Made by a program: the position numbers and the translations under genes
Assembly: GCA_002069885.1 (NCBI GenBank)
Contig: MWCD01000015.1
Location: 1-64,000 of the forward strand
Length of the DNA: 64,000 nt
Direction: 5' to 3'
DNA from: a bacterium ADurb.Bin236
Lineage (GTDB): Bacteria > UBP15 > UBA6099
The notes under the pieces: model-generated
Seen by the model: only the letters and a program-made list of their open reading frames with translations
The model's database searches: none
Told to the model about the DNA's origin: nothing
Part shown: one piece after another, positions 1 through 64,000 of the stretch
Numbering within the stretch: the stretch's first letter is position 1
Layout: every line of letters begins with the position of its first letter

Positions 1-140
1 TGCGCCGCCGGCGGTTCCGCTCCCGGCGCGCGGCTCTCAGCCGCCTCCGCGAAATTCGCCGCCGCAATCAACGCTATCGCCAGACAGCACGCCGCAATCC
101 ATCGTGCCGGTCCCATTTTTCCCACAGCGCGTTCTCTCAT
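1..140 (-). CDS. N-terminus of a signal-peptide protein (FliO/FliP position), cut by window edge
   Basis: An open frame starts at ATG 140 and runs off the left edge (46 codons visible). It begins with Arg/Lys residues followed by a hydrophobic Ala/Leu/Ile stretch and an Ala-rich exit (AANFAEA), which reads as a signal peptide or first membrane segment. Codon 9 (Met) is an alternative start. It lies directly downstream of fliM and the FliY-like gene on the same strand, where fliO and fliP normally sit in such clusters, so a flagellar export membrane protein is likely. Too little is visible to choose between them. It has its own candidate promoter at 225-252. Confidence 0.55.
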   Translation of the reverse strand, partial: MRERAVGKMGPARWIAACCLAIALIAAANFAEAAESRAPGAEPPAA

Positions 141-224
141 ATTAAGGCCTTGTCAGACAGTTTTTTTACGCCCGCGCTCTTCGTTTCGCGCCGATTGCCC
201 GAATATCCCCGCTAAATATAATCT

Positions 225-252
225 CATATAATATACAACTATTGATTTTCAA
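225..252 (-). promoter_or_regulatory. Candidate sigma-70-type promoter for the gene at 1-140
   Basis: On the minus strand TTGAAA (252-247), a 16-nt AT-rich spacer and TATATG (230-225) resemble -35 and -10 boxes. This suggests that the fliO/P-position gene can be transcribed separately from fliM and fliY. The -10 box is only a moderate match. Confidence 0.4.
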
Positions 253-257
253 TCAAT
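241..257. repeat. 17-bp palindrome overlapping the -35 region
   Basis: ATTGATT-TTC-AATCAAT is a perfect 7-3-7 inverted repeat. It covers the candidate -35 box of the promoter at 225-252, so it could be an operator or simply an AT-rich hairpin. Nothing in the window identifies a binding protein. Confidence 0.4.
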
Positions 258-315
258 CTTTCGGGAAATAACTTGATTGCGGACATGGTTCAGATTAAGG
301 GGCCGTCAATTTTCG

Positions 316-1320
316 TCAAAATTCTTCAAGCCTTTTTTTCGGGTCGACCAACTGGACTATTCTCACTCCGAGTTTTTCGCCAACCGCTACTATTTCGCCC
401 ATTGCAACGTTCTTTTCATTCACAAAAATCTTCACCGGCTTCCTGTTTGAAGAATCCAGTCCCACAACCGAGCCGGGAGTTATGTCGAGCAACTTGCCTC
501 CGGTCACCCTCGCTCTTCCGAGTTCCACCGTCACTGTCACCGGGATGTCCAGAAGGAGCTCCAGATTTCTTTCTGTTTTATTTGCGGGAGCTTTGGCTTT
601 TTGAGCGGCGGCGGGCGTCTTTTTCTTGACTATTCTTGAAGCGTCGGTCTTGGCGGGAACGTTTGCAGCCGGAGGTTCGAACGCTTGGATTTTCTTTTTT
701 GCCGCAGGAGTCGCAGCAAGCGGTTTTGCCGCCGCGCGTCCGGCCGCCGGAGCCGAGGCTCCATCCGCGAACAACGCGTCTATGAACTGCTCCGGAAAAA
801 CCAGACGGATGAAAAATTCCGCGCCGTCCATCGACGCGGAAACCGATGCTGAAAAATATCTTGAGATTCCCGTAAGCGCGGGCAGACTCCGGAGGTGTCC
901 GCCTATTGTGTTAAGCGCCGCGGCGGGAGTTCCTGTTTTAAAAGGTTTTCCCAACAGGCCGGACGCGCTTTCCGCCGAGGCCGACCACGCTTGTTCCACA
1001 AGTTCGGACACTGCTCCCTTGTGAATATCCGAAAATTCGCCGGGCGGAACCGAAGCTCCCGGATTTATTATTCTTTCCGGAATCAAAGCGCCTTGCGGCA
1101 GTTGGATAAAAAGGACGGACAAACCGGGAACGGGAGCTGTCGCAGGAACAGTGACGGCGACATAGCGGCCTGAGTCGAGCGCGGCGACTTCAGCAGCGTC
1201 GAGTCGCTCCGCGGATGGCTTGCTGTATGTCAACTCACAACCGGCTATGCCGCTTGCGGAGACGCGAAACCGATCAAGAAATACGCTTATGAAATCAGTG
1301 ATTTTTTTAGATTCGCTCAC
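316..1320 (-). CDS. fliY: FliY/FliN-family flagellar switch protein with N-terminal CheC-like domain
   Basis: 334 residues, GTG start. The last ~80 residues form a SpoA (FliN) domain: LLDIPVTVTVELGRARVTGG, then DITPGSVVGLD, VNEKNVAMGEIVAV and a terminal IVQLVDP. A long Ala/Lys/Pro linker (about 195-250) precedes it. The first ~190 residues resemble the CheC-like part of FliY; the segment SELVEQAWSASAESAS lines up with the CheC active-site helix but has Glu where CheC has the key Asn, so phosphatase activity is doubtful (inference). Likely role: C-ring protein with FliM and FliG, controlling rotation and export docking. It lies 51 bp downstream of fliM. A shorter second FliN is encoded at 25901-26194. 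Confidence 0.85.
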   Translation of the reverse strand: MSESKKITDFISVFLDRFRVSASGIAGCELTYSKPSAERLDAAEVAALDSGRYVAVTVPATAPVPGLSVLFIQLPQGALIPERIINPGASVPPGEFSDIHKGAVSELVEQAWSASAESASGLLGKPFKTGTPAAALNTIGGHLRSLPALTGISRYFSASVSASMDGAEFFIRLVFPEQFIDALFADGASAPAAGRAAAKPLAATPAAKKKIQAFEPPAANVPAKTDASRIVKKKTPAAAQKAKAPANKTERNLELLLDIPVTVTVELGRARVTGGKLLDITPGSVVGLDSSNRKPVKIFVNEKNVAMGEIVAVGEKLGVRIVQLVDPKKRLEEF

Positions 1321-1371
1321 GGGGCAACCACAGGGCGCGCGTCATTTTTCGGTTCCGGACGCCCGCTGTAT

Positions 1372-2454
1372 TCAGATGTCTTCCCTGTCTTTCACCACGG
1401 CGGTCGTCTGCACAGCTATGCTCTTGCCCACTTGACCGGGGCGGCCTCTAAACTTAAGCTTGTTGCCCACATACACGTCGATGTCGTCGTCCGTTTTCGT
1501 CTGCAACTGCAACACATCGCCGACGTCGAGGCTGAGAAAATCTTTCAGGGTTATCTGCGTTTCGCCAAGCTCGGCCGTGACCAGCACGTTCGTCTTGAGA
1601 AGCCGTTTGGCAACTTTTATCGGGGTCTCCGGCGACACCGCCCGCCTGTATGTGGCGAACCACTGCTGTATGCTCAATTTCGGAAGAACCGTCTCAAGCA
1701 TCACGTACGGCAGCGCGATATTCATCCTGCCGGTCTTTTCGCCTATCTCCACTTCGAGGTTGACCAGCACTATCATCTCGTTCGGCGGAGTTATCTGCAC
1801 AAAGTACGGGTTGCTCTCTATGATTTCGAGCTTCGGGCTGAGGGTGATAACGTTGCTCCACGCGTCCTTGATGAAGTTGAGAGCGTCCATGATGACGCTT
1901 TCCATGATGTTAAGCTCAATGTCGGTCAGTTCGCGCGCTTCCTCTTCCTCTTCGCCGGAACCGCCCAGAAGCCTGTCCATGAGCGGGAAACCGATCTGCG
2001 GGCTGATGTCCATCACCGCGTTGCCTTCCATCGGGGGAAGACCGAAGATGCAAATCATAGACGGGTTGGAAACGGTGTTGATGAAGTCTTCGTAGGTTAC
2101 TTCTTCGACGGAGACGACTTTGATGCGGGTGAGAGCGCGGATTTTCGCTGACAGCGTGCTTGAGAGCAGCCGGGCGAAAGTCTCGTGTATCATCTGAATG
2201 GTTCGAATCTGGTCTTTTGAGAACTTGGACGCCCTCGAGAAGTCGTATGACTGGACATTCTTTGCGGTGTCGGCGCGAATGATTGTGGATGTTTGAGCCG
2301 GGGCTGAAGCGCCGCCGCCCATGTCGCCGAGATCAAAATCGCCGAGGTCAAGGCCGAGGTCTCCGCCTCCGCCGCCTCCTGACGGTCCGCCGGTGTCGTC
2401 GCCAAGCTGGTTTATCAGATCATCAATTGCGCTTTGTGACAGAAAGTCGCCCAA
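1372..2454 (-). CDS. fliM: Flagellar motor switch protein FliM
   Basis: 360 residues. The N-terminus GDFLSQSAIDDLINQL is the conserved CheY-P-binding segment, followed by an acidic, Gly-rich linker, a CheC-like middle domain (for example RIKVVSVEEVTYEDFINTVS, then a GGSGEEEEE segment) and a C-terminal SpoA domain (VLVTAELGETQITLKDFLSL...). FliM joins FliG to FliN/FliY in the C-ring and receives the chemotaxis signal. The start is TTG at 2454, placed by GGAGG eight nucleotides upstream. It sits between fliL and fliY, the usual order. Confidence 0.95.
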   Translation of the reverse strand: MGDFLSQSAIDDLINQLGDDTGGPSGGGGGGDLGLDLGDFDLGDMGGGASAPAQTSTIIRADTAKNVQSYDFSRASKFSKDQIRTIQMIHETFARLLSSTLSAKIRALTRIKVVSVEEVTYEDFINTVSNPSMICIFGLPPMEGNAVMDISPQIGFPLMDRLLGGSGEEEEEARELTDIELNIMESVIMDALNFIKDAWSNVITLSPKLEIIESNPYFVQITPPNEMIVLVNLEVEIGEKTGRMNIALPYVMLETVLPKLSIQQWFATYRRAVSPETPIKVAKRLLKTNVLVTAELGETQITLKDFLSLDVGDVLQLQTKTDDDIDVYVGNKLKFRGRPGQVGKSIAVQTTAVVKDREDI

Positions 2455-2507
2455 ATCAGTTTCCTCCGAGGTTCGTCCGCCGCGCCCCTACGCCGGGGCT
2501 TTTCTTT

Positions 2508-3161
2508 TTACTGCACTAGGAACGACGTGAAGTACAAATCCTTGACGAACCATATTTGGCGTTGCTGGAACATCTGTAGCAGCTCTCCGCGTATCGAGTC
2601 CATCCTGCGGGAGAAATCCTGCGGCTCGTCGTCGAAACCTATCGCCGCCAGATCGTCGTTCGGAGCGACATTTGAAGCTCCGCCCGCCGCCGGGAACAGG
2701 TCGCCTTTGGTCAGCCGGGACAGATATTCGTTGCAAACGTAAACAACCATGTCCTTCTTCGCTTCAAACTCGGCCATCAGCGCGGCTCCGTTCTTTGCGG
2801 CTTCCTTCGGGTCCGTGGCTAGGCAAACGGTTATCCCTACGCTCATATACGACTGGCCGTCGGCCATGTTGATTATCAGCGGTTTTTCCATCGAGGCGAG
2901 CTGAGCGGTCAGGGAACAGTCTTCCATCTTCACGCTGCCGGCCGCTATCCTTCCGGTCTCGTTCTGCTGTCTGATCTTGCCTATCTGGGACGAGACTTCT
3001 TTGTTGATATTGCCCACGCTTCTTTGAATAAGCAGGACTGTTGCCGCCGTTCCGATAATCAAGAGAACGGCTATAATCGCGAGGTGAACGATTGAGAAAC
3101 CACCGCCGGAACTTTTTTTCGACGGCGGAGCCGCCTCTGTCAAAATTTCCTCTTCTGCCAT
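2508..3161 (-). CDS. fliL: Flagellar basal-body-associated protein FliL
   Basis: 217 residues from ATG 3161, chosen because AAGGAGG lies eight nucleotides upstream; an in-frame ATG at 3194 would add 11 residues. A short acidic cytoplasmic N-terminus is followed by one membrane helix (VHLAIIAVLLIIGTAATVLL, about residues 25-44) and a periplasmic domain ending in the FliL-type FTSFLVQ. The domain carries an extra Gly/Ala/Asp-rich stretch near residues 155-175. FliL surrounds the stator and supports torque. flbD is immediately upstream and fliM downstream; motA and motB, often between flbD and fliL, are missing. Confidence 0.85.
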   Translation of the reverse strand: MAEEEILTEAAPPSKKSSGGGFSIVHLAIIAVLLIIGTAATVLLIQRSVGNINKEVSSQIGKIRQQNETGRIAAGSVKMEDCSLTAQLASMEKPLIINMADGQSYMSVGITVCLATDPKEAAKNGAALMAEFEAKKDMVVYVCNEYLSRLTKGDLFPAAGGASNVAPNDDLAAIGFDDEPQDFSRRMDSIRGELLQMFQQRQIWFVKDLYFTSFLVQ

Positions 3162-3218
3162 TTTCGCGCTTCCTCCTTGTTTTTCCTCTTTCAATATGAA
3201 AAAAACAGGTTTTCCGTT

Positions 3219-3422
3219 CTATTGAGGCTTTATCGCAAGTCCCTCGTATATACTGCGGCGATATTCTATCACCTTCCTCACAACTTCGTCAACTTTGTCT
3301 TTTACAACTAGCTTTCTTCCCGTCGTCATCGTTATCATCGTGTCGGGCGTGGCCTCTATGTACTCTATCAAATCCGAATTTAGCACTATCGCTTGGTCAT
3401 TCAGCTTTATTAATTCAATCAT
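3219..3422 (-). CDS. flbD: FlbD family flagellar protein
   Basis: 67 residues that match the whole FlbD family: MIELIKLNDQAIVLNSDLIE, then ATPDTMITMTTGRK and VVRKVIEYRR. FlbD proteins are small, conserved members of flagellar operons with no clear biochemical role. The gene lies between the DUF115 gene and fliL in the same direction. Confidence 0.9.
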   Translation of the reverse strand: MIELIKLNDQAIVLNSDLIEYIEATPDTMITMTTGRKLVVKDKVDEVVRKVIEYRRSIYEGLAIKPQ

Positions 3423-3467
3423 TTATCGGCCTCTGTTCCTCTACGATATATTTGTTATTATCATACG

Positions 3468-4367
3468 CTATATCATTGAGCGCAATAGAGTATTCAAACT
3501 TTTATTGGTTCCTTTATATTGTAAAAGGAATTCCGCCAACGGCAATCCCTCGATATTGTCCGAATACATAATTCCGCCTTCGGTCGAATTGTAAAGCTTC
3601 AACCTGCCGGATTTCACGTCCGGGTCCGCGTCAGCAAACTTAATCAGCCATTCGAACGCCGCCAGAAATCCGGGTATTGAGTATAGTTTCTCGCCGTTTT
3701 TTCCTTCTGACTCCATAAGTTTGCCTGAATTTTTCAATTCTTCTGACGGTTCAGTCATAGACAGGTCGTTTCCTATGAAGGTTATAGGCGCGCATCCTGC
3801 GATTTTCGCGGCGAGCATAGCCATATTTCCAACGACAACGCCTCCGGGTATCGCCGAAATCCGCCTTTCGGTCATATTTATGGCCGCGCTCTCATATCCC
3901 TTGTCAACATCGTCCGTCACATTGTAAAAAACTTTCTTCCTCCAATTTAGGCGCAACATCGCGGGAGAGGAATAAGTTGGAGCAATAAGGGTGATTTTTG
4001 AGACATCGATATCGTCAAAAAAAGCGGCTGTTTCATCCGACGCGTCCGCCACAACCGCTATCTGCGGAGACACTCCCGCCGCCGTCATCCTTTTCATAGC
4101 TCTATCGCAGCAGAAAATCGGATACTTCATCTGAACGTCTTTGAGCAGTCCCGCGTTTTTTTCCAAGCTCGGCCCCGCGCCCGCCACGATTCCGGGGATA
4201 CCCGCAAAAACCCCTCTGAGCCGGGAAATGTCCCTGCCCTTTTTTATCTCGGCAAGATTCGCGCGGATGTTTTGAAGCCACTGCGCGTGTTGCGACCTCG
4301 TGTCGTGCGCGGCCAGCGTCTTTTCAATCGCGTCGTCCTGCCGTGTATTATTTCCCCTGTCGTCCAT
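3468..4367 (-). CDS. DUF115 / Maf-like protein (motility-associated glycosyltransferase family)
   Basis: 299 residues. The motif GIPGIVAGAGPSLEKNAGLL, followed by FCCDRAMKRMTAAGVSPQIAVVADASDE, is the signature of the DUF115 (MptE-like) fold, which includes Maf flagellin glycosyltransferases that add nonulosonic acids. Other family features are GGVVVGNMAMLAAKIAG and ITFIGNDLSMT. It is about half the length of typical two-domain Maf proteins, so it is a single-domain version. Its position between flgE and flbD suggests glycosylation of flagellin or another surface protein (inference); no flagellin or nonulosonate genes are in the window. Upstream lies the repeat-filled gap 4368-4941. Confidence 0.7.
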   Translation of the reverse strand: MDDRGNNTRQDDAIEKTLAAHDTRSQHAQWLQNIRANLAEIKKGRDISRLRGVFAGIPGIVAGAGPSLEKNAGLLKDVQMKYPIFCCDRAMKRMTAAGVSPQIAVVADASDETAAFFDDIDVSKITLIAPTYSSPAMLRLNWRKKVFYNVTDDVDKGYESAAINMTERRISAIPGGVVVGNMAMLAAKIAGCAPITFIGNDLSMTEPSEELKNSGKLMESEGKNGEKLYSIPGFLAAFEWLIKFADADPDVKSGRLKLYNSTEGGIMYSDNIEGLPLAEFLLQYKGTNKSLNTLLRSMI

Positions 4368-4434
4368 ATTGCTGAACCTGCTCTCTCTTGTGGGAAAATT
4401 ATAGCGGAAATAAAATCCCCCGCATCTTTTGTTG

Positions 4435-4443
4435 ATTATAGCA
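4435..4443 (-). promoter_or_regulatory. Candidate extended -10 promoter element for the DUF115-flbD-fliL operon
   Basis: The minus strand carries TGCTATAAT, a perfect -10 hexamer with the TGn extension, 68-76 bp before the DUF115 start. A second TATAAT lies at 4403-4398. No convincing -35 box is seen. Because a terminator follows flgE, a new promoter is expected here. Confidence 0.45.
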
Positions 4444-4535
4444 AGGCATAATTGAGTCCGGATTCATCGATAGCCTTACGAACCGAGACGATTTTTATAG
4501 CGGCGAACTGCTTCGTTTCCGCCGCTTTTTTTTTG

Positions 4536-4665
4536 TTCAGTAGGGGCGCGGTTTCCGCGCCCAATAACTACGATAATTTGGGGCGGGGCAACCCCGCCCC
4601 TACTTCAAAAATGCGCCTGCGCCTCGTATTTCATCCTCTCTGAACAATCGCTCCCAAATCCTAAT
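4536..4665 (-). repeat. Dispersed repeat, copy A (palindromes intact)
   Basis: About 130 bp that reappear in the opposite orientation at 62587-62715. Read on the minus strand the two share GGAGCGATTGTTCAGAG or its near match, then GGATGAAATxCGAGGCG, GGCGCATTTTTG and two GC-rich hairpins. Here the hairpins are nearly perfect: 4580-4600 (ggggcgggg-caa-ccccgcccc type) and 4541-4563. No coding sense is evident, and the architecture is that of a miniature interspersed palindromic element. Confidence 0.8.
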
Positions 4666-4721
4666 GAAGGATTTGCGACCTCTGAAAAACTTTCCGGGTG
4701 TTTTTCACGAATGAAAATAAT

Positions 4722-4758
4722 GCCGGTTTTGCCTAGAACGAAGTTCAGCAAAACCGGC
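4722..4758. repeat. 11-bp perfect inverted repeat (hairpin)
   Basis: GCCGGTTTTGC at 4722-4732 pairs with GCAAAACCGGC at 4748-4758 across a 15-nt loop. It shares the CCGGTTTT core with the terminator hairpin at 4872-4910, so the two may be related copies. It lies in the non-coding gap after flgE. Confidence 0.7.
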
Positions 4759-4784
4759 TTATTGAGAGTTTTTTCGGAAGGGGC

Positions 4785-4824
4785 GCGGGGAAACCTGTTT
4801 TTTGCAAAAAAATGGTTTCCCCGC
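4785..4824. repeat. 40-bp near-perfect palindrome
   Basis: GCGGGGAAACC (4785-4795) and GGTTTCCCCGC (4814-4824) flank a TTTTTTGCAAAAAA core that is itself palindromic. Only two positions per arm, next to the core, fail to pair. AGAGTTT at 4765-4771 and AAACTCT at 4825-4831 could extend the stem with an asymmetric bulge. It could act as a terminator, an RNA-stability element or a remnant of a mobile element. Confidence 0.75.
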
Positions 4825-4871
4825 AAACTCTGGAACATCTCATTTAAGCATCAGCACATACGAATTCTAGG

Positions 4872-4910
4872 CATAAAAAAAACCGGCTCCCGGAAATGAG
4901 GGCCGGTTTG
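4872..4910 (-). terminator. Rho-independent terminator of the flgE operon
   Basis: Thirty-two bp after the flgE stop, the minus strand reads AAACCGGCC, a 13-nt loop, GCCGGTTT and then a run of T. This ends the long flgB-to-flgE operon. Confidence 0.8.
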
Positions 4911-4941
4911 GATTTCTTAGTTTCCGTCTGAGGTCGGCGGA

Positions 4942-7884
4942 TTAACGTTTAATGTTCAGCACCTCGACGAGCATTTCGTCGGAGGTGGTGATGATGCGAG
5001 AGTTCGCTTGGAATCCGCGCTCGGTGATAATCATGTTGGTGAACTCGTTGACGATGTCCACGTTGGACTGTTCCAGCGTGCCGCCGACGATCTCGCCCGC
5101 TCCGGCGACATAGGCCGGGACGATGTGCGCCGAGCCGGTGTTGGCCGAAATCGAGAATTCGTTGTCGCCCAACTTGGTGAGGCCTTCTTCGTTGGCGAAC
5201 ATCGCGAGGGCTATCTGGGCGATGGGCTTAACCACGTTGTTGCTGTATTTGCCCTGAATGACGCCCGATTTGTCCACGCCGAAAGTTTCGAGCACGCCCA
5301 TCTCCCACCCGTTCTGCATGTAGGCGCGGGTGGTGAACTGTGAGGCGTACTGTGTGACGCCATCGATAGGGCTGTCAAAGCCGTCGAACACGGCCTCTAT
5401 CGAGAGGGCTGCCACAGCGCGGCTGCTCGCTCCGTTGGCTCCCACCGGAGACGGGTCAAACATTATCGGCCCTGTGTTGCCGCTGAGACGGGTCATGTTG
5501 ATCAAGCCGTTGTTGTCGAACACCAGTTCGCCGCTGAGCTTCGCTGTGGAGGAAATCCCGTCCACGGCGTCCATGCTGTCAAACGAGAACACGTCGTCGT
5601 AGGGCAGTTCCGCTCTCCAGTACCAGCGATTCTGATAGCTGGTAAGCTCAGTGAGGTCGTAGTTGGAGCCGACGTGAGTGAAAATGAACTGAAGGGTGTG
5701 GGCGTCGCCGAGGGAGTCATAAACGTCGATGGACGTCCTGTAGGTCTCTGCCGAGTTGAAGAGCTTAGTGACCTTGGAGGTGGGCTGTGCGGAAGTCGCC
5801 TGATCGTTGATGGCCTGTCCGTTGACGGAAGAGAACATATTGTTGAACTCGGTTCGGGCATTGCCCGCGCCGCCCGCGCTGACTTCCTGCCATTCCTGAG
5901 CGAAATCCGCCCAGCGGCTGTTCATGATTTCTGCGGGAGGCGTAAGGCTTCTCTGTTCTGTGGTGTAGTCAGCGGTCAAGCTGATGGTTCCAGTGAAATC
6001 CGCTCCGCCCGCACCGAATACCGCGCTCGCCGTTGCGCCGCTCCAAATCAGGGAGATGTTGCCTGTGGCAGCGTCGATGGTGTAATCAACATTCTCGGTG
6101 AGAAGCAGATTCGGAGCTCCGGTCACGCCGTTGGTCTGTGTGCGGTAGCTGAAAGTGATTGGCGCCGCCGCAGCCGGCTGAACGCTGTCGATGTTGTTGA
6201 AGTACACTCTCGGAACGCCAGTGGCGCTTGTGGAGATATGATACTCGTTGGCGGCTCCGGTGAAGGAAGACACGTTCCGCCATGTCGTTCCGTTGACCGT
6301 GAGTTCCTCGGTGTCGGCTATCATGCCGAGCGTTCCGCCGTTCGTATATCCCGTCCAGTCGTTTATGTCGATGTAGTTGAATCCTGTGCCGGCATCAAGC
6401 AGCATATCTGCGCCTGTCGCGGTAAGGAAAGACCTTACGACTTGGCCGTAAATCTGAGCAGAGCCGTTGACATCGCCGTAGTCGAGAGTGAGGTTGTTCG
6501 TCTGGTAGTCGAAGTTGCCGACATGCTCGCGGGTCATGGCGTTGCCGAGTCCGCCCTGAGTGATGCCGAGGCGGGTTCCGGTCAGCGTCGGGTATGTGGA
6601 ATCCTGAAGCATGAACGCCTGCCTTATTCCTGAACCCGACACCGCGTTGATATTAACGGTGATGCTGTTGAAGTTGCCGGTTCCATCCACTCCGTTGTTG
6701 TAGATGTAAAACTTAGCCTCGTCGGAATTGTATTTGACTGTGGCGTTAAGAGTGCCGTTGATGTCCGCGGCGTTGAGAGCGTTCTGAATCGCGGTCTCAA
6801 GGTTGCCGATGGTGGTATCGTTCGTCACTTGGAAATAAAGATATTTATCGGCGTTGTAAGGCATTGTGCTCTCGGCGCTCGACTGGACATCCCACGACAG
6901 TGTTTCGCCGGTGAGGTCTTCAGTGGAATAAATCACGCCTGAGCCTTCGTCGATTGTGTAAAGGTTGCTGCCCGCGCCGAGAGCGGCGAGTTGCTGCGGG
7001 CTCATAAACACGCGGGTCAAACCGCCTGTTAGAGCGATATTCGTCATCGGCAGTTCCGTCGGATCGGCAAGACCGCTGTACTGCTGAACTGTGCCGACGC
7101 CGGAGTATGTGATGGTTGTGCCGCTCGTCAGGATGTTCTCGCTCACGCCAAGAGTCTGCTGGTTCTGGTAAAGCGTGTTGACGTTGATTTCAATCCAGTC
7201 GCCTTCCCTTATTCCGAGGTGGGTTGGCGAATACTGGTTGGTGTAGCTCTCATAGAGATCTACGAGCAGGTCGTTCTTTGTTGCCCAGCCTTCCTTGGGG
7301 TCTACGCCGTCCGCGATGAGCGAACGGGACGTCTCGTCCAAGTTGCAGGCGAGAGCGACTTGAGTGGTGGCGGCGGCTTCGAGTTTCTCGCCGTAAACAA
7401 ACGAGATGTTCTCAACCGGGCGCTGAGTGTCGATGGAGAAGTTGTGGTCTTCGTCCACTAGCACGCGCGACCAGCCCTGAACGTACAAGCCGTTCGCGTT
7501 CACGAGGCTGCCTTCCTTGTCTAGGCCGAAGGAGCCGTCGCGGGTGTAAACGGTGCTGCCGGAGCCGTCCTGAAGAACGAACCAGCCGTTGCCGTTGACG
7601 GCGACGTCGGTGAGACGTCCGGTGGTTTCGAGCTGCCCTTGGGTCATGATGTTGGTGACGGCGGCGGTAGTGACGCCGAGACCGACCTGAAGGGGGTTCG
7701 TGCCGCCGCGCCCGTTGCGGGGCGAGGAAGCGGATGAGTATGTGCGGCTCAGCAGGTCGGCGAAAGTCGCGCGTCCCATTTTGAAGCCGTAAGTGTTAAC
7801 ATTGGCGATGTTGTTGCCAATCACGTCCATGCGGGTCTGGTGGTTTTTCAGGCCAAGCACACCCGTGTAAAACGATGAGTTCAT
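4942..7884 (-). CDS. flgE: Flagellar hook protein FlgE, unusually large
   Basis: 980 residues against roughly 400-500 in many bacteria. The ends are canonical: the N-terminal rod/hook motif (TRMDVIGNNIANVNTYGFK, residues about 18-36), the FlgE/F/G signature (GNGWFVL), and the C-terminal D0 helix (NVDIVNEFTNMIITERGFQA, then TTSDEMLVEVLNIKR). Between about residues 200 and 700 lies a large Thr/Gly/Asn-rich, beta-type insertion that should form extra surface-exposed hook domains. The start ATG 7884 has GGGAGG seven nucleotides upstream. It is the last gene before the terminator at 4872-4910 and follows the capping protein gene flgD. Confidence 0.95.
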   Translation of the reverse strand: MNSSFYTGVLGLKNHQTRMDVIGNNIANVNTYGFKMGRATFADLLSRTYSSASSPRNGRGGTNPLQVGLGVTTAAVTNIMTQGQLETTGRLTDVAVNGNGWFVLQDGSGSTVYTRDGSFGLDKEGSLVNANGLYVQGWSRVLVDEDHNFSIDTQRPVENISFVYGEKLEAAATTQVALACNLDETSRSLIADGVDPKEGWATKNDLLVDLYESYTNQYSPTHLGIREGDWIEINVNTLYQNQQTLGVSENILTSGTTITYSGVGTVQQYSGLADPTELPMTNIALTGGLTRVFMSPQQLAALGAGSNLYTIDEGSGVIYSTEDLTGETLSWDVQSSAESTMPYNADKYLYFQVTNDTTIGNLETAIQNALNAADINGTLNATVKYNSDEAKFYIYNNGVDGTGNFNSITVNINAVSGSGIRQAFMLQDSTYPTLTGTRLGITQGGLGNAMTREHVGNFDYQTNNLTLDYGDVNGSAQIYGQVVRSFLTATGADMLLDAGTGFNYIDINDWTGYTNGGTLGMIADTEELTVNGTTWRNVSSFTGAANEYHISTSATGVPRVYFNNIDSVQPAAAAPITFSYRTQTNGVTGAPNLLLTENVDYTIDAATGNISLIWSGATASAVFGAGGADFTGTISLTADYTTEQRSLTPPAEIMNSRWADFAQEWQEVSAGGAGNARTEFNNMFSSVNGQAINDQATSAQPTSKVTKLFNSAETYRTSIDVYDSLGDAHTLQFIFTHVGSNYDLTELTSYQNRWYWRAELPYDDVFSFDSMDAVDGISSTAKLSGELVFDNNGLINMTRLSGNTGPIMFDPSPVGANGASSRAVAALSIEAVFDGFDSPIDGVTQYASQFTTRAYMQNGWEMGVLETFGVDKSGVIQGKYSNNVVKPIAQIALAMFANEEGLTKLGDNEFSISANTGSAHIVPAYVAGAGEIVGGTLEQSNVDIVNEFTNMIITERGFQANSRIITTSDEMLVEVLNIKR

Positions 7885-8159
7885 GTGATCCTCCCGTAAG
7901 AATTGCCGAAGAGCCGCGCGGGGCGAGCCTTCGCCTCGCGGCCGAACCTCCGGAGCTATGCGCGGAGGCCGGGAGTCCTTTTCGCGTCGGGAGCTTGTTT
8001 AGTCGAGTTGAGCGGGTTTGTCACCTTGGAGAGAACAAACCGCTTAGCGCTCCCTGTTCGCGCGCCGGACTGCCATTCGGTTGTTTCGCCGCCTCAGTCA
8101 TTCGGCGGCATTTCATGGGGGGCTTCCTCGGAGAGGTCCGGCCCCTTGTTGCCGATCGA
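7885..8159. other. 275-bp leader upstream of flgE, no gene seen
   Basis: The space between the TIGR02530 gene and flgE is long compared with the 2-85 bp gaps elsewhere in the operon. The minus strand contains several GC-rich inverted repeats, including GCGGTTTGTT near 8044 pairing imperfectly with ACAAACCCGC near 8014, and stems close to flgE. It could be an RNA-processing or translational control region for the abundant hook protein. No promoter is obvious. Confidence 0.4.
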
Positions 8160-8552
8160 CTACGCGAGAACCGCGCTGTCGATGTTGGTTATCACGTTCT
8201 CCTTCATGTTTTCCATATCGATCGCCGTAATGACGGTGCGATTGGACACGCTGACCACGAAGGCCATGCCGTTAAGGAGAACGAGCGATTCCCTAGCGCC
8301 CTTGCTTCCGGCGCGGTCGACGGCCTTTGCCAGACGCTCCATGTCGGCGGCGTCAAGCTCTATTCCGCGTTGTTCAAGGCGTTTCGTCGCGTGCCCCGAA
8401 AACTCCACCGCTCCGGTCTTCTGTTCCAATATCCGCTGGAATTCAGTCTTGACGTCCGACTGACGGCTTGTCTGCGGAGCGGATATCGGAAGCCCGATCT
8501 GCTCAACCTGCTGCGGCCTGATTGTCTGAGGCCCGTAAATCTTGGAAACCAC
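8160..8552 (-). CDS. Flagellar operon protein, TIGR02530 family
   Basis: 130 residues. The family core is visible: FSGHATKRLEQRGIELDAAD, then MERLAKAVDRAGSKGARESL and VSVSNRTVITAIDMENMKEN. These proteins are encoded between flgD and flgE in many flagellar operons and have no established activity; some authors consider them hook-assembly accessory factors. GTG start at 8552, placed by AAGGAGGTG upstream. It follows flgD by 35 bp. Confidence 0.85.
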   Translation of the reverse strand: MVSKIYGPQTIRPQQVEQIGLPISAPQTSRQSDVKTEFQRILEQKTGAVEFSGHATKRLEQRGIELDAADMERLAKAVDRAGSKGARESLVLLNGMAFVVSVSNRTVITAIDMENMKENVITNIDSAVLA

Positions 8553-8587
8553 TTAGTTCACCTCCTTCTTTGAAAAATCCAATCGCC

Positions 8588-9004
8588 TTATTCTGTCGGC
8601 TTCGATATGGCGAACACGGTGGAGACATCAACGAGTTGTGTCCCGACGATGAGTCTCGGTTCGCCGTCTATGACTTCCACGGCTTCAACGAGGCCTTCGC
8701 TTGTCGTCCCGTCCGTGTTGTACCATCCGACCTGCTGGCCTATGAACGCGCTCGCCTGCGCCAACGTCTGCATGACAAGCATCTTCTCAAAGCTCTCGTT
8801 CAGATTCATCATCTGTTCGAGAGAGTTGAACTGGGCCAGTTGCGCCACGAAATCTTCGTTCTTCATCGGGTCCAGCGGGTCCTGATACTTCATCTGGGTT
8901 ACGAGAAGCTGCAGGAACGCGTCTTTGCCGAGTTCGTTCGAAGCTGTTTTAGACTGCGCCAATTGGTCTGATGAAAACTGCTCGATTAGTTCTACTAGAC
9001 TCAT
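8588..9004 (-). CDS. flgD: Flagellar hook capping protein FlgD (short form)
   Basis: 138 residues with the FlgD N-terminal signature: GKDAFLQLLVTQMKYQDPLD, then NEDFVAQLAQFNSLEQM and ASAFIGQQVGW. Only the N-terminal assembly part and a short beta tail are present; the FlgD Ig-like/tudor domains of longer proteins are missing, as in Bacillus-type FlgD. It caps the growing hook so that FlgE subunits can polymerise. AAAGGAGG lies upstream of ATG 9004. Confidence 0.92.
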   Translation of the reverse strand: MSLVELIEQFSSDQLAQSKTASNELGKDAFLQLLVTQMKYQDPLDPMKNEDFVAQLAQFNSLEQMMNLNESFEKMLVMQTLAQASAFIGQQVGWYNTDGTTSEGLVEAVEVIDGEPRLIVGTQLVDVSTVFAISKPTE

Positions 9005-9031
9005 GATGTCCTCCTTTCTTCGTTGTTCGCT

Positions 9032-10936
9032 TCAGGCTAGGTAGCTAATGCTTGCTTGTCCGGCGGCCAAGCGGCCTGCTAGGCCATACGTGCCGGTCGT
9101 TTCCGAGTCGAAATCGAGGGTAGCCGCGTAACTACTGTCGGTCATCTCCATCGCCGCGGTTCCATAGTCCGCTTGATAGGAGCCGCCCGGGGCTTCTTCG
9201 CGCGCATTCTGCGGTTGGCCTTGGTTTCCGGCGCTCACTTCGACCTCGAACTTGCCCACTTTGACGCCCATCTCTTCCAGCGCCTGTTTAAGCTGTCCGA
9301 GGTTGTTCTCGATGATCGCCTTGACCTCGTTGCTCTGGGCCGTGAACTTGGCCGTCACAACGTCCTGTTCAACCTTCACTTTGAGATAAAGGTCTCCCAG
9401 TTCGGCGGGCCGCAGCGCGATACGGATTTCTCCGTTCGCTCCGTTCAGGGCGGTGTATGACATCCTGCCCATTACCTGCGACATCACACTTTCCTGAAGC
9501 CGCTGTCCGCTTTGGGTCGCCGCCGCTGTCTCCGCTTTTGAAATCAGAATCTCTTGAATAGGATTCTGAATCCGTTCGCGTCCCAAGAACGGGATCCGCG
9601 AAGCGTCGTCCGCCGCGTTCGCCGCCGCCTTGCCCGAGCTTTCGCTCAGCAGGCTCTCTGCCCATTCCCGCGGGTTTCGTCCGGCGCCTTCGGAGAACTC
9701 TTCCAGCAGGCTCTTGAGAATCGTCGCCGATTCCAGTTTGCCGGCCAGCATCTTCTCCAAATCGAGCTGCGACTGCTGGTCTCCGAACAGGAGTTTCTGC
9801 AGACGTTCGTAAATCTGCACTCTGTCGGAGCCGACCGAGGCAAGCTCTTTCGCCAGCGCTTCCGCGTCCAAAGACTTCAGACTGACGTCCGAAGGCGGGT
9901 ACAGAGGTTCGGCGGTGAAAATCTTGACTCCGTTCTCGCCTGAACCCTGAGCGGGTTTGAGCGTGAAGGCCGCTTTCGCCTTTTCGGAGTCCGCCGCAGT
10001 CAGGCGGTCGGTTTCGGCGACAACCTTTTCCTCTTTCATCCGGACTTCGCCGTCCTGCTTGCCGGCCTTCAATTCAGGCAGTTTCGCCAGAATGCTCGAC
10101 AGTTCATCGTCGAGCGCCGGTTTCGCCTTTTCAGCCGCCGAAATATCCAACGGTATCGTCAGAGCTATTTCGGAGTCCTTCAGAGCCGGGTCGGTCATGT
10201 CGACCAGTTGAGCGCTTCTCATGCTGTCGGCGCTCAAAGTCAACTTCAGTTCGACAGTCTTCGAAGCGTCCGACGCGTCCGTCAGCTTCAGCGCGATTTT
10301 CATCGAGCTTTCCGGCACTTCCGATTCGGCGTCCGCTTTCATCAGTTCAGACAGAGGAATCATGATTCCTCTGTCTTCGCCGAGCTTGACCAGAAGGTTC
10401 ACGCCTTCCAAGTCTTCCGCAGCGATCGCTTCGCGTCCGGCTAGCAGCAAATCAATGATTTCTCCAAGCTTGCCTTCGCCGTCAAGGTTCAGTTCGAGCG
10501 CGAGGGCGTTTTCCGCCTGTTCGGGCTGCTGCTGCGCCGCTGCCGCCATGAGCGCTAGGAGTCTGATAAGAAGCTCCAGCGTCTGTTCGTCCGCCGCGCC
10601 TTCGCCTTCTTCGAGTTCCTGTCTCAGCCTCTCAACCAGAGCTTCAAGCTTTCTGTTGGCGTCCGCCTGTTGTCGAGTGATTTCCGCCGCGTCGTTCGCA
10701 GTGGAATTCGACTGTTCAGGCTTCGCGGCTTTGTCCGCGTCCGTTCCGCTCGTTTTCTGAGCTTCGCGCGCGATTCCGGCTTCCGCCTTTGAAGACTGCT
10801 TTCGAGTCGCTTGATCCAAGACGCTTCGGAACTTGCCCGACTGCGAATTCTCTTCGACCCTTTGAGGAAATGGCTCCGGGGATTTCACAGCGCTTCCACC
10901 TGAAATCAACCCAAGAAACAAATCCGTCGCTTGCAT
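9032..10936 (-). CDS. fliK: Flagellar hook-length control protein FliK
   Basis: 634 residues. The C-terminal Flg_hook domain is clear (about 485-580): NGEIRIALRPAELGDLYLKV, then ITENNL-like IIENNLGQLKQALEEMGVKV. The long N-terminal half is Ala/Glu/Lys-rich and low in complexity, as expected of the secreted molecular ruler; its length fits a long hook. ATG 10936 has AAAGGAGG upstream. Genes motE-like (upstream) and flgD (downstream) are in the same direction. Confidence 0.88.
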   Translation of the reverse strand: MQATDLFLGLISGGSAVKSPEPFPQRVEENSQSGKFRSVLDQATRKQSSKAEAGIAREAQKTSGTDADKAAKPEQSNSTANDAAEITRQQADANRKLEALVERLRQELEEGEGAADEQTLELLIRLLALMAAAAQQQPEQAENALALELNLDGEGKLGEIIDLLLAGREAIAAEDLEGVNLLVKLGEDRGIMIPLSELMKADAESEVPESSMKIALKLTDASDASKTVELKLTLSADSMRSAQLVDMTDPALKDSEIALTIPLDISAAEKAKPALDDELSSILAKLPELKAGKQDGEVRMKEEKVVAETDRLTAADSEKAKAAFTLKPAQGSGENGVKIFTAEPLYPPSDVSLKSLDAEALAKELASVGSDRVQIYERLQKLLFGDQQSQLDLEKMLAGKLESATILKSLLEEFSEGAGRNPREWAESLLSESSGKAAANAADDASRIPFLGRERIQNPIQEILISKAETAAATQSGQRLQESVMSQVMGRMSYTALNGANGEIRIALRPAELGDLYLKVKVEQDVVTAKFTAQSNEVKAIIENNLGQLKQALEEMGVKVGKFEVEVSAGNQGQPQNAREEAPGGSYQADYGTAAMEMTDSSYAATLDFDSETTGTYGLAGRLAAGQASISYLA

Positions 10937-11022
10937 CTACCATCACCTCCTTTCTATTAAGTTGTAAGGTTTATCACCCCCAAAGAAATTATCATTGTCA
11001 TACGCGCCGTCGGGCGCGGGTT

Positions 11023-11766
11023 TCAGCCTCTTGCTCTCGCCAGCATTCTGGCAAGCTGCGCGGATTTCACGGGATCGAACGCGGCGAGTATGTCCGCCAC
11101 TGTCTTGTCCTTCATTGCCGCGAGTATCCCAACTTTTTCATCGTCGTTCAAATTGTTAAGAATATCGACAGTTGTGTCCGCCGGAAGGTTTTCAAATATT
11201 TTTGCGATAAGCCTGTAGTTCTGGGAGCCGACCGGAGAGACAAGCTCCGGTATGCCTGCTCCGGGAAGCGCCTGAGGAGCAGTCGCCGCGATCGCCTGCG
11301 AAGCCACCGGAGCTGCCGCGGGCTGAACCTCGATGTCGATCTCGCCGTCTGACAGGCTCTTCATCCCGGCGGCCATCTTTTCCATGCCGACCTTCATTTC
11401 ATCTATATCAGCGGCAACCCCGTTGATCTTCCTCGTCGCCTTCTGGAGGTTTTCTATCTGACGTTCGGCGCGCTCAAGTTTGGCGTAGAGCTGCTTGACG
11501 TCTATGGTCTGCTCCGGGGTCATGATTTCTTTCCAGCTTTCCCTGTGCAGAGGCCTAGTGAAGAAACTCAACACCGGCACATTCTTGGTTGACCTGTAAA
11601 TAGCCTCTTCCGGCCCTCTTAAGGCTCCGGAAAGATGAAGCACGGCAATGAGCAGCAGAACCGACACTCCGGCAAGCCCCACCCAAAGCCACGTCGAGCC
11701 TCGGCCGGACGCCTCAGGCTGCGCGCGTTCTTCTGTTTTCACCGCTTTCTTCGCCATATCTAGCAT
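11023..11766 (-). CDS. MotE-like flagellar protein (MgtE N-terminal-type domain)
   Basis: 247 residues: a short basic cytoplasmic N-terminus, one membrane helix (WLWVGLAGVSVLLLIAVLHL, about 26-46), a coiled-coil stretch (YAKLERAERQIENLQKATRK, about 113-140) and a C-terminal helical repeat of MgtE-N/FliG type (KIFENLPADTTVDILNNLND, then FDPVKSAQLARMLA). This architecture is that of MotE, a chaperone of the stator protein MotC/MotB. It lies between the transglycosylase and fliK genes. Stator genes themselves are not in the window. Confidence 0.7.
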   Translation of the reverse strand: MLDMAKKAVKTEERAQPEASGRGSTWLWVGLAGVSVLLLIAVLHLSGALRGPEEAIYRSTKNVPVLSFFTRPLHRESWKEIMTPEQTIDVKQLYAKLERAERQIENLQKATRKINGVAADIDEMKVGMEKMAAGMKSLSDGEIDIEVQPAAAPVASQAIAATAPQALPGAGIPELVSPVGSQNYRLIAKIFENLPADTTVDILNNLNDDEKVGILAAMKDKTVADILAAFDPVKSAQLARMLARARG

Positions 11767-11800
11767 CTCTCTTTCCTATTATTTCCGCTCTGTCTATTCG

Positions 11801-12427
11801 TCATCCGCCTGACAACATATTCAGTATGCGGCCGACGTAATCCTGTGTTTCCTTGTAAGGCGGAGTTCCGCCGTATGTCTCCACCGCTTTCGGCCCCGCG
11901 TTGTACGCCGAAATGGCTTTCTTTGTGTCCCCGTCGAACCGGTCCAGCATCTGCCTTAGGTATCTGGCTCCGCCGTCTATGTTCTGCGCCGGGTCGAATG
12001 GGTCAGACACATTGAGGTCCCTCGCCGTGCCGGGCATCAACTGCATCAGCCCCATCGCGCCCTTGCTCGACACCGCTCTGGGGTTGAAGTTCGACTCGGC
12101 CTTTATCACCGCTTTCAACAGGCTCTGGCTCAAATCGTACTTATCCGCCGCCTGAGATATCAGCGGATCGAAAGTCGACGCTCCGGGAACCGGCCGTGTA
12201 AACGTTCCGGGCGCGAACAACTCGTCCCCGCCCCGCTCTTTTATCGATTTCGCCGGAGCCGTCCCGGCGCTGTTTTCAAGTTCCTTCTGGAAAGCGGACC
12301 TGTCCACTTTCGGAAATATATTCGCGCCGAACTTTTGTTGAATATTTTCTATGCGCTCCATCATACTAACGATTCCCCAGCCTTCGGCCCGGTTGCTTAT
12401 CCGTATGATGTTGTCGTTCATCGGCAT
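11801..12427 (-). CDS. Flagellum-associated lytic transglycosylase (SLT domain)
   Basis: 208 residues. A disordered N-terminal third is followed by a Goose-lysozyme-type SLT domain (about 85-205): LLKAVIKAESNFNPRAVSSK, with the catalytic Glu in KAES, then GAMGLMQLMPGTA, NIDGGARYLRQML and AISAYNAGPKAV. There is no signal peptide, so it may leave the cell through the flagellar export apparatus, as FlgJ does (inference). It probably opens peptidoglycan for the rod. It lies between fliJ and the motE-like gene. Confidence 0.85.
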   Translation of the reverse strand: MPMNDNIIRISNRAEGWGIVSMMERIENIQQKFGANIFPKVDRSAFQKELENSAGTAPAKSIKERGGDELFAPGTFTRPVPGASTFDPLISQAADKYDLSQSLLKAVIKAESNFNPRAVSSKGAMGLMQLMPGTARDLNVSDPFDPAQNIDGGARYLRQMLDRFDGDTKKAISAYNAGPKAVETYGGTPPYKETQDYVGRILNMLSGG

Positions 12428-12447
12428 CGTCTGCTGTCTCCCGCTCT

Positions 12448-12921
12448 TTACGCCATTCTGCTTGAAGCGGCGTCCATCCCTTTTTCAGACCTCATGTGCC
12501 TTACGGTCCCCATGTCGTCCAGCAACTTCTGGTCTTTCACGGCTTCGTCGTATGAATATCTCCCGTAAGCCGACTCTTTCGCTTTCACAAGGACTTCCTT
12601 GCTCCTCTTCGCCTCGACCAGAACCTGCTGCGCGGCGGCCATTTTCTTGCTCGTCTCGAACACCCTTTCCTGCTGTCTTGCTATCTGTTTCTCGATGACG
12701 AATATATATGTCTGAAAGAACGCCAGCTTCGTCACCGAAATATCCGTCTGCGCCGTCTCGTCCCTCATCGCCTCATGATACCTGTAGCGCATATCCTTGA
12801 GCATGTCCTCTCTCTTTTTCTCTTCGAGGTGCGCCCTTTGTTTTTCCGCAAGCTCCATCTTCTTCTGTTCTTCGATGAACTCGCGATATTTGAGAACCGG
12901 CTGAAGCCTGAATTTAAACAT
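12448..12921 (-). CDS. fliJ: Flagellar export chaperone FliJ
   Basis: 157 residues, almost entirely charged coiled-coil helix (for example FRLQPVLKYREFIEEQKKME and EKQIARQQERVFETSKK), as in FliJ, the stalk that activates FliI and escorts substrates. It begins two bases after the fliI stop, which supports the call. Sequence conservation in this family is low, so the assignment rests mainly on length, helix content and position. Confidence 0.85.
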   Translation of the reverse strand: MFKFRLQPVLKYREFIEEQKKMELAEKQRAHLEEKKREDMLKDMRYRYHEAMRDETAQTDISVTKLAFFQTYIFVIEKQIARQQERVFETSKKMAAAQQVLVEAKRSKEVLVKAKESAYGRYSYDEAVKDQKLLDDMGTVRHMRSEKGMDAASSRMA

Positions 12922-12923
12922 AA

Positions 12924-14255
12924 TCAGCCGAATATTCCTTTCAGAGATCTCTTTGCGTCTTCATATTCGATTTTCTCGAACAACCCCTGCCTGATGTAGT
13001 CGTTCATGCGCTCAATTCGCGTGATTGCGTAGTCGATTTTCGGGTTGCTGTCCTTCACATAAGCGCCGATGTTGATAAGGTCTTCGGCATCTCTGTGGGT
13101 GGCCATTACCTCGACAAATCTGCGGGAGAGTTGCAGATGCTCCTCGGAGGTGACATCCGGCATAACGCGGCTTATGCTCTGCATGACGTCCACCGCAGGA
13201 TAGATGTTGCGCGCGGCCAACGCTCTGGACAACACTATGTGTCCGTCCAGAATCGACCGCACAGTGTCCGCCACCGGCTCATTCATGTCGTCGGCTTCCA
13301 CAAGCACGTTGTATAGGCCGGTGATTGAGCCTTTTCCGGACATCCCGCTGCGTTCGAGCAGTTTCGGCAGCATGGTGAACAGGGACGGCGGGTATCCGCG
13401 CGTTGCCGGCGGCTCGCCAGTGGCCAACCCGAGTTCCCTTTGCGCGTACGCGAATCTTGTTATTGAATCTATCATTAATAATACGTTCTTGCCCCTGTCC
13501 CTGAAATACTCCGCTATCGCGGTCGCCAAATACGCCCCTTTGATTCTCATCAGCGGGGATTGATCCGACGTCGCAACCACCACTACCGATCTGGAAAGCC
13601 CTTCTTCCCCAAGGTCTCTTTCGATGAACTCGCGAACTTCGCGTCCGCGCTCGCCGATAAGACCGATTACGTTCACGTCGGCCTTGGTGAACCGGGCAAT
13701 CATTCCTATGACCGAGCTTTTTCCAACGCCGGAGCCTGAGAAAACGCCCATCCTCTGGCCTTTTCCCACTGTGAATAGTCCGTCAATCGCCCTTATCCCC
13801 AGCGGCATAGGCTCGGTTATCCTGCGTCTTTCGAGCGGCTTGGGCGGCGTCGCGTGAACCTGCACCGGGACCGCGTTGGGAATCCTTCCCAATCCGTCGA
13901 TCGGGTTGCCAAGGCCGTCCACCACCCGCCCGATGCTGTCTTCCGACACCATGACAGAAAGAGGTTTGCCGGAAGCGTGAACCTCGCATCCGGGGCTGAT
14001 TCCGTGCATGTCCGTGAACGGCATGAGCAGAAGCTTGTCGTCTCTGAAGCCGACCACCTCGCACGGGATGGGCGAGTTTCCATTCTGCGGGTAGATGACG
14101 CAATATTCGCCCATAGCCGCGCCGGGACCGCGCGATTCGATTATCACGCCGATCACGTCCGTCACCCGGCCTATCTGCCTGACCAGATTGAGATTGCCGA
14201 TCAGCTCTTTGAAATCGCTGACCCTGCGGGACGGTTGGGCTGTCTTAATGTTCAT
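12924..14255 (-). CDS. fliI: Flagellum-specific ATPase FliI
   Basis: 443 residues of the F1-beta-like type III secretion ATPase family. Walker A SGSGVGKS is at 173-180, the Walker B strand is NVLLMIDSITRFAYAQRELG, and the typical GEPPATRGYPPSLF and GRVVDGLGNPIDG segments are present. It energises export of rod, hook and filament subunits with FliH and FliJ. It is encoded between fliH and fliJ. Confidence 0.97.
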   Translation of the reverse strand: MNIKTAQPSRRVSDFKELIGNLNLVRQIGRVTDVIGVIIESRGPGAAMGEYCVIYPQNGNSPIPCEVVGFRDDKLLLMPFTDMHGISPGCEVHASGKPLSVMVSEDSIGRVVDGLGNPIDGLGRIPNAVPVQVHATPPKPLERRRITEPMPLGIRAIDGLFTVGKGQRMGVFSGSGVGKSSVIGMIARFTKADVNVIGLIGERGREVREFIERDLGEEGLSRSVVVVATSDQSPLMRIKGAYLATAIAEYFRDRGKNVLLMIDSITRFAYAQRELGLATGEPPATRGYPPSLFTMLPKLLERSGMSGKGSITGLYNVLVEADDMNEPVADTVRSILDGHIVLSRALAARNIYPAVDVMQSISRVMPDVTSEEHLQLSRRFVEVMATHRDAEDLINIGAYVKDSNPKIDYAITRIERMNDYIRQGLFEKIEYEDAKRSLKGIFG

Positions 14256-14281
14256 ATCTTAATATACCGGCTCGCGGGCGC

Positions 14282-15154
14282 TTACTCGTCTTCGCCCTCG
14301 ACCGCCTTCAATACGGCTTCCTGAACTTCTCCGAATTGCCTGTCTATCTGCGCGTCCACGACCCCGCTCTCGGTCTGCACGATGCAACCGCCCGGCTCGA
14401 CCTGCGGCGACGCCTTGAACTTTATCGACTCGTGATTCTGCACGACCGCGCGAATCTCGTCCGACGACCCCTTCAGAACCTCGATATCCAGCGGATTGAC
14501 GTGGATAACGAACTGTTTTTTGAAGCTGACTTTCGACAGCGCGTTCTTCACCACCGCCAGCACTGTGGTCGGATCGGTCATTATCTCTTTGTGAAGCACT
14601 TTTTCGGCGACCGCGAGCGCCATCTTGACTATATCGTTCTGGGATTCCGCGAGTATCTCGGTGTGGTACATTTTAAGTTGGTCTATGACTTGGCTCATCA
14701 TGCTGACGGCCCCGGCGGCTTCCTCGGATGCCGCGTTCTTGCCTTTGCCGTAACCGTCCTCATATCCTTTTTTAAAGCCGTCCTGTTCGCCGGAAGAATA
14801 ACCGGAGGCGTAAGCCTGCTTCATGTTCTGGTCGGCGTCGGCAGCGGCCTGCGCGCGCGCCTGCTCTAGTTCGAGCGCGGCGTCCCGGCGCGCCCGTTCC
14901 GTCTCGTCAGAGGCTTCCCGTCGCATTCTGGCGGCTTCTTCGCGCGCTACCTGCGTTATCTCCGCAGCCTCGCGCTGGGCGGCCTCGAGCGCGGCTTTCG
15001 CTGCCCGCGAATGCTCGGCTTCGCGCTCTTGCGAGCCAGCCTCGCCTTCGTCCGGCTCCTCCGGCATGAACAACTCTTCCGGAAACTCCGAAAACGTCAT
15101 CAGCCGGATTTTTCCGCCGTTGCTTCCCACTTCAGCTTGTTTGATTATGCGCAT
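14282..15154 (-). CDS. fliH: Flagellar assembly protein FliH
   Basis: 290 residues. A long charged coiled coil (about 45-140, Ala/Glu/Arg-rich) is followed by the glycine-repeat segment typical of FliH (ASGYSSGEQDGFKKGYEDGY, about 110-130) and a C-terminal V-ATPase E-subunit-like domain (MALAVAEKVLHKEIM, then FVIHVNPLDIEVL, CIVQTESGVVDAQID). It is the stator and negative regulator of FliI. Encoded between fliG and fliI. Confidence 0.92.
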   Translation of the reverse strand: MRIIKQAEVGSNGGKIRLMTFSEFPEELFMPEEPDEGEAGSQEREAEHSRAAKAALEAAQREAAEITQVAREEAARMRREASDETERARRDAALELEQARAQAAADADQNMKQAYASGYSSGEQDGFKKGYEDGYGKGKNAASEEAAGAVSMMSQVIDQLKMYHTEILAESQNDIVKMALAVAEKVLHKEIMTDPTTVLAVVKNALSKVSFKKQFVIHVNPLDIEVLKGSSDEIRAVVQNHESIKFKASPQVEPGGCIVQTESGVVDAQIDRQFGEVQEAVLKAVEGEDE

Positions 15155-15176
15155 ATCAGACTACCGTCCGTTTTTT

Positions 15177-16187
15177 TTAGAGCATCTCTCCGCCCTCGGA
15201 CCTGTAGTCCGAGATTTCTCCGGATTCGATCATTCCTCTGATGGTGTTCACAATATGCTGCTGCGCCTCTTCTATTTCCCTGAGCCGCACCGGGCCTGCG
15301 AAATCCATGTCTTCCTTCAACATTTCCGCCGCCCTCTTCGACATATTTCCATACACCTTCTGTTGCACTTCGTCCTTCATGTTCTTCAGCGCGGTGGCAA
15401 GCTGCGCGCTCTCTACTTGTCTGAGCACCTGCTGCAAGTCCCTGTCGTTGATTTTCACGATGTCCTCGAACACGAACATCCTCTTCTTGATCTCTTCGGC
15501 CAACTCGGGGTCTTCTTCGGACAGCTTGTCCATAATCTCGGACTCCGTCTTCCTGCCCACTCTGTTGAGTATCTCGACCACGCCGCCGATTCCGCCCGCC
15601 TCCGTGTACTCCGGGGACAACACCATCGATAGCTTTTTCTCCAGAACCTTCTCAACTTCCTTTATTACTTCCGGGCTGGTCCTGTCCATAAGCGCGATGC
15701 GCTTGGTCACCGAAACCTGTAGCGCCGGGTCATTGAGAGCCTTCATGATGTATGAAGACTGCGCGGGCGACAGATAGGAAAGGACGAGCGCGATAGTCTG
15801 AGGATGCTCGTTGCGGATGAAGTTTAACAACTGGTTCGGATCGCTCTTGCGGGCGAATTCGAACGGCGCGACGTCCAAGAACGTGGAGAGCCTGTTGATT
15901 ACGTCCATGGCTTTGCCCGTTCCCAGAGCGCGCTCGAGCACATCCCGCGCGTAATCTATGCCCCCGGCCAGTATGTACTCCTTGGCCATCGCCAGATTGT
16001 AGAATTCCTCAAGAACTCCCGCCTTTTCCTTAGGCGACAGCTTGTTGAGGCTGGCAATTTCCAGAGTCAGCCGCTCGATTTCGTTGTCGGACATGTGCTT
16101 AAAAATGTCCGCGGCTATCTCCGGGCCGAGCGCCACCATCATCATGGCGGCTTTTTTAATTCCGGTGTTCTTTTCGTCCTTTGCCAT
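15177..16187 (-). CDS. fliG: Flagellar motor switch protein FliG
   Basis: 336 residues with all three domains: the N-terminal FliF-binding part (KKAAMMMVALGPEIAADIFK), the middle domain with the EHPQTIALVL motif that contacts FliM, and the C-terminal torque helix region (FVFEDIVKINDRDLQQVLRQ). It couples the stator to rotation and is encoded right after fliF. Confidence 0.97.
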   Translation of the reverse strand: MAKDEKNTGIKKAAMMMVALGPEIAADIFKHMSDNEIERLTLEIASLNKLSPKEKAGVLEEFYNLAMAKEYILAGGIDYARDVLERALGTGKAMDVINRLSTFLDVAPFEFARKSDPNQLLNFIRNEHPQTIALVLSYLSPAQSSYIMKALNDPALQVSVTKRIALMDRTSPEVIKEVEKVLEKKLSMVLSPEYTEAGGIGGVVEILNRVGRKTESEIMDKLSEEDPELAEEIKKRMFVFEDIVKINDRDLQQVLRQVESAQLATALKNMKDEVQQKVYGNMSKRAAEMLKEDMDFAGPVRLREIEEAQQHIVNTIRGMIESGEISDYRSEGGEML

Positions 16188-16238
16188 TTATGCGGCTCCC
16201 GTGAGTAGGTCCGGGACATCGATCCCGGCCCCTTTATG

Positions 16239-17852
16239 TCAGTCGGTGTCTTGGAACAGCCATGAGCGCACTATCAAAGCCGCGCCCTCAGGATCGTCAT
16301 GTATCATCCGAAGCACTTCTTCCTTAATCTTCTCCCTCATCCTCTGCTCGTCCGACAGCTCAGGCGCGAGCAATTCCTCCACCGGCACAGGCTCTTCGAG
16401 AACTTCCTCCTCGAACTCCGGCTCCTGCGGCAACTCCTCGCGCACCACCCACGTCCTCATCGCCAGCAACGAGATCACCAGCGTCAGCAGTATCAGGAAG
16501 ATTATCAGCCCCACCCGCGTCCAGTACTTCACCGTCTCCATCTTCTGGTTGAAGATGTACTCGTCCTTCGGCCCCGGCTCGCCCGGCATGAACCTTATCG
16601 GCACCACGCTCACTTTGTCCCCGCGCTGCTCGTTCAGGTTCGCCGCGCTGATGACGTTCTCCCTGATTTCCATAATTCTTCTTCTCGTCAGGTACGTCTC
16701 TTCCCCGTACTTTATTCCCTCGTCGTTCAGCATCACGGCGACCGACATCATCCGTATGTCGCCCTGATTCTTCTGCGTCTTGTCCAGTCGGCGCGATATC
16801 TCGTAGTTCCTTGTTTCTTCCGTCCTGTTGTACTCGGCGTTGCCCTCGGCCAACCCCTTGTATCCGGGAATGTTCGACGTCGTCCCCGGCACTCCGATTT
16901 CAGGAACGGTTCCCGTGCCGAGATATTTCTCGTCGATCAGTTGTTCGCTTCGGACTATCCCGCTGTCGCCCACCACCGGAGTATAAATTTCATCCTCTAT
17001 CTCGTGGGAATCGTAATCAAGTTCGATCGACACCACGACCACCGTGTTGTCCTCGCCAAAAACCTTCGAAAGAGCCGCATAGACTTTCTTCTGGTAGATG
17101 TCTTCGAGAAGCGCCTTGTGCCTCAACTGAAGCTCGGTCAGCTTCATCTTTTCCTGCATTTTTTTCTTTTCGTCGAACTCGGAAAGGATATTTCCCTGAG
17201 AATCGACCACAATGACGTTTTTCGGGTCAAGCCCCTCGACAGAGGATGAAACCAACCGGACGATGCCGCTTACCTGATCCTCCGAAAGAGTCTTCCCTTT
17301 CACAAGCTGGACGGCGACCGAGGCCGTAGATTCTTCCGTATCAACCACGAACAGGCTCGGCTCCGGCTGAACCACCATCACCCTCGCCTGCTCGACGGCT
17401 TCGAGGCTCATTATCGTCCTTGATATCTCGCCCTCTATCGCCCTCTTGAGGTTGACTTTCTGCGTGAAATCCGTCACTCCCAGCCGGGTGGCGTCGAACA
17501 GTTCGTAGCCTACCGTGCTCTTGGCCGGAAGCCCCTTGGCCGCAAGCTCGTTCCTCAGTTCGTAGACCATTTTCTTGTCCACCAACACTGCTTTGCCGCT
17601 CTGCTCGATCGTGTACGGAGTTTTTGTCTTCTTCAACTCCTGCACTATCGCGCTGGCGTCTTCCGGTTCGAGGTTCGTGAAAAGAGGCTCGAAGCCTTTC
17701 TGTCCGCCCCTGATCAAGGCAAACATCAACACAGCGACAGCAAGAAGAGCCGCCGCTCCGGCCGCTCCCGCCGCTATCATCCGCTGCCTTTTGTTCGTCC
17801 GGGTCCAGAACTCGACCGCGCTGTCCTTCAGTTTCAAAAAACGCTCTTTCAT
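16239..17852 (-). CDS. fliF: Flagellar MS-ring protein FliF
   Basis: 537 residues. An N-terminal membrane helix lies at about 25-47 (IAAGAAGAAALLAVAVLMFA), followed by the YscJ ring-building domain (FEPLFTNLEPEDASAIVQEL, LAAKGLPAKSTVGYELFD) and the beta-collar region. A second helix (VGLIIFLILLTLVISLLAM) and a cytoplasmic tail end in the FliG-binding motif (EEVLRMIHDDPEGAALIVRS). FliF forms the membrane base on which the switch and export gate assemble. Gene order fliE-fliF-fliG is canonical. Confidence 0.97.
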   Translation of the reverse strand: MKERFLKLKDSAVEFWTRTNKRQRMIAAGAAGAAALLAVAVLMFALIRGGQKGFEPLFTNLEPEDASAIVQELKKTKTPYTIEQSGKAVLVDKKMVYELRNELAAKGLPAKSTVGYELFDATRLGVTDFTQKVNLKRAIEGEISRTIMSLEAVEQARVMVVQPEPSLFVVDTEESTASVAVQLVKGKTLSEDQVSGIVRLVSSSVEGLDPKNVIVVDSQGNILSEFDEKKKMQEKMKLTELQLRHKALLEDIYQKKVYAALSKVFGEDNTVVVVSIELDYDSHEIEDEIYTPVVGDSGIVRSEQLIDEKYLGTGTVPEIGVPGTTSNIPGYKGLAEGNAEYNRTEETRNYEISRRLDKTQKNQGDIRMMSVAVMLNDEGIKYGEETYLTRRRIMEIRENVISAANLNEQRGDKVSVVPIRFMPGEPGPKDEYIFNQKMETVKYWTRVGLIIFLILLTLVISLLAMRTWVVREELPQEPEFEEEVLEEPVPVEELLAPELSDEQRMREKIKEEVLRMIHDDPEGAALIVRSWLFQDTD

Positions 17853-17875
17853 TCGGCGCGCTCCCGTGTGTCAGT

Positions 17876-18184
17876 TTATACGGCGGTTCTCATCAGCGTG
17901 TTGAACGCCTCGACCGCCCTGTCTCTTATCTCCAGCGTCAAGCTCATCGCTATGCTAGCCTTCTCAATCGCTATCATCACCTGATGGATATCTTCGACTT
18001 CGCCCAGCGCGAGTTTAAACGCCATCTCGTCGGCGTGCGTCATCATGTCGTTCGTCGTTCCGACCGCCCTCTGCAACATCTGCGCGAACGTCTCGTCCGT
18101 TTTCGCGGGCGTGTCCGTCTCGAACGGAAACGGGGAACTCGGCCTTACCGGCCCGATCGACTGTACCGGGTCTATCGTAGTCAT
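17876..18184 (-). CDS. fliE: Flagellar hook-basal body complex protein FliE
   Basis: 102 residues with the FliE signature in the C-terminal half: AFKLALGEVEDIHQVMIAIE, then KASIAMSLTLEIRDRAVEAF and NTLMRTAV. It joins the MS ring to the rod. Encoded between flgC and fliF. Confidence 0.95.
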   Translation of the reverse strand: MTTIDPVQSIGPVRPSSPFPFETDTPAKTDETFAQMLQRAVGTTNDMMTHADEMAFKLALGEVEDIHQVMIAIEKASIAMSLTLEIRDRAVEAFNTLMRTAV

Positions 18185-18248
18185 GTTCTAATCCTCGTTT
18201 TCCTCTAGTCGCCGCGCGGCTTGCGCGCGGCCCTTATGCCGCCCTGTT

Positions 18249-18713
18249 TCAGGCGTTGCCTATCGATATCGCTTTCATCGCCATCGCTTTGGCGGAATTT
18301 ATCGCCGTCACGTTCGCCTCGTACGCTCTTGACGCGGATATCATGTCCACCATTTCCTTGATGACGTCCACATTCGGATACGCCACATAGCCTTCGTTGT
18401 TCGCGTCCGGATGCCCCGGCTCATATCTGAGCCTCGGCGGCGCGGGATCCTTCATCAGTTCCAGCACCTTCACTCCCTCGCCGGGATTCTGCATCTCGGT
18501 TTTAATCTTCATCGGAAGAAAGGGGAACTTCCTGAAAGTCATGTCAGTCTTGGACGCGAACACCACCAGTTGCCTCTTGAACGGGCCGCCTTCGGGCGTG
18601 CGCGTCGTGTCCACATTCGCTATGTTCCCAGCGATGACGTCCATCCTCAATCTCTGCGCCGTCAGCCCCGATGCGCTCGCGTCTATTGATGTGAACATTC
18701 CGTTGTTCGTCAT
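18249..18713 (-). CDS. flgC: Flagellar basal-body rod protein FlgC
   Basis: 154 residues. The N-terminal rod motif (ASGLTAQRLRMDVIAGNIAN) and the C-terminal signature (VDVIKEMVDMISASRAYEAN) are both intact, with the FlgC-specific YEPGHPDANNEGYVAYPNV before it. It is a proximal rod subunit. Encoded 21 bp after flgB. Confidence 0.97.
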   Translation of the reverse strand: MTNNGMFTSIDASASGLTAQRLRMDVIAGNIANVDTTRTPEGGPFKRQLVVFASKTDMTFRKFPFLPMKIKTEMQNPGEGVKVLELMKDPAPPRLRYEPGHPDANNEGYVAYPNVDVIKEMVDMISASRAYEANVTAINSAKAMAMKAISIGNA

Positions 18714-18734
18714 GGCCTTTTCAACCTTTCTTCA

Positions 18735-19154
18735 TCATCTGCCGGAGATAGCTTTCTTTATCCCGGCCGTCTTTCTGTCCATCGCCTCGACAACAGCGTT
18801 GAAAAGCAATTGATTCTTCGCCAACTCCGCCATCTCGACATCGATGTCCACGTTGTTGTCGTCCGCCCTGCTGAAGGTGTCGTTCTGCCTCCAGATCGTC
18901 GGCTTCACCGAATCTATGCTTGTCGGAGGATTGATGGGGATATGTCTGCCGTCCGTCCTGAAACCGGCCAGCCTGCTCGGAGTTCTTTCTATCGCCGCTT
19001 TGAACGCGTCCTCGAAATTGACTTCCGATCTTTTGAAGTGCGGAGTGTCAACATTCGCTATGTTGTTCGAGATTACTTTCTGCCTGACGGACGCGGTGTC
19101 GAGAGCTTTCGTCATCGCCACCATCGGCATACTTTTAAACAATTTATCAAGCAC
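18735..19154 (-). CDS. flgB: Flagellar basal-body rod protein FlgB
   Basis: 139 residues. N-terminal motif RQKVISNNIANVDTPHFKRS and C-terminal DNNVDIDVEMAELAKNQLLF are typical. It is the first gene of the flagellar operon. GTG start at 19154, with GGAGG upstream. A strong sigma-70-type promoter lies at 19207-19235. Confidence 0.95.
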   Translation of the reverse strand: MLDKLFKSMPMVAMTKALDTASVRQKVISNNIANVDTPHFKRSEVNFEDAFKAAIERTPSRLAGFRTDGRHIPINPPTSIDSVKPTIWRQNDTFSRADDNNVDIDVEMAELAKNQLLFNAVVEAMDRKTAGIKKAISGR

Positions 19155-19206
19155 GCTCCGCCTCCGACAATATCAAAAATATAGCTTCGCTCCTAAAATC
19201 TTACTT

Positions 19207-19235
19207 AATCTATATTAAATATAGAATACTGTCAA
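19207..19235 (-). promoter_or_regulatory. Promoter of the flgB-flgE flagellar operon
   Basis: On the minus strand a perfect -35 TTGACA (19235-19230) is followed by a 17-nt AT-rich spacer and TAGATT (19212-19207). It lies 53 bp before the flgB start. The form is housekeeping sigma-70 rather than sigma-54 or sigma-28. Confidence 0.65.
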
Positions 19236-19286
19236 CATAAAATTCACATAAAAAGGGATGTGATTTTAAACACAACGGCTACCGCC

Positions 19287-19733
19287 TTATCCTTTCTTGT
19301 CGAAAAATTGCGGCGTCTCGTCTGTGGGTTTTTTCACGAATTTGTTGAAGATGTTCTGCGATTTTCTTACCAGTTCCAACGAATCCTTGCTTGCTTTCAT
19401 GTCCTTTTGTATAGCATCCATCATCAATCCCTGCACAACCGCCAACTCCTCCACAAGCGTTATAAGCGTTGGAAAAAGCTCCAGCGCCGCCCTTTTTTCG
19501 GCTTCTGACACCTTGCCGGACGGCTTGCCGTCAATGAAAGGAATTTGTGAAAAAATCGCCTTTACCCGATCAAATTCATCAACAAATTCTATTACATTTG
19601 CGGCGAAATCCGTTCCCGCCGCCCCGCTCTCGATTTTTTTCAGAGCCGGCAATGCCTTCGCCTGAAGAAGCTCCGCCGCGTGGATGCATTCCTCCAGCGA
19701 CTTCACCAAGGTTGTGTTTTCTTGTCTAGCCAT
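19287..19733 (-). CDS. Hypothetical helical protein upstream of the flagellar operon
   Basis: 148 residues, not recognised. It is predicted to be all-helical, Lys/Glu/Leu-rich and soluble (for example SLEECIHAAELLQAKALPAL, then ALELFPTLITLVEELAVVQG), with no signal peptide or membrane segment. That composition resembles small flagellar chaperones such as FlgN or FliT, but no family motif is seen. I place the start at ATG 19733 because a TATAAT box (19760-19755) falls inside the longer TTG-started frame. It lies between amiC and flgB in the same direction. Confidence 0.6.
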   Translation of the reverse strand: MARQENTTLVKSLEECIHAAELLQAKALPALKKIESGAAGTDFAANVIEFVDEFDRVKAIFSQIPFIDGKPSGKVSEAEKRAALELFPTLITLVEELAVVQGLMMDAIQKDMKASKDSLELVRKSQNIFNKFVKKPTDETPQFFDKKG

Positions 19734-19754
19734 TTTGGTCAATTCAACGGACAA

Positions 19755-19760
19755 ATTATA
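19755..19760 (-). promoter_or_regulatory. Candidate -10 box for the hypothetical gene 19287-19733
   Basis: The minus strand has a perfect TATAAT 22 bp before ATG 19733. A -35 match at 17-bp spacing is poor (TTTTAT), so the leader would be very short. Confidence 0.35.
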
Positions 19761-19797
19761 TACTAACAAAACGGCGAATAAAATAGTTTTTCAAAAG

Positions 19798-19843
19798 ATG
19801 AAAAAAGGCGGATTATTGAGTTTGCTTCAGATATTCGCCTTTG
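19798..19843 (-). terminator. Possible terminator after the amidase gene
   Basis: On the minus strand AAAGGCG (19843-19837, inside the last codons of the amidase) pairs with CGCCTTT (19810-19804), followed by T residues. The loop is long (26 nt), so the call is tentative. Confidence 0.4.
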
Positions 19844-21435
19844 ACGTTAGGCATGGAGGCTGGCTGGGACTTCACAACCCCTCTGGCGGGAACGGCGCGG
19901 TTTTCGCTCAGATGGTCATCCATCTCATGCGTCAGACCTTCCTCTCGCAATTCCCACTGTTCTAGAAATTCGCGCAACAACTCTGCTTGTCCGGCAGGCG
20001 CTTTGCCGGATTTCGGCTCAACAAGAACATTTCCGGCGGCAGTGTAAAATATCTCGTCGGGAGCGCGCGTCGCAACCGCCGGCGCTCCGCGCCCCTTATG
20101 CGCGACCATCTGCGGAGACAGTTCGAGGGCAGCCAGCATCGCGCCGCGCCCGCCTAGCTGCTTTTCGATTCCGTTGTACAAGCCTCTCGCCGCGTTCTCC
20201 CTAAAAATATCGTCCTTCAATAACTCGAAATCGCTGTGGTGCGTCATGAAGCCCAGTTCGGCAATAATCGCTTTAGCTTTTGTATTTCTCAATACGGCGA
20301 GTTTCTTTCTCTCAACCGTTCCAAGTCCGCCGCAGCCTAGCGCGTTCTCCATTTCGTCGTAAACAGCCTTCGCAAAATCCTTAGTCGTGTCCGAATAATA
20401 AAGAGCCATCGCCCCTCTAACATGCTGCTTCTTTTCGTGATTGGGCAGAGCGTTTGCGTGAACGCTCAGAAACAATTCCGCTCCCGCTCTGTTCGATATC
20501 GCCGACCTCTCTTCCAGAGGGATGAAAATGTCGGTTTCGCGCGTCATCACGATTTTTGCGCCCGCTGCCGACAATATTTCCTTCAGTCTCATTGAAATGT
20601 CCAGAACTATGTCCTTTTCGTCCACGCCGTCGTACTGCGCGCCGGGGTCCTTTCCGCCGTGTCCGGGGTCGATTGTCACCACTCTGCCGTATACGGACGG
20701 CTGCATCACCCTGAGAATCAGCGCGTGGCCGCTCTTTTCTTTTTCTATCTTCACTTCGGCGGGCAGCAAGGTGTCTATAACCACGCGAGCCGCGTCCGTC
20801 ACCGCGTCCTTGCGCGAGATTCTCACCGCCTTAACAATCCCCTCGCCTACGATTTTCTCGACCGGCCCTGATGCCGGCGCGTAACCGGGGAAATCAAATA
20901 CATGCTTCGGCGGGTTGTCCGTCGACCATCTGGTGTGCGTGGCGTCTCTATTGAAATCGAATCTTAATTCGACACTGTCCTTGAGATTCTTTACGCTCAT
21001 TTCGGGGAAAGGAATTCCGCTGCCGGCGGAAGGCTCCTTTACGGTCGCCTTGCCGGTTGCGCTGTCCGTGGCGATATCTAGTTTCACGTAATGCTTGAGA
21101 TCGAAAACGACTCTCGCGATTTCGGGGTCCCTGCTGTTCTGCGCGATTCTTATGGTTTTTATATGTTCGGAATTCACATCTATGGTTTCGTTTAATTTTT
21201 CAAAGAAAGCTCCCTGCGCGTCGAGCACGAGGCGATCAGGATTCGACAGGTAGAACGCCTTGAACACGATGGGGCCGGAAAAAGAAAACTCCGCCGCCGC
21301 TCCTGATTGATTTTTCGTCAATGAAACTACGGGGCCGGACACGCTCGAAGCGTATACTCGGGAAGTTAGCGCGAGCGCTGAGAGAACCGCTATCAGCGCG
21401 GCTCGTTGGAACAGCCGTGTGGCGCTCGTTTTCAT
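19813..21435 (-). CDS. amiC: N-acetylmuramoyl-L-alanine amidase with AMIN domains (AmiC type)
   Basis: 540 residues. A signal peptide (about 1-30, ending SRVYA) is followed by AMIN-type beta domains (FKAFYLSNPDRLVLDAQGAF; ARVVFDLKHYVKLDI) that bind peptidoglycan. An Amidase_3 catalytic domain (about 255-430) has the zinc ligands in VTIDPGHGGKDPGAQYDG and FLSVHANALPN, with EERSAISNRAGAELF between and IIAELGFMTH near its end. A ~110-residue C-terminal extension is of unknown role. It splits septal or peripheral peptidoglycan in the periplasm. tmRNA lies 30 bp upstream. Confidence 0.92.
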   Translation of the reverse strand: MKTSATRLFQRAALIAVLSALALTSRVYASSVSGPVVSLTKNQSGAAAEFSFSGPIVFKAFYLSNPDRLVLDAQGAFFEKLNETIDVNSEHIKTIRIAQNSRDPEIARVVFDLKHYVKLDIATDSATGKATVKEPSAGSGIPFPEMSVKNLKDSVELRFDFNRDATHTRWSTDNPPKHVFDFPGYAPASGPVEKIVGEGIVKAVRISRKDAVTDAARVVIDTLLPAEVKIEKEKSGHALILRVMQPSVYGRVVTIDPGHGGKDPGAQYDGVDEKDIVLDISMRLKEILSAAGAKIVMTRETDIFIPLEERSAISNRAGAELFLSVHANALPNHEKKQHVRGAMALYYSDTTKDFAKAVYDEMENALGCGGLGTVERKKLAVLRNTKAKAIIAELGFMTHHSDFELLKDDIFRENAARGLYNGIEKQLGGRGAMLAALELSPQMVAHKGRGAPAVATRAPDEIFYTAAGNVLVEPKSGKAPAGQAELLREFLEQWELREEGLTHEMDDHLSENRAVPARGVVKSQPASMPNVKGEYLKQTQ

Positions 21436-21465
21436 ATTCGTCGCTCAGGGGGAGCGTGGGGTGTA

Positions 21466-21813
21466 TGGAGGCGGCGGGAATTGAACCCGCGTCCGAAGAA
21501 TCCAACCGGCCCGCGTCTACATGCTTAGTCCACTATTTGATCTCGGACCGCCAACCCCCTGTGGACCGGGTTTCGGCGTTCCACGTCCCGGAGTTTCTTT
21601 CGCGCCCTTACCGGGTATCGGAGCGCGGCATCCGATCGAGCGTCACCCGACCCGTACCTGACCGGCAAAAGTCCGGCGGATGTCGCGGAATTAAGCCGCG
21701 AGAGCTAGTTCGTTGTTTGCACTTAACTTGTGTTCCCGCCGTTTTTCGAGACTGCGGGGATCTCGGCATGCTGCAGATCGACTGTAAAAACCCCGTCGAG
21801 CCCTTACGCCCCC
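21466..21813 (-). ncRNA. ssrA: tmRNA (transfer-messenger RNA)
   Basis: About 348 nt. The 5' end GGGGGCGUAAGGGCUCGACGG and the 3' TTCGGACGCGGGTTCAATTC T-arm, ending GCCGCCTCCA, form the tRNA-like acceptor and T stem (GGGGGCG pairs with CGCCTCC, one G-U). The 3' CCA is not encoded. The tag frame is at 21720-21691: GCA AAC AAC GAA CTA GCT CTC GCG GCT TAA, giving ANNELALAA with the canonical ALAA degron end. It rescues stalled ribosomes together with SmpB, whose gene lies 32 bp upstream. Confidence 0.95.
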
Positions 21814-21845
21814 CTTTCTTTTTCTTCATTCCCCCTGAGCGAATG

Positions 21846-22322
21846 CTATTGCGAGCGAGTCCGCATTTTTACTTCGCGTCTCGCTTCTTTGTCCAACTCT
21901 CTTTTAATAATATCATCCTTTTTGTCATATTTTTTCTTGCTTTTCGCAAGTCCTATCTCAAGTTTAGCCCGATTTCCCTTAATATACATGTATAATGGCA
22001 AAATTGTCAGCCCTTTTCTCTGCACTCTCCCTACTATCGAATCAATTTCTCTCCTGTGCAAGAGCAGTTTCCTGTCCCTGAATGGGTCATGGTTGAAAAA
22101 TTCCCCGCTCTGCTTATATGGAGCTATCCGGGTCTGCGTCAGCCACGCCTCCCCCTCGATAATCTTAACATACCCTTCTTTCAGACTTACTCCGCCGTTT
22201 CTGGCGGATTTAATCTCCGAGCCTTTCAATACTAAACCGGCCTCGTACTTGTCGAGTATCTCGTAGTCGAAAAACGCTTTTTTGTTTTTCGCGATAATCT
22301 TCGTTTCCGCCTGTTTTGCCAT
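21846..22322 (-). CDS. smpB: SsrA-binding protein SmpB
   Basis: 158 residues. Hallmarks: NKKAFFDYEILDKYEAGLVL, GSEIKSARNGGVSLKEGYVK, then FFNHDPFRDRKLLLHRREID and a basic C-terminal tail (DKEARREVKMRTRSQ) that enters the mRNA channel. It forms the functional pair with tmRNA directly downstream. Confidence 0.97.
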   Translation of the reverse strand: MAKQAETKIIAKNKKAFFDYEILDKYEAGLVLKGSEIKSARNGGVSLKEGYVKIIEGEAWLTQTRIAPYKQSGEFFNHDPFRDRKLLLHRREIDSIVGRVQRKGLTILPLYMYIKGNRAKLEIGLAKSKKKYDKKDDIIKRELDKEARREVKMRTRSQ

Positions 22323-22330
22323 AAAGCCCG

Positions 22331-23647
22331 TTATCTGAGTTTCCTGTGCTTAAATTTTTTAGCGTGCGGCCCCATGTAGTCGTCCACAATCTGGCCCGAA
22401 CCACGAAGCAGATATTTGTAGATGACCAAGCCTTCCAGCCCGACCGGGCCGCGCGCGTGCGTCTTGTTCGTGCTTATTCCTATCTCGGCCCCTTTTCCGA
22501 ACCGGAATCCGTCCGAAAATCTTGTGGACGCGTTGAGGAACACGCAAGCGGAATCCACGTTTTTGAAGAAAAACTCCGCCGCTTTATTCGAACCCGTCAC
22601 TATGGAATCCGTGTGTTTCGAGCCGTGCTTGTTGATGTGCTCCACCGCCGCCTCGATTGAATCCACGACCTTCAATGAAACGATAAGGTCTAGGTATTCT
22701 GCGTCCCAGTCGGAAGGTTTCGCGGCCTTGAGTCCTTTCGCGAGCCGTCGGGACGCCGCGCAACCTCTGACTTCTACGTTGTGGTCCGCCAGAGCGCGGG
22801 CGAGTTGCGGCAGGAATCCCGCAGCTATGTCCTTGTGAACCAGAATCGTCTCCGCCGCGTTGCAGGCGGCAGGATACTGAGTCTTGGAGTCGATGGCTAT
22901 CGCCGTCGCCAGATTCCAGTCCGCCCCTTTGTCGATATAGACATGGCAGACGCCATCCGCGTGCCCTAGCACGGGAATGCGCGTGTTGTCCTGAATGTAC
23001 CTTACGAACTCATTGCTGCCGCGCGGAACGAGCAGGTCGATGTATTCGTCCATCGCGAGCACGCTTTTCACTTCGCGGCGCGTCTCTATCAACTGCGCCC
23101 AGCCCGCGGGGACTCCGGGAACCGCCTCTGCGGCGGCGCAGAGCGTGTCTTTAAGAACCCTGTTCGTCCTCGCGGCTTCGGAGCCTCCTTTGAGGATGAC
23201 CGCGTTGCCGGATTTCAAACAGAGGGCGGATATCTGAGGGACGACATCCGGGCGGGATTCGAAAATCGCTCCGATAACGCCTATCGGACACGAGACCTGT
23301 TCGAGGATGAGTCCGTCGTCCATTTCTATTTCCGATATCGCGCGGCCCACGGGGTCGGGCAGTTTCGCAACGCTCTCTACGCCTTCGGCCATGCCTTCGA
23401 TCTTGACATTGTCCACCATGAGGCGTTTCAGCATCGCCTGAGACAGTTTGCCTGAGGCTACCGCTCGGCGGGCGTCAGCCACATCCGCCGCGTTCGCTTT
23501 CAGAATCGCGTCCGCGTTCGCTCTCAAAGCCGCCGCCATCGCTTTGAGCGCCACCCTTTTCCGGCTGTCCTTGAGGTTGGCGAGTTCGAGCGCCGCCGCC
23601 CGCGCCGCCGCCGCCTTTTTCTTAAGCTCGTTGTCAGTTCCCGCCAT
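22331..23647 (-). CDS. proA: Gamma-glutamyl phosphate reductase ProA
   Basis: 438 residues from ATG 23647, preceded by a purine-rich GGGGGAAA. It reduces gamma-glutamyl phosphate to glutamate-5-semialdehyde in proline synthesis. The catalytic cysteine is in TQYPAACNAAETILVH; other family segments are CPIGVIGAIFESRPDVVPQI and LGHADGVCHVYIDKGADW. The gene ends eight bp before smpB begins, so proA, smpB and ssrA may be co-transcribed. Confidence 0.95.
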   Translation of the reverse strand: MAGTDNELKKKAAAARAAALELANLKDSRKRVALKAMAAALRANADAILKANAADVADARRAVASGKLSQAMLKRLMVDNVKIEGMAEGVESVAKLPDPVGRAISEIEMDDGLILEQVSCPIGVIGAIFESRPDVVPQISALCLKSGNAVILKGGSEAARTNRVLKDTLCAAAEAVPGVPAGWAQLIETRREVKSVLAMDEYIDLLVPRGSNEFVRYIQDNTRIPVLGHADGVCHVYIDKGADWNLATAIAIDSKTQYPAACNAAETILVHKDIAAGFLPQLARALADHNVEVRGCAASRRLAKGLKAAKPSDWDAEYLDLIVSLKVVDSIEAAVEHINKHGSKHTDSIVTGSNKAAEFFFKNVDSACVFLNASTRFSDGFRFGKGAEIGISTNKTHARGPVGLEGLVIYKYLLRGSGQIVDDYMGPHAKKFKHRKLR

Positions 23648-23780
23648 GTCCGTTTCCCCCGTCAACGTCAATTCCACGCCGGTTTCATGCGTCCAGCGCG
23701 CGCGATGCCCGCGCTTTGCGTATCTTTATATAATCGGTTATATCCGTGAAATATTCAATCGCCCCTGTTCTTAATTCGCG

Positions 23781-24890
23781 TTAGAACAGAGTCAGGTCGT
23801 CCCTGTGAATCACGTCGTCGGATATCTTGTGTCCGAGCATATTAAAAATATCGGACGATTGGCGTCCCATGATTTTTTTAATTTCCTCGGAGGAATAACT
23901 TGTCAGCCCTTTGGCGAAACACATGCCGGACTCGCCGCAGACCTGAACGCAGGCTCCCCGGTCGAATTTTTTCTTTACGGCAACAATGCCGCTCGGCAGC
24001 AGACTTTTGCCTTTCTTCTGAATCATCTCCCGCGCGCCATCGTTCACAACAATTCTGCCTTCGGGCAGACATCCGATCAGCCACTTCTTGCGCGCCGAAA
24101 GCGGGGTGGGCTGAGGGACGAAGGTAGTGCCGATTTTCTCGCCGTCGATCACTCGCGACATGACCGAGGGAGTCGAGCCGTCCGCGATAATCATCTTTAT
24201 GCCTGAGTCCATGCACATCTGGGCGGCCTCAAGCTTTGTGGCCATGCCGCCGGAGCCTCCTGAGCGCGGCCCGCGCGCTTTCAGGAAGAGTTCTTCCGTT
24301 ATTTCCGTCACTGTTTCCAGCAGGCGCGCGTCCTCGCACACCGCCGGGTCGTCGCTGCACAGCCCGCTGACGTCTGATAGGTTTATCAGCAGGTCGGCGT
24401 CCACTAGTATCGCCGTCATCGCCGCCAGCCGGTCATTGTCTCCAAACTTAATTTCCTCTATGGCGACAGTGTCGTTTTCATTGACAATCGGCAAAGCTCG
24501 AAGGGCCAGCAGCGCCCTCAGCGTGTTGCGCGCGTTAAGGTATTTCCGCCTGTCGTTTATCACGTCGGGAGTCAGGAGCGCCTGCGCGGCCACTATGCCG
24601 TGAGCCGAAAACAGCTCGCTGTATCTGGCAATGAGCATGCCCTGCCCGACCGCCGCCGCCGCCTGTTTCTGATTGATGCTTATATTTGCCGGGTCCAGAT
24701 TCAGCATCGGCGCGCCCGTCCTTATGGCTCCTGATGACACCACGACGATGTCCAGCCCGCGCTCATGCAGTCTGGCCGTCTCCTTCACGAAGTCCCTCAT
24801 GTGGGAGCCGTCTATCCTGCCGTCCGGCCCAGTGAGCGTGCGGCTGCCGATCTTTATCACTACTCGCTTCGGTTTTTTAATTTTCGACAT
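23781..24890 (-). CDS. proB: Glutamate 5-kinase ProB (with PUA domain)
   Basis: 369 residues: an amino-acid-kinase domain (VVIKIGSRTLTGPDGRIDGS, then VVVSSGAIRTGAPML and PIVNENDTVAIEEIKFGDND) and a C-terminal PUA domain (about 280-369). It phosphorylates glutamate for proline synthesis; proA follows. Its first 14 bases overlap the end of the obg gene, so translation is probably coupled. Confidence 0.95.
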   Translation of the reverse strand: MSKIKKPKRVVIKIGSRTLTGPDGRIDGSHMRDFVKETARLHERGLDIVVVSSGAIRTGAPMLNLDPANISINQKQAAAAVGQGMLIARYSELFSAHGIVAAQALLTPDVINDRRKYLNARNTLRALLALRALPIVNENDTVAIEEIKFGDNDRLAAMTAILVDADLLINLSDVSGLCSDDPAVCEDARLLETVTEITEELFLKARGPRSGGSGGMATKLEAAQMCMDSGIKMIIADGSTPSVMSRVIDGEKIGTTFVPQPTPLSARKKWLIGCLPEGRIVVNDGAREMIQKKGKSLLPSGIVAVKKKFDRGACVQVCGESGMCFAKGLTSYSSEEIKKIMGRQSSDIFNMLGHKISDDVIHRDDLTLF

Positions 24891-25851
24891 CTTCAGTCAG
24901 TCCTAAAGATTGCGATATCGCGGCTCTCAGGTCTTCAAGCCCTTCTCCCCGCGCCGCGTTTATTTCTATGTCTCGCGCCGCGCCTTCGGGAGGGCTTTCC
25001 GCGTCTCGCCTGTTATACACCACAAGCCGCTTCTTTTCCAGATATTCAGGGTCGTAAGCGGCAAGCTCTCGCAGCAGCGTTTCCACCTGAGCTTCCGGTT
25101 CCGGCGCTTCAGGGCGGAAATCTATCAGCAACACGATTAGCTCCACTCTTCGCAGATGCCGCAAAAAGAAGTTGCCCACTCCGCGCCCTTCGGACGAGCC
25201 GTCGGCTAGCGCGGGCATATCCAGCATTCTGAAGCTCGCGAACTCCCCTGCGCCGCAAACGCCTATGTACGGCTTCCTCGTCGTGAAGTCATATTCGCCG
25301 ACGGGAGTTCGGGAGCCTGTTAGAGCGCGGACGAGAGTGGATTTTCCCGCCCCCGGAAAACCAATGACGGCTGTTTCGGAGGGTATGCTGTATTCAAGAG
25401 AAAGAGCGCGCTCCTCGCTTTCGCCGCCCGGCTCGAATTCGAGCGGAACCCGGTTCTTGGGAGTCGCGAAATGCATATTGCCTCTGCCGCCGGAGCCGCC
25501 GGCTGAGACTATGATTTTGTCGCCGTTAGCCGCAAGGTCGGCTAAAAGTTCGCCTGTCTCGGCGTCCAGAACCGCGGTTCCGGCTGGAACGCGAACGATA
25601 AGGTCGGCGCCTGCGCGTCCGTATTTTCCCGATTTCCCGCCGGCCCCTCCGGAGGGCGCGCGAAAAACAGTTCCGGGTTTGATGTCTCTGAGGGAATTGA
25701 CTTTGTCGTGGGCCGCTATAATCACGTGACCGCCGCGCCCGCCGTCTCCGCCGTCCGGGCCGCCGCGCGGCACATATTTTTCTCTTCTGAAACTGGCGCT
25801 GCCGTCGCCGCCGCGACCGCCGCGCGCCCTGATGCTTACAGTGTCCCGCAT
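24877..25851 (-). CDS. obg: Obg/CgtA-family GTPase with altered G motifs
   Basis: 324 residues. The N-terminal Obg fold is typical (VSIRARGGRGGDGSASFRRE, GGDGGRGGHVI and SGGRGNMHFATPKNRVP). In the G domain, G1 (GFPGAGKST, 164-172) and switch I (DFTTRKPYIGV) are intact. G3, DxPG in the family, is DMPA (211-214), and G4, NKxD, reads NRRD (280-283). G5 (NAARGEGLEDL) looks normal. Obg assists 50S assembly and ppGpp signalling; the obg-proB-proA order is common, so this is probably the genome's Obg even though GTP hydrolysis or specificity may be changed. No C-terminal OCT domain is present. Confidence 0.85.
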   Translation of the reverse strand: MRDTVSIRARGGRGGDGSASFRREKYVPRGGPDGGDGGRGGHVIIAAHDKVNSLRDIKPGTVFRAPSGGAGGKSGKYGRAGADLIVRVPAGTAVLDAETGELLADLAANGDKIIVSAGGSGGRGNMHFATPKNRVPLEFEPGGESEERALSLEYSIPSETAVIGFPGAGKSTLVRALTGSRTPVGEYDFTTRKPYIGVCGAGEFASFRMLDMPALADGSSEGRGVGNFFLRHLRRVELIVLLIDFRPEAPEPEAQVETLLRELAAYDPEYLEKKRLVVYNRRDAESPPEGAARDIEINAARGEGLEDLRAAISQSLGLTEDVEN

Positions 25852-25900
25852 GTCCGACTTCCCATCCGGCGGGCTGTCGCTCGACCGGCGCCCATACTGC

Positions 25901-26194
25901 TCACGCGCCGATTTTGCGCCCTTCGCTCAACGCCTGCTTCACAGCTTCGGGGATGGAGCCGACTATGTCCGTGACACGCAACGCGTACTTGCCGTCTATC
26001 ACCATCACTTCGCCGCGCGCGACGAGCTTCTTGTTCACGAGAAAATCGATCCTGTCGCCTGTCGACGTGTCCAGCTCGATCACCGTCCCCGGCTTCATAT
26101 CGAGTATCTCTTTAAACAGCTTCTTCGTCCGCCCCAGCTCCACGCTGACGGTCATATCGACGTCTCTTATCAGTTCCAGATCTTTCTCCGACAC
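25901..26194 (-). CDS. fliN: Stand-alone FliN flagellar switch protein (SpoA domain)
   Basis: 97 residues from GTG 26194, chosen because GGAGGT lies seven bases upstream; longer frames have no such signal. It is a single SpoA domain: IRDVDMTVSVELGRTKKLFK, ILDMKPGTVIELDTSTGD, VNKKLVARGEVMVIDGKYA. This is canonical FliN, which builds the C-ring floor. It lies outside the main flagellar cluster, between obg and fdhD, and coexists with the longer FliY-like protein at 316-1320. Confidence 0.88.
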   Translation of the reverse strand: MSEKDLELIRDVDMTVSVELGRTKKLFKEILDMKPGTVIELDTSTGDRIDFLVNKKLVARGEVMVIDGKYALRVTDIVGSIPEAVKQALSEGRKIGA

Positions 26195-26432
26195 GAAACT
26201 ACCTCCGTCTTCAGCTTCATATCGCTTCTGATAGCTGTCAACGGAATTAACACTACCACATTTATAAAGGCAACGCAAGCGCCCCGGTTCATTCCGCGCG
26301 CCTGCGACCACCGCCGGTTGACCCGTTTCGACTCCCGGCTTTCATCCTAGACTGTTTTTGTTTACACTTAATGATATCCTGTGGTCCGGCTTCGCTGTTG
26401 CCGCGCCGCCTTTGCCCGAAAGGTTTTCTCTA

Positions 26433-27260
26433 ATGGAACCCACAACAAAGCACTTCGTTCTGAATATCGAAAACGGCGGACGCAAATCGTCCGGCGTCGA
26501 TCTTGCCGTCGAGGAGCCTCTGGAAATCAGATTAAACGGAAAACCGTACGCGGTAATAATGCGCTCGCCCGGCTGCGAGACCGAGCTTGCCTGCGGTTTC
26601 TGTCTAACGGAAGGCATAGTCGATTCTTTCTCTGAAATCGCCGGATGCGGGTTTTGCGCGGACGCCGCAAACAACGCCTCGAACGTCGTCAACGTCATTC
26701 TTGCGGACGCTCGCGGCGCGAAAAACGGCTCGGAATCGGAAGACCTAAGGCTTTCCTCCGGGCGAAAATATGAGTCCCGGAGCGGATGCGGAATATGCGG
26801 CGTGGAAATGCTTGACGACTTGAGAAAAAAAGTTCGCCCTATCGAAAGCGATATGAAAGCCGGAGCGGCCGACCTGATGAAAATGCAGCGGCTTATGGTA
26901 GAGAATCAGGCCCTCGGAGCGAAGACAAGATCGACGCACGCAGCCGGGCTTTTCAAGCCTGACGGAACGCTCGTCGCCGTCCGAGAGGACGTGGGACGGC
27001 ACAACGCTCTCGACAAGGTTATTGGTTTTGCCTTGATGAACGGCGTAGACGCTGGCGAGTGCGTCGCCTTCTTAAGCAGCAGGATAAGCTTTGAGATGGC
27101 GCAGAAAGCCGCCCGCGCGGGAATCCCGATAGTCTGCGCGGTCTCTGCGGCGACTTCAATGGCCGTCGAGCTTGCCGACTCTCTTAACTGCTGTCTGGCG
27201 GGCAGGATGCGGGACGATTCGATGATGGTTTACACCTGCCGCGACCGAATCGTTTTTTAG
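26433..27260 (+). CDS. fdhD: Formate dehydrogenase accessory sulfurtransferase FdhD
   Basis: 275 residues. ATG 26433 is preferred over an upstream ATG at 26358 because the extra residues do not match the family. Motifs: MRSPGCETELACGFCLTEGI, the sulfur-transfer cysteines in SGCGICGVEML, RSTHAAGLF, VREDVGRHNALDKVIG and CVAFLSSRISFEMAQKAARA. FdhD moves sulfur to the Mo/W-bis-MGD cofactor. No formate dehydrogenase is in the window. The gene stands alone, divergent from fliN and convergent with the S1 gene. Confidence 0.93.
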   Translation: MEPTTKHFVLNIENGGRKSSGVDLAVEEPLEIRLNGKPYAVIMRSPGCETELACGFCLTEGIVDSFSEIAGCGFCADAANNASNVVNVILADARGAKNGSESEDLRLSSGRKYESRSGCGICGVEMLDDLRKKVRPIESDMKAGAADLMKMQRLMVENQALGAKTRSTHAAGLFKPDGTLVAVREDVGRHNALDKVIGFALMNGVDAGECVAFLSSRISFEMAQKAARAGIPIVCAVSAATSMAVELADSLNCCLAGRMRDDSMMVYTCRDRIVF

Positions 27261-27262
27261 AT

Positions 27263-27297
27263 GAAAAATAAAAGCGCCCGGTCTCCCGGACGCTTTG
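27263..27297 (-). terminator. Terminator after the S1-like gene
   Basis: Minus strand: AAAGCG-TCCGG, short loop, CCGGG-CGCTTT, then a TTATTTTTC run. It sits between the convergent fdhD and S1 genes and may slow transcription from both sides, although the T tract is only on the minus-strand exit. Confidence 0.65.
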
Positions 27298-27324
27298 AAT
27301 ATCAAATCTTCGGTCAATCTGAAT

Positions 27325-28494
27325 TTATTCTTTGTTTTTATCCAGATCGATCATGTCTCCTATGCTGATGCCGCTGGAGCCGTTGTCGATGTACTGTTTG
27401 AATTCGCCGGAAACCTTGGACGATTTCTCTACAGGAAGGCCGAGTTTTATGCGCCTGCCTTTGGGATCGACGTTTAGGATTTTCACTTTCACTTCGTCGC
27501 CAGAGTTCAATTTGATGTTCTCGCCGCCGGCCTTTTCCTGTTCCAGTTCGCTGATGTGGAGAAGCCCCTCGAAGCCGTCGCGGAGCATGACGAACGCGCC
27601 GAACTTCACCATCTTTACGACTGAGCCGACGATTATCTCGCCGACCGCGAAATGCTCGTCAACCTTGTCCCACGGGTCGCCCGCCGCTTGCTTCATGCTG
27701 AGAGATATCCGTTTGCTGTCGGGGTCGAAATCGAGCACTTTCACTTTGACTTCCTGCCCGCAGGAAAGGGCCTGAGACGGATGCCCGACGCGCGACCACG
27801 CAATCTCAGACACGTGAACAAGCCCTTCGACTCCGCCGCCGATATCAACGAACGCCCCGAAATTGGTGAGACGAGTGACTCGGCCGTCTATGATTGAATC
27901 CTTTTGCAGGGTCTCGAACGCTTCGCCTTGAGCTTCGTCCTGCTGCTTCTTGAGCCATTCCCGGTGCGACACCACGATGTTTTCCGTCTCGGTGTTGAAC
28001 TCGATGATGTAAACGGGCAGCTTCTTTCCTATAAGCTCGGAGGCCTGCGTCTGGATGCCCAGATGAGAGCCGGGAAGAAACGCGTGGCGGGGAAGCCCTA
28101 TATCAGTTCGGTATCCGCCTTTGACCTGCTGAATTATTTCAGCTTCAACCGGCTCGCCGTCTTCATGTTTCTTGGCCAGAGTATCCCACAGCCTTCTTGC
28201 GACGACTTTTTCGTACGACAGATAGATATCTTCGCCTGAAACCCGGTCGACCATCACTTCCACTTCGTCGTCTATCTTCCATTCCTTGTCGGCGTCCGGC
28301 CCTCGCCTGAACTCTGCGACGGGTATTCTTCCCTCAGACTTGAACCCGGTGCTGACATATACGAATTCCTCATCGACCTTGGATATGCGGCCGAGAATAA
28401 TGTCGCCGACCTCGATAGTGAACGGAACGCTCATCGCCACGTTCAGCGGCGTTCCGAAATAATCCTCATCCAGTTTCCCTTTTTCCACAGTCAT
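27325..28494 (-). CDS. rpsA: 30S ribosomal protein S1-like protein (four S1 domains)
   Basis: 389 residues. Four OB-fold S1 repeats can be read: GDIILGRISKVDEEFVYVST, then GEPVEAEIIQQVKGGYRTDI, DGRVTRLTNFGAFVDIGGGV and GSVVKMVKFGAFVMLRDGFE. The last two have the canonical GAFV and HVSE/HISE elements. Four domains rather than six is the form found in Firmicutes and several other phyla. It binds mRNA at the ribosome. AGGAGAAAAGGAA lies before ATG 28494. Confidence 0.88.
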   Translation of the reverse strand: MTVEKGKLDEDYFGTPLNVAMSVPFTIEVGDIILGRISKVDEEFVYVSTGFKSEGRIPVAEFRRGPDADKEWKIDDEVEVMVDRVSGEDIYLSYEKVVARRLWDTLAKKHEDGEPVEAEIIQQVKGGYRTDIGLPRHAFLPGSHLGIQTQASELIGKKLPVYIIEFNTETENIVVSHREWLKKQQDEAQGEAFETLQKDSIIDGRVTRLTNFGAFVDIGGGVEGLVHVSEIAWSRVGHPSQALSCGQEVKVKVLDFDPDSKRISLSMKQAAGDPWDKVDEHFAVGEIIVGSVVKMVKFGAFVMLRDGFEGLLHISELEQEKAGGENIKLNSGDEVKVKILNVDPKGRRIKLGLPVEKSSKVSGEFKQYIDNGSSGISIGDMIDLDKNKE

Positions 28495-28591
28495 TTCCTT
28501 TTCTCCTGTTCAGCGTCCATCCGCTTCGTTGTTCAAACATTAAATTGTAAATCAAAACAAAAGAATACGCAAACGCAACGCGGTTCCCGTT

Positions 28592-30202
28592 TCAGAACGA
28601 CACCATCCGCACCGATTTCATTCCGTGTATTGCCCTTATCTGCTTTATGACTTCGGCGGACGCCTCGTCGTCTATTCCGAGCGCCATTATCGCTTTGCCG
28701 CGCACTTTTTCCCTGCCTACCACCATTCCGGCGATGTTTATGTTGTTTATCCCTAGGACTGTTCCGACCTTGCCTATCATGCCGGGTTTGTCCAAGTGAG
28801 ATATCAGAAGCATTTTGCCTTCGGGCACGAGGTTCATCTTCAGCCCGTCGATGCTCACGATCCTCATCTCTCCTCCGCCTATTAGAGCGGCGGAGGCAGT
28901 GTGCGAGCTTTTCGGAGTCTTCACCACGGCGGTGATTATATTGCCCGACGGAGCTCCGTAATTCTTCTTGTTCACCGAGACGGCCACGTTCCGGTGAGAG
29001 AACATCAGCTCGACATTCACGATGTTGACCGCGTCGGAGAAGCGGGGTTTCATCATTCCGAGCAGGAAATAGTTCGTGATGAGCTTGGTCTGCATCTCCG
29101 CCGGGTCGCCCTCGAAGGTCAGCTCTATGGAAGACACGGACGAATCCCGGAGGCTTTCATGCAGCCTTCCCAGTTTTTCCGCCATCTCGAAATACGGCTG
29201 GTGCAGCTTGAGTATTTCCGGTTTGAGCGGAGGAAGGTTCACCGCGCCAGTCACCGGTTTGCCTTGAAAGAAGTCCCTTATCTGCCGGGCGACATCCACA
29301 GCTACGTTCACCTGCGCTTCAATGGTCGAGGCTCCGAGGTGCGGGGTGAGTATGACGTTCGGCAAATTTCTCAGTTCGCTGTCTTCGAGAGGCTCTTTCT
29401 CGAACACGTCAAGCGCGGCTCCCGCCACCTTGCCGTTTTTGACCGCCTCTATCAGCGCGTCCTCCTGTATGACTCCGCCTCTTGAGCAGTTGACTATCCT
29501 CACGCCGTCTTTCATCTTCTTGAACTCGTCTTTGCCTATCATGTGGAAAGTCTCAGACGACTTCGGCACATGGAAAGTTATGAAATCGGAGTCTTTGAAA
29601 AGTTCCTTTTTGTCGACAAGCTTGCCGCCGATGCGGGTGACCGCCTGCTCGTTGGTGTAGGGGTCCGCCACGAGAACTTTCATGCCAAGCCCGACCGCCC
29701 TCTCGGCCACAAGTTTCCCGATTTTTCCGTACCCGACCACGCCGAGCGTCTTTTCGCCTACCTGACAGCCCATGAATTTGCTTTTTTCCCATTTGCCGTC
29801 GTGCATCGACCTGTTGGCCTGAGGCACGCAGCGAGCGAGAGACATCATCATTGCGATTGTGTGTTCCGCCGCCGACAGGATATTGCCCTCCGGCGAGTTG
29901 ACGACCAGAATGCCGGCTTCCGTAGCGGCCGCGACGTCTATGTTGTCAACTCCGACGCCCGCCCTGCCGACTATTTTCAGGTTCTTCCCGGCCTTAATGA
30001 CTTTCTCTGTCACGCGCGTCGCCGCCCTGACAATCTGAGCGTCGAACCCGCCGATTATCTTCACCAAATCGCTCTCGCCGAGGCCCGTCTTTACCACTAC
30101 CTCGCACGTCTCCCGCAGTTCGTCTATCCCGCGTTCGTCTATCTTGTCGGAAATGAGCACGCGGGGTTTCTTCGAGGCTGTTTTCGAAATTTTCTGTTTC
30201 AT
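28592..30202 (-). CDS. serA: D-3-phosphoglycerate dehydrogenase SerA (long form)
   Basis: 536 residues. The D-isomer dehydrogenase domain has the NAD motif GVVGYGKIGKLVAERAV, the catalytic segments VNCSRGGVIQEDALIEAVK and PHLGASTIEAQVNVAVDVAR, followed by the intervening (ASB) domain and a C-terminal ACT domain (ISHLDKPGMIGKVGTVLGIN). It oxidises 3-phosphoglycerate in the first step of serine synthesis, probably serine-sensitive through ACT. Its start overlaps the aminotransferase stop by four bases. Confidence 0.96.
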   Translation of the reverse strand: MKQKISKTASKKPRVLISDKIDERGIDELRETCEVVVKTGLGESDLVKIIGGFDAQIVRAATRVTEKVIKAGKNLKIVGRAGVGVDNIDVAAATEAGILVVNSPEGNILSAAEHTIAMMMSLARCVPQANRSMHDGKWEKSKFMGCQVGEKTLGVVGYGKIGKLVAERAVGLGMKVLVADPYTNEQAVTRIGGKLVDKKELFKDSDFITFHVPKSSETFHMIGKDEFKKMKDGVRIVNCSRGGVIQEDALIEAVKNGKVAGAALDVFEKEPLEDSELRNLPNVILTPHLGASTIEAQVNVAVDVARQIRDFFQGKPVTGAVNLPPLKPEILKLHQPYFEMAEKLGRLHESLRDSSVSSIELTFEGDPAEMQTKLITNYFLLGMMKPRFSDAVNIVNVELMFSHRNVAVSVNKKNYGAPSGNIITAVVKTPKSSHTASAALIGGGEMRIVSIDGLKMNLVPEGKMLLISHLDKPGMIGKVGTVLGINNINIAGMVVGREKVRGKAIMALGIDDEASAEVIKQIRAIHGMKSVRMVSF

Positions 30203-31338
30203 GAAAGAAAGACCTCCTCGGCCGCGCGGACGCCCGTCCCAAGCTCGAAGTCGTGCCCAAGCTCCTTGAGCGACATCTCAAGCGCGGAGATGGCAAGCAG
30301 GACGTCGTGGTGCGTCACGTATCCCATGTGGGCTATCCTAACTATTTTGCCCTTGTACGCGTCCTGTCCTCCGGCCACCCTGCAACCGTACTTGTTGGTG
30401 ATCAGCGACGACAGTTTCTTTCCGTCCATGCCTTCGGGGACTTCGAGCACCGTCTCTACGTACGAAAGATGCTCGGAAAAAAGCTTCAGACCCAGCGCCT
30501 TGACTCCGGCGCGGGTGGCGGCGGCCATCTTCTTGTGTCTCTCGTAAATGCTTTCCAGCCCTTCCTCAAACATCATCTTTAACGACTCGTCAAGGCTTAT
30601 CACCAGCGTCACGGGGATTGTGAACGGCGTGTCGCCGCTCTTCTGCATTGATTTCCTGTACTTTTTGAGGTCGTAATAATATTTCGGAATCTTCGACTCC
30701 TCGACCGCTTTCCACGCTTTTTCGCCTCTTACGCCAAGGAAGGAGAGGCCCGGAGGCAGCATGAGGGCTTTCTGAGATCCGGCGGCTACCATGTCTACCT
30801 TCCACTCGTCCATCTTCATCTCAAGCCCGCCCAGACCGCTCACGGCGTCCACGATGAACAGCGCGCCGTGCCTGTCTATCACTTCGCCCAACTCGGCGAG
30901 CGGATGCATTATGCCTGTGGATGTTTCGCTGTATGTGATAAAAACTGCTTTGATGTCTTTTTCCTTCGTCAGGACTTCGTCCATTTCTTCGGGAGTCACA
31001 ATCTTGCCCCATTCGCGGACAAGCTCGACAACTTCAACACCGTAAACGCGGCACATCTGAGCGAAACGCTCGCCGAATTTCCCTGTGTTTCCGACCACAA
31101 CGCGGTCTCCCGGCGAAAGCGCGTTCACAACGGCCATCTCCATCGCGCCGCTTCCCGACGAGGCGATAATGAACACATCGCCTTCCGTTCCGTAAACCTT
31201 TTTCATTCCAGCCACAGCTCTGGCGAAAATCTCGCCGAACTCGGCCGTTCGGTGATGCATGATCGGAGCGGCTCCAGCCGCCGCGACTCTGTGCGGAACC
31301 TGAGACGGTCCCGGCGTCAACAACACTTCTTTTTTCAT
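30199..31338 (-). CDS. Class V aminotransferase (serine-pyruvate/alanine-glyoxylate or phosphoserine type)
   Basis: 379 residues with the small-class-V pattern: LLTPGPSQVPHRVAAAGAAP near the start, FIIASSGSGAMEMAVVNAL, FIVDAVSGLGGLEMKMDEWK and the PLP lysine in AAGSQKALMLPPGLSFLG. Annotated relatives act as serine-glyoxylate or alanine-glyoxylate transaminases. Because it is translationally coupled to serA, it may supply the phosphoserine transamination step; this is inference, as serC and serB are not seen here. Confidence 0.88.
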   Translation of the reverse strand: MKKEVLLTPGPSQVPHRVAAAGAAPIMHHRTAEFGEIFARAVAGMKKVYGTEGDVFIIASSGSGAMEMAVVNALSPGDRVVVGNTGKFGERFAQMCRVYGVEVVELVREWGKIVTPEEMDEVLTKEKDIKAVFITYSETSTGIMHPLAELGEVIDRHGALFIVDAVSGLGGLEMKMDEWKVDMVAAGSQKALMLPPGLSFLGVRGEKAWKAVEESKIPKYYYDLKKYRKSMQKSGDTPFTIPVTLVISLDESLKMMFEEGLESIYERHKKMAAATRAGVKALGLKLFSEHLSYVETVLEVPEGMDGKKLSSLITNKYGCRVAGGQDAYKGKIVRIAHMGYVTHHDVLLAISALEMSLKELGHDFELGTGVRAAEEVFLS

Positions 31339-31339
31339 T

Positions 31340-32617
31340 TTAGTTTATCCTCACAAGATCTCTTTTTCCTATGTCGGTTCTGTGCCGCTCGCCTTCCCAG
31401 CTTATAAGGCGAACCGCCTCGTAAGCCTTGGCGGACGCTTCTTTCAGGTTTGCCCCTATTCCGGTGACTCCCAGAACTCTTCCTCCGGCCGTGACTATCC
31501 GTCCGTCTTTCGCCGCCGTGCCGGCATGAAAAACCACAACATCATCCAACGCGCCAGCCGCTTCCAGCCCGTTTATCGGTTTGCCCTTTTCGTAACTCCC
31601 CGGATACCCCCCGGACGCCATGACGACGCACATAGCAGTCCTGCGCGCGGGTTCCCACTTCGCTTCCGCCAGTCTTCCTTCCGCGGCGGCTAGGCATATC
31701 TGCGCTAAGTCTCCCTCTATGAGCGGGAGCACAACCTGCGCTTCCGGGTCGCCGAACCTTACATTAAATTCCAGCGTTTTCGGCCCGGCGGCGGTCAGCA
31801 TCATGCCCGCGTAGATCACTCCCACGAACGGAGTCCCTCGCTTTTTCATCCCGTCCGCCACCCGTTGCAACACCTGTTCTCTAATCGTTTCTATTAAAGC
31901 CGGGGTAACAATCGACACCGGGGAATACGCGCCCATTCCGCCTGTGTTCGGCCCTTCGTCGTTGTCGTAAGCTCTTTTGTGATCCTGAGATGGGGTGAGA
32001 ATGACCATGTCGCGCCCGTCGCAGACGGCCAGTATGGATGTTTCCTCGCCGACAAGGCATTCCTCGACGACAATCCTCGCGCCCGCGCCGCCGTGCGCTC
32101 CGTCCAACATCAGAGATTTCAGAAAGTCCTGAGCCTCGTCTTTGCTCGACGTTACTAGAACGCCTTTTCCGGCGGCCAACCCGTCCGCTTTAATGACCAG
32201 CGGATACGCGGCCTTTTCCAGATACGCGCGCGCAGGCTCGTACTCGGCGAAATCCGCGAAATCGGCGGTCGGGATTGACATCTCCCGCATGAAATCCTTC
32301 GCGAAATACTTGCTGCCCTCGAGTTGCGCGGCGTATGCGGCAGGCCCGAAAACCTTTATCCCAGCCTCTTTGAACGAGTCCGCCGCTCCTCTGGTTAGAG
32401 GTAGCTCCGGGCCGACTATGGCTAGGTCTATTTTTTGCTGTACGGCAAAATCACGCAACCCTTTCACGTCGCCGTCGGAGATAGAAACGCATTCGGCGAC
32501 GCCGGCTATTCCGGCGTTTCCGGGAGCGCAGAAGATTTTCTCAGCAGAGCCGCCCTTCGACAGTTTCCAGCAGAGCGCGTGTTCCCTGCCGCCGCCGCCT
32601 ATGACTAGAATTTTCAT
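31340..32617 (-). CDS. purD: Phosphoribosylamine-glycine ligase PurD
   Basis: 425 residues. Motifs: MKILVIGGGGREHALCWKLS, the ATP-grasp segment VIKADGLAAGKGVLV, GPNTGGMGAYSPV and LEFNVRFGDPEAQVVLP. It makes GAR in purine synthesis. GGAGG lies before ATG 32617. It is in line with dnaB upstream and the aminotransferase downstream (one-base gap), so it probably belongs to a long operon. Confidence 0.97.
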   Translation of the reverse strand: MKILVIGGGGREHALCWKLSKGGSAEKIFCAPGNAGIAGVAECVSISDGDVKGLRDFAVQQKIDLAIVGPELPLTRGAADSFKEAGIKVFGPAAYAAQLEGSKYFAKDFMREMSIPTADFADFAEYEPARAYLEKAAYPLVIKADGLAAGKGVLVTSSKDEAQDFLKSLMLDGAHGGAGARIVVEECLVGEETSILAVCDGRDMVILTPSQDHKRAYDNDEGPNTGGMGAYSPVSIVTPALIETIREQVLQRVADGMKKRGTPFVGVIYAGMMLTAAGPKTLEFNVRFGDPEAQVVLPLIEGDLAQICLAAAEGRLAEAKWEPARRTAMCVVMASGGYPGSYEKGKPINGLEAAGALDDVVVFHAGTAAKDGRIVTAGGRVLGVTGIGANLKEASAKAYEAVRLISWEGERHRTDIGKRDLVRIN

Positions 32618-32696
32618 TGGATTGTCCTCCAGTCCGACTTCATCCGAAGTCTGTCTGACGAGGTTTTGTTGTGTTATTCGATATCCGTGATCCGTC

Positions 32697-34103
32697 CTAA
32701 TATTCTTCCCGGGAAGAAGCGTTTTCGAATCTGGTGAACTCCTTGCGGAAAGTCAAAAAGACCTTGCCGGTCGGGCCGTTGCGGTGCTTGGCCAGAATCA
32801 ACTCGGTCTTGAGCGGGTCAACCTTCTGCGCTTCCGATTCGTCGAACTGCACGCTTTCGGCGCCCGTCTGGGTCAATTCCAGATAGTATCCTTCGCGGAA
32901 AAGAAACATCACAAGGTCGGCGTCCTGCTCGATGGAGCCTGATTCGCGCAGATCGCTCAACTGAGGCCGTTTTTTCTTTATGTCCTTCTCGCGCGTTTCA
33001 ACCGCGCGGGACAACTGGGACAACACCATTACCGGGACGTTCAACTCACGAGCCATCATCTTCAACTGCCGGGTCATCTCGGAGACCTGCTGCACGCGGC
33101 TGTCAGACCACTTGCCGGGCATGCTCATCAACTGGAGATAGTCTACGATGATGAATTCGACGCCGAACTCCTTCTGCATCCTACGGGCTTTAGCCCTCAG
33201 TTCCAGAGGAGTGAGGCCGGGGCTGTCAACTATGCAGATAGGCACATTGTGGAGTTGTTCCGACGCCATAGCCAGCCTGTGCCAGTCGTCGTCCCGCAGC
33301 CATCCTTCGCGCAGCGCCAGAGCGTCAACCTCCGACCTAGCGCATAGTATTCTGGTCACGAGTTGCGTGGCGGACATTTCAAGAGTAAATATTCCCACTC
33401 CGGTCTTGTTTTCGACCGCGATATGTTCGGCGAAATTCAGCGCGAGACTCGTCTTGCCCATCCCCGGCCTAGCCGCCAGTATTATCAGGTCCGATTTCTG
33501 GAACCCGCCTGTCAGCTTGTTTAAATCTTCGAACCCTGTGGGAAGACCGCTGACCTCTCCCCGGTTCTGATATTTGCGGTCGATGATCTCGAACGCCTTT
33601 TTTAGCTCCGCTTTGATAGGAGTAATATCTTTGAAAGCGCGGCCCTGCGACATGTCGTACAGGAGTTTTTCCGCCTCCGAGATAATCTCGTCCGCGTTCT
33701 CCTCTTCGTCGTAAGACATCCTGACAATTTCGTTGCCGGTTTTAATGAGGTCCCTTAGCATCGCCTTTTGGGCGACGAGTTTCGCGTATGACGGCGCGTG
33801 CTCCGGCGTGGGGACGCCCTCTACCAGAGCTGAAAGGTACGCCGGGCCGCCGACTTTGTCGAGCATCCCCTTCTTGCTCAGCAACTCGACCAGCGTCACC
33901 ATGTCTACCGGCTCGTTCGCTTCGTAAAGTTCGAGGACGACCTTGTAAATCTCTCCGTGTTTTTCCGCGTAGAAATGCCTCGGCTCAAGCGTTTCGAGCA
34001 CGATGGCTATCATGTCCCTGTCCAAAATCATGGAGCCGAGAACGGACTGCTCCGCCTCGATGCTTTGAGGAGCGACTTTGGAAAATTTCACGTTTTCAGA
34101 CAT
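32697..34103 (-). CDS. dnaB: Replicative DNA helicase DnaB
   Basis: 468 residues from ATG 34103; the frame continues 20 codons upstream, but family members start near the SIEAEQSVLGSMILDRD motif. Walker A is LAARPGMGKTSLALN. Other landmarks are FTLEMSATQLVTRILCARSE, FIIVDYLQLMSMPG, and SQLSRAVETREKDIKKKRPQ followed by LSDLRESGSIEQDAD. It unwinds DNA at the fork. The rpsF-ssb-rpsR-rplI-dnaB order is common. Confidence 0.97.
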   Translation of the reverse strand: MSENVKFSKVAPQSIEAEQSVLGSMILDRDMIAIVLETLEPRHFYAEKHGEIYKVVLELYEANEPVDMVTLVELLSKKGMLDKVGGPAYLSALVEGVPTPEHAPSYAKLVAQKAMLRDLIKTGNEIVRMSYDEEENADEIISEAEKLLYDMSQGRAFKDITPIKAELKKAFEIIDRKYQNRGEVSGLPTGFEDLNKLTGGFQKSDLIILAARPGMGKTSLALNFAEHIAVENKTGVGIFTLEMSATQLVTRILCARSEVDALALREGWLRDDDWHRLAMASEQLHNVPICIVDSPGLTPLELRAKARRMQKEFGVEFIIVDYLQLMSMPGKWSDSRVQQVSEMTRQLKMMARELNVPVMVLSQLSRAVETREKDIKKKRPQLSDLRESGSIEQDADLVMFLFREGYYLELTQTGAESVQFDESEAQKVDPLKTELILAKHRNGPTGKVFLTFRKEFTRFENASSREEY

Positions 34104-34210
34104 AGGGTGAACCGCCGTCCCTGCCGCGCGGGCATCCGCCCGCGCGTGGATCGACCGCGGCATCGCGACACGCTAGCCGCGTCGTTCAGCAACCGGCTTG
34201 CGACCGGAGT

Positions 34211-34741
34211 TTATTCGCCCGATTCTTCCGAGCCCGGCTTTTCCGCCGCCGGTTGTTCGGGAGCTGCTTCGGTTTTCTCTTCCTCAGCCTCTCCGCCTTC
34301 CGCGCTGACGATCACCTTAATATTGGCTTTCTTGCCCGAACCCAGCGTCACAACCACTTCGAACTCGCCTGTCTGTTTGATGGGAGCTTCCATCTTGACC
34401 CTCTTGCGGTCAATCTCAATTCCCATTTTCTCTGTCAGGACTTCGGCGATATGCTTGCCGGACACTGAGCCGTAGAGTTTCCCGTCCACGCCCGCGTGCG
34501 CGGTTATCTCTACCACGGCGCTCTCTATCTTGCCCGCCATCTTGACGAGCTTTTCTTCGAGCTTCGCCTGCTTCCTTTGCTCGAACTTCATCCTGTGTTC
34601 GAGCTGCTTCATCTCGGATTCAGTCGCCTGAACAGCCAGCCCTCTGGGGACGAGGAAATTCCTCGCGTATCCCGGAGCGACGTTCTTTATGTCGTTCTTG
34701 TCTCCAAGGTTGTCGACGTCTTTCAACAGTATGACTTTCAT
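34211..34741 (-). CDS. rplI: 50S ribosomal protein L9 with acidic C-terminal tail
   Basis: 176 residues. The N-terminal domain is standard ([20 protein letters not shown], then [16 protein letters not shown]), followed by the long connecting helix and a C-terminal domain ([16 protein letters not shown]). About 27 extra Glu/Ala/Pro-rich residues follow the usual ~149-residue end ([17 protein letters not shown]). Confidence 0.96.
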
Positions 34742-34786
34742 TCAGGTAAAACGCTCCTTTCAGAAATGGACTGCCGCGCGCGGCGG

Positions 34787-35044
34787 TTAGTCCCGTGTGT
34801 AAGGTATCAGAGCCATTTCTCTCGCGCGCTTCAACTGCGTCGTGAGTTTCCGCTGATGTTTGGCGCAGCAACCCGACATTCTGCGCGGCTTGATTTTGCC
34901 GCGGTCGGTGATGTACTTGTTCATCTGGTCAGCGTTCTTGTAGTCGATGGCTAGGTCCTTGTCCACGCAGAATTCGCACACTTTGCGCGAGCGCCTGCGA
35001 AAAAATCCTTTTTTCTTCTTTTTCTTCCGAGGATCGAAAGACAT
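34787..35044 (-). CDS. rpsR: 30S ribosomal protein S18 (Cys-containing form)
   Basis: 85 residues. A basic Lys-rich N-terminus ([15 protein letters not shown]) precedes the conserved core [20 protein letters not shown] and [25 protein letters not shown] pair and SGCCAKH suggest the zinc-binding C+ variant. Confidence 0.96.
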
Positions 35045-35058
35045 GTCAGATTTGCCTC

Positions 35059-35601
35059 CTAGAACGGCTCGTCGTCGTCGAGCTCGATTTCTTCATCGAT
35101 TGAGTTATCCGGGTAAGACCCGAAATCCTTCTTGCCGCCTGCGGCGGGTTTGGCGGACTCTTTGGTCAGAGTCTCCGGTGGAAAATCGCTCCCTTTGGAG
35201 AAATAGGGGTCTTCGTATTCCTGACCCGCGAGAGGGACGCCTTGCGACGCGCCCGCGCCTCCGCCTCCGGCTTGCCTCGCGGGCTTGTCGAGGAACTTCA
35301 CCGAATCGGCCCTGACTTCGGCTATGGTCCTCTTCTCGCCCTGCGGAGTCTCCCAGTTGCGAATTTGCAACCTTCCCTCCACCGCCACAAGCTGCCCTTT
35401 CACGAGATACTTTTTGCAGGTTTCAGCCAGCTTTTCCCAGCAGACGATTCGGATAAAATCGGCCTCCTTATCTCTGCCTGCCTGTTGAAACCCCCTGTCG
35501 ACGGCGATCGTGAACGTCGCCACCGGCTTGCCAGCTCCGGTCGTGTATCTCATCTCCGGCTCTCTTGTGAGCCGGCCTATGAGAATAATCCGGTTCAACA
35601 T
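35059..35601 (-). CDS. ssb: Single-stranded DNA-binding protein SSB
   Basis: 180 residues. OB fold at about 1-110 ([20 protein letters not shown], then [15 protein letters not shown] and [20 protein letters not shown]), a Gly/Pro-rich linker and the acidic partner-binding tip ELDDDEPF. It is three bases after rpsF. Confidence 0.97.
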
Positions 35602-35603
35602 CG

Positions 35604-35897
35604 CTAATCCCCCTTTCGGATTAGCATGAACCGAACCACGTCTTGCATGTAACCGAGCTGCTTTTTCAGTTCAGCCAGCGTTGCCGGCTCGCATTTGAAG
35701 TTGACAAGCATGTAGCGGCCCTCGTCGAGGCGGTTGATCTGGTACGCGAGCCTTCGCACGCCCCAGTCGTCAATTCCCTCGACCTCGCCATTGTTGGCTG
35801 TGAGGATGCTGCCTATCCTGTCCTGCAATGCGGTCAGGTTCTCCGGCGCCAAGGCCGGGTCCGTAATGAAAAGCAATTCATAACTATTGTGGCTCAA
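35604..35897 (-). CDS. rpsF: 30S ribosomal protein S6
   Basis: 97 residues: NSYELLFITDPALAPENLTA, DWGVRRLAYQINRLDEGRYM, and CEPATLAELKKQLGYMQDVV. The start is TTG 35897, with GGGAGG seven bases upstream. First gene of its operon, with a promoter at 35980-36007. Confidence 0.96.
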   Translation of the reverse strand: MSHNSYELLFITDPALAPENLTALQDRIGSILTANNGEVEGIDDWGVRRLAYQINRLDEGRYMLVNFKCEPATLAELKKQLGYMQDVVRFMLIRKGD

Positions 35898-35979
35898 CGG
35901 CTTACCTCCCTTCGGTCATCGGCTCCGCTGCTATACGCGGCCGTTGCGTCGCTGCGCGCGGAGCAGAAAGGTTCGAGAT

Positions 35980-36007
35980 ATTCTAGCACAATCGCCGCAT
36001 TATTCAA
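35980..36007 (-). promoter_or_regulatory. Promoter of the rpsF operon
   Basis: Minus strand: TTGAAT (36007-36002), 16-nt spacer, TAGAAT (35985-35980) preceded by TGC, giving an extended -10 element. It lies 83 bp before the rpsF start. Confidence 0.6.
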
Positions 36008-36314
36008 TCCCCGCAAAGAAACCGCAAATATTGCTGTAACAAAATGAATAATTATATATCCTTCGTTTTTTTCCGAATGGGGCCGCGCGCCTTTCGCGCC
36101 CGCAGTGCGTCAAACGCATTATCAATATTTGGAATAGAATTGCTCTTTTACTATAACCTCAAACATTTTCGATTCGGGGTCGACACCGTAATTGCAAGCT
36201 GAAATTAATGGTTTGTTCAGTTCACATCAACTGGCGGCTCCGGTGTTTGCTATGAAAGCTTTGTCCTTTTCGTGTCATCGATTTCCTTTACAATTAACGA
36301 TTTAATTATTATCT

Positions 36315-36320
36315 TATAAT
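36315..36320 (+). promoter_or_regulatory. Candidate -10 box of the haem operon
   Basis: Perfect TATAAT 38 bp before the TTG start of the first gene, in an AT-rich tract. No -35 at 17 bp is convincing (TTTACA lies at 22 bp), so an activator may be needed. Confidence 0.4.
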
Positions 36321-36358
36321 GTCAGAAGTATATAGATATCGGAAAGGAAGAATCCGGT

Positions 36359-37165
36359 TTGAAGCTGTTCTCCGTCATTGTGACGATTGCATACGCGGCA
36401 GCGTGCGTTGGATATGTGAAATTCGCGCTGATAGATGGCAAGAGCGGAGGAAAGACGCTGCGCGCCTTGGCTGTCGGCACGGCGGCGCTCGATTTTTTCT
36501 TCCTGATGGCTCTCCGCGGCGCGGTCAAACATCCCCCTCTCACAACAGGGGCGGAAGCGACCGCCGTTCTGTCTTTCATGCTGGTCGCTATCTATCTTAT
36601 TTTGGAAAGGTACTCTGAAACAAAATCCGTCGGGGCGCTTATATACGGAGCGGCGGCGGCTATGCAGGGAACGGCGACTATTTTCATAAAGATTGTTCCC
36701 GGCCCGCCCCAGTTCAACGATTCCATGCTTTTCGCGCATGTGGGAGTGGCCCTCATAGGTTATGCGGCGTTCACGATTGCTTTCATATACAGCGCGATGT
36801 ATCTGGCGATGCACAGACAGTTGAAGCGGGGCAGTTTCGGACTGCTGTTCCACAGACTGCCTTCTCTGGAGGAGCTAGACGACACTATGTACAGGGCGGC
36901 GGTGTTCGGCTTCATAATGTTGTGCGTGTCGATACTACTGGGGTTCGCGCAGGTGGGCGGAGGGCAGTTGCTGATGGGGGACCCGAAGGTTGCCGCCACC
37001 GTTTTCACAGCGCAGATATACCTGATAATACTAGTGGCAAAAATATTTTTCGGGTGGCGCGGAGTCCGCATTGCCCTCATGTCCGCGATCGGATTCATCG
37101 CCGTCGCGGTTTCGATATTCATTCTGAACGTGGCTCCATACACGTTCCACAATATTTATTACTGA
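36359..37165 (+). CDS. CcsA/HemX-type membrane protein (cytochrome c assembly family)
   Basis: 268 residues, TTG start after AAGGAAG. About eight membrane helices are visible. The central part has FAHVGVALIGYAAFTIAFIY and the C-terminal part QIYLIILVAKIFFGWRGVR, which fit the CcsA/HemX family that handles haem or stabilises HemA. It is the first gene of the haem operon, 13 bp before sirC, so a HemX-like role in regulating glutamyl-tRNA reductase or a role in haem export for cytochrome c are both possible. The WWD-type haem-handling motif of CcsA is not obvious. Confidence 0.72.
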   Translation: MKLFSVIVTIAYAAACVGYVKFALIDGKSGGKTLRALAVGTAALDFFFLMALRGAVKHPPLTTGAEATAVLSFMLVAIYLILERYSETKSVGALIYGAAAAMQGTATIFIKIVPGPPQFNDSMLFAHVGVALIGYAAFTIAFIYSAMYLAMHRQLKRGSFGLLFHRLPSLEELDDTMYRAAVFGFIMLCVSILLGFAQVGGGQLLMGDPKVAATVFTAQIYLIILVAKIFFGWRGVRIALMSAIGFIAVAVSIFILNVAPYTFHNIYY

Positions 37166-37178
37166 CGGGGAAAAACGG

Positions 37179-37817
37179 ATGGCGCGGCGAAAAAACCCGA
37201 TGTATCCGATGTTTCTGGATTTGGAGGGAACAGACTGCCTAGTGGTTGGCGGCGGGGCCGTGGCGGAAAGAAAAGTCGAGAGCCTGCTCGAATGCGGCGC
37301 GAAGGTGACGGTGGTGTCTCCGCAGGCTACGGACGCGTTGCGCAGTCTGGCGGCGGAAGGAAAAGCGGAGTTTCGAGAGCGGGCATACGAGGCCGGGGAA
37401 GCAGCGAGATATTTTTTAGTGATAGCCGCCACGAACGACGAGGCGGCGAACAAGATGATCAGCGAGGACGCGCGCGCGGCGGGCCGTCTCGTTAATGTGG
37501 TGGACGTGCCGGACCTTTGCGGATTCTATGTTCCGGCTTCGGTTCGCAGGGGAGAATTGACTATAGCTATTTCTACAGGCGGAGCGGCCCCGGCGCTGGC
37601 TAAGAAGATTCGACGGGACTTGGAAGCGGCGTTTCCGCCCTCTTACGCGGCTCTTCTTGAAAAGTTACGGGAGTTCCGTGAAAAGCTAATACAGAGCGAA
37701 CCGGATGAAAAAAAGCGCATGCGGATAATGAGCAAGGTGGCCGGGTCGCCGGAGATCGAAATGTTTTTAAAAGGAGACGAGGCGCCGCTCGGGGCGCTGC
37801 TTAAGGAATGCGTCTGA
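37179..37817 (+). CDS. sirC: Precorrin-2 dehydrogenase (SirC/Met8 family)
   Basis: 212 residues. The NAD-binding motif is LVVGGGAVAERKVESLLECG; LVNVVDVPDLCGFYVPA and GELTIAISTGGAAPALAKKI are typical of the dehydrogenase half of siroheme synthase. It oxidises precorrin-2 to sirohydrochlorin. At this length it matches single-function SirC, so it may not insert iron; no SirB/CbiK chelatase gene is in the window. Its end overlaps hemA by ten bases. Confidence 0.92.
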   Translation: MARRKNPMYPMFLDLEGTDCLVVGGGAVAERKVESLLECGAKVTVVSPQATDALRSLAAEGKAEFRERAYEAGEAARYFLVIAATNDEAANKMISEDARAAGRLVNVVDVPDLCGFYVPASVRRGELTIAISTGGAAPALAKKIRRDLEAAFPPSYAALLEKLREFREKLIQSEPDEKKRMRIMSKVAGSPEIEMFLKGDEAPLGALLKECV

Positions 37818-39094
37818 CGCTTGTCGGTATCAACCATGATACAGCGCCCGTTGAGATACGGGAGCGTTTGGCGTTTTCGGAAGCAGAGGCCGAGTTGGCT
37901 TTGAACGAGTTGAATGCCGACCCCCGCGTCGAGGAATGCCTGCTGGTCAGCACATGCAACCGGACGGAACTTCTGGCGAGGCATTCTCCGATGCCGGGAG
38001 AAGAAGCCGCTGGGGTTCCATTGTGGCTTATCAGCAAACTCAAGGGATGGAAAAGCGCCGCCGCGCTGGACGACGGGCTGTTTTACTCTTTTCACAACCG
38101 GGAAGCGGCTAGGCACGCTTTCAGGGTAGCGGCCGGGCTAGAGTCCATGATGCTGGGCGAAGCGCAGATTCTAGCGCAGATGAAAGACGCGTACGCTATC
38201 GCGACCCGCGCCCGCTCAAATGGTTTTATGTTAAACAAGTTGATGCACGCGGCATTCCGGTCCGGCAAGCGCGCGAGGTCGGAAACGGAAATAGGCGTGG
38301 GCGCGGTGTCGGTCAGCCTAGCGGCCGCCGAGCTTGCCCAGAAAGTGTTCAGAGACATCTCAAAGAAAAGAGCGCTGGTTGTCGGAGCCGGAGAAATGGC
38401 GCGTCTGACAGCCGAGCATTTTATTCAGAAGCGAATCGGTTCCCTCTCGGTTTCAAACAGGACAGACGAGTCCGGGCGCGCGTTGGCGGACTCGCTCGGC
38501 GGTCATTTCACGCCGTTTAAAGACATGAGAGCGGCGCTTGTCGACGCTGACGCGGTTATCGCCGCCACCGCCTCCCGCGAGTTCGTAATCGACGAAAAGA
38601 CCGTCCGCGCCGCCATGCGCGAACGGCAGAACCGCGCTCTGTTCATCATCGACATCGGGGTGCCGAGGAACGTTGATCCGGCGGTAAAAAAAATCTACAA
38701 CGTGTTCGCTCACGACATCGACGACCTGAGAAAGATTGTGGACGTGAACCTCGGCAGGCGCAAGCGGGAAGTCCCGCGCGTCGAGCGCATCATCGAAGAA
38801 GAGCTTGACGATTTCGTCGATTGGTACAGGTCTCTAGAGGTGACTCCGGCCATAAAGGAGCTTGTCGAGTGGGCGGACTCGGTGAAGAGAAACGAAGTAG
38901 AGAGGAGCGCGAAGCATTTCTCTCCGGAACAGCGGGAACAGTTGGACGCGCTGGCGCAGGGGCTGGTCGGCAAGCTGCTGCACCCCCCAATCTCTCTTTT
39001 GCGCGAAAGCAGGCACGGGGGCGCGGACGACGCGCCTTACTGGGTTGCGACGATAAGAAAAATATTCGATCTGGAGAACAACGAGCGTGAGTAG
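37808..39094 (+). CDS. hemA: Glutamyl-tRNA reductase HemA
   Basis: 428 residues. The catalytic Cys50 lies in LLVSTCNRTELL. Other motifs: HNREAARHAFRVAAGLESMM, LGEAQILAQMKDAY, the NADPH site VVGAGEMARLTAEHF and IDIGVPRNVDPAV. It makes glutamate-1-semialdehyde, the first committed intermediate of C5-route tetrapyrrole synthesis; HemL at 45815 takes it on. Confidence 0.96.
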   Translation: MRLTLVGINHDTAPVEIRERLAFSEAEAELALNELNADPRVEECLLVSTCNRTELLARHSPMPGEEAAGVPLWLISKLKGWKSAAALDDGLFYSFHNREAARHAFRVAAGLESMMLGEAQILAQMKDAYAIATRARSNGFMLNKLMHAAFRSGKRARSETEIGVGAVSVSLAAAELAQKVFRDISKKRALVVGAGEMARLTAEHFIQKRIGSLSVSNRTDESGRALADSLGGHFTPFKDMRAALVDADAVIAATASREFVIDEKTVRAAMRERQNRALFIIDIGVPRNVDPAVKKIYNVFAHDIDDLRKIVDVNLGRRKREVPRVERIIEEELDDFVDWYRSLEVTPAIKELVEWADSVKRNEVERSAKHFSPEQREQLDALAQGLVGKLLHPPISLLRESRHGGADDAPYWVATIRKIFDLENNERE

Positions 39095-40031
39095 GCTTAT
39101 TATAGGGACACGGCGCAGCAAGCTGGCGCGCATACAGTCGGCGTTCGTCAAGGACTCGCTGGCCGCGATATTCCCCGGTCTGGACATCGAAGAGAGAATC
39201 ATCGTGACGACAGGGGACAGAATACTCGACGCCCCTCTCGCGAAGATAGGCGACAAGGGGCTTTTTACCCGCGAGATAGAACAGCAGTTGCTGGACGGCG
39301 ACATTGACTTGGCCGTCCACAGCTACAAAGACCTGCCGACGGAGCTTCCCGCCGGGCTGGAAGTCGGGGCAGTTCTGGAAAGAGCGCCTGTGGAGGACGC
39401 GCTGATAGGCGCTCCGGGCGCGTCTCTTGATAATCTTCCGGCCGGCGCGCGAGTCGGCTCAAGCAGCCTGCGGCGCATTTCGCAGCTTCTGCGCAGACGG
39501 CCCGACGTCAAAGCTGTTGACATCCGAGGCAACGTCAACACCCGGCTGGACAAGCTGGACGCCGGCGAATACGACGCGCTTATCCTAGCGCTGGCGGGTT
39601 TGACGCGAATGGGTTGCGCGGACAGAGTTTCGCGCGTGCTGGGCGAAGATGACAACTGGCTTCATGCGGTCGGACAGGGCGCTCTGGCGGTGGAAGTTCG
39701 CGCGGACGACTCGCGCGTCAAGGAGATCGTCGGCGCTCTGGAACACCCGCCTACCCGCGCTGCGACGGACGCCGAACGCGCTTTCCTTCGGGAACTTGAA
39801 GGCGGATGTCAGGTTCCGGTAGGCGTGTTCACAACCGTTCTTCCCGACGGAAGGTTGAAGCTTTCCGGAATGGTGGCCGGGCTGTGCGGGTCGCCGTTTT
39901 ACGAAGGCGAGGAAGCGGGCGCGACTGAAGAAGCCTCGGCGCTCGGCGGGCGCCTTGCGCGGCGTCTCATAGCTGAAGGCGGGGGCGCGGTTCTGGCAGA
40001 TATCCGCTCTCAATGCCCCAAAATGGATTGA
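39087..40031 (+). CDS. hemC: Porphobilinogen deaminase HemC
   Basis: 314 residues; GTG start overlaps hemA by eight bases. Motifs: LIIGTRRSKLARIQSAFVKD, KDLPTELPAGLEVGAVLER, the catalytic Asp region KAVDIRGNVNTRLDKL, and the dipyrromethane cofactor cysteine in ELEGGCQVPVGVF. It polymerises four porphobilinogens to hydroxymethylbilane. Confidence 0.96.
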   Translation: MSRLIIGTRRSKLARIQSAFVKDSLAAIFPGLDIEERIIVTTGDRILDAPLAKIGDKGLFTREIEQQLLDGDIDLAVHSYKDLPTELPAGLEVGAVLERAPVEDALIGAPGASLDNLPAGARVGSSSLRRISQLLRRRPDVKAVDIRGNVNTRLDKLDAGEYDALILALAGLTRMGCADRVSRVLGEDDNWLHAVGQGALAVEVRADDSRVKEIVGALEHPPTRAATDAERAFLRELEGGCQVPVGVFTTVLPDGRLKLSGMVAGLCGSPFYEGEEAGATEEASALGGRLARRLIAEGGGAVLADIRSQCPKMD

Positions 40032-40049
40032 TTCCCGGAGAAGAAACCT

Positions 40050-41579
40050 ATGACAAAAACAGGAAAAGTCACGCTGGTCGGGGCCGGGCCGGGGGATCCC
40101 GGACTTATCACTGTCCGCGGCCTCGAAGCGATAAAAGACGCCGATGTGATTATCTACGACTACCTAGCCAACCCCGCCCTGCTCAAACACGCGAAAGAAA
40201 AAGCGGAAAAAATATACGTCGGAAAGAAAGGCGGCGCGCACACGCTGAGGCAGGACGGCATAAATCAGTTGCTGTATGACAAAGCCGCGTCCGCCTCGCA
40301 TGTTGTCCGGCTCAAGGGCGGCGACCCCTATATATTCGGGCGCGGTTCCGAGGAGATGTCGTTTCTGGTTCAGCGCGGAGTCGAAGTGGAAGTTGTTCCG
40401 GGCATACCGGCCGCGCTGGGAGCTGCCGCATACGCGGGAATCCCGTTGACGGACAGACGTCACACATCCACGCTCGCGTTCGTCACCGGACACGAGGACC
40501 CGTCCAAAGACGATAGTTCTATCGATTGGTCGAAAATCTCCACGGCGGCGGGAACGCTCGTGTTTTATATGGGCGTCAAGAACCTTACCGACATCGTTTC
40601 GAAACTCGTCGGGAACGGCCGTTCGCCTCAAACTCCGGTGTCGATTGTCGAATGGGCGACGATGCCCAAGCAGAGGGTTGTTACTGGAACGCTAGGCGAC
40701 ATCTGCGCCAAAGCGGTAAGTGAAAATGTAAAACCGCCCGCCTTGACTATTGTAGGAGAAGCGAACGAGCTTAGGGGCGAACTGGCGTGGTTCGAGAAGA
40801 AACCTTTGTTCGGAAAAACGATTGTGGTGACGAGAACCCGGGCGCAGGCAAGCAAACTCGACGAGGCTCTGAGGCGGCTGGGCGCGGACACGATAGAGAT
40901 GCCGACCATTGCGATAGTTCCACCGGACGACTGGGGGCCTATGGACGCTGCGGCGGGCGAACTCGGCTCGTATCACTGGGCGGTTTTCACCAGCGTCAAC
41001 GGTGTCGAATACTTCATGGAGAGACTCTGGAAAATAGGCGGCGACGCGCGGAACTTCGCGAACGTCAGAGTGGCGAGCATCGGCCCGGCGACGTCCCAGA
41101 GGCTGCGCGATTTCGGCATTGTCCCTGATTTCCAGCCTGACAAATATGTCGCCGAAGAGGTATTCGAAGGCTTGTGCGGGATCGAGCCGCCGGACGGCAA
41201 GAAGTATCTGATGCCTCGGGCTGATATTGCGAGAGAAGCCCTGCCCCGCCTGTTGCGCGAACAGGGCGCAAAGGTGAACGAGGTTGTCGCGTACAAAACC
41301 GTTCCGGGAGATTTTGACGTAGTAGAGTTGCGCGCGCGCATCGCGGACGGCGGAGTGGACGCCGTGACCTTCACAAGTTCTTCCACCGCCCGCTTCTTTG
41401 CGGAAAGAATAGGCGCGGATTTCATTGCCGCTAACGCGAAAAAGTTCGCGGGAATCTCCATCGGCCCGGTGACTTCCGACACGATGCGCAAATGCGGCAT
41501 ACCGCTTTCAGCCGAGGCGGAAGACTATACGATTCCGGGCCTTGTGGCCGCGGCGCTGAAGTTCTTCGGCGTGAAATGA
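40050..41579 (+). CDS. cobA-hemD: Uroporphyrinogen III methyltransferase / synthase fusion (CobA-HemD)
   Basis: 509 residues. The first ~245 form SUMT (VTLVGAGPGDPGLITVRGLE, VVRLKGGDPYIFGRGSEEM, VPGIPAALGAAAYAGIPLTD), which methylates uroporphyrinogen III to precorrin-2. The rest is HemD (KTIVVTRTRAQASKLDEALR, VFTSVNGVEYFMERL, VDAVTFTSSSTARFFAERI), which closes hydroxymethylbilane into uroporphyrinogen III. This fusion commits the pool to siroheme, in keeping with the Ahb haem route next to it. Confidence 0.95.
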   Translation: MTKTGKVTLVGAGPGDPGLITVRGLEAIKDADVIIYDYLANPALLKHAKEKAEKIYVGKKGGAHTLRQDGINQLLYDKAASASHVVRLKGGDPYIFGRGSEEMSFLVQRGVEVEVVPGIPAALGAAAYAGIPLTDRRHTSTLAFVTGHEDPSKDDSSIDWSKISTAAGTLVFYMGVKNLTDIVSKLVGNGRSPQTPVSIVEWATMPKQRVVTGTLGDICAKAVSENVKPPALTIVGEANELRGELAWFEKKPLFGKTIVVTRTRAQASKLDEALRRLGADTIEMPTIAIVPPDDWGPMDAAAGELGSYHWAVFTSVNGVEYFMERLWKIGGDARNFANVRVASIGPATSQRLRDFGIVPDFQPDKYVAEEVFEGLCGIEPPDGKKYLMPRADIAREALPRLLREQGAKVNEVVAYKTVPGDFDVVELRARIADGGVDAVTFTSSSTARFFAERIGADFIAANAKKFAGISIGPVTSDTMRKCGIPLSAEAEDYTIPGLVAAALKFFGVK

Positions 41580-41612
41580 TTTAGACGGACAAATACAAAC
41601 GGAGCAAAATAG

Positions 41613-42797
41613 ATGATAGGGATATCGAAATTGTACTGCGGGACGGTCGAGCCGTCCGACGCGTTGAGATACGGTAGGCACAGCGGACGGCTTCCGTCTC
41701 ACCTTCTCCAATTCTCGGAAGACAAGAAGCCTGTCGTGGTGTGGAACATGGGGCGGAGGTGCAACCTGCGCTGCGTCCACTGCTACTCGCAATCGCGGGA
41801 CATCAATTATGAAGGCGAGCTTTCGACATCCGAGGGGCGCGCTCTCATCGACGATCTGTCCGCGTTCGGATGTCCGGTCGCTTTGTTTTCCGGAGGCGAG
41901 CCGACCATGCGCCCCGACCTTTTCGAGCTGGCCGAATACGCCGTCTCCAAAGGCATGCGCGCGGTCATATCCACAAACGGCACTCTCATAGACGACAAGA
42001 TGGCCGAGAGGTTCAAACGAATCGGCCTCTCATACGTCGGGGTCAGCCTCGACGGACTGAGAGAAACCAACGACAAGTTCAGGGGAATTCCCGGAGCGTT
42101 CGACGCGGCTCTGGCTGGCATCGCAGCCTGTAAAAGACAGGGAATCAAAGTCGGTCTGCGGTTCACAATCAACAAGCGAAACGCGGCGGACATCGGCGGA
42201 ATTTTCGACCTGCTCGAAGAGAAGGACATTCCGCGGATATGTTTCTACCATCTTGTCTACGCCGGGCGGGGCGCAAAGCTAATCGAAGAGGATTTGTCGC
42301 GGGAGGAGTCGCGCCGCGTGGTAGACCTGATAATCGACAGGACGGCGGAACTTCACGCGCGCGGCATTGAAAAGGAAGTCCTCACTGTGGACAACCACTG
42401 CGACGGGCCATACGTGTATCTGAGGATGTTGCGCGAGGGCAACCCGCGCGCGGACGGCGTGATGGAGTTGCTAAAGATGAACGGCGGCAACAGCTCCGGC
42501 TTGGGCATAGGCTGCGTAAGCTGGGACGGGAGCGTTCACGCCGACCAGTTCTGGCGCCACCGCTCGTTTGGAAACGTAAAGAAGCGCCTGTTCAGCGAGA
42601 TTTGGACGGACACGTCCGACCCCCTGATGGCGAAACTGAAGGAGAAGAAGAAACACGTTGGCGGCAGATGCGCGAAATGCCGTTTCCTCGACGTGTGCGC
42701 GGGAAACTTCCGAGTGCGCGCGGAGGCTGTGTACGGCGATGAATGGGCGCAAGACCCGGCCTGCTACCTGACCGACGAAGAAATCGGATTGGAGTGA
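41613..42797 (+). CDS. ahbC: AhbC-type radical SAM enzyme (didecarboxysiroheme to Fe-coproporphyrin III)
   Basis: 394 residues. The radical SAM cluster cysteines are C50, C54 and C57 ([14 protein letters not shown]). [32 protein letters not shown] and [20 protein letters not shown] follow, and a SPASM-like C-terminal Cys set appears in [20 protein letters not shown] with a final DPACYL. The N-terminal segment before the cluster ([20 protein letters not shown]) is typical of AhbC/NirJ proteins. In the Ahb pathway AhbC removes two acetate side chains of 12,18-didecarboxysiroheme. The assignment against NirJ of haem d1 synthesis rests on the neighbouring ahbD, ahbA and ahbB. Confidence 0.88.
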
Positions 42798-42802
42798 CTC
42801 TC

Positions 42803-43786
42803 ATGGAATTCCCGATTGTTCGAATGAGAAGGATGAGAAGAACCGAAACGCTTAGGCGGATGACTAGAGAGACGACGCTGAGCGTCGACGACCTGATAGC
42901 TCCGCTTTTCATCATTCCCGGCTCCGGGGAGAGGCGCGAGATAGCCTCAATGCCCGGACAATATCAGATGACTGCGGACGCCGCCGCCGCCGAATGCGCG
43001 GAGCTTTTCGTTCTCGGAGTCCCGGCGGTCATATTATTCGGCCTGCCGGACAAGAAAGACCCCAAAGGCGAGTCGGGCGTCAAGGCGGACGGCGTCGTTC
43101 AGAAAGCAACGACTTTGATAAAAAAGGCCGCGCCGGATTTGTGCGTGATAACGGACGTCTGCCTATGCGAATACACGTCGCACGGGCATTGTGGCTTGCT
43201 AAAAGGCGACAACGTTGACAATGACGCGACGCTTAAGCAGCTCTCGCGTATGGCGCTGTCGCATGCGGCTGCCGGGGCGGACATGGTGGCTCCGTCTGAC
43301 ATGATGGACGGGCGCGTGGCGGCCATACGCGCCGCGCTCGACGAATCGGGCTTCGCAATGACTCCCATAATGTCGTACGCCGCAAAATACGCCTCGGCCT
43401 TTTACGGCCCGTTCAGAGACGCCGCAGACAGCGCGCCTCAGTTCGGCGACAGGCGCTCGTATCAGATGGACCCCGCGAACAGACGCGAGGCTCTTCGCGA
43501 AATCGACCTCGATGAAGGCGAAGGCGCGGACATCCTCATGGTGAAACCCGCGCTGGCTTACCTTGATGTTATAGCCGCCGTCCGCGAGCGCTCGAACCTT
43601 CCCTTGGCCGCCTACAGCGTAAGCGGCGAGTATTCGATGATATTGGCGGCGGCGGAGCGCGGGATGCTTGACGCGAACCGCGCAATGTTCGAGTCGCTGA
43701 CTTCAATAAAGCGCGCGGGCGCGGATATGATTCTGACATACTTCGCAAAGGCAGTCGCGGAAGAGTTTAAGAGGAGGAACGGATGA
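42803..43786 (+). CDS. hemB: Delta-aminolevulinic acid dehydratase HemB
   Basis: 327 residues from ATG 42803, with GGAG upstream; a longer in-frame start falls inside ahbC. Motifs: the metal site [48 protein letters not shown], and the Schiff-base lysine segment [14 protein letters not shown]. It condenses two aminolevulinates into porphobilinogen. It is encoded between the two radical SAM genes. Confidence 0.96.
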
Positions 43787-44883
43787 AAGGCGGCATGGAC
43801 GTCGGCGGAAGACCTGCCGGGCCTGCGCCTCGGCTGGTGGCTTGGGAGACAACGCGCAGATGCCCCATGAAATGCAAGCACTGCCGAGGCTCCGCGCGCA
43901 ATCAGGACTATGCGGGCGAGCTGTCACCGGCGGAAACGCGACTGCTCATTGACAATATCGCTTCCTTCTCAAAACCGATACTAATTCTCACCGGCGGCGA
44001 GCCGATGACCCGCGAGGACATCTATGACATAGCGCGCTACGGGACTGACAAAGGGTTGCGCGTCGTGATGTCCCCTTGCGGTCCGCTCATCACTCCTGAA
44101 ACCGCCTCGAAGATGAAGGAGTCCGGCATACAACGCATCAGCGTCAGCATCGACGGCGCCACAGCGGCGACTCACGACGAATTCAGAGGCGTCCCCGGAG
44201 CGTTCGATGGCGCGCTTCGAGGCATCGGCCACGCGCGGGACGCGGGCATGGAGTTCCAGATCAACACCACGGTGACCAAACACAACATTTCCGAACTAGC
44301 GGACATACTCGCGCTCGCAGAACGGCTCGGAGCCGTTGCCTTCAACCCGTTCCTGCTGGTTCCGACCGGGCGCGGCAAAGCCATATCCGACCTTGAAATC
44401 CCGCCCGGCGAATACGAGCGCGCCCTAAACTGGGTCTATGAAAAAAGCCTCGAAACCGACATACAATTCAAACCCACTTGCGCGCCTCACTACCACCGCA
44501 TATTCAGACAGCGGGAAGAAAAAGCGGGCCGCGAGGTAACTCCGAAGTCCCACGGGCTTTTCGCCATGACAAAAGGCTGCATGGGCGGAGACGGCTTCGT
44601 CTTTGTCTCTTACGACGGCCTTCTTCAGCCATGCGGATTCTTCGATGTCAATTGCGGCGAATTGCGGCGCGAAAACTTCGACTTCAAAAAAATCTACGAG
44701 ACTTCCAAAGTGTTCAACGAATTGAGGGATACTCGGACATACAAGGGCAAATGCGGCGTGTGCGAATACGTAAAAGTTTGCGGCGGATGCAGAGCAAGAG
44801 CGCTTGAGCTTTCCGGAGACTATCTAGCCGAGGAACCTTTCTGCGTGTACACGCCAAAATCGATGAGGCGCGGCGATGGATGA
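43783..44883 (+). CDS. ahbD: AhbD-type radical SAM haem synthase
   Basis: 366 residues. Cluster cysteines C27, C31, C34 ([14 protein letters not shown]) and [42 protein letters not shown]-terminal auxiliary-cluster Cys set is in [31 protein letters not shown] and [17 protein letters not shown]. AhbD decarboxylates the two propionates of Fe-coproporphyrin III to vinyls, giving haem b. The ATG overlaps the hemB stop by four bases. Confidence 0.88.
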
Positions 44884-45328
44884 CACCGACAGGCTCCTGC
44901 TTACTTTGATTCAGAGGGAATTCCCACTCTCGGAGCGGCCTTATGCTGAGATCGCGGAAAAGGCGGGAGTTGCCGAGAGCGAAGCCATTGCGCGGATCGA
45001 AGCAATGCGCGAAGAGGGATTTATCAGAAGAATGGGCGCGTCTCTGAACCCGCGCGCGCTCGGTTACGTCAGCACGCTGGCAGCCGCCCGCGTCGCCCCC
45101 GGCAAAATTGACTCCGCCGCCGAATACGTCAACCGCTTCGTCGAGGTCACTCACAACTATGAGCGGGACGACGCGTTCAACATGTGGTTCACCGTCATAG
45201 CCCGCGACGAGGCGGCAGTGGCCGCAATCATCGACGACATAAGAAATAATTCGGGAGCCGACGAAGTTATCGACCTTCCGGCAACGCATATCTTTAAGAT
45301 TAAAGTGAACTTCGACCTTACGAAATGA
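44876..45328 (+). CDS. ahbA: Siroheme decarboxylase subunit AhbA (Lrp/AsnC-like)
   Basis: 150 residues: an AsnC-type helix-turn-helix half (LLLTLIQREFPLSERPYAEI, AESEAIARIEAMREEGFIRR) and an effector-like half with the siroheme-decarboxylase segment VTHNYERDDAFNMWFTVIAR. Such proteins (AhbA/B, NirD/L/G/H) decarboxylate siroheme rather than bind DNA. The A/B designation follows gene order and the THNY...FNMWF pattern and is tentative. It overlaps the ahbD end by eight bases. Confidence 0.85.
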   Translation: MDDTDRLLLTLIQREFPLSERPYAEIAEKAGVAESEAIARIEAMREEGFIRRMGASLNPRALGYVSTLAAARVAPGKIDSAAEYVNRFVEVTHNYERDDAFNMWFTVIARDEAAVAAIIDDIRNNSGADEVIDLPATHIFKIKVNFDLTK

Positions 45329-45335
45329 GGGCCGG

Positions 45336-45818
45336 ATGGAGTTTGCGGAAAATGAAATAAGGCTGTTGCGCGCTCTGCAGGAAGACCTCCCCGTGCGCGA
45401 GAGGCCGTACGCTGATTTAGCGGCGCGCGCTGGCATGTCTGAAGCTGAAGCGCTCGAAATCGCCCGCCGCTGGAAAGAGGCCGGCATTGTCAGAAGGATG
45501 GGCGCGTTCATCAGACACCGCAAAGCCGGCGTCAAAGCCAACGGAATGGTCGTCTGGGATGTGCCAGAAGAAAGAATCGAAGAAGCGGGGCGCGCGATGA
45601 GCGCTCGCGACTGCGTCAGCCACTGCTATGCCCGCCCCCGCTCGGACAAATGGCCCTTCCGCCTCTATACAATGATACACGGCGCGACCGATGACGTGGT
45701 AAAGGAACAGGCGCGCTTAATTTCAGAAGAACTGCGAATTGAAAATTTCAGGATACTATTCAGCTTGCGCGAGTTGAAGAAATCCGACACCAAACTTTTT
45801 ATGGAGGAAGACAGATGA
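45336..45818 (+). CDS. ahbB: Siroheme decarboxylase subunit AhbB (Lrp/AsnC-like)
   Basis: 160 residues, paralogous to the preceding gene: RLLRALQEDLPVRERPYADL, EALEIARRWKEAGIVRRMGA, and the partner motif VSHCYARPRSDKWPFRLYTM followed by IHG, characteristic of the second subunit. With AhbA it makes 12,18-didecarboxysiroheme. The stop overlaps the hemL start. Confidence 0.85.
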   Translation: MEFAENEIRLLRALQEDLPVRERPYADLAARAGMSEAEALEIARRWKEAGIVRRMGAFIRHRKAGVKANGMVVWDVPEERIEEAGRAMSARDCVSHCYARPRSDKWPFRLYTMIHGATDDVVKEQARLISEELRIENFRILFSLRELKKSDTKLFMEEDR

Positions 45819-47104
45819 GCCGCAGCGCGGACTTGTTCGCCGAAGCGTTGAAGTATATCCCCGGAGGAGTCAACTCGCCCGTGAGGGCGTTCGGATCAGT
45901 CGGCGGAGGGCCAAGATTCATGGAGAGTGGAAAAGGCGCAAGGATAATCGACGCCGACGGCAAAGAATATATTGACTGCGTGGCGTCTTGGGGCCCACTC
46001 ATACTCGGGCATTCGAGGCCCGAAGTGGTTGCCGCAGTGAAGTCCGCAGCCGAGCGCGGAGCGAGCTTCGGCGCGCCCACATCAGCAGAAACCCGGCTCG
46101 CGAAACTCATCGTCGATATGGTTCCAAGCTTGGACAAGGTCAGGCTGGTCAACTCCGGAACCGAAGCCACTATGAGCGCCGTCAGACTCGCCAGAGCCGC
46201 CACGCGCCGGGACAAAATCATCAAATTTGAAGGCTGCTATCACGGGCACGCGGACAGCTTTCTCATCAAAGCAGGAAGCGGAGCCCTCACCCTCGGCCAG
46301 CCAAGCTCCCCCGGCGTCCCCGCTTCACTTGCCGCAGACACTTTGAACGCCGATTACAACAACATCGATTCCGTGAAAAAACTTTTTGACGCTCTGCCCG
46401 GACAAATCGCCTGCGTGATTCTTGAACCTGTGGCCGCAAACGTCGGCGTGATTCTGCCGGAACCGGGATTCCTCGAAGACCTGCGGCAGTTGACGGCCGA
46501 GCGAGGCGCGTTGCTGATTTTCGACGAGGTTATCACCGGATTCAGGCTTGCCCCCGGCGGCGCGCAGGAATACTTCAACATCTCTCCCGACCTTACCACT
46601 CTCGGGAAAATCATCGGCGGAGGGCTGCCTGTCGGGGCCTACGGCGGCCGCTCAGACCTCATGGACATGATGGCTCCTTCCGGCCCTGTCTATCAGGCCG
46701 GCACTCTGTCTGGAAACCCGATCGCAGTTGCGGCGGGAATAACCACGCTCGAAATTCTCCTTAACGAGTCGCCCTACCAACGGATGGCCGCTCTCGCCGA
46801 CAGGCTTTTTGAAGGTCTTGAAAAAGGCGCTCGCGAAAACGGAGTCGATGTCGCCGTCAACAAGATAGCGTCCATGGGCTGCGCATTCTTCGCGCCCGGC
46901 CCGGTGAGAAATTACGCTGAGGCGCTGAAAAGCGACATAAAGCTTTTCGCGAGGTTCCACTCTCAGATGCTCGAACGCGGGGTATATCTCGCGCCGTCGC
47001 AGTTCGAGGCGTGTTTCGTCGGGGCCGCGCACACCGAGGCCGACGTCGACGCCATAACCGCCGCCGCCGCCGATTCGCTGAAAGCAATCAAGAGCGGACG
47101 CTGA
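45815..47104 (+). CDS. hemL: Glutamate-1-semialdehyde 2,1-aminomutase HemL
   Basis: 429 residues. Family segments: SADLFAEALKYIPGGVNSPV, ALTLGQPSSPGVP, LLIFDEVITGFRLAPGGAQE and the PLP lysine in DLTTLGKIIGGGLPVGAYG. It converts HemA's product to aminolevulinate. With hemA, hemB and hemC it completes the C5 route in this operon. Confidence 0.97.
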   Translation: MSRSADLFAEALKYIPGGVNSPVRAFGSVGGGPRFMESGKGARIIDADGKEYIDCVASWGPLILGHSRPEVVAAVKSAAERGASFGAPTSAETRLAKLIVDMVPSLDKVRLVNSGTEATMSAVRLARAATRRDKIIKFEGCYHGHADSFLIKAGSGALTLGQPSSPGVPASLAADTLNADYNNIDSVKKLFDALPGQIACVILEPVAANVGVILPEPGFLEDLRQLTAERGALLIFDEVITGFRLAPGGAQEYFNISPDLTTLGKIIGGGLPVGAYGGRSDLMDMMAPSGPVYQAGTLSGNPIAVAAGITTLEILLNESPYQRMAALADRLFEGLEKGARENGVDVAVNKIASMGCAFFAPGPVRNYAEALKSDIKLFARFHSQMLERGVYLAPSQFEACFVGAAHTEADVDAITAAAADSLKAIKSGR

Positions 47105-47146
47105 CCGAGAATGCGGCGCATGCCGCGTCTCGCAGCCGGAGGTCTG

Positions 47147-48676
47147 ATGAAAGTTCTTCTTATACAGCCGCCGAAGCGCTTCTGGCCGTATATCAGCGCG
47201 GACGACAATTTCCTCACGCCCCAATGGATGCCGTGTCTGGCAGCCTCCGCCCGCGCCGCCGGGCACACCGTCGCCACCGTCGACTGCGCCCCTCTAAAAA
47301 TGGGCTGGAAGAGCCTCGCCGAAACCATCAAGCGCGTCGATCCGGACGCCGTCGGCGTGGGAGAAAACCACGCGGTTTACAGCCATGAATCGATCAGGGC
47401 CTTGAAACTAGCGAAAGAGATTTGCCCCGGAGCAAAAACAATCGCGGGCGGTTCGCATTTCACCAACCTCATCGAAGACACGCTCAAGAACGACTTTATA
47501 GATTACATTGTCTGCCGCGAGGGCGAAGAGTCTTTTGTGGAATTGCTCGCCGCGATTCCAGACGGCGAAAGCGCTGTCGGCGGCGTCAGAGGCATCGCTT
47601 TCAGGAAAGACGGCCGCGCCGTCGAGACTCCGCCGCGTCCGCTCATCGGCGACCTCGATTCCCTCCCCCTACCCGCCTACGACCTGATGCCGATGCATCT
47701 CTACGGAACATCGAAGTTCCTTTTTTCTCCCGGCGGCGCGACCATCCATCACAGCCGGGGCTGCGTCAGCAACTGCCGCTTCTGCGCTTGGTGGAGGCAG
47801 ATGGCGGACGTAGAGCAGAGCGAAGACGGCTCCGTCTCTCTGAAACCTCGCTGGCGCACCAAGTCTGTGGAAAAAACTATTGCGGAAATCCGCGTCCTTG
47901 CCGAAAAACACAACAAGCGCTGCCTCGTCTTCGTAGACGAATACTGGAACAAAGACCCGGAATGGAGCGCAAATTTCGCGGACGCCCTGATAACCGAAAA
48001 CCTCGGAGTTGAATGGTTCGCTTTCATGCGCGCCGACGCGGTAATCCGGGACGAAAAATCCGGCGTGTTCGAGAAACTTGCCCGCAGCGGCCTTGTCCAT
48101 GTATCCATTGGCGTCGAACGGGTCGAGCAGGACGAGCTTAAGGGCATGGGCAAGCCTTTCTACAGCGAAAACACCGCCATTGAGTGTTTCGGCATTCTCA
48201 AAAATAAATATCCGAATATTTTTAGGCAGGGCACTTTCATCGTCGGCGTGCGGCACGAAACCCCGGCAAGCATGCTCGCCCAAGCGGATTTCGCGCGGCG
48301 GCTCGAACTCGACTATCCGGGCTTTCATCCGATTACTCCCGTTCCCGGGACCGCCTTCTGGTCGGAAGCCGAGGCCGCCGGTTGGATCGAGACGCGCGAC
48401 TTCGCCGATTACGATTGGATGACCCCCATCATAAGCTCTGAGAACATGTCGCGGGAGCGCATCGAAGAACTGCTCATCGTGTTGAGCAAAAGGTTCGTCT
48501 CCCTCAAGTGGTTCCTTAAGGGGATAACCAGCAAGGGCTTATACAAACGCAAGATGTACATCTGGTGGCTGATTGTCACTATCCGGGTTCTGCTCACTTC
48601 CATCCGGTCGTTCGTCTGGCCGTTCAAGACAAAAGTTTACGCGGGGCTGGTCAAGCCTCCGTGGTACGACGACTGA
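47147..48676 (+). CDS. B12-binding-domain radical SAM protein of unknown substrate
   Basis: 509 residues from ATG 47147 (the family start MKVLLIQPPKRFWPY; GGAGG four bases upstream). The N-terminal ~165 residues match a cobalamin-binding domain (GVGENHAVYSHESIRALKLA, IAGGSHFTNLIED). The radical SAM domain has C206, C210, C213 (RGCVSNCRFCAWW) and VSIGVERVEQDELKGMGKPF. A C-terminal hydrophobic segment (MYIWWLIVTIRVLLTSIRSF) could anchor it to the membrane. It resembles BchE-type and methyltransferase-type enzymes. Being the next gene after hemL, it may act on a tetrapyrrole or a lipid; neither can be decided here. Confidence 0.8.
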   Translation: MKVLLIQPPKRFWPYISADDNFLTPQWMPCLAASARAAGHTVATVDCAPLKMGWKSLAETIKRVDPDAVGVGENHAVYSHESIRALKLAKEICPGAKTIAGGSHFTNLIEDTLKNDFIDYIVCREGEESFVELLAAIPDGESAVGGVRGIAFRKDGRAVETPPRPLIGDLDSLPLPAYDLMPMHLYGTSKFLFSPGGATIHHSRGCVSNCRFCAWWRQMADVEQSEDGSVSLKPRWRTKSVEKTIAEIRVLAEKHNKRCLVFVDEYWNKDPEWSANFADALITENLGVEWFAFMRADAVIRDEKSGVFEKLARSGLVHVSIGVERVEQDELKGMGKPFYSENTAIECFGILKNKYPNIFRQGTFIVGVRHETPASMLAQADFARRLELDYPGFHPITPVPGTAFWSEAEAAGWIETRDFADYDWMTPIISSENMSRERIEELLIVLSKRFVSLKWFLKGITSKGLYKRKMYIWWLIVTIRVLLTSIRSFVWPFKTKVYAGLVKPPWYDD

Positions 48677-48695
48677 ACGCGAAAAGAGGAACGGG

Positions 48696-50525
48696 ATGAT
48701 AACGAAACACGGCGCGAAAACAACCCTCCTTGTCTTCGCCGCCCTTGCGGCAGGGTACGTCTGGTTTCATGCGGGAACGCTCGACCTGACGAGGCTGTGG
48801 ACGGACGAGATCCGCACTGCGAACGCAGCCGCGGCAGGATGTCCGTACAAGGCCGCGAAATACGCCTCCACAGCCGATCCTGACGGAATCGCCTACAGCA
48901 CAGTCGCAGCAATCGCCGTTAAACTCGCCGGCCCGACCGAAACTTCCCTCAGATTCCCCGCTCTCATTTTCGGAGCTCTCTGCATCCCGCTTTTATTTTT
49001 GACTCTTTCGCGCGCGACCCCGGCGGGCGTTTCAATCGTCGCTCCGCTTGCCCTGTTCTTCTCCCCGCCTCTATTGTTCATCTCTATGACCGCGCGCGGA
49101 TACTCAATGTTCGTGTTCTTCGCCCTTGCCGCTCTTCTTGCGACGCTCCGAGCGGCGGAATCCGGTGTTTCAAAATCGCGAGGCGGCTTGCTATTCGTCT
49201 CATTTGCCGTCGCGTCCCTGATCGACTTGAACATCTGGGTCGCGCTCCCCGCCGGAGCGGCTATTGTTTTCATGAAACGAAGAAATGCCGGAGACGTCCT
49301 GAGATACGCGGCGGCCGCATTCGCCGGACTCGCTCCCGCTCTGGCGCTTCGGCTTGCTATGCCCGGATTTGCGCCTCCAGCTCCTGAATCCCCCGCAGAC
49401 ATCGACGCATGGCGCCTTTTAGTTATGACTTACACTGGAGCATACGGCGGCTTTACGCCCGCCAACGCCGCGCTCGCCGCCGCATCATTCACTCTTGCCC
49501 TCCACGGCTTATACCACTCGTTGCGCTTCCATCGCTCCAGTCTCGCTCACATTTTCATCTGGTTCGCATTCATCGCGTTCGCTGCGGTCGTCCTATCTGG
49601 CGCTTCCACCGTTTCGCTCAAAAAGATAATCCCTCTGACCGCCCTGCTTGCCCCGTTCGCCTGCCTGATTATTTCCGTCTCTCCATGCGCCTTTGCGGCG
49701 AGTTTGCTACGGCGCGACATGGCAGGCGTATATTCCATAACAACATTCCTCCGAATGGCCGCGACCGGGTTTATCATTCTCTTTTCCCTTGTGTTTTATG
49801 TCGCCTACACCGTTAAATGCGTTTCTCAAACACATTTCCGGGAGAGAGAAAACTGGAGGGAGCCTATCTCCGAAATAGCCTCCGGCGCCGCCCCCGGCGA
49901 TTACCTGATAATTAAAGCCTCTGACTCAGTGGCGCTGGATTATTTCATGAAACCGGCGGACGCGGCGAAACTAAACATCATCGAGGTCGGAACGCCCGAA
50001 GAAGCCTCCGCCGCCCTCAGGAAACTTCCACGCTCATGGATGCTCTCAAGAGACAGGTCCATACGCGGCATTAAAACAGGACGCGAAACCGATTGGCGCA
50101 TCCGCTCTCCTTTCGGTAAACGCTTCGGCGGCGCTCTCGGCGACATCCTCTTTTTTAACTTCGACGGATACTTCATCGACTCCGCATCGGAATTCATAAT
50201 CGCGTCTAGCGCGCCCGCCGGGACTGCCCCGGATTCTCCTCTCCATATCCGTTGCTCCCCGGAACCCGGACGCTCATGCTCATTCAAAGTGTTCCTCCCG
50301 GAGTCAGACGATTATTCTCTTCTTTTGTCATCTCCCGGTTCGGATTCCAGTTTCAACGTTTCCGTCACTTTCTGCAGGGAATCGAGACTACTGACTGCCG
50401 GCCCCGGCGAAGCCGCCGTCCTGTCCGGCAAGTTCCGCGCAGGCTCGTGCGATGTGGATTTTTCATTCGCAGATCCCGCCCCTTCTTCCTTAAGCGTCGG
50501 ACTCTCTAAAAAACAACCCTTGTGA
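48696..50525 (+). CDS. Multi-pass membrane protein, probable GT-C (GT39/ArnT-like) glycosyltransferase
   Basis: 609 residues from ATG 48696 (AGAGGA upstream). After a first membrane helix comes an acidic loop with D37-E38 (LTRLWTDEIRTANAA), as in GT-C enzymes, then LRFPALIFGALCIPLLFLTL and about ten more membrane helices to residue ~390. A ~220-residue soluble C-terminal part follows, expected on the outer face. These enzymes transfer sugars from polyprenyl phosphates outside the membrane. Substrate unknown. It follows the B12 radical SAM gene by 19 bp, and a hopanoid/lipid or surface-sugar role for the pair is possible (inference). Confidence 0.6.
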   Translation: MITKHGAKTTLLVFAALAAGYVWFHAGTLDLTRLWTDEIRTANAAAAGCPYKAAKYASTADPDGIAYSTVAAIAVKLAGPTETSLRFPALIFGALCIPLLFLTLSRATPAGVSIVAPLALFFSPPLLFISMTARGYSMFVFFALAALLATLRAAESGVSKSRGGLLFVSFAVASLIDLNIWVALPAGAAIVFMKRRNAGDVLRYAAAAFAGLAPALALRLAMPGFAPPAPESPADIDAWRLLVMTYTGAYGGFTPANAALAAASFTLALHGLYHSLRFHRSSLAHIFIWFAFIAFAAVVLSGASTVSLKKIIPLTALLAPFACLIISVSPCAFAASLLRRDMAGVYSITTFLRMAATGFIILFSLVFYVAYTVKCVSQTHFRERENWREPISEIASGAAPGDYLIIKASDSVALDYFMKPADAAKLNIIEVGTPEEASAALRKLPRSWMLSRDRSIRGIKTGRETDWRIRSPFGKRFGGALGDILFFNFDGYFIDSASEFIIASSAPAGTAPDSPLHIRCSPEPGRSCSFKVFLPESDDYSLLLSSPGSDSSFNVSVTFCRESRLLTAGPGEAAVLSGKFRAGSCDVDFSFADPAPSSLSVGLSKKQPL

Positions 50526-50544
50526 TTTGCTGAGAGGCACAACC

Positions 50545-51624
50545 ATGATCGAGCTTCGCGAAGGAAAAGTCATAGACATTCTCCGTGAGGATGGCGGCGC
50601 GGTGGAACTCCTCGTCGAATGCGGCGGCAAACAAGTCAAAGCCGTCTGCTACCCCGCTCTCACCGGCCCTGTCTCCCCGGGAGACTCTCTTTTATTAAAC
50701 ACAACAGCCGTTCGGCTTGAACTCGGCTCCGGCGGAAGACATTTCGTCGCGGCGAACCTTTCCAGCCCCGAAAAGGAACTTTCCCCTTCGAACGGCCACA
50801 TAATAAAACTACGCTATACGCCGTCGCAATGCCGCGCCGCCTGCGCAGAGGAAGAAGGCTCTCCGCATCGCGCCGCCATAGAATCATTCGCATCCCTCGA
50901 TGGCTGCCCCGTGATTATCGGCGGTCTTCACAGCATGGTCGCCCCGGTCTGCGCCGCGCTCAAATCCGCGCGCCCTGGAACCAATATCGTTTACATCATG
51001 ACAGACGGAGCCTGTCTGCCACTGGCATTCAGCAGAACAGCGCGCGCGCTTAAAGACAAAGGCATAATCTCCGCCACCGTCACTTGCGGCAACGCGTTCG
51101 GAGGCGACATCGAAACCGTGACCAAATTCTCCGCTCTCGCCGCGGCCCGCTCCGCGCTCGCTGCTGACGCGATTGTGGTCGCAATGGGCGTCGGCATCGC
51201 CGGAACAGGAACCCGCCTCGGTCACGCCGGACTCGAAGTCGGCGAATGGATCAACGCCGCCGCAGCCCTCGGCGGAACTCCGGTCGTCGTCCCGAGATTA
51301 AGCTTCGCCGACGAAAGAGAGCGGCATCGCGGAGTAAGCCATCACACTCTCTCAGCTTTGACTGTCGCCGCCCTCGCCCGCGCGCGCGTCGCCCTCCCGT
51401 CCCTCCCCCCCGATCAGACGTCATTGGTCAAACAGCAACTTGCCGAATCAGGAGCCGCCGCGCGGCATGACATCGTCGAGGCGGACGGCTCAGAGGCCGT
51501 CCCCGCGCTCGAACAAGCGGGCATCCGCGTCACCACCATGGGCCGAGGTCCCGACGCCGACCCTGCTTTCTTCCTCGCCTGCGGAGCCGCCGCCTCTGTT
51601 GCCGAACGCCTCTTGAGCCGCTAG
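50545..51624 (+). CDS. DUF3866 family protein
   Basis: 359 residues from ATG 50545 (AGAGG upstream). The sequence matches the DUF3866 family as I know it: KVIDILREDGGAVELLVECG, RYTPSQCRAACAEEEGSPHR, GLHSMVAPVCAALKSARPGT, YIMTDGACLPLAFSRTARAL and VAMGVGIAGTGTRLGHAGLE. Function unknown. It closes the long plus-strand run that starts with the haem genes, 19 bp after the GT-C-like gene. Confidence 0.8.
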   Translation: MIELREGKVIDILREDGGAVELLVECGGKQVKAVCYPALTGPVSPGDSLLLNTTAVRLELGSGGRHFVAANLSSPEKELSPSNGHIIKLRYTPSQCRAACAEEEGSPHRAAIESFASLDGCPVIIGGLHSMVAPVCAALKSARPGTNIVYIMTDGACLPLAFSRTARALKDKGIISATVTCGNAFGGDIETVTKFSALAAARSALAADAIVVAMGVGIAGTGTRLGHAGLEVGEWINAAAALGGTPVVVPRLSFADERERHRGVSHHTLSALTVAALARARVALPSLPPDQTSLVKQQLAESGAAARHDIVEADGSEAVPALEQAGIRVTTMGRGPDADPAFFLACGAAASVAERLLSR

Positions 51625-51686
51625 ACTTTTGTCCGGCGCTCCGGCCTTTCGCCCGACGCGCCAATATCTCGACTGGATGAACGCCG

Positions 51687-52505
51687 ATGAAAAAGCAATT
51701 CAAAGGTACCGAAAGCTACATCGCCTCCGACGCCTTGAGCGAAGTGGTCAACGCCGCGACCGCTCTCGGACGCCCGCTTCTTGTCAAAGGCGAACCCGGA
51801 ACAGGCAAAACTCTTCTCGCGCACGCCGTCGCCAAAGACCTCGGCAAACGCCTTCTCGTCTGGAATGTCAAATCCACAACCAAAGCCCGCGACGGCCTCT
51901 ACATCTACGACACCGTCCAAAGACTCCACGACAGCCGTTTCAGCGACCACGACGTCTCCGACATCAAAAACTACATCAGGATGGGAAAACTCGGCGAAGC
52001 TTTTACCGCCGACGAACAAGTCGTCCTTCTCATCGACGAAATCGACAAGGCCGACCTCGAATTTCCCAACGATCTGCTCAACGAACTCGACGAAATGTCC
52101 TTCCACATCCACGAGACGGACGAGACGATTTCGGCCCGGCATCGCCCCATCGTAATCATCACCAGCAACAACGAAAAAGAACTCCCGGACGCGTTCCTGC
52201 GAAGATGCCTCTTCCATTTCATAGCATTCCCGGACGAACAGATGATGGAGCGCATTGTCAAAGTCCACCACCCGGACATCGAAAACAAGCTGCTTGCCGA
52301 AATTATTAAGAAATTCTACTGGGTGCGAAGCTTGGACTCCCTTCGCAAAAAACCGTCCACAAGCGAAATCATCGACTGGGTCAGCGCCCTCGTTTCAGGC
52401 GGCGTCGACCCGCGCAGAATCAAAAAGGAAGTTCCGTTCCTCGGCGTCCTCATCAAAAAAGAACAGGACATCGACATCGTTCTGGCTCAGGCAAACCCGT
52501 ACTGA
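51687..52505 (+). CDS. MoxR/CoxD-family AAA+ ATPase
   Basis: 272 residues. Walker A GEPGTGKT (35-42), Walker B VVLLIDEID (112-120), sensor-1-type IVIITSNNEKELPDAFLRRC. MoxR-type ATPases act with VWA proteins to mature or activate enzymes; CoxD does so for Mo-containing CO dehydrogenase. The VWA partner gene is the next one. It starts 62 bp after the DUF3866 gene. Confidence 0.88.
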   Translation: MKKQFKGTESYIASDALSEVVNAATALGRPLLVKGEPGTGKTLLAHAVAKDLGKRLLVWNVKSTTKARDGLYIYDTVQRLHDSRFSDHDVSDIKNYIRMGKLGEAFTADEQVVLLIDEIDKADLEFPNDLLNELDEMSFHIHETDETISARHRPIVIITSNNEKELPDAFLRRCLFHFIAFPDEQMMERIVKVHHPDIENKLLAEIIKKFYWVRSLDSLRKKPSTSEIIDWVSALVSGGVDPRRIKKEVPFLGVLIKKEQDIDIVLAQANPY

Positions 52506-52534
52506 TGCAACGCCGCGCGCCGAGAAAGGATTTT

Positions 52535-53779
52535 ATGTTCACCGGCTTTTTTTTCACTCTAAAACGCTTCGGCGTCCCGGTCTCCATCAATGAGTGGATG
52601 ACCCTGCAAGAAGCGTTGAAGGCGGGCCTCACAGACGCAAGCCTCAGCGTCTTCTACCGTTTGGCCCGCGCAATCCTTGTTAAGAATGAATCTTATTATG
52701 ACCGCTACGACCGCGCGTTCGCGGAATATTTCAAAGGAATCGAGAGCGACGACATACTTGTGGACGAAATACTCAAGGGGCTTGAAGAAGTCGATCCACT
52801 GACTCTGACTGAAGCGGAAAAAAGACTGCTTCAAGCGCTTCCGCTGGAAGAAGTCCTTGAAAACTTCCGCAAACAGTGGGAAGAAGGACACTTCAAAGGA
52901 CACGTCGGCGGAGACCGCGCCATCGGCACAGGCGGCAGGTCCACTCAAGGCGCTTTCGGCTACAACCCAGCAGGCGTAAGAATCGGACAAGGGTACGGCA
53001 GGCACGGCTCCGCCATCCAGATCGCGGAAAAACGGGAGTTCCGCAACTACTCCAGCGACATGATTCTCGACACCCGCATCCTGCGCGTCGCCTTGTCAAA
53101 ACTCAGAACATTGCTCCCGGAAGGCCCTTTCGACGAACTTGACATCGACAACACCATAGACAAAACCTGCCGCAACGCCGGCGACCTCGAACTCGTGTGG
53201 AAACGAAGCAGAAAAAATAAAATTAAAGTCCTTTTAGTCATGGACGTGGGCGGCTCGATGGAACCATACCATTGGGCTGTCAGCAAGCTGTTCAGCGCCG
53301 CAAAATCGCAGATCAAAGACCTCAAACACTATTACTTCCACAACTGCGTATATCAGGACCTCTGGACGGACATCGAGCGCAGCTCCTCCGTCCCGACTTC
53401 CGAAGTGATTAGCCAATACGACAAAGATTACAAAGTCATATACGTCGGAGACGCCAGCATGGCCCCGAGCGAGTTGCTTGACGTCAACGGCTGCATTGAG
53501 TATTTTTACCGCAACGAAGAAGCCGGAATATGGTGGCTGCACAAACTCATGGCCCGGTTCCCGGCGTCCGTCTGGCTCAACCCCATGCGAAGGCGCATCT
53601 TCGAAACATCCCTGTCGGGCCGCATGATCTCCAAAATCTTCCCCATGTTCGAACTGACCCTCGACGGATTGGACGAAGCAATCCGCGCCCTCCTCAAACC
53701 CAAGCGACCCAGAATCACCCCAGAGGAAATCCAGTCTTTCATCAGCCGCCGCAACCGTCCATATCAAATAATGTACTGA
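52535..53779 (+). CDS. CoxE-like VWA-domain protein
   Basis: 414 residues from ATG 52535 (AAAGGA upstream); an in-frame ATG at 52505 is an alternative. A helical N-terminal half (VPVSINEWMTLQEALKAGLT) and Gly-rich middle (GTGGRSTQGAFGYNPAGVRI) precede a VWA domain whose metal site reads D237-V-G-G-S241 (LLVMDVGGSMEPY), the DxGxS form usual in CoxE-like proteins. It ends FISRRNRPYQIMY. It is the partner of the AAA+ ATPase upstream and converges with the moaD-aor genes. Confidence 0.85.
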   Translation: MFTGFFFTLKRFGVPVSINEWMTLQEALKAGLTDASLSVFYRLARAILVKNESYYDRYDRAFAEYFKGIESDDILVDEILKGLEEVDPLTLTEAEKRLLQALPLEEVLENFRKQWEEGHFKGHVGGDRAIGTGGRSTQGAFGYNPAGVRIGQGYGRHGSAIQIAEKREFRNYSSDMILDTRILRVALSKLRTLLPEGPFDELDIDNTIDKTCRNAGDLELVWKRSRKNKIKVLLVMDVGGSMEPYHWAVSKLFSAAKSQIKDLKHYYFHNCVYQDLWTDIERSSSVPTSEVISQYDKDYKVIYVGDASMAPSELLDVNGCIEYFYRNEEAGIWWLHKLMARFPASVWLNPMRRRIFETSLSGRMISKIFPMFELTLDGLDEAIRALLKPKRPRITPEEIQSFISRRNRPYQIMY

Positions 53780-53839
53780 ACCAAAATAGCGCCGAAAGTT
53801 TTTTTGGATAATAATGCCGAGCTTTGTTTCTGCGACGCT

Positions 53840-54100
53840 TCAGCCGCCGCCGGTGGGCGGAAGAATATGCAGCGTGTCTCCCTCTTTCAAGCGAGTGGAC
53901 AATCCCCGCATAAACACTATGTTCTCTTCATTCAGAAAAATATGGCAGGAATTCAAAACCCGGTTAAAATCAGTTCCGAAACTGCTCTTCAGGTGGCGGA
54001 TAACATCCTTTACGTTCGCGGCCCGGCATAAAATCTCGTCCGATCCCGCCCGCGCGCGCAACGCCGCGTAGAACCTAACCGTCACTTCCGGCTTGTCCAT
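53840..54100 (-). CDS. moaD: MoaD/ThiS-family sulfur carrier protein
   Basis: 86 residues ending LPPTGGG, the C-terminal di-glycine needed for adenylation and thiocarboxylate formation. Other conserved parts are VRFYAALRARAGSDE and RLKEGDTLHILPPTGG. It probably supplies sulfur for the W/Mo pterin dithiolene of the adjacent aldehyde oxidoreductase, 11 bp upstream; AOR-MoaD pairs are common. Confidence 0.88.
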   Translation of the reverse strand: MDKPEVTVRFYAALRARAGSDEILCRAANVKDVIRHLKSSFGTDFNRVLNSCHIFLNEENIVFMRGLSTRLKEGDTLHILPPTGGG

Positions 54101-54111
54101 TACTTTGACGC

Positions 54112-56013
54112 TTAAATCCCTATGCCGAGTTTGGCAAGCTTCTTCTTTTTAGGAACGCCCGTCGCGTCCCAGCCGCGAACCTTGTAGTAGCCGGGAAGCA
54201 TCTTGGCCATCGCCGCCCTGAGCGGCGGCCTTTTCGGGTCGAGCTTCTCGTCCATGAACCTTCCGGGCAGCGTGTCCTGCGCCGCGCCTTCTCTCACATT
54301 AAACATACGCTCAATGTTGTATCCCCGCTCACCCGCCTGCAAGAATTTCCCCAGAGTCATCTTCATCCCGGTCAGTTTTCCTATCACCAGAGAGTGCGGA
54401 ATCATCACCGGCATGTTCATCGGCATCCCCCAGGGCAGTATCATCGCCGTGTGGTCCATAGCAAGCCCGGACACTCCCAGAACCTTCGATATTATCTTCG
54501 ACAGAAGTCCTCGTTTGTTTATCTTGTGCAGAAGCTTATGCATTATGGCGTACGTCGTAAAAATACAATTTCCCGACGCGCTTACCGCCTCAAAAATATT
54601 CTGTTGAAAAACAGTCCACGCCGCCTTGGACGCCGGCGAATACGGATCCATAGTAATTGGCCCCGTCCGCTCCATGAATATCATATACCCCGCGTTGATG
54701 TGGCAGCCTCCCCTGTTGGACACCGCGTATCCCAGCCCCATTCCGACCGACGACCTCGGATCGTAGCAAGCCACTTCCAGCCCCCGCGCGTTAATCGCGA
54801 ACTCCTCGCCGCCATATTTCGTTGCCATCGCGCGCGATCCCTCGGCTATGTCGTTCCCGATTCCCCGCCTGTGCGATATGTCTTCCAGCAACTGCTCCAT
54901 CCATCCGAACTCCCCGAATTTTAAGTCCGATTTCAGCAACCCCTTCTGCGTCAACTCAATGGCAAACCCTATCGTGTTTCCGCAGCTTATCGTGTCAAGC
55001 CCCAGAAGATCCATCTGACGGTTCCACTTGTTGATAAGCGCCAAATCATTGTTCAGAATATTGGAGCCGAAAAGCCCCAGCGTCTCGAACTCCGGCCCCT
55101 TCACCTGTTTGCCGTCCACCTCGACCACTCTACCGCAACGGATCGGGCACGACAGGCATCCCATGTTTTTCACAAGATATTTTTCAGCCAGCGTCTCGCC
55201 GCTTATCATCTCGGCGTCCTCATATCTGCCCCGGCTGAAATTCGCCGTCGGCAGCGCGTTGCTCAGATTTATCGGGTTGACCAGATTTGCGGTTCCGTAT
55301 TTCGGCAGCGTTTCCCCGGTAGTGGGATGCCCTTTCAGCATATCTATCCAGTTCTTCACCGCTTTCTTAAAACCTTCCGGGTCCGCCGCCTCTATCTTTT
55401 TCGAGCCTTTCGCCTGCAACGCTTTAAGATTTTTCGAGCCTGCCACAGCGCCAAGCCCGCATCTGCCCGCCGCCCTTTCCTGCGAAATAAGACACGCGTA
55501 TTTGACCAGATTCTCTCCTGCAGGCCCTATCACCAGCTTGCCCGTCTTCGGGGCTAGCGCCTCCTGCGTTTTCTCCGTGTCCAATCCCCACAGATGAGAC
55601 GCGTCCTTTATCTGCGCCCCATTTTCCGTGATGTCTATATAAACCGGTTTGTCCGCCTTGCCCGTTATCACAATCGCGTCGTATCCGCACCGCTTCAACT
55701 GGACGCCGAAGTCGCCCCCGCAGTTGGACGCCCCGATTGCCCCCGTCAGAGGACTCTTCGCCGTCACATTGAATCGGCTGGTGCACGGCGCGTTGCTGCC
55801 CGTCAGCGGCCCTGTGTTGACTATCAGCATCGCTTCAGGCGACAGCGGGTCTATCCCCGCCTTCTGGTTGTCCATCAGTATCTTAGTCGCCAAGCTCTTG
55901 TTGCCGATGTAAAGTTCCCTGTCTCGGTCGGTCACGTCGAATTCCGAGACCTCACCAGTGGAAAGGTTCACCTTCAGCATGTTGCCCATATAACCTTTGA
56001 ACTTAGTCGCCAT
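54112..56013 (-). CDS. aor: Tungsten-containing aldehyde:ferredoxin oxidoreductase
   Basis: 633 residues. Family landmarks: YMGNMLKVNLSTGEVSEFDV, NTGPLTGSNAPCTSRFNVTA, SNCGGDFGVQLKRCGYDAIV and RAAGRCGLGAVAGSKNLKAL. The [4Fe-4S] cysteines are in MGCLSCPIRCGRV and LGLDTISCGNTIGFAIELT. It oxidises aldehydes to acids with ferredoxin. ATG 56013 has GGAGG upstream. The substrate cannot be told from sequence. Anaerobic or low-oxygen metabolism is implied. Confidence 0.93.
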   Translation of the reverse strand: MATKFKGYMGNMLKVNLSTGEVSEFDVTDRDRELYIGNKSLATKILMDNQKAGIDPLSPEAMLIVNTGPLTGSNAPCTSRFNVTAKSPLTGAIGASNCGGDFGVQLKRCGYDAIVITGKADKPVYIDITENGAQIKDASHLWGLDTEKTQEALAPKTGKLVIGPAGENLVKYACLISQERAAGRCGLGAVAGSKNLKALQAKGSKKIEAADPEGFKKAVKNWIDMLKGHPTTGETLPKYGTANLVNPINLSNALPTANFSRGRYEDAEMISGETLAEKYLVKNMGCLSCPIRCGRVVEVDGKQVKGPEFETLGLFGSNILNNDLALINKWNRQMDLLGLDTISCGNTIGFAIELTQKGLLKSDLKFGEFGWMEQLLEDISHRRGIGNDIAEGSRAMATKYGGEEFAINARGLEVACYDPRSSVGMGLGYAVSNRGGCHINAGYMIFMERTGPITMDPYSPASKAAWTVFQQNIFEAVSASGNCIFTTYAIMHKLLHKINKRGLLSKIISKVLGVSGLAMDHTAMILPWGMPMNMPVMIPHSLVIGKLTGMKMTLGKFLQAGERGYNIERMFNVREGAAQDTLPGRFMDEKLDPKRPPLRAAMAKMLPGYYKVRGWDATGVPKKKKLAKLGIGI

Positions 56014-56068
56014 TCCCGCTCCTCCGACACGATGCTTGTTGTTTTAGTTGCGCCTCGGCTTTCGCGCG

Positions 56069-57556
56069 TTAAATCTTCTCTTTAAGATACTCCACCGCTT
56101 TTTTCAGTTGAACATCCTTTTCGAGATCCAAGCCCGTTTTCTGTTCCTCTTCTTCGTCTGGATCCAGCGAATCTATAAAAAGAAGTCCCGTCTTTTCGTC
56201 GATGCTCGCCTTAGTCCCGAACATCTGCGCCACGTCGTCCACGTTCAGATAGCGCTTGTTGTTGACCACCGTATAGTGGATGTCTTTAAGCGGATTCTTC
56301 TTGAAGACAACGCCGTTCTTTCCGTGAAGCTCGGATATCGCGAACTTGCCGACTTTTCCAGGCGCACGGTCATCGTCTTCTTCTCCGTTTTCCGCCTTCT
56401 CGTGCGCGTCCACGCTGTCCTGAGACACCGCTATGTCGGGAACGATTCCCATTTTATTGATATCCCTCTTCTTCGCCGTAAGGTACTTGTCCGTCGTAAC
56501 CAGAATCGCCGAGTTGTCGCTCAGCCTGAAAACTGTCTGCACAAGCCCCTTGCCGAACGTCGTCTCCCCTATCAGCGTGGCCGCCTCGTGATCCTGAAGC
56601 GCCCCAGCCACTATCTCCGACGCTGACGCGCTATACTTGTTAACCAACACCACCGTCGGCACATTAACTATCTTTTTCCGCTTCGCGTAGTACGTGACCG
56701 TACGTCCGCTTCTGCTCTCCCTGTGCACAATCGGGCCCTCGTTCACGAACAACCTTGCCACGTCGATCGCCGACGGCAGAAGCCCGCCGGGGTTGTATCT
56801 CAAATCCAATATCATCGACTTCATGCCCTGCTTGTTAAACGTCGTTATCTGTTCTTCCAGTTTCTCCGCCGAAAGCTCGCTGAAGGTGTCCAGTTTCACA
56901 TAGCCAATCTTGCCGTCCAGCATCTTCGCCGTGTTTATCGGCTTCAGTTCGATGATATCCCTTACTATGTCGAATTCCTTGCCGTCCTCCTCGAACCCCC
57001 TACGCCAGATTGTAAGTTTGACCGGCGTCCCCTGTTCCCCGCGAATCCTTGCCACCGCGTCGTCAAGCGCCATTTCCTCCGTCGCCACCCCGTCTATCTT
57101 TATTATTATGTCCCCCGCTTTCAAACCGACTTTGTAAGCCGGAGTTCCCTCTATCGGGGATATCACAGTCAACTGCTCGTTCCTTATTCCGATGGTTATT
57201 CCTATGCCGCCGAATTTCCCCTTCGTGTCGATGGACATGTTGTTGTACGCCTTTGGGTCCATAAACCGGGTATACTGATCTCCGAGAGAGCGAAGCATGC
57301 CCCGAATCGCGCCATACGTCAGGTCCTTGGTCTTCTCCTCGGACACTGTGTCGTCGATATAGTTGCTTCTTACGATATCCAAAGCCTCGAACATGAGAGG
57401 GAACCGGTCGTCGTATTGGCTCATCCCCTGAGCGTGAATATTCTCCACGCCCAAAGCCCTTCTGATTTTCGATTCGTTCATGCCGCCGTAAAACGCCATC
57501 GTTATCACGGCGATAAGCATTGATAGTTGCAGCAGCGATTTTGCCGTTTTTTTCAT
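56069..57556 (-). CDS. ctpA: C-terminal processing protease CtpA (S41)
   Basis: 495 residues. An N-terminal membrane helix or signal (about 8-24), PDZ domain (about 105-190; GIGITIGIRNEQLTVISPIE, AYKVGLKAGDIIIKIDGVA) and S41 catalytic domain with Ser311 (SASASEIVAGAL) and Lys336 (TTFGKGLVQT), 25 residues apart as in the family. A 60-residue C-terminal extension contains copper-amine-oxidase-like repeats. It works in the periplasm. ftsX lies upstream; a good promoter (57589-57617) precedes ctpA. Confidence 0.95.
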   Translation of the reverse strand: MKKTAKSLLQLSMLIAVITMAFYGGMNESKIRRALGVENIHAQGMSQYDDRFPLMFEALDIVRSNYIDDTVSEEKTKDLTYGAIRGMLRSLGDQYTRFMDPKAYNNMSIDTKGKFGGIGITIGIRNEQLTVISPIEGTPAYKVGLKAGDIIIKIDGVATEEMALDDAVARIRGEQGTPVKLTIWRRGFEEDGKEFDIVRDIIELKPINTAKMLDGKIGYVKLDTFSELSAEKLEEQITTFNKQGMKSMILDLRYNPGGLLPSAIDVARLFVNEGPIVHRESRSGRTVTYYAKRKKIVNVPTVVLVNKYSASASEIVAGALQDHEAATLIGETTFGKGLVQTVFRLSDNSAILVTTDKYLTAKKRDINKMGIVPDIAVSQDSVDAHEKAENGEEDDDRAPGKVGKFAISELHGKNGVVFKKNPLKDIHYTVVNNKRYLNVDDVAQMFGTKASIDEKTGLLFIDSLDPDEEEEQKTGLDLEKDVQLKKAVEYLKEKI

Positions 57557-57588
57557 GTCGCTTCTCCTATAATGTTGTCGCTTGGATT

Positions 57589-57617
57589 AGTATAGTATTA
57601 TTATTCTGGATTGGCAA
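57589..57617 (-). promoter_or_regulatory. Promoter of ctpA
   Basis: Minus strand: TTGCCA (57617-57612), 17-nt spacer, TATACT (57594-57589), each five of six matches to consensus. It lies 33 bp before the ctpA ATG, which has AGGAG upstream. Confidence 0.65.
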
Positions 57618-57652
57618 AAAATGAACGGTTCGGATGATATCCTGTGCGGACT

Positions 57653-58540
57653 CTAATCTTCCTTTTCCAGCAGATATCTGCCTAGCGAGATAAAACTGCC
57701 CGCCAACCCCATAACTACTCCGGCGAAGAGAAGCGTGAAGACGATAAGCTTGGACATCGCCGACGCGTCCACTATCGGAATGATGAACGGAAGCGAGCTT
57801 TGCGCTTTCGTGCTCATCATATAGTATCCTGCGGAGGCCAGCCCGGCGGCTATCACCGCCCCTATCACTCCCAGCGCCATCCCCTCCAGCAGGAACGGCC
57901 ACCGGATAAACCACGACGTCGCGCCGACCAGCTTCATCGTCCTTATCTCCGCCTGTCTCGATATTACCGTCAGCCGGATTGTGTTCATTATCGTGAACAT
58001 CGCCCCTATCGCCATAAGCAACGTCAGAAGATATCCAACCGACTTCACCGCGACGCTGAGCGCCAGTAGCCCTTGCAGAATCTTCGCTCCGTACTGCAAC
58101 TCCGCCACATCGTCCATGCCCGCTATCCTGTCCGCCACATCGTCTATGTGCCTCGGATCTCCCACCCTCACCACTATCGTGTGCGGCAACGGGTTCTCCT
58201 CCGGCGGCATGTCCAGCGAAAGATTTAAATCCTCTTGAAGCTTGTCCAGCGCCCGGCTCGGCGACACATATTCCACCCTTCTGACATGCGACAGCTTCAT
58301 GATTTCATCCTGCAACTGCTTGATACGGTAGTTGTCCGTTTTCTCTTTTAAGAACGCCCGGATTTCAACCTGAGAAGTTATCTCAACAAAAATATTATTA
58401 ATGTTAGTTATTATCGCCAGCGACAAACCGAACGTAAGCAGCGACACCATAGTCGTGCTCGCCGCCGCGGCGGTCATCAGCGGATTCCGCGTCAGGTTCT
58501 TCCACAACTCCTGAAAAAAGAAAATCGTGTTGCGTCCCAA
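57653..58540 (-). CDS. ftsX: Cell-division ABC transporter permease FtsX
   Basis: 295 residues. An N-terminal helix (TAAAASTTMVSLLTFGLSLA) is followed by an extracellular domain (VEIRAFLKEKTDNYRIKQLQ, YVSPSRALDKLQEDLNLSLD) and three C-terminal helices, with RLTVISRQAEIRTMKLVGAT between them. With FtsE it controls peptidoglycan hydrolases at the septum. Encoded four bases after ftsE. Confidence 0.95.
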   Translation of the reverse strand: MGRNTIFFFQELWKNLTRNPLMTAAAASTTMVSLLTFGLSLAIITNINNIFVEITSQVEIRAFLKEKTDNYRIKQLQDEIMKLSHVRRVEYVSPSRALDKLQEDLNLSLDMPPEENPLPHTIVVRVGDPRHIDDVADRIAGMDDVAELQYGAKILQGLLALSVAVKSVGYLLTLLMAIGAMFTIMNTIRLTVISRQAEIRTMKLVGATSWFIRWPFLLEGMALGVIGAVIAAGLASAGYYMMSTKAQSSLPFIIPIVDASAMSKLIVFTLLFAGVVMGLAGSFISLGRYLLEKED

Positions 58541-58544
58541 TTAT

Positions 58545-59261
58545 CTACTCTCCGCGAACGTCTTCCGTAGATTCCGCGCAATGCGCAAACCCCGGCTGCT
58601 GGTCCGAAACCACTATCCCGTTCTCTATCCTGACGATGCGCTTCCGGCTTCGCTTCACCGTCTCCATGTCGTGCGACGCCACAAGTATCGTCGTTCCCCG
58701 CGTCGTCTGTATCTCCAACAACAGCTTGATGATTTCCATCGATGTGTCCGGGTCGAGGTTCCCCGTCGGCTCGTCCGCAAGAAGTATCAGCGGGTCGTTC
58801 ACTATCGCCCTCGCAATGCTGACGCGCTGTTCCTGTCCCTTGGCCAGCGACCCCGGCAGCGAATCCAGCTTGTCCTCCAGCCCCACCAGCTTCACCACCT
58901 GCGGAACCCTTCTCTCTATCTCATAATCCGACGCCCCGATCACGTGCAGCGGGTACGCCACATTCTCGTACACCGTCTTCGTCGGCAGAAGCCGAAAGTC
59001 CTGAAACACCACGCCCACCTTCCGCCTCAGGTGCGCTATCTGTCGCTCGGAATAATCATAAGTGTCTTTCCCAAGAACTCGCACAGAACCCCGGCTTGGC
59101 ATGATGTCCATGTAAACCATTTTCAGCAGCGAAGACTTGCCGCAGCCGGTCGGCCCGACAAGAAACGATATCTCGCCTTTCGAAAAGGACAAACTGACAT
59201 CCTTAAGCGCATGCACTTTGTCTTTGTGGTAAATCAGATGGACTCGTTTGAAATCAATCAT
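58545..59261 (-). CDS. ftsE: Cell-division ATP-binding protein FtsE
   Basis: 238 residues. Walker A GPTGCGKSSLL, signature LAKGQEQRVSIARAI, Walker B LLADEPTGNLDPDTS, and FtsE-typical VFQDFRLLPTKTVYENVAYP. Partner of FtsX downstream. Confidence 0.96.
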   Translation of the reverse strand: MIDFKRVHLIYHKDKVHALKDVSLSFSKGEISFLVGPTGCGKSSLLKMVYMDIMPSRGSVRVLGKDTYDYSERQIAHLRRKVGVVFQDFRLLPTKTVYENVAYPLHVIGASDYEIERRVPQVVKLVGLEDKLDSLPGSLAKGQEQRVSIARAIVNDPLILLADEPTGNLDPDTSMEIIKLLLEIQTTRGTTILVASHDMETVKRSRKRIVRIENGIVVSDQQPGFAHCAESTEDVRGE

Positions 59262-59304
59262 ATCAATAGATATTCATTTGGTCGCGCCGCATTGCGGCTG
59301 ATAG

Positions 59305-59336
59305 AAAAAAACCCCTTGGAAACCTCGGGGTTTTTC
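59305..59336 (-). terminator. Terminator after the outer-membrane protein gene
   Basis: Minus strand: GAAAAACCCC, loop, GGGGTTTTTTTC. It ends the 62111-59372 operon before ftsE. Confidence 0.8.
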
Positions 59337-59371
59337 GCTTTTCACATTTCTTGCTCTCGCAAGGCTTATTA

Positions 59372-60277
59372 TCAGAAATAAACTACCGCGCCGAACCTCT
59401 GCGTCCGCTCAAGTCCCAGTCCGGACTTGTTCTTGAAAGAATAGTTTATTTGCCACTGATTGCGGGTGAATCCCAACCCCGCCGTAACGACCTCGTCGTC
59501 CACGCCAGCGCGCACCACGAATTCCTCCTGCAACTTCTTCTCTATCCCGAAGTGAACTGTGGACTCCTCGCCGAGGTCGCTTATCTGTATCGCATACAGA
59601 GAATCGTTGTCGGATTTCCTTGAGAATCCTACGCTGATGTTGGGATTCATCTTGTCGGCGGAAACGTCCCGATCCGTGTTTTGAGTTTTCAACTCGCCGA
59701 ACAAATCCTGTATAGTAGCCCCTACAGTCGTCGCTTCGTCCACAAGATAGAGCAACCCGACATCCACTGAGAACCCGTCGCCGGATAGCCCGTATGCGGT
59801 AATCCCGCTGCCGGGATTCCTTGAGCTGTCTATCGTGGCCGGAGGATTATATTTCTGTTTTCTCCATTTAACGGCGGCTCCTATATAAGTCTGGGGGTCA
59901 ACCTGCCTTGAGCCTGCGATGGTATACATGTCATCCGTCCAGTCGCCTCCGCCCATCAGGAAGTCGCTGGCGTCAATGTGCGACCACGATGCCCCATATC
60001 CGCCGTCCGCGTACGCGACATGGTTGTAGTCAATGCCCCATCCGTACAGGTCAGTGTGGCTGATCTGAGCCTGCCTGTTTTTTACGAGCGCAAGGCCAGC
60101 GGGGTTCCAATAAATCGCGCTGGCGTCGTTTGCTACCGCCACGAAAGCGTTGCCCGGCCCCACGACGCGCTCTCCGACCGTAGGCATCCCGGAATCCGCG
60201 CTTCCGGCGAACGCCGCCGCAGGCGACATCGCCGCTATTATCGCGGCTGCCGCCGCTAGGACTTTCATTCTCCGCAT
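59372..60277 (-). CDS. PorV/UPF0164-type outer-membrane beta-barrel protein
   Basis: 301 residues from ATG 60277 (GGGAG upstream). A signal peptide (about 1-24, ending AAAFA) is followed by the family motif GNAFVAVANDASAIYWNPAG. Beta strands alternate to a C-terminal Phe (FGAVVYF), the usual barrel-insertion signal. PorV proteins carry type IX secretion substrates; related proteins occur widely outside Bacteroidota with unknown roles. It follows the Cys-rich secreted protein gene by 19 bp. Confidence 0.82.
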   Translation of the reverse strand: MRRMKVLAAAAAIIAAMSPAAAFAGSADSGMPTVGERVVGPGNAFVAVANDASAIYWNPAGLALVKNRQAQISHTDLYGWGIDYNHVAYADGGYGASWSHIDASDFLMGGGDWTDDMYTIAGSRQVDPQTYIGAAVKWRKQKYNPPATIDSSRNPGSGITAYGLSGDGFSVDVGLLYLVDEATTVGATIQDLFGELKTQNTDRDVSADKMNPNISVGFSRKSDNDSLYAIQISDLGEESTVHFGIEKKLQEEFVVRAGVDDEVVTAGLGFTRNQWQINYSFKNKSGLGLERTQRFGAVVYF

Positions 60278-60296
60278 CTGCGTTGCTCCCACTGTT

Positions 60297-62111
60297 TTAT
60301 TTCATTACAACTATGCCTTTGGTGTAATCCAGAGTGCTTCCGCCGAAATTCGAGCCTTTGCATACCGCATAGATATTGAATATATACATCCCGTTCGCCA
60401 CATATCGATTTCCACCCTCGTACGTCGTCCCGTCCCACACACATCCTTCCTGCCAGTTGCACATGTTGCAATACTGTGGCTGCGACGCGCTGCACGAACT
60501 TAGCGATACCGTCGAACTGTCCAGATGCCGTATCAACCTTCCGTCCAGCGAGTATATCCTCGCGGACACATCCGCCGTGTCGTTCAATTGGAAAAATACC
60601 TTTAATACCAAATCCCCGCCCGCCCTGAATGGGAATGAACTCGGATATGGATGGTTCCCGTCAACGAAATAGAAATGGGTTCCTTTAATTATGTCGTCTC
60701 CGGAAATCATCCCGTCCTCATTGATATATATTGATTCCGCGTCTTCAGGATCGAACTCCGCCGGAAACGATGTTTCCAACCCCATTGAACTTTGCGCCAC
60801 TATCGCGAAATAGATGTCCGTGCCGGACTTCACCGCCGTTCCGGGAATGGTCGCCGTCACATCGCCGTTTGGCAATAAAGACGATATCAGATTCAACTGC
60901 GTCAATGTGTTGGAGATTCTGGCCGAACCGGGATCGTTTGTGTAATAGAACTTCAACTGAGTAATCCCGCCGCCTTCCGGATCCGTGACGTTGAACTTAA
61001 CGTTTATTGCTCCGTTTTCAATAAACGGCTTTTTCAATTCCTGCATGACGACAACCGGCGGATCTCCACATCTGCATTTGACCGAACTGGTCGTCACAGG
61101 ATTGCTGTCCAGACAACTCGTGCTGGCGCCCGCCACGTTATAGGAAACATAGGTGTCGTTCAAAGTTGTTTCTGCGGTATAAGGCGACGCCGTTCGCTCC
61201 ACGGCTGCCCCTCCGGCAGCCGGTGTTATCTTAACCTTGATGCCTTCGCAGGGAGTGTATGGCGTCGACCCGCCCAGCGTCGTCACGCATCCTGTCGGGA
61301 GAGTGAATGCCATCGATATATCCGCGGGAGTTCCGTCAGTGTCACTTGCGCAAGTGCCTGCTCTTCCCTGACACGTAAGGCTGCTCACCGCCGGCTGCCT
61401 TGTAAAGCAGGGAACTTTCGAAATGTTGATGATTGTCGATATGCCTTTATGCTGCATCGCGCAACCGCATGCCTCTGTCAGCAATTCGCAGAAATTCCCG
61501 TCGAAAAGATTGGTGAAAGAGTCGAACGCAAATGTGTACGCCGCCGTCGTTTCGCTTGAATAAATGTTTTTGAAAACCAAGCTCTGCATAAGCAGGTTCG
61601 TGTTCGCCGTGGATTTTCCAAGCGTACCCTGCACCACTTTCGCGTAATAGTTCCCGCCTTCCACTGTAATAAAATCATCCACCAACCCGACCGTAAGCGA
61701 AGAAGAAATATCATTCCATATAACAGGATATGAACCGCAGACTGATGACGGGGAATCGCTGTCGCAGAGATCTCCGGGAGGCGGGGAGGTCTTTGCCGAT
61801 CTCGCGTCATGGCAGTTGCAACTCGCCGGATTTCCCATCGCGGGGTCGAACTGTATCTTGGATTGATACGCATCGAGAGTTTTTTTCGTCGTCCCGTCCT
61901 GTTGAAAAACCACGTCTAAAGCTATTTCGGAATCAGTGGCGAAAAACTCCACTTGTTTCGGAGTCGTTCCCGCTCCGGAATCGCAAACGGCCGCGTCCGT
62001 AAGCGTGTAGCTTCCGTTTTTCAACATGCACAGGTGAGCGTTTGCCGCGCTCCCGAACATTATCGTAATTGCGAGAATCGTTGCGTGAAATATATATCTC
62101 CTGATCAACAA
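60297..62111 (-). CDS. Large Cys-rich secreted protein with FlgD-Ig/sorting-like C-terminal domain
   Basis: 604 residues. The start is TTG 62111, fixed by AAGGAGG six bases upstream. A signal peptide (RRYIFHATILAITIMFGSAA, ending ANA) precedes a beta-rich body with about 20 cysteines (for example GNPASCNCHDAR, LTEACGCAMQHKG, CNMCNWQEGC). The last ~100 residues match a FlgD Ig-like/T9SS-type end: LKVFFQLNDTADVSARIYSL, DGRLIRHLD, ANGMYIFNIYAV and final KGIVVMK. Body function unknown; probably surface or secreted, with disulfides. It has its own promoter (62182-62210). Confidence 0.75.
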   Translation of the reverse strand: MLIRRYIFHATILAITIMFGSAANAHLCMLKNGSYTLTDAAVCDSGAGTTPKQVEFFATDSEIALDVVFQQDGTTKKTLDAYQSKIQFDPAMGNPASCNCHDARSAKTSPPPGDLCDSDSPSSVCGSYPVIWNDISSSLTVGLVDDFITVEGGNYYAKVVQGTLGKSTANTNLLMQSLVFKNIYSSETTAAYTFAFDSFTNLFDGNFCELLTEACGCAMQHKGISTIINISKVPCFTRQPAVSSLTCQGRAGTCASDTDGTPADISMAFTLPTGCVTTLGGSTPYTPCEGIKVKITPAAGGAAVERTASPYTAETTLNDTYVSYNVAGASTSCLDSNPVTTSSVKCRCGDPPVVVMQELKKPFIENGAINVKFNVTDPEGGGITQLKFYYTNDPGSARISNTLTQLNLISSLLPNGDVTATIPGTAVKSGTDIYFAIVAQSSMGLETSFPAEFDPEDAESIYINEDGMISGDDIIKGTHFYFVDGNHPYPSSFPFRAGGDLVLKVFFQLNDTADVSARIYSLDGRLIRHLDSSTVSLSSCSASQPQYCNMCNWQEGCVWDGTTYEGGNRYVANGMYIFNIYAVCKGSNFGGSTLDYTKGIVVMK

Positions 62112-62181
62112 CGTATTCCTCCTTGCAGGATATCCCTTTTTTGCGCGCCGCCGCTTCCCGCCTGTCGGCCCGGTCATGCAG

Positions 62182-62210
62182 ATACTATACTATATATATT
62201 CCTTTTTCAA
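62182..62210 (-). promoter_or_regulatory. Candidate promoter of the Cys-rich protein operon
   Basis: Minus strand: TTGAAA (62210-62205), 17-nt spacer, TAGTAT (62187-62182), in an AT-rich tract, 71 bp before TTG 62111. An overlapping TATAGT gives a 15-nt spacer. Confidence 0.5.
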
Positions 62211-62407
62211 GCGCCTTGTGCTTTCAATTCTTTCATCCCTATTATTTCACAAACCCTTTTATGAATACAATACTTAAAATAAATTTTCCATATAGCATAA
62301 TTATTGCCTGAAATCATTGTTTTCAAACTAGTCCCTGAGTTATTACGTGTTTTAATATAACCCGGACAACCTTAACTCGTTTTTCACCAATGCTGCCTGA
62401 AAGCGAT

Positions 62408-62428
62408 GAGAGGGATGAGATACGAGGC
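62408..62428 (+). repeat. Partial match to the dispersed repeat core
   Basis: GAGAGGGATGAGATACGAGGC closely matches the core of the two dispersed repeat copies (AGAGAGGATGAAATACGAGGC), but the flanking hairpins are absent. It may be a decayed third member. Confidence 0.45.
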
Positions 62429-62586
62429 AAATCGAGCGAGAACGAGGGAGCATACTGTTTCGTATGTGACGGCAGTTCGAGTCGATGACTAAACGCCATA
62501 GACAGCCCCTTATCCGATTTTCCGTTCTTTTCCATAAAAAACACGCTAATATCGGATTCAAGTTAACCAATAAACCTCAATCCAAC

Positions 62587-62715
62587 GTTAGGATTTTGGA
62601 GCGATTGTTCAGAGCGGATGAAATGCGAGGCGAAAGGCGCATTTTTGCAGCAGGCGGGATTGCCATGCCCAAAATTTTTGTGGTTATTAAGCGCGGAAAT
62701 CACGCCCCTAGTGAA
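62587..62715 (+). repeat. Dispersed repeat, copy B (decayed)
   Basis: Aligns over its whole length with the reverse complement of 4536-4665, at roughly 80% identity by eye. The two GC-rich hairpins have lost pairing here (for example GGCGGGATTGCCATGCCC in place of a perfect palindrome), so this is the older or decayed copy. Confidence 0.78.
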
Positions 62716-63030
62716 AATAATGTGGCGACTACAAAGTAGTCCTCTTCTATCAAAACCGCACCAAATTGTCTGCTCTATCGACAAATCCGGGATAAAACAC
62801 TGTCGGCATCCGCAAACCGACATTCTGTATGCAATCGATTATAAGGAGCGAAATTCTTTTTCTATTGCTGTTATTTTTTTCTTTCTTGCCATCATTCCTA
62901 CAACTTAGAGAGTCCATTATGTATAGAAAAGTATTTCCTTCTTATCTTCAGACTCGCCGCATGATATAAAAAAATCAGGCAAACCGCACAATGCATTCCC
63001 TGTCCCCCGCTCGCTTATTGACTGATTTCC

Positions 63031-63267
63031 ATGGCAGACACAGCGCATAGACGCGACATATTTATAAATGCGAAAAACAGAGCCTTCTTAGTGCGTATCT
63101 CCGGGTTAAAAACGCATTTTAATTGTCGAGAAGCGGTTTCTGTCCAAAATTTAGAGTTCGAACTAGAATATATAAATTATGATATATATAAGTACTGTAT
63201 GAAATATGTATTGTTTTCGCAAATGACCGATTTCGAGTCGATGATTCAACTTGGATTCCCGATATAG
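63031..63267 (+). CDS. Possible small AT-rich protein, unrecognised
   Basis: 78-codon frame from ATG 63031 without a clear Shine-Dalgarno. It encodes a Tyr/Asp/Glu-containing sequence (LEFELEYINYDIYKYCMKYV) not matching any family I know. A terminator follows 71 bp later. It may be chance in AT-rich DNA or the remnant of a transferred gene. Confidence 0.25.
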   Translation: MADTAHRRDIFINAKNRAFLVRISGLKTHFNCREAVSVQNLEFELEYINYDIYKYCMKYVLFSQMTDFESMIQLGFPI

Positions 63268-63337
63268 ACTGCGAATACGGGAAAAAAAGTTGCTACATTT
63301 GATTTTACAAAAGAAAGTCTCAATAAGTTTAAAACAA

Positions 63338-63366
63338 AAAAGCCGGCTTGCGCCGGCTTCTTTTTA
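63338..63366 (+). terminator. Bidirectional rho-independent terminator
   Basis: AAAGCCGGC-TTGC-GCCGGCTT then CTTTTT on the plus strand; the minus strand exits into TTTTTTGTTTT. It separates the AT-rich stretch from the integrase region. Confidence 0.75.
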
Positions 63367-63479
63367 GAACTTGACAATTGAATAGTGAAGGGTTGACCCG
63401 TTGCAATCGACCTGGAGTACGCCGGATCGCTCGCATTTCCGCAGAGCTTCCTAGCGTATTCTTCTCCTTAGAAAGGAGG

Positions 63480-63494
63480 TGTACAAGTTGTACA
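63480..63494. promoter_or_regulatory. 15-bp palindromic operator-like site
   Basis: TGTACAA-G-TTGTACA is a perfect 7-1-7 palindrome that touches a perfect 16S-complementary Shine-Dalgarno (AGAAAGGAGGTG, 63469-63480). A dimeric repressor bound here would block transcription or initiation of what follows, including the integrase gene. Confidence 0.5.
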
Positions 63495-63727
63495 ATTCGA
63501 CAAATCGGACATTTCGGGTTTTTCGGGGTCGTTTCGGGGGTTTTCTCTCTCACATTCCTCTCCCTCTCATGTGTTTTCTCTGCGGCCGCTTTTGTGCTTG
63601 GGCTCGGCGTCGGTGTGGCCGCCCGGGCTCCGCCTGTCGCCTCTCCCGGACGGCGCGCCGGCGGGGTGTTTCGCTAATTGACAATTTGTCGTTTTTTGAG
63701 GGGATGTTATTTTGTGACTGTTCTTGA
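63488..63727 (+). CDS. Possible small Arg/Cys-rich protein upstream of the integrase
   Basis: 79-codon frame from TTG 63488, eight bases after AAGGAGG, ending 14 bases inside the integrase frame. The product is Arg/Cys-rich (MCFLCGRFCAWARRRCG, CRLSRTARRRG) and matches nothing I know. The overlap would suit translational coupling, but composition makes it doubtful. Confidence 0.3.
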   Translation: MYNSTNRTFRVFRGRFGGFLSHIPLPLMCFLCGRFCAWARRRCGRPGSACRLSRTARRRGVSLIDNLSFFEGMLFCDCS

Positions 63728-64000
63728 GTTTTTCGCTCTATATGCCGAGTTTGCGGTCGTTAGGCCTTCGTGGTCTCGGGAGCGTTATGCGTTCCGTTAT
63801 TTCCTTGAGGTCCTCGGCTCGTGTCCTCTGGAGGGCATAACGGCGCGCCATGTGGATTCTTGGCGGTCGGCGCGCCGTCTGGCGGTGGCTGATCAGAGTG
63901 TCGACAGGGAATTTAATGCGGTTTGTTCGATGTTCCGCAAGGCGGTCGAATGGGGTTATATCGAGGTTTCTCCCTGTGATCGCTTGCATCGTTTGGGGGG
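63714..64000 (+). CDS. Tyrosine recombinase/phage integrase, N-terminal part (cut by window edge)
   Basis: 95 codons visible from GTG 63714 (GAGGGG upstream). The sequence fits the SAM-like core-binding domain: RERYAFRYFLEVLG, GITARHVDSWRSARR and DREFNAVCSMFRKAVEWGYI followed by EVSPCDRL. The catalytic R-H-R-Y part lies beyond the window. Codons often end in T or G, unlike the C-ending genes to the left, which suggests recent transfer. It probably marks one end of an integrated element. Confidence 0.78.
   Translation, partial: MTVLEFFALYAEFAVVRPSWSRERYAFRYFLEVLGSCPLEGITARHVDSWRSARRLAVADQSVDREFNAVCSMFRKAVEWGYIEVSPCDRLHRLG

Follow-up and report, generated by a model that had tools for sequence, protein, structure and literature searches.

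The ordinary Obg protein is a ribosome-dependent GTPase that binds the 50S ribosomal subunit through its N domain and serves in anti-association and in late assembly (PMC4028186). It hydrolyses GTP slowly and exchanges nucleotide fast, and its state is believed to follow the GTP/GDP ratio of the cell (PMC6982127). The question touched on here is whether Obg can do its essential work without the GTPase cycle, and E. coli strains can live on alleles that do not bind nucleotide. The ObgE* variants N283I and D286Y, both altered in the NKxD motif, have abolished nucleotide binding and support viability as the sole copy; this result was obtained in a K268-mutant ObgE* background, and a G166V allele failed to support viability (PMC6982127). 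In addition, a four-residue deletion in the region linking the N and G domains silences toxic ObgE* (PMC6982127).

Several motif positions discussed below have been characterised in other GTPases. In Ras, the G3 Gly-to-Ala substitution G60A drastically impairs intrinsic GTPase activity and holds the GTP-bound protein in state 1 (PMC4867591), and the G4 Lys-to-Arg substitution K117R lowers nucleotide affinity and raises exchange while hydrolysis is kept (PMC8295990). MnmE and FeoB use the Asn of G1 to contact their activating K+ (PMC3466195). In the literature searched (most subscription journals lie outside its coverage) we found no description of a natural Obg with an altered G3, and nothing relevant on UBP15 or on an Obg pseudo-GTPase.

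The obg gene, its product and its motifs

The window analysed here is a stretch of 64,000 nucleotides from a UBP15 genome, and its minus-strand open reading frame at 24877..25851 (obg, also cgtA) encodes an Obg of 324 aa that is the only one in the genome. The product scores above the cut-offs of TIGR02729 (Obg_CgtA; 310.9 bits, cut-off 280.25) and NF008956 (305.3, cut-off 300) and below that of NF008955 (319, cut-off 406), and it has no C-terminal OCT/TGS extension. Its nearest solved structures are Obg from T. thermophilus (1UDX, the best at 255 bits) and from B. subtilis (1LNZ). The N-terminal glycine-rich domain (residues 1-153; 25393..25851, minus strand) is ordinary, with a PF01018 score of 171.5 bits (cut-off 27) that bears out the intact Obg fold described in an initial annotation. 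The protein is thus a divergent Obg orthologue and not a new family.

The gene lies between a fliN-like gene for a C-ring protein (25901..26311, minus; PF01052 84.0 bits, TIGR02480 83.5 bits, just below the cut-off of 84.05) and proB (23781..24890, minus; TIGR01027 408.9 bits), which shares 14 bases with the end of obg. These are followed by proA (22331..23677, minus; NF001221 543 bits) and smpB (21846..22322, minus; NF003843 194.9 bits). The same two neighbours flank obg in one relative from another genus of the order (G005), and a fliN-like gene lies upstream in a second (G006). The position of the fliN-like gene directly before obg, in the window and in order relatives, is accompanied in the window by further flagellar genes at 12924-18713 (FliI-, FliH-, FliG-, FliF- and FlgC-like by eye), close to smpB and an rpsA-like gene, both for translation. 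An S1-like protein of 389 aa (27325-28494, minus) is encoded near the fliN-obg run and reaches the curated cut-off of none of the 30S S1 models shown.

The two substitutions named in the initial annotation, DMPA for DxPG and NRRD for NKxD, are confirmed in the translated frame. The first changes the G3 Gly to Ala (residues 211-214; 25210..25221, minus; codons GAT ATG CCC GCG) and the second the G4 Lys to Arg (residues 280-283; 25003..25014, minus; codons AAC AGG CGA GAC). The Gly and Lys so replaced are invariant, at 47/47 each, in aligned outgroup Obgs, about half of which were fetched with a DxPG pattern; the 24 chosen without the pattern all have the G3 Gly as well.

Three further changes had gone unremarked. 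G1 was described as intact, and the P-loop GFPGAGKST (residues 164-172; 25336..25362, minus) does keep G-x4-GKST, but the Asn of GxPNxGKS is replaced by Gly167; this fourth position is Asn in 45 and Ser in 2 of the 47 outgroup Obgs. G5, also said to be intact, is not: alignment places NA at residues 298-299 (24955..24960, minus) and DA in three congeners, instead of an SA whose Ser is present in 94% of outgroup Obgs. The N-G linker SLEYS (residues 151-155; 25387..25401, minus), which matches the region of E. coli LLEL 153-156, reads LEYS where most Obgs have LELK, with Tyr for a Leu of 98% frequency and Ser for a Lys of 94%. Switch I, YDFTT (residues 187-191; 25279..25293, minus), has its Thr-Thr intact and Asp in place of Pro, and switch II retains its conserved glycines and FL.H.

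Occurrence of the changes within and outside the order

Seven genomes of the order were available, with completeness from 67 to 97%: four from the genus of the window (G000-G003), one from another genus of the same family (G004) and two from other genera (G005, G006). The G3 Ala is present in all seven, as DMPA in the window's genus and in G004 (on a contig fragment) and as DLPA in G005 and G006. A DNA pattern for D-h-P-A in the switch-II context of Obg matched six of the seven, G004 differing elsewhere in the pattern, and outside the order it matched one of 379 genomes, at a non-Obg site. This single outside match, in genome G111, was rejected as an Obg; that genome has a DxPG match elsewhere. 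The Gly version of the pattern matched none of the seven order members and 99 of 138 outside genomes, the 39 unmatched ones not being counted as exceptions since this pattern misses some ordinary Obgs through other positions; among these, G019, G027 and G032 were read, and all three have PG. Across these patterns and the 47 aligned outgroup Obgs, no Obg with a G3 Ala was seen outside the order.

The G4 motif has a different distribution. NRRD occurs only in the four congeners, while G004 has NKTD, G005 NKID and G006 NEKQ. The initial annotation had raised the prospect of canonical motifs in close relatives; none has one at G3, and for G4 the answer is divided, two genera having NKxD and one NEKQ. 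Because the G3 Ala is found in 7/7 members and NRRD only in the window's genus, the G3 Gly-to-Ala change is, on this sequence comparison, the older one, common to the order, and the G4 Lys-to-Arg change is later and local. The P-loop Asn is replaced by Gly in two of the order's three families. All members retain the P-loop Lys-Ser, the switch-I Thr-Thr and the G3 Asp, and all except G006 the G4 Asn-x-x-Asp. In a tree, the order's Obgs fall on one side of a branch with support 100/98 and a long branch leads to the window's genus, in a topology whose bootstrap support is unsettled overall. The sole Obg of G006 (contig C390, 1426-2469, plus strand) is more extreme than that of the window, with G4 lost, G5 unrecognisable and the P-loop Asn kept.

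A read error at 24999-25225, considered in the initial annotation, is excluded because both substitutions recur in three congeneric MAGs, separate public assemblies that are 96-97% identical and whose G3 codons differ synonymously (GAT/GAC, CCC/CCA). These three congeners were all that a scan of genome contigs recovered. An Obg N-domain search gave one match per genome in the window genome and its six order relatives (7/7). The suggestion of a non-hydrolysing paralogue is therefore not supported, no second Obg having been found in these genomes; nor is there an obg beside rplU-rpmA, which are on a different contig and followed by a moaA-like gene. More generally, an artefact (a read error, a mis-binned contig or a paralogue alongside a canonical Obg) might be entertained given that the congeneric records are all metagenome assemblies and the genomes incomplete, but it is largely refuted already by four congeneric MAGs with the same substitutions and synonymous differences among them, by similar gene neighbours in order relatives and by the single Obg-domain match in each of seven genomes, and we consider it very improbable.

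Genome-wide drift of GTPase motifs was also rejected: Der, MnmE, HflX and IF-2 of the same genome keep DxxG and NKxD, and the change is therefore Obg-specific among the GTPases read. The genome further encodes a DRG-like GTPase with a TGS domain (by eye; G000:C26:38969-39517, 730-1740, plus strand) that has DTPP at G3 and a canonical NKxD, and the counterpart in G006 has DTGP at G3.

Domain divergence and nucleotide use

Divergence in these Obgs is concentrated in the G domain. Among 38 near-invariant columns in each domain, the numbers changed in the N and G domains are 2 and 14 in the window's Obg, 4 and 11 in G005 and 3 and 8 in G006, compared with a maximum of 4 and 6 and a median of 1 and 1 in other bacteria (47 Obgs, leave-one-out). 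Likewise, G-domain identity divided by N-domain identity gives 0.76, 0.85 and 0.88 in the order, whereas none of 24 outgroup Obgs selected regardless of G3 falls below 0.906. Comparison within the window's genus gives dN/dS values of 0-0.13 (N domain) and 0.06-0.19 (G domain), which are rough because they rest on few changes. The losses of G-domain columns together with low present dN/dS therefore point to strong divergence on older branches and constraint today. Along with the strict retention of GKS, FTT and the G3 Asp, the low G-domain values show that selection continues, and the G domain is thus not devoid of function. An AlphaFold2 model from the four congeneric sequences (mean pLDDT 41.6) is too poor to judge geometry.

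The reading that we somewhat favour is that this is a functional, vertically inherited sole Obg whose 50S role resides in the N domain and whose G domain binds guanine nucleotide yet switches and hydrolyses poorly. The intact N domain would presumably perform the usual Obg work on the 50S subunit, in late assembly and anti-association. The G3 Gly-to-Ala change would have arisen in the ancestor of the order, with other changes following lineage by lineage: P-loop Asn to Gly in two of the three families, G4 Lys to Arg and G5 Ser to Asn/Asp in the window's genus, and the disappearance of G4 and G5 from G006. Nucleotide binding is expected to persist in the window's genus because GKST, the switch-I Thr, the G3 Asp and the G4 Asn/Asp are kept; Mg-guanine nucleotide would most likely still be bound, exchanged fast, hydrolysed slowly and only weakly coupled to the N domain. 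Weak switching and hydrolysis are thus what we would expect by analogy, and guanine specificity may be lost in G006, which lacks the G4 Lys and Asp. Such changes would be tolerable because E. coli ObgE alleles without nucleotide binding stay viable (PMC6982127). The proposal in the initial annotation of weaker or altered nucleotide use in an essential ribosome-assembly factor fits the sole Obg, the purifying selection and the several G-domain departures. Against this reading, the analogies with Ras come from a different GTPase family, normal kinetics could be regained through compensating contacts, and the viability of the ObgE* alleles was seen in the K268-mutant background, where G166V failed. 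To our knowledge, Obg is not a glutamine-dependent GTPase.

Compensation of this kind is the core of a rather doubtful alternative, in which the substitutions are tolerated and the protein remains a normally cycling GTPase: the Ala backbone amide would reach the gamma phosphate, the Arg would stack on guanine, and changes in switch II and the linker would restore coupling. Purifying selection on the G domain is consistent with this, as are the conserved glycines and FL.H of switch II and the G1 Lys/Ser, switch-I Thr, G3 Asp and G4 Asn/Asp kept in the genus. However, the G3 Ala was not found in the other Obgs sampled, Ras G60A is severely impaired (PMC4867591), and G006, without the G4 Lys, the G4 Asp and G5, fits poorly with a strict requirement for recognising guanine across the order. 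G006, with NEKQ at G4 and no recognisable G5, speaks rather for a true pseudo-GTPase in which nucleotide binding is lost and the G domain serves the N domain as a scaffold, and so do the 8-14 of 38 near-invariant G-domain columns changed and the viability of ObgE* alleles without nucleotide binding (PMC6982127). Nevertheless, we think this unlikely given the low G-domain dN/dS and the presence of the P-loop Lys-Ser, switch-I Thr-Thr and G3 Asp in all members and of the G4 Asn-x-x-Asp in all but G006. A broader hypothesis, less likely than not, is that the whole order uncoupled its sole Obg from GTP hydrolysis, the ancestral G3 Ala having frozen the switch, guanine recognition having eroded independently (through Lys to Arg in one genus and through the loss of G4 and G5 in another) and the factor working without a GTP cycle.

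Comparison with known systems

The motif changes, the single copy, the conservation and the selection can be read from the genomes themselves, and the change is real, specific and conserved; it is the effect on function, comprising all of the biochemistry and the 50S role, that we infer. With the Obg/CgtA family (TIGR02729; E. coli ObgE, B. subtilis 1LNZ, T. thermophilus 1UDX) the window's Obg shares the two-domain order, the Obg fold and the single copy. It differs from ordinary members in its G3 Ala, P-loop Gly for Asn, G4 Arg, G5 Asn/Asp and altered N-G linker, and its gene is separate from rplU-rpmA, with a fliN-like gene and proB as its neighbours.

Septin pseudoGTPases and RGK proteins are eukaryotic, and their gene families still include canonical paralogues. 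They resemble the present case in that canonical G motifs are gone but a role in binding or as a scaffold remains (septins: PMC10731463), but the genomes of this order contain no other Obg.

The nearest laboratory counterparts are E. coli ObgE* N283I and D286Y, in which a sole-copy Obg with a damaged G4 is viable (PMC6982127). The order seems to have gone the same way in nature. It is an evolutionary counterpart to those alleles, with a sole-copy Obg under selection that has conserved its 50S-binding half and lost an otherwise fixed switch-II glycine, and its seven sequenced species, from an uncultured order, offer a natural test of the need for the GTP cycle. In contrast to the ObgE* mutants, which are laboratory alleles in a K268-mutant background, the changes here are natural, the one at G3 is order-wide, and the G4 Asn/Asp are kept in the window's genus.
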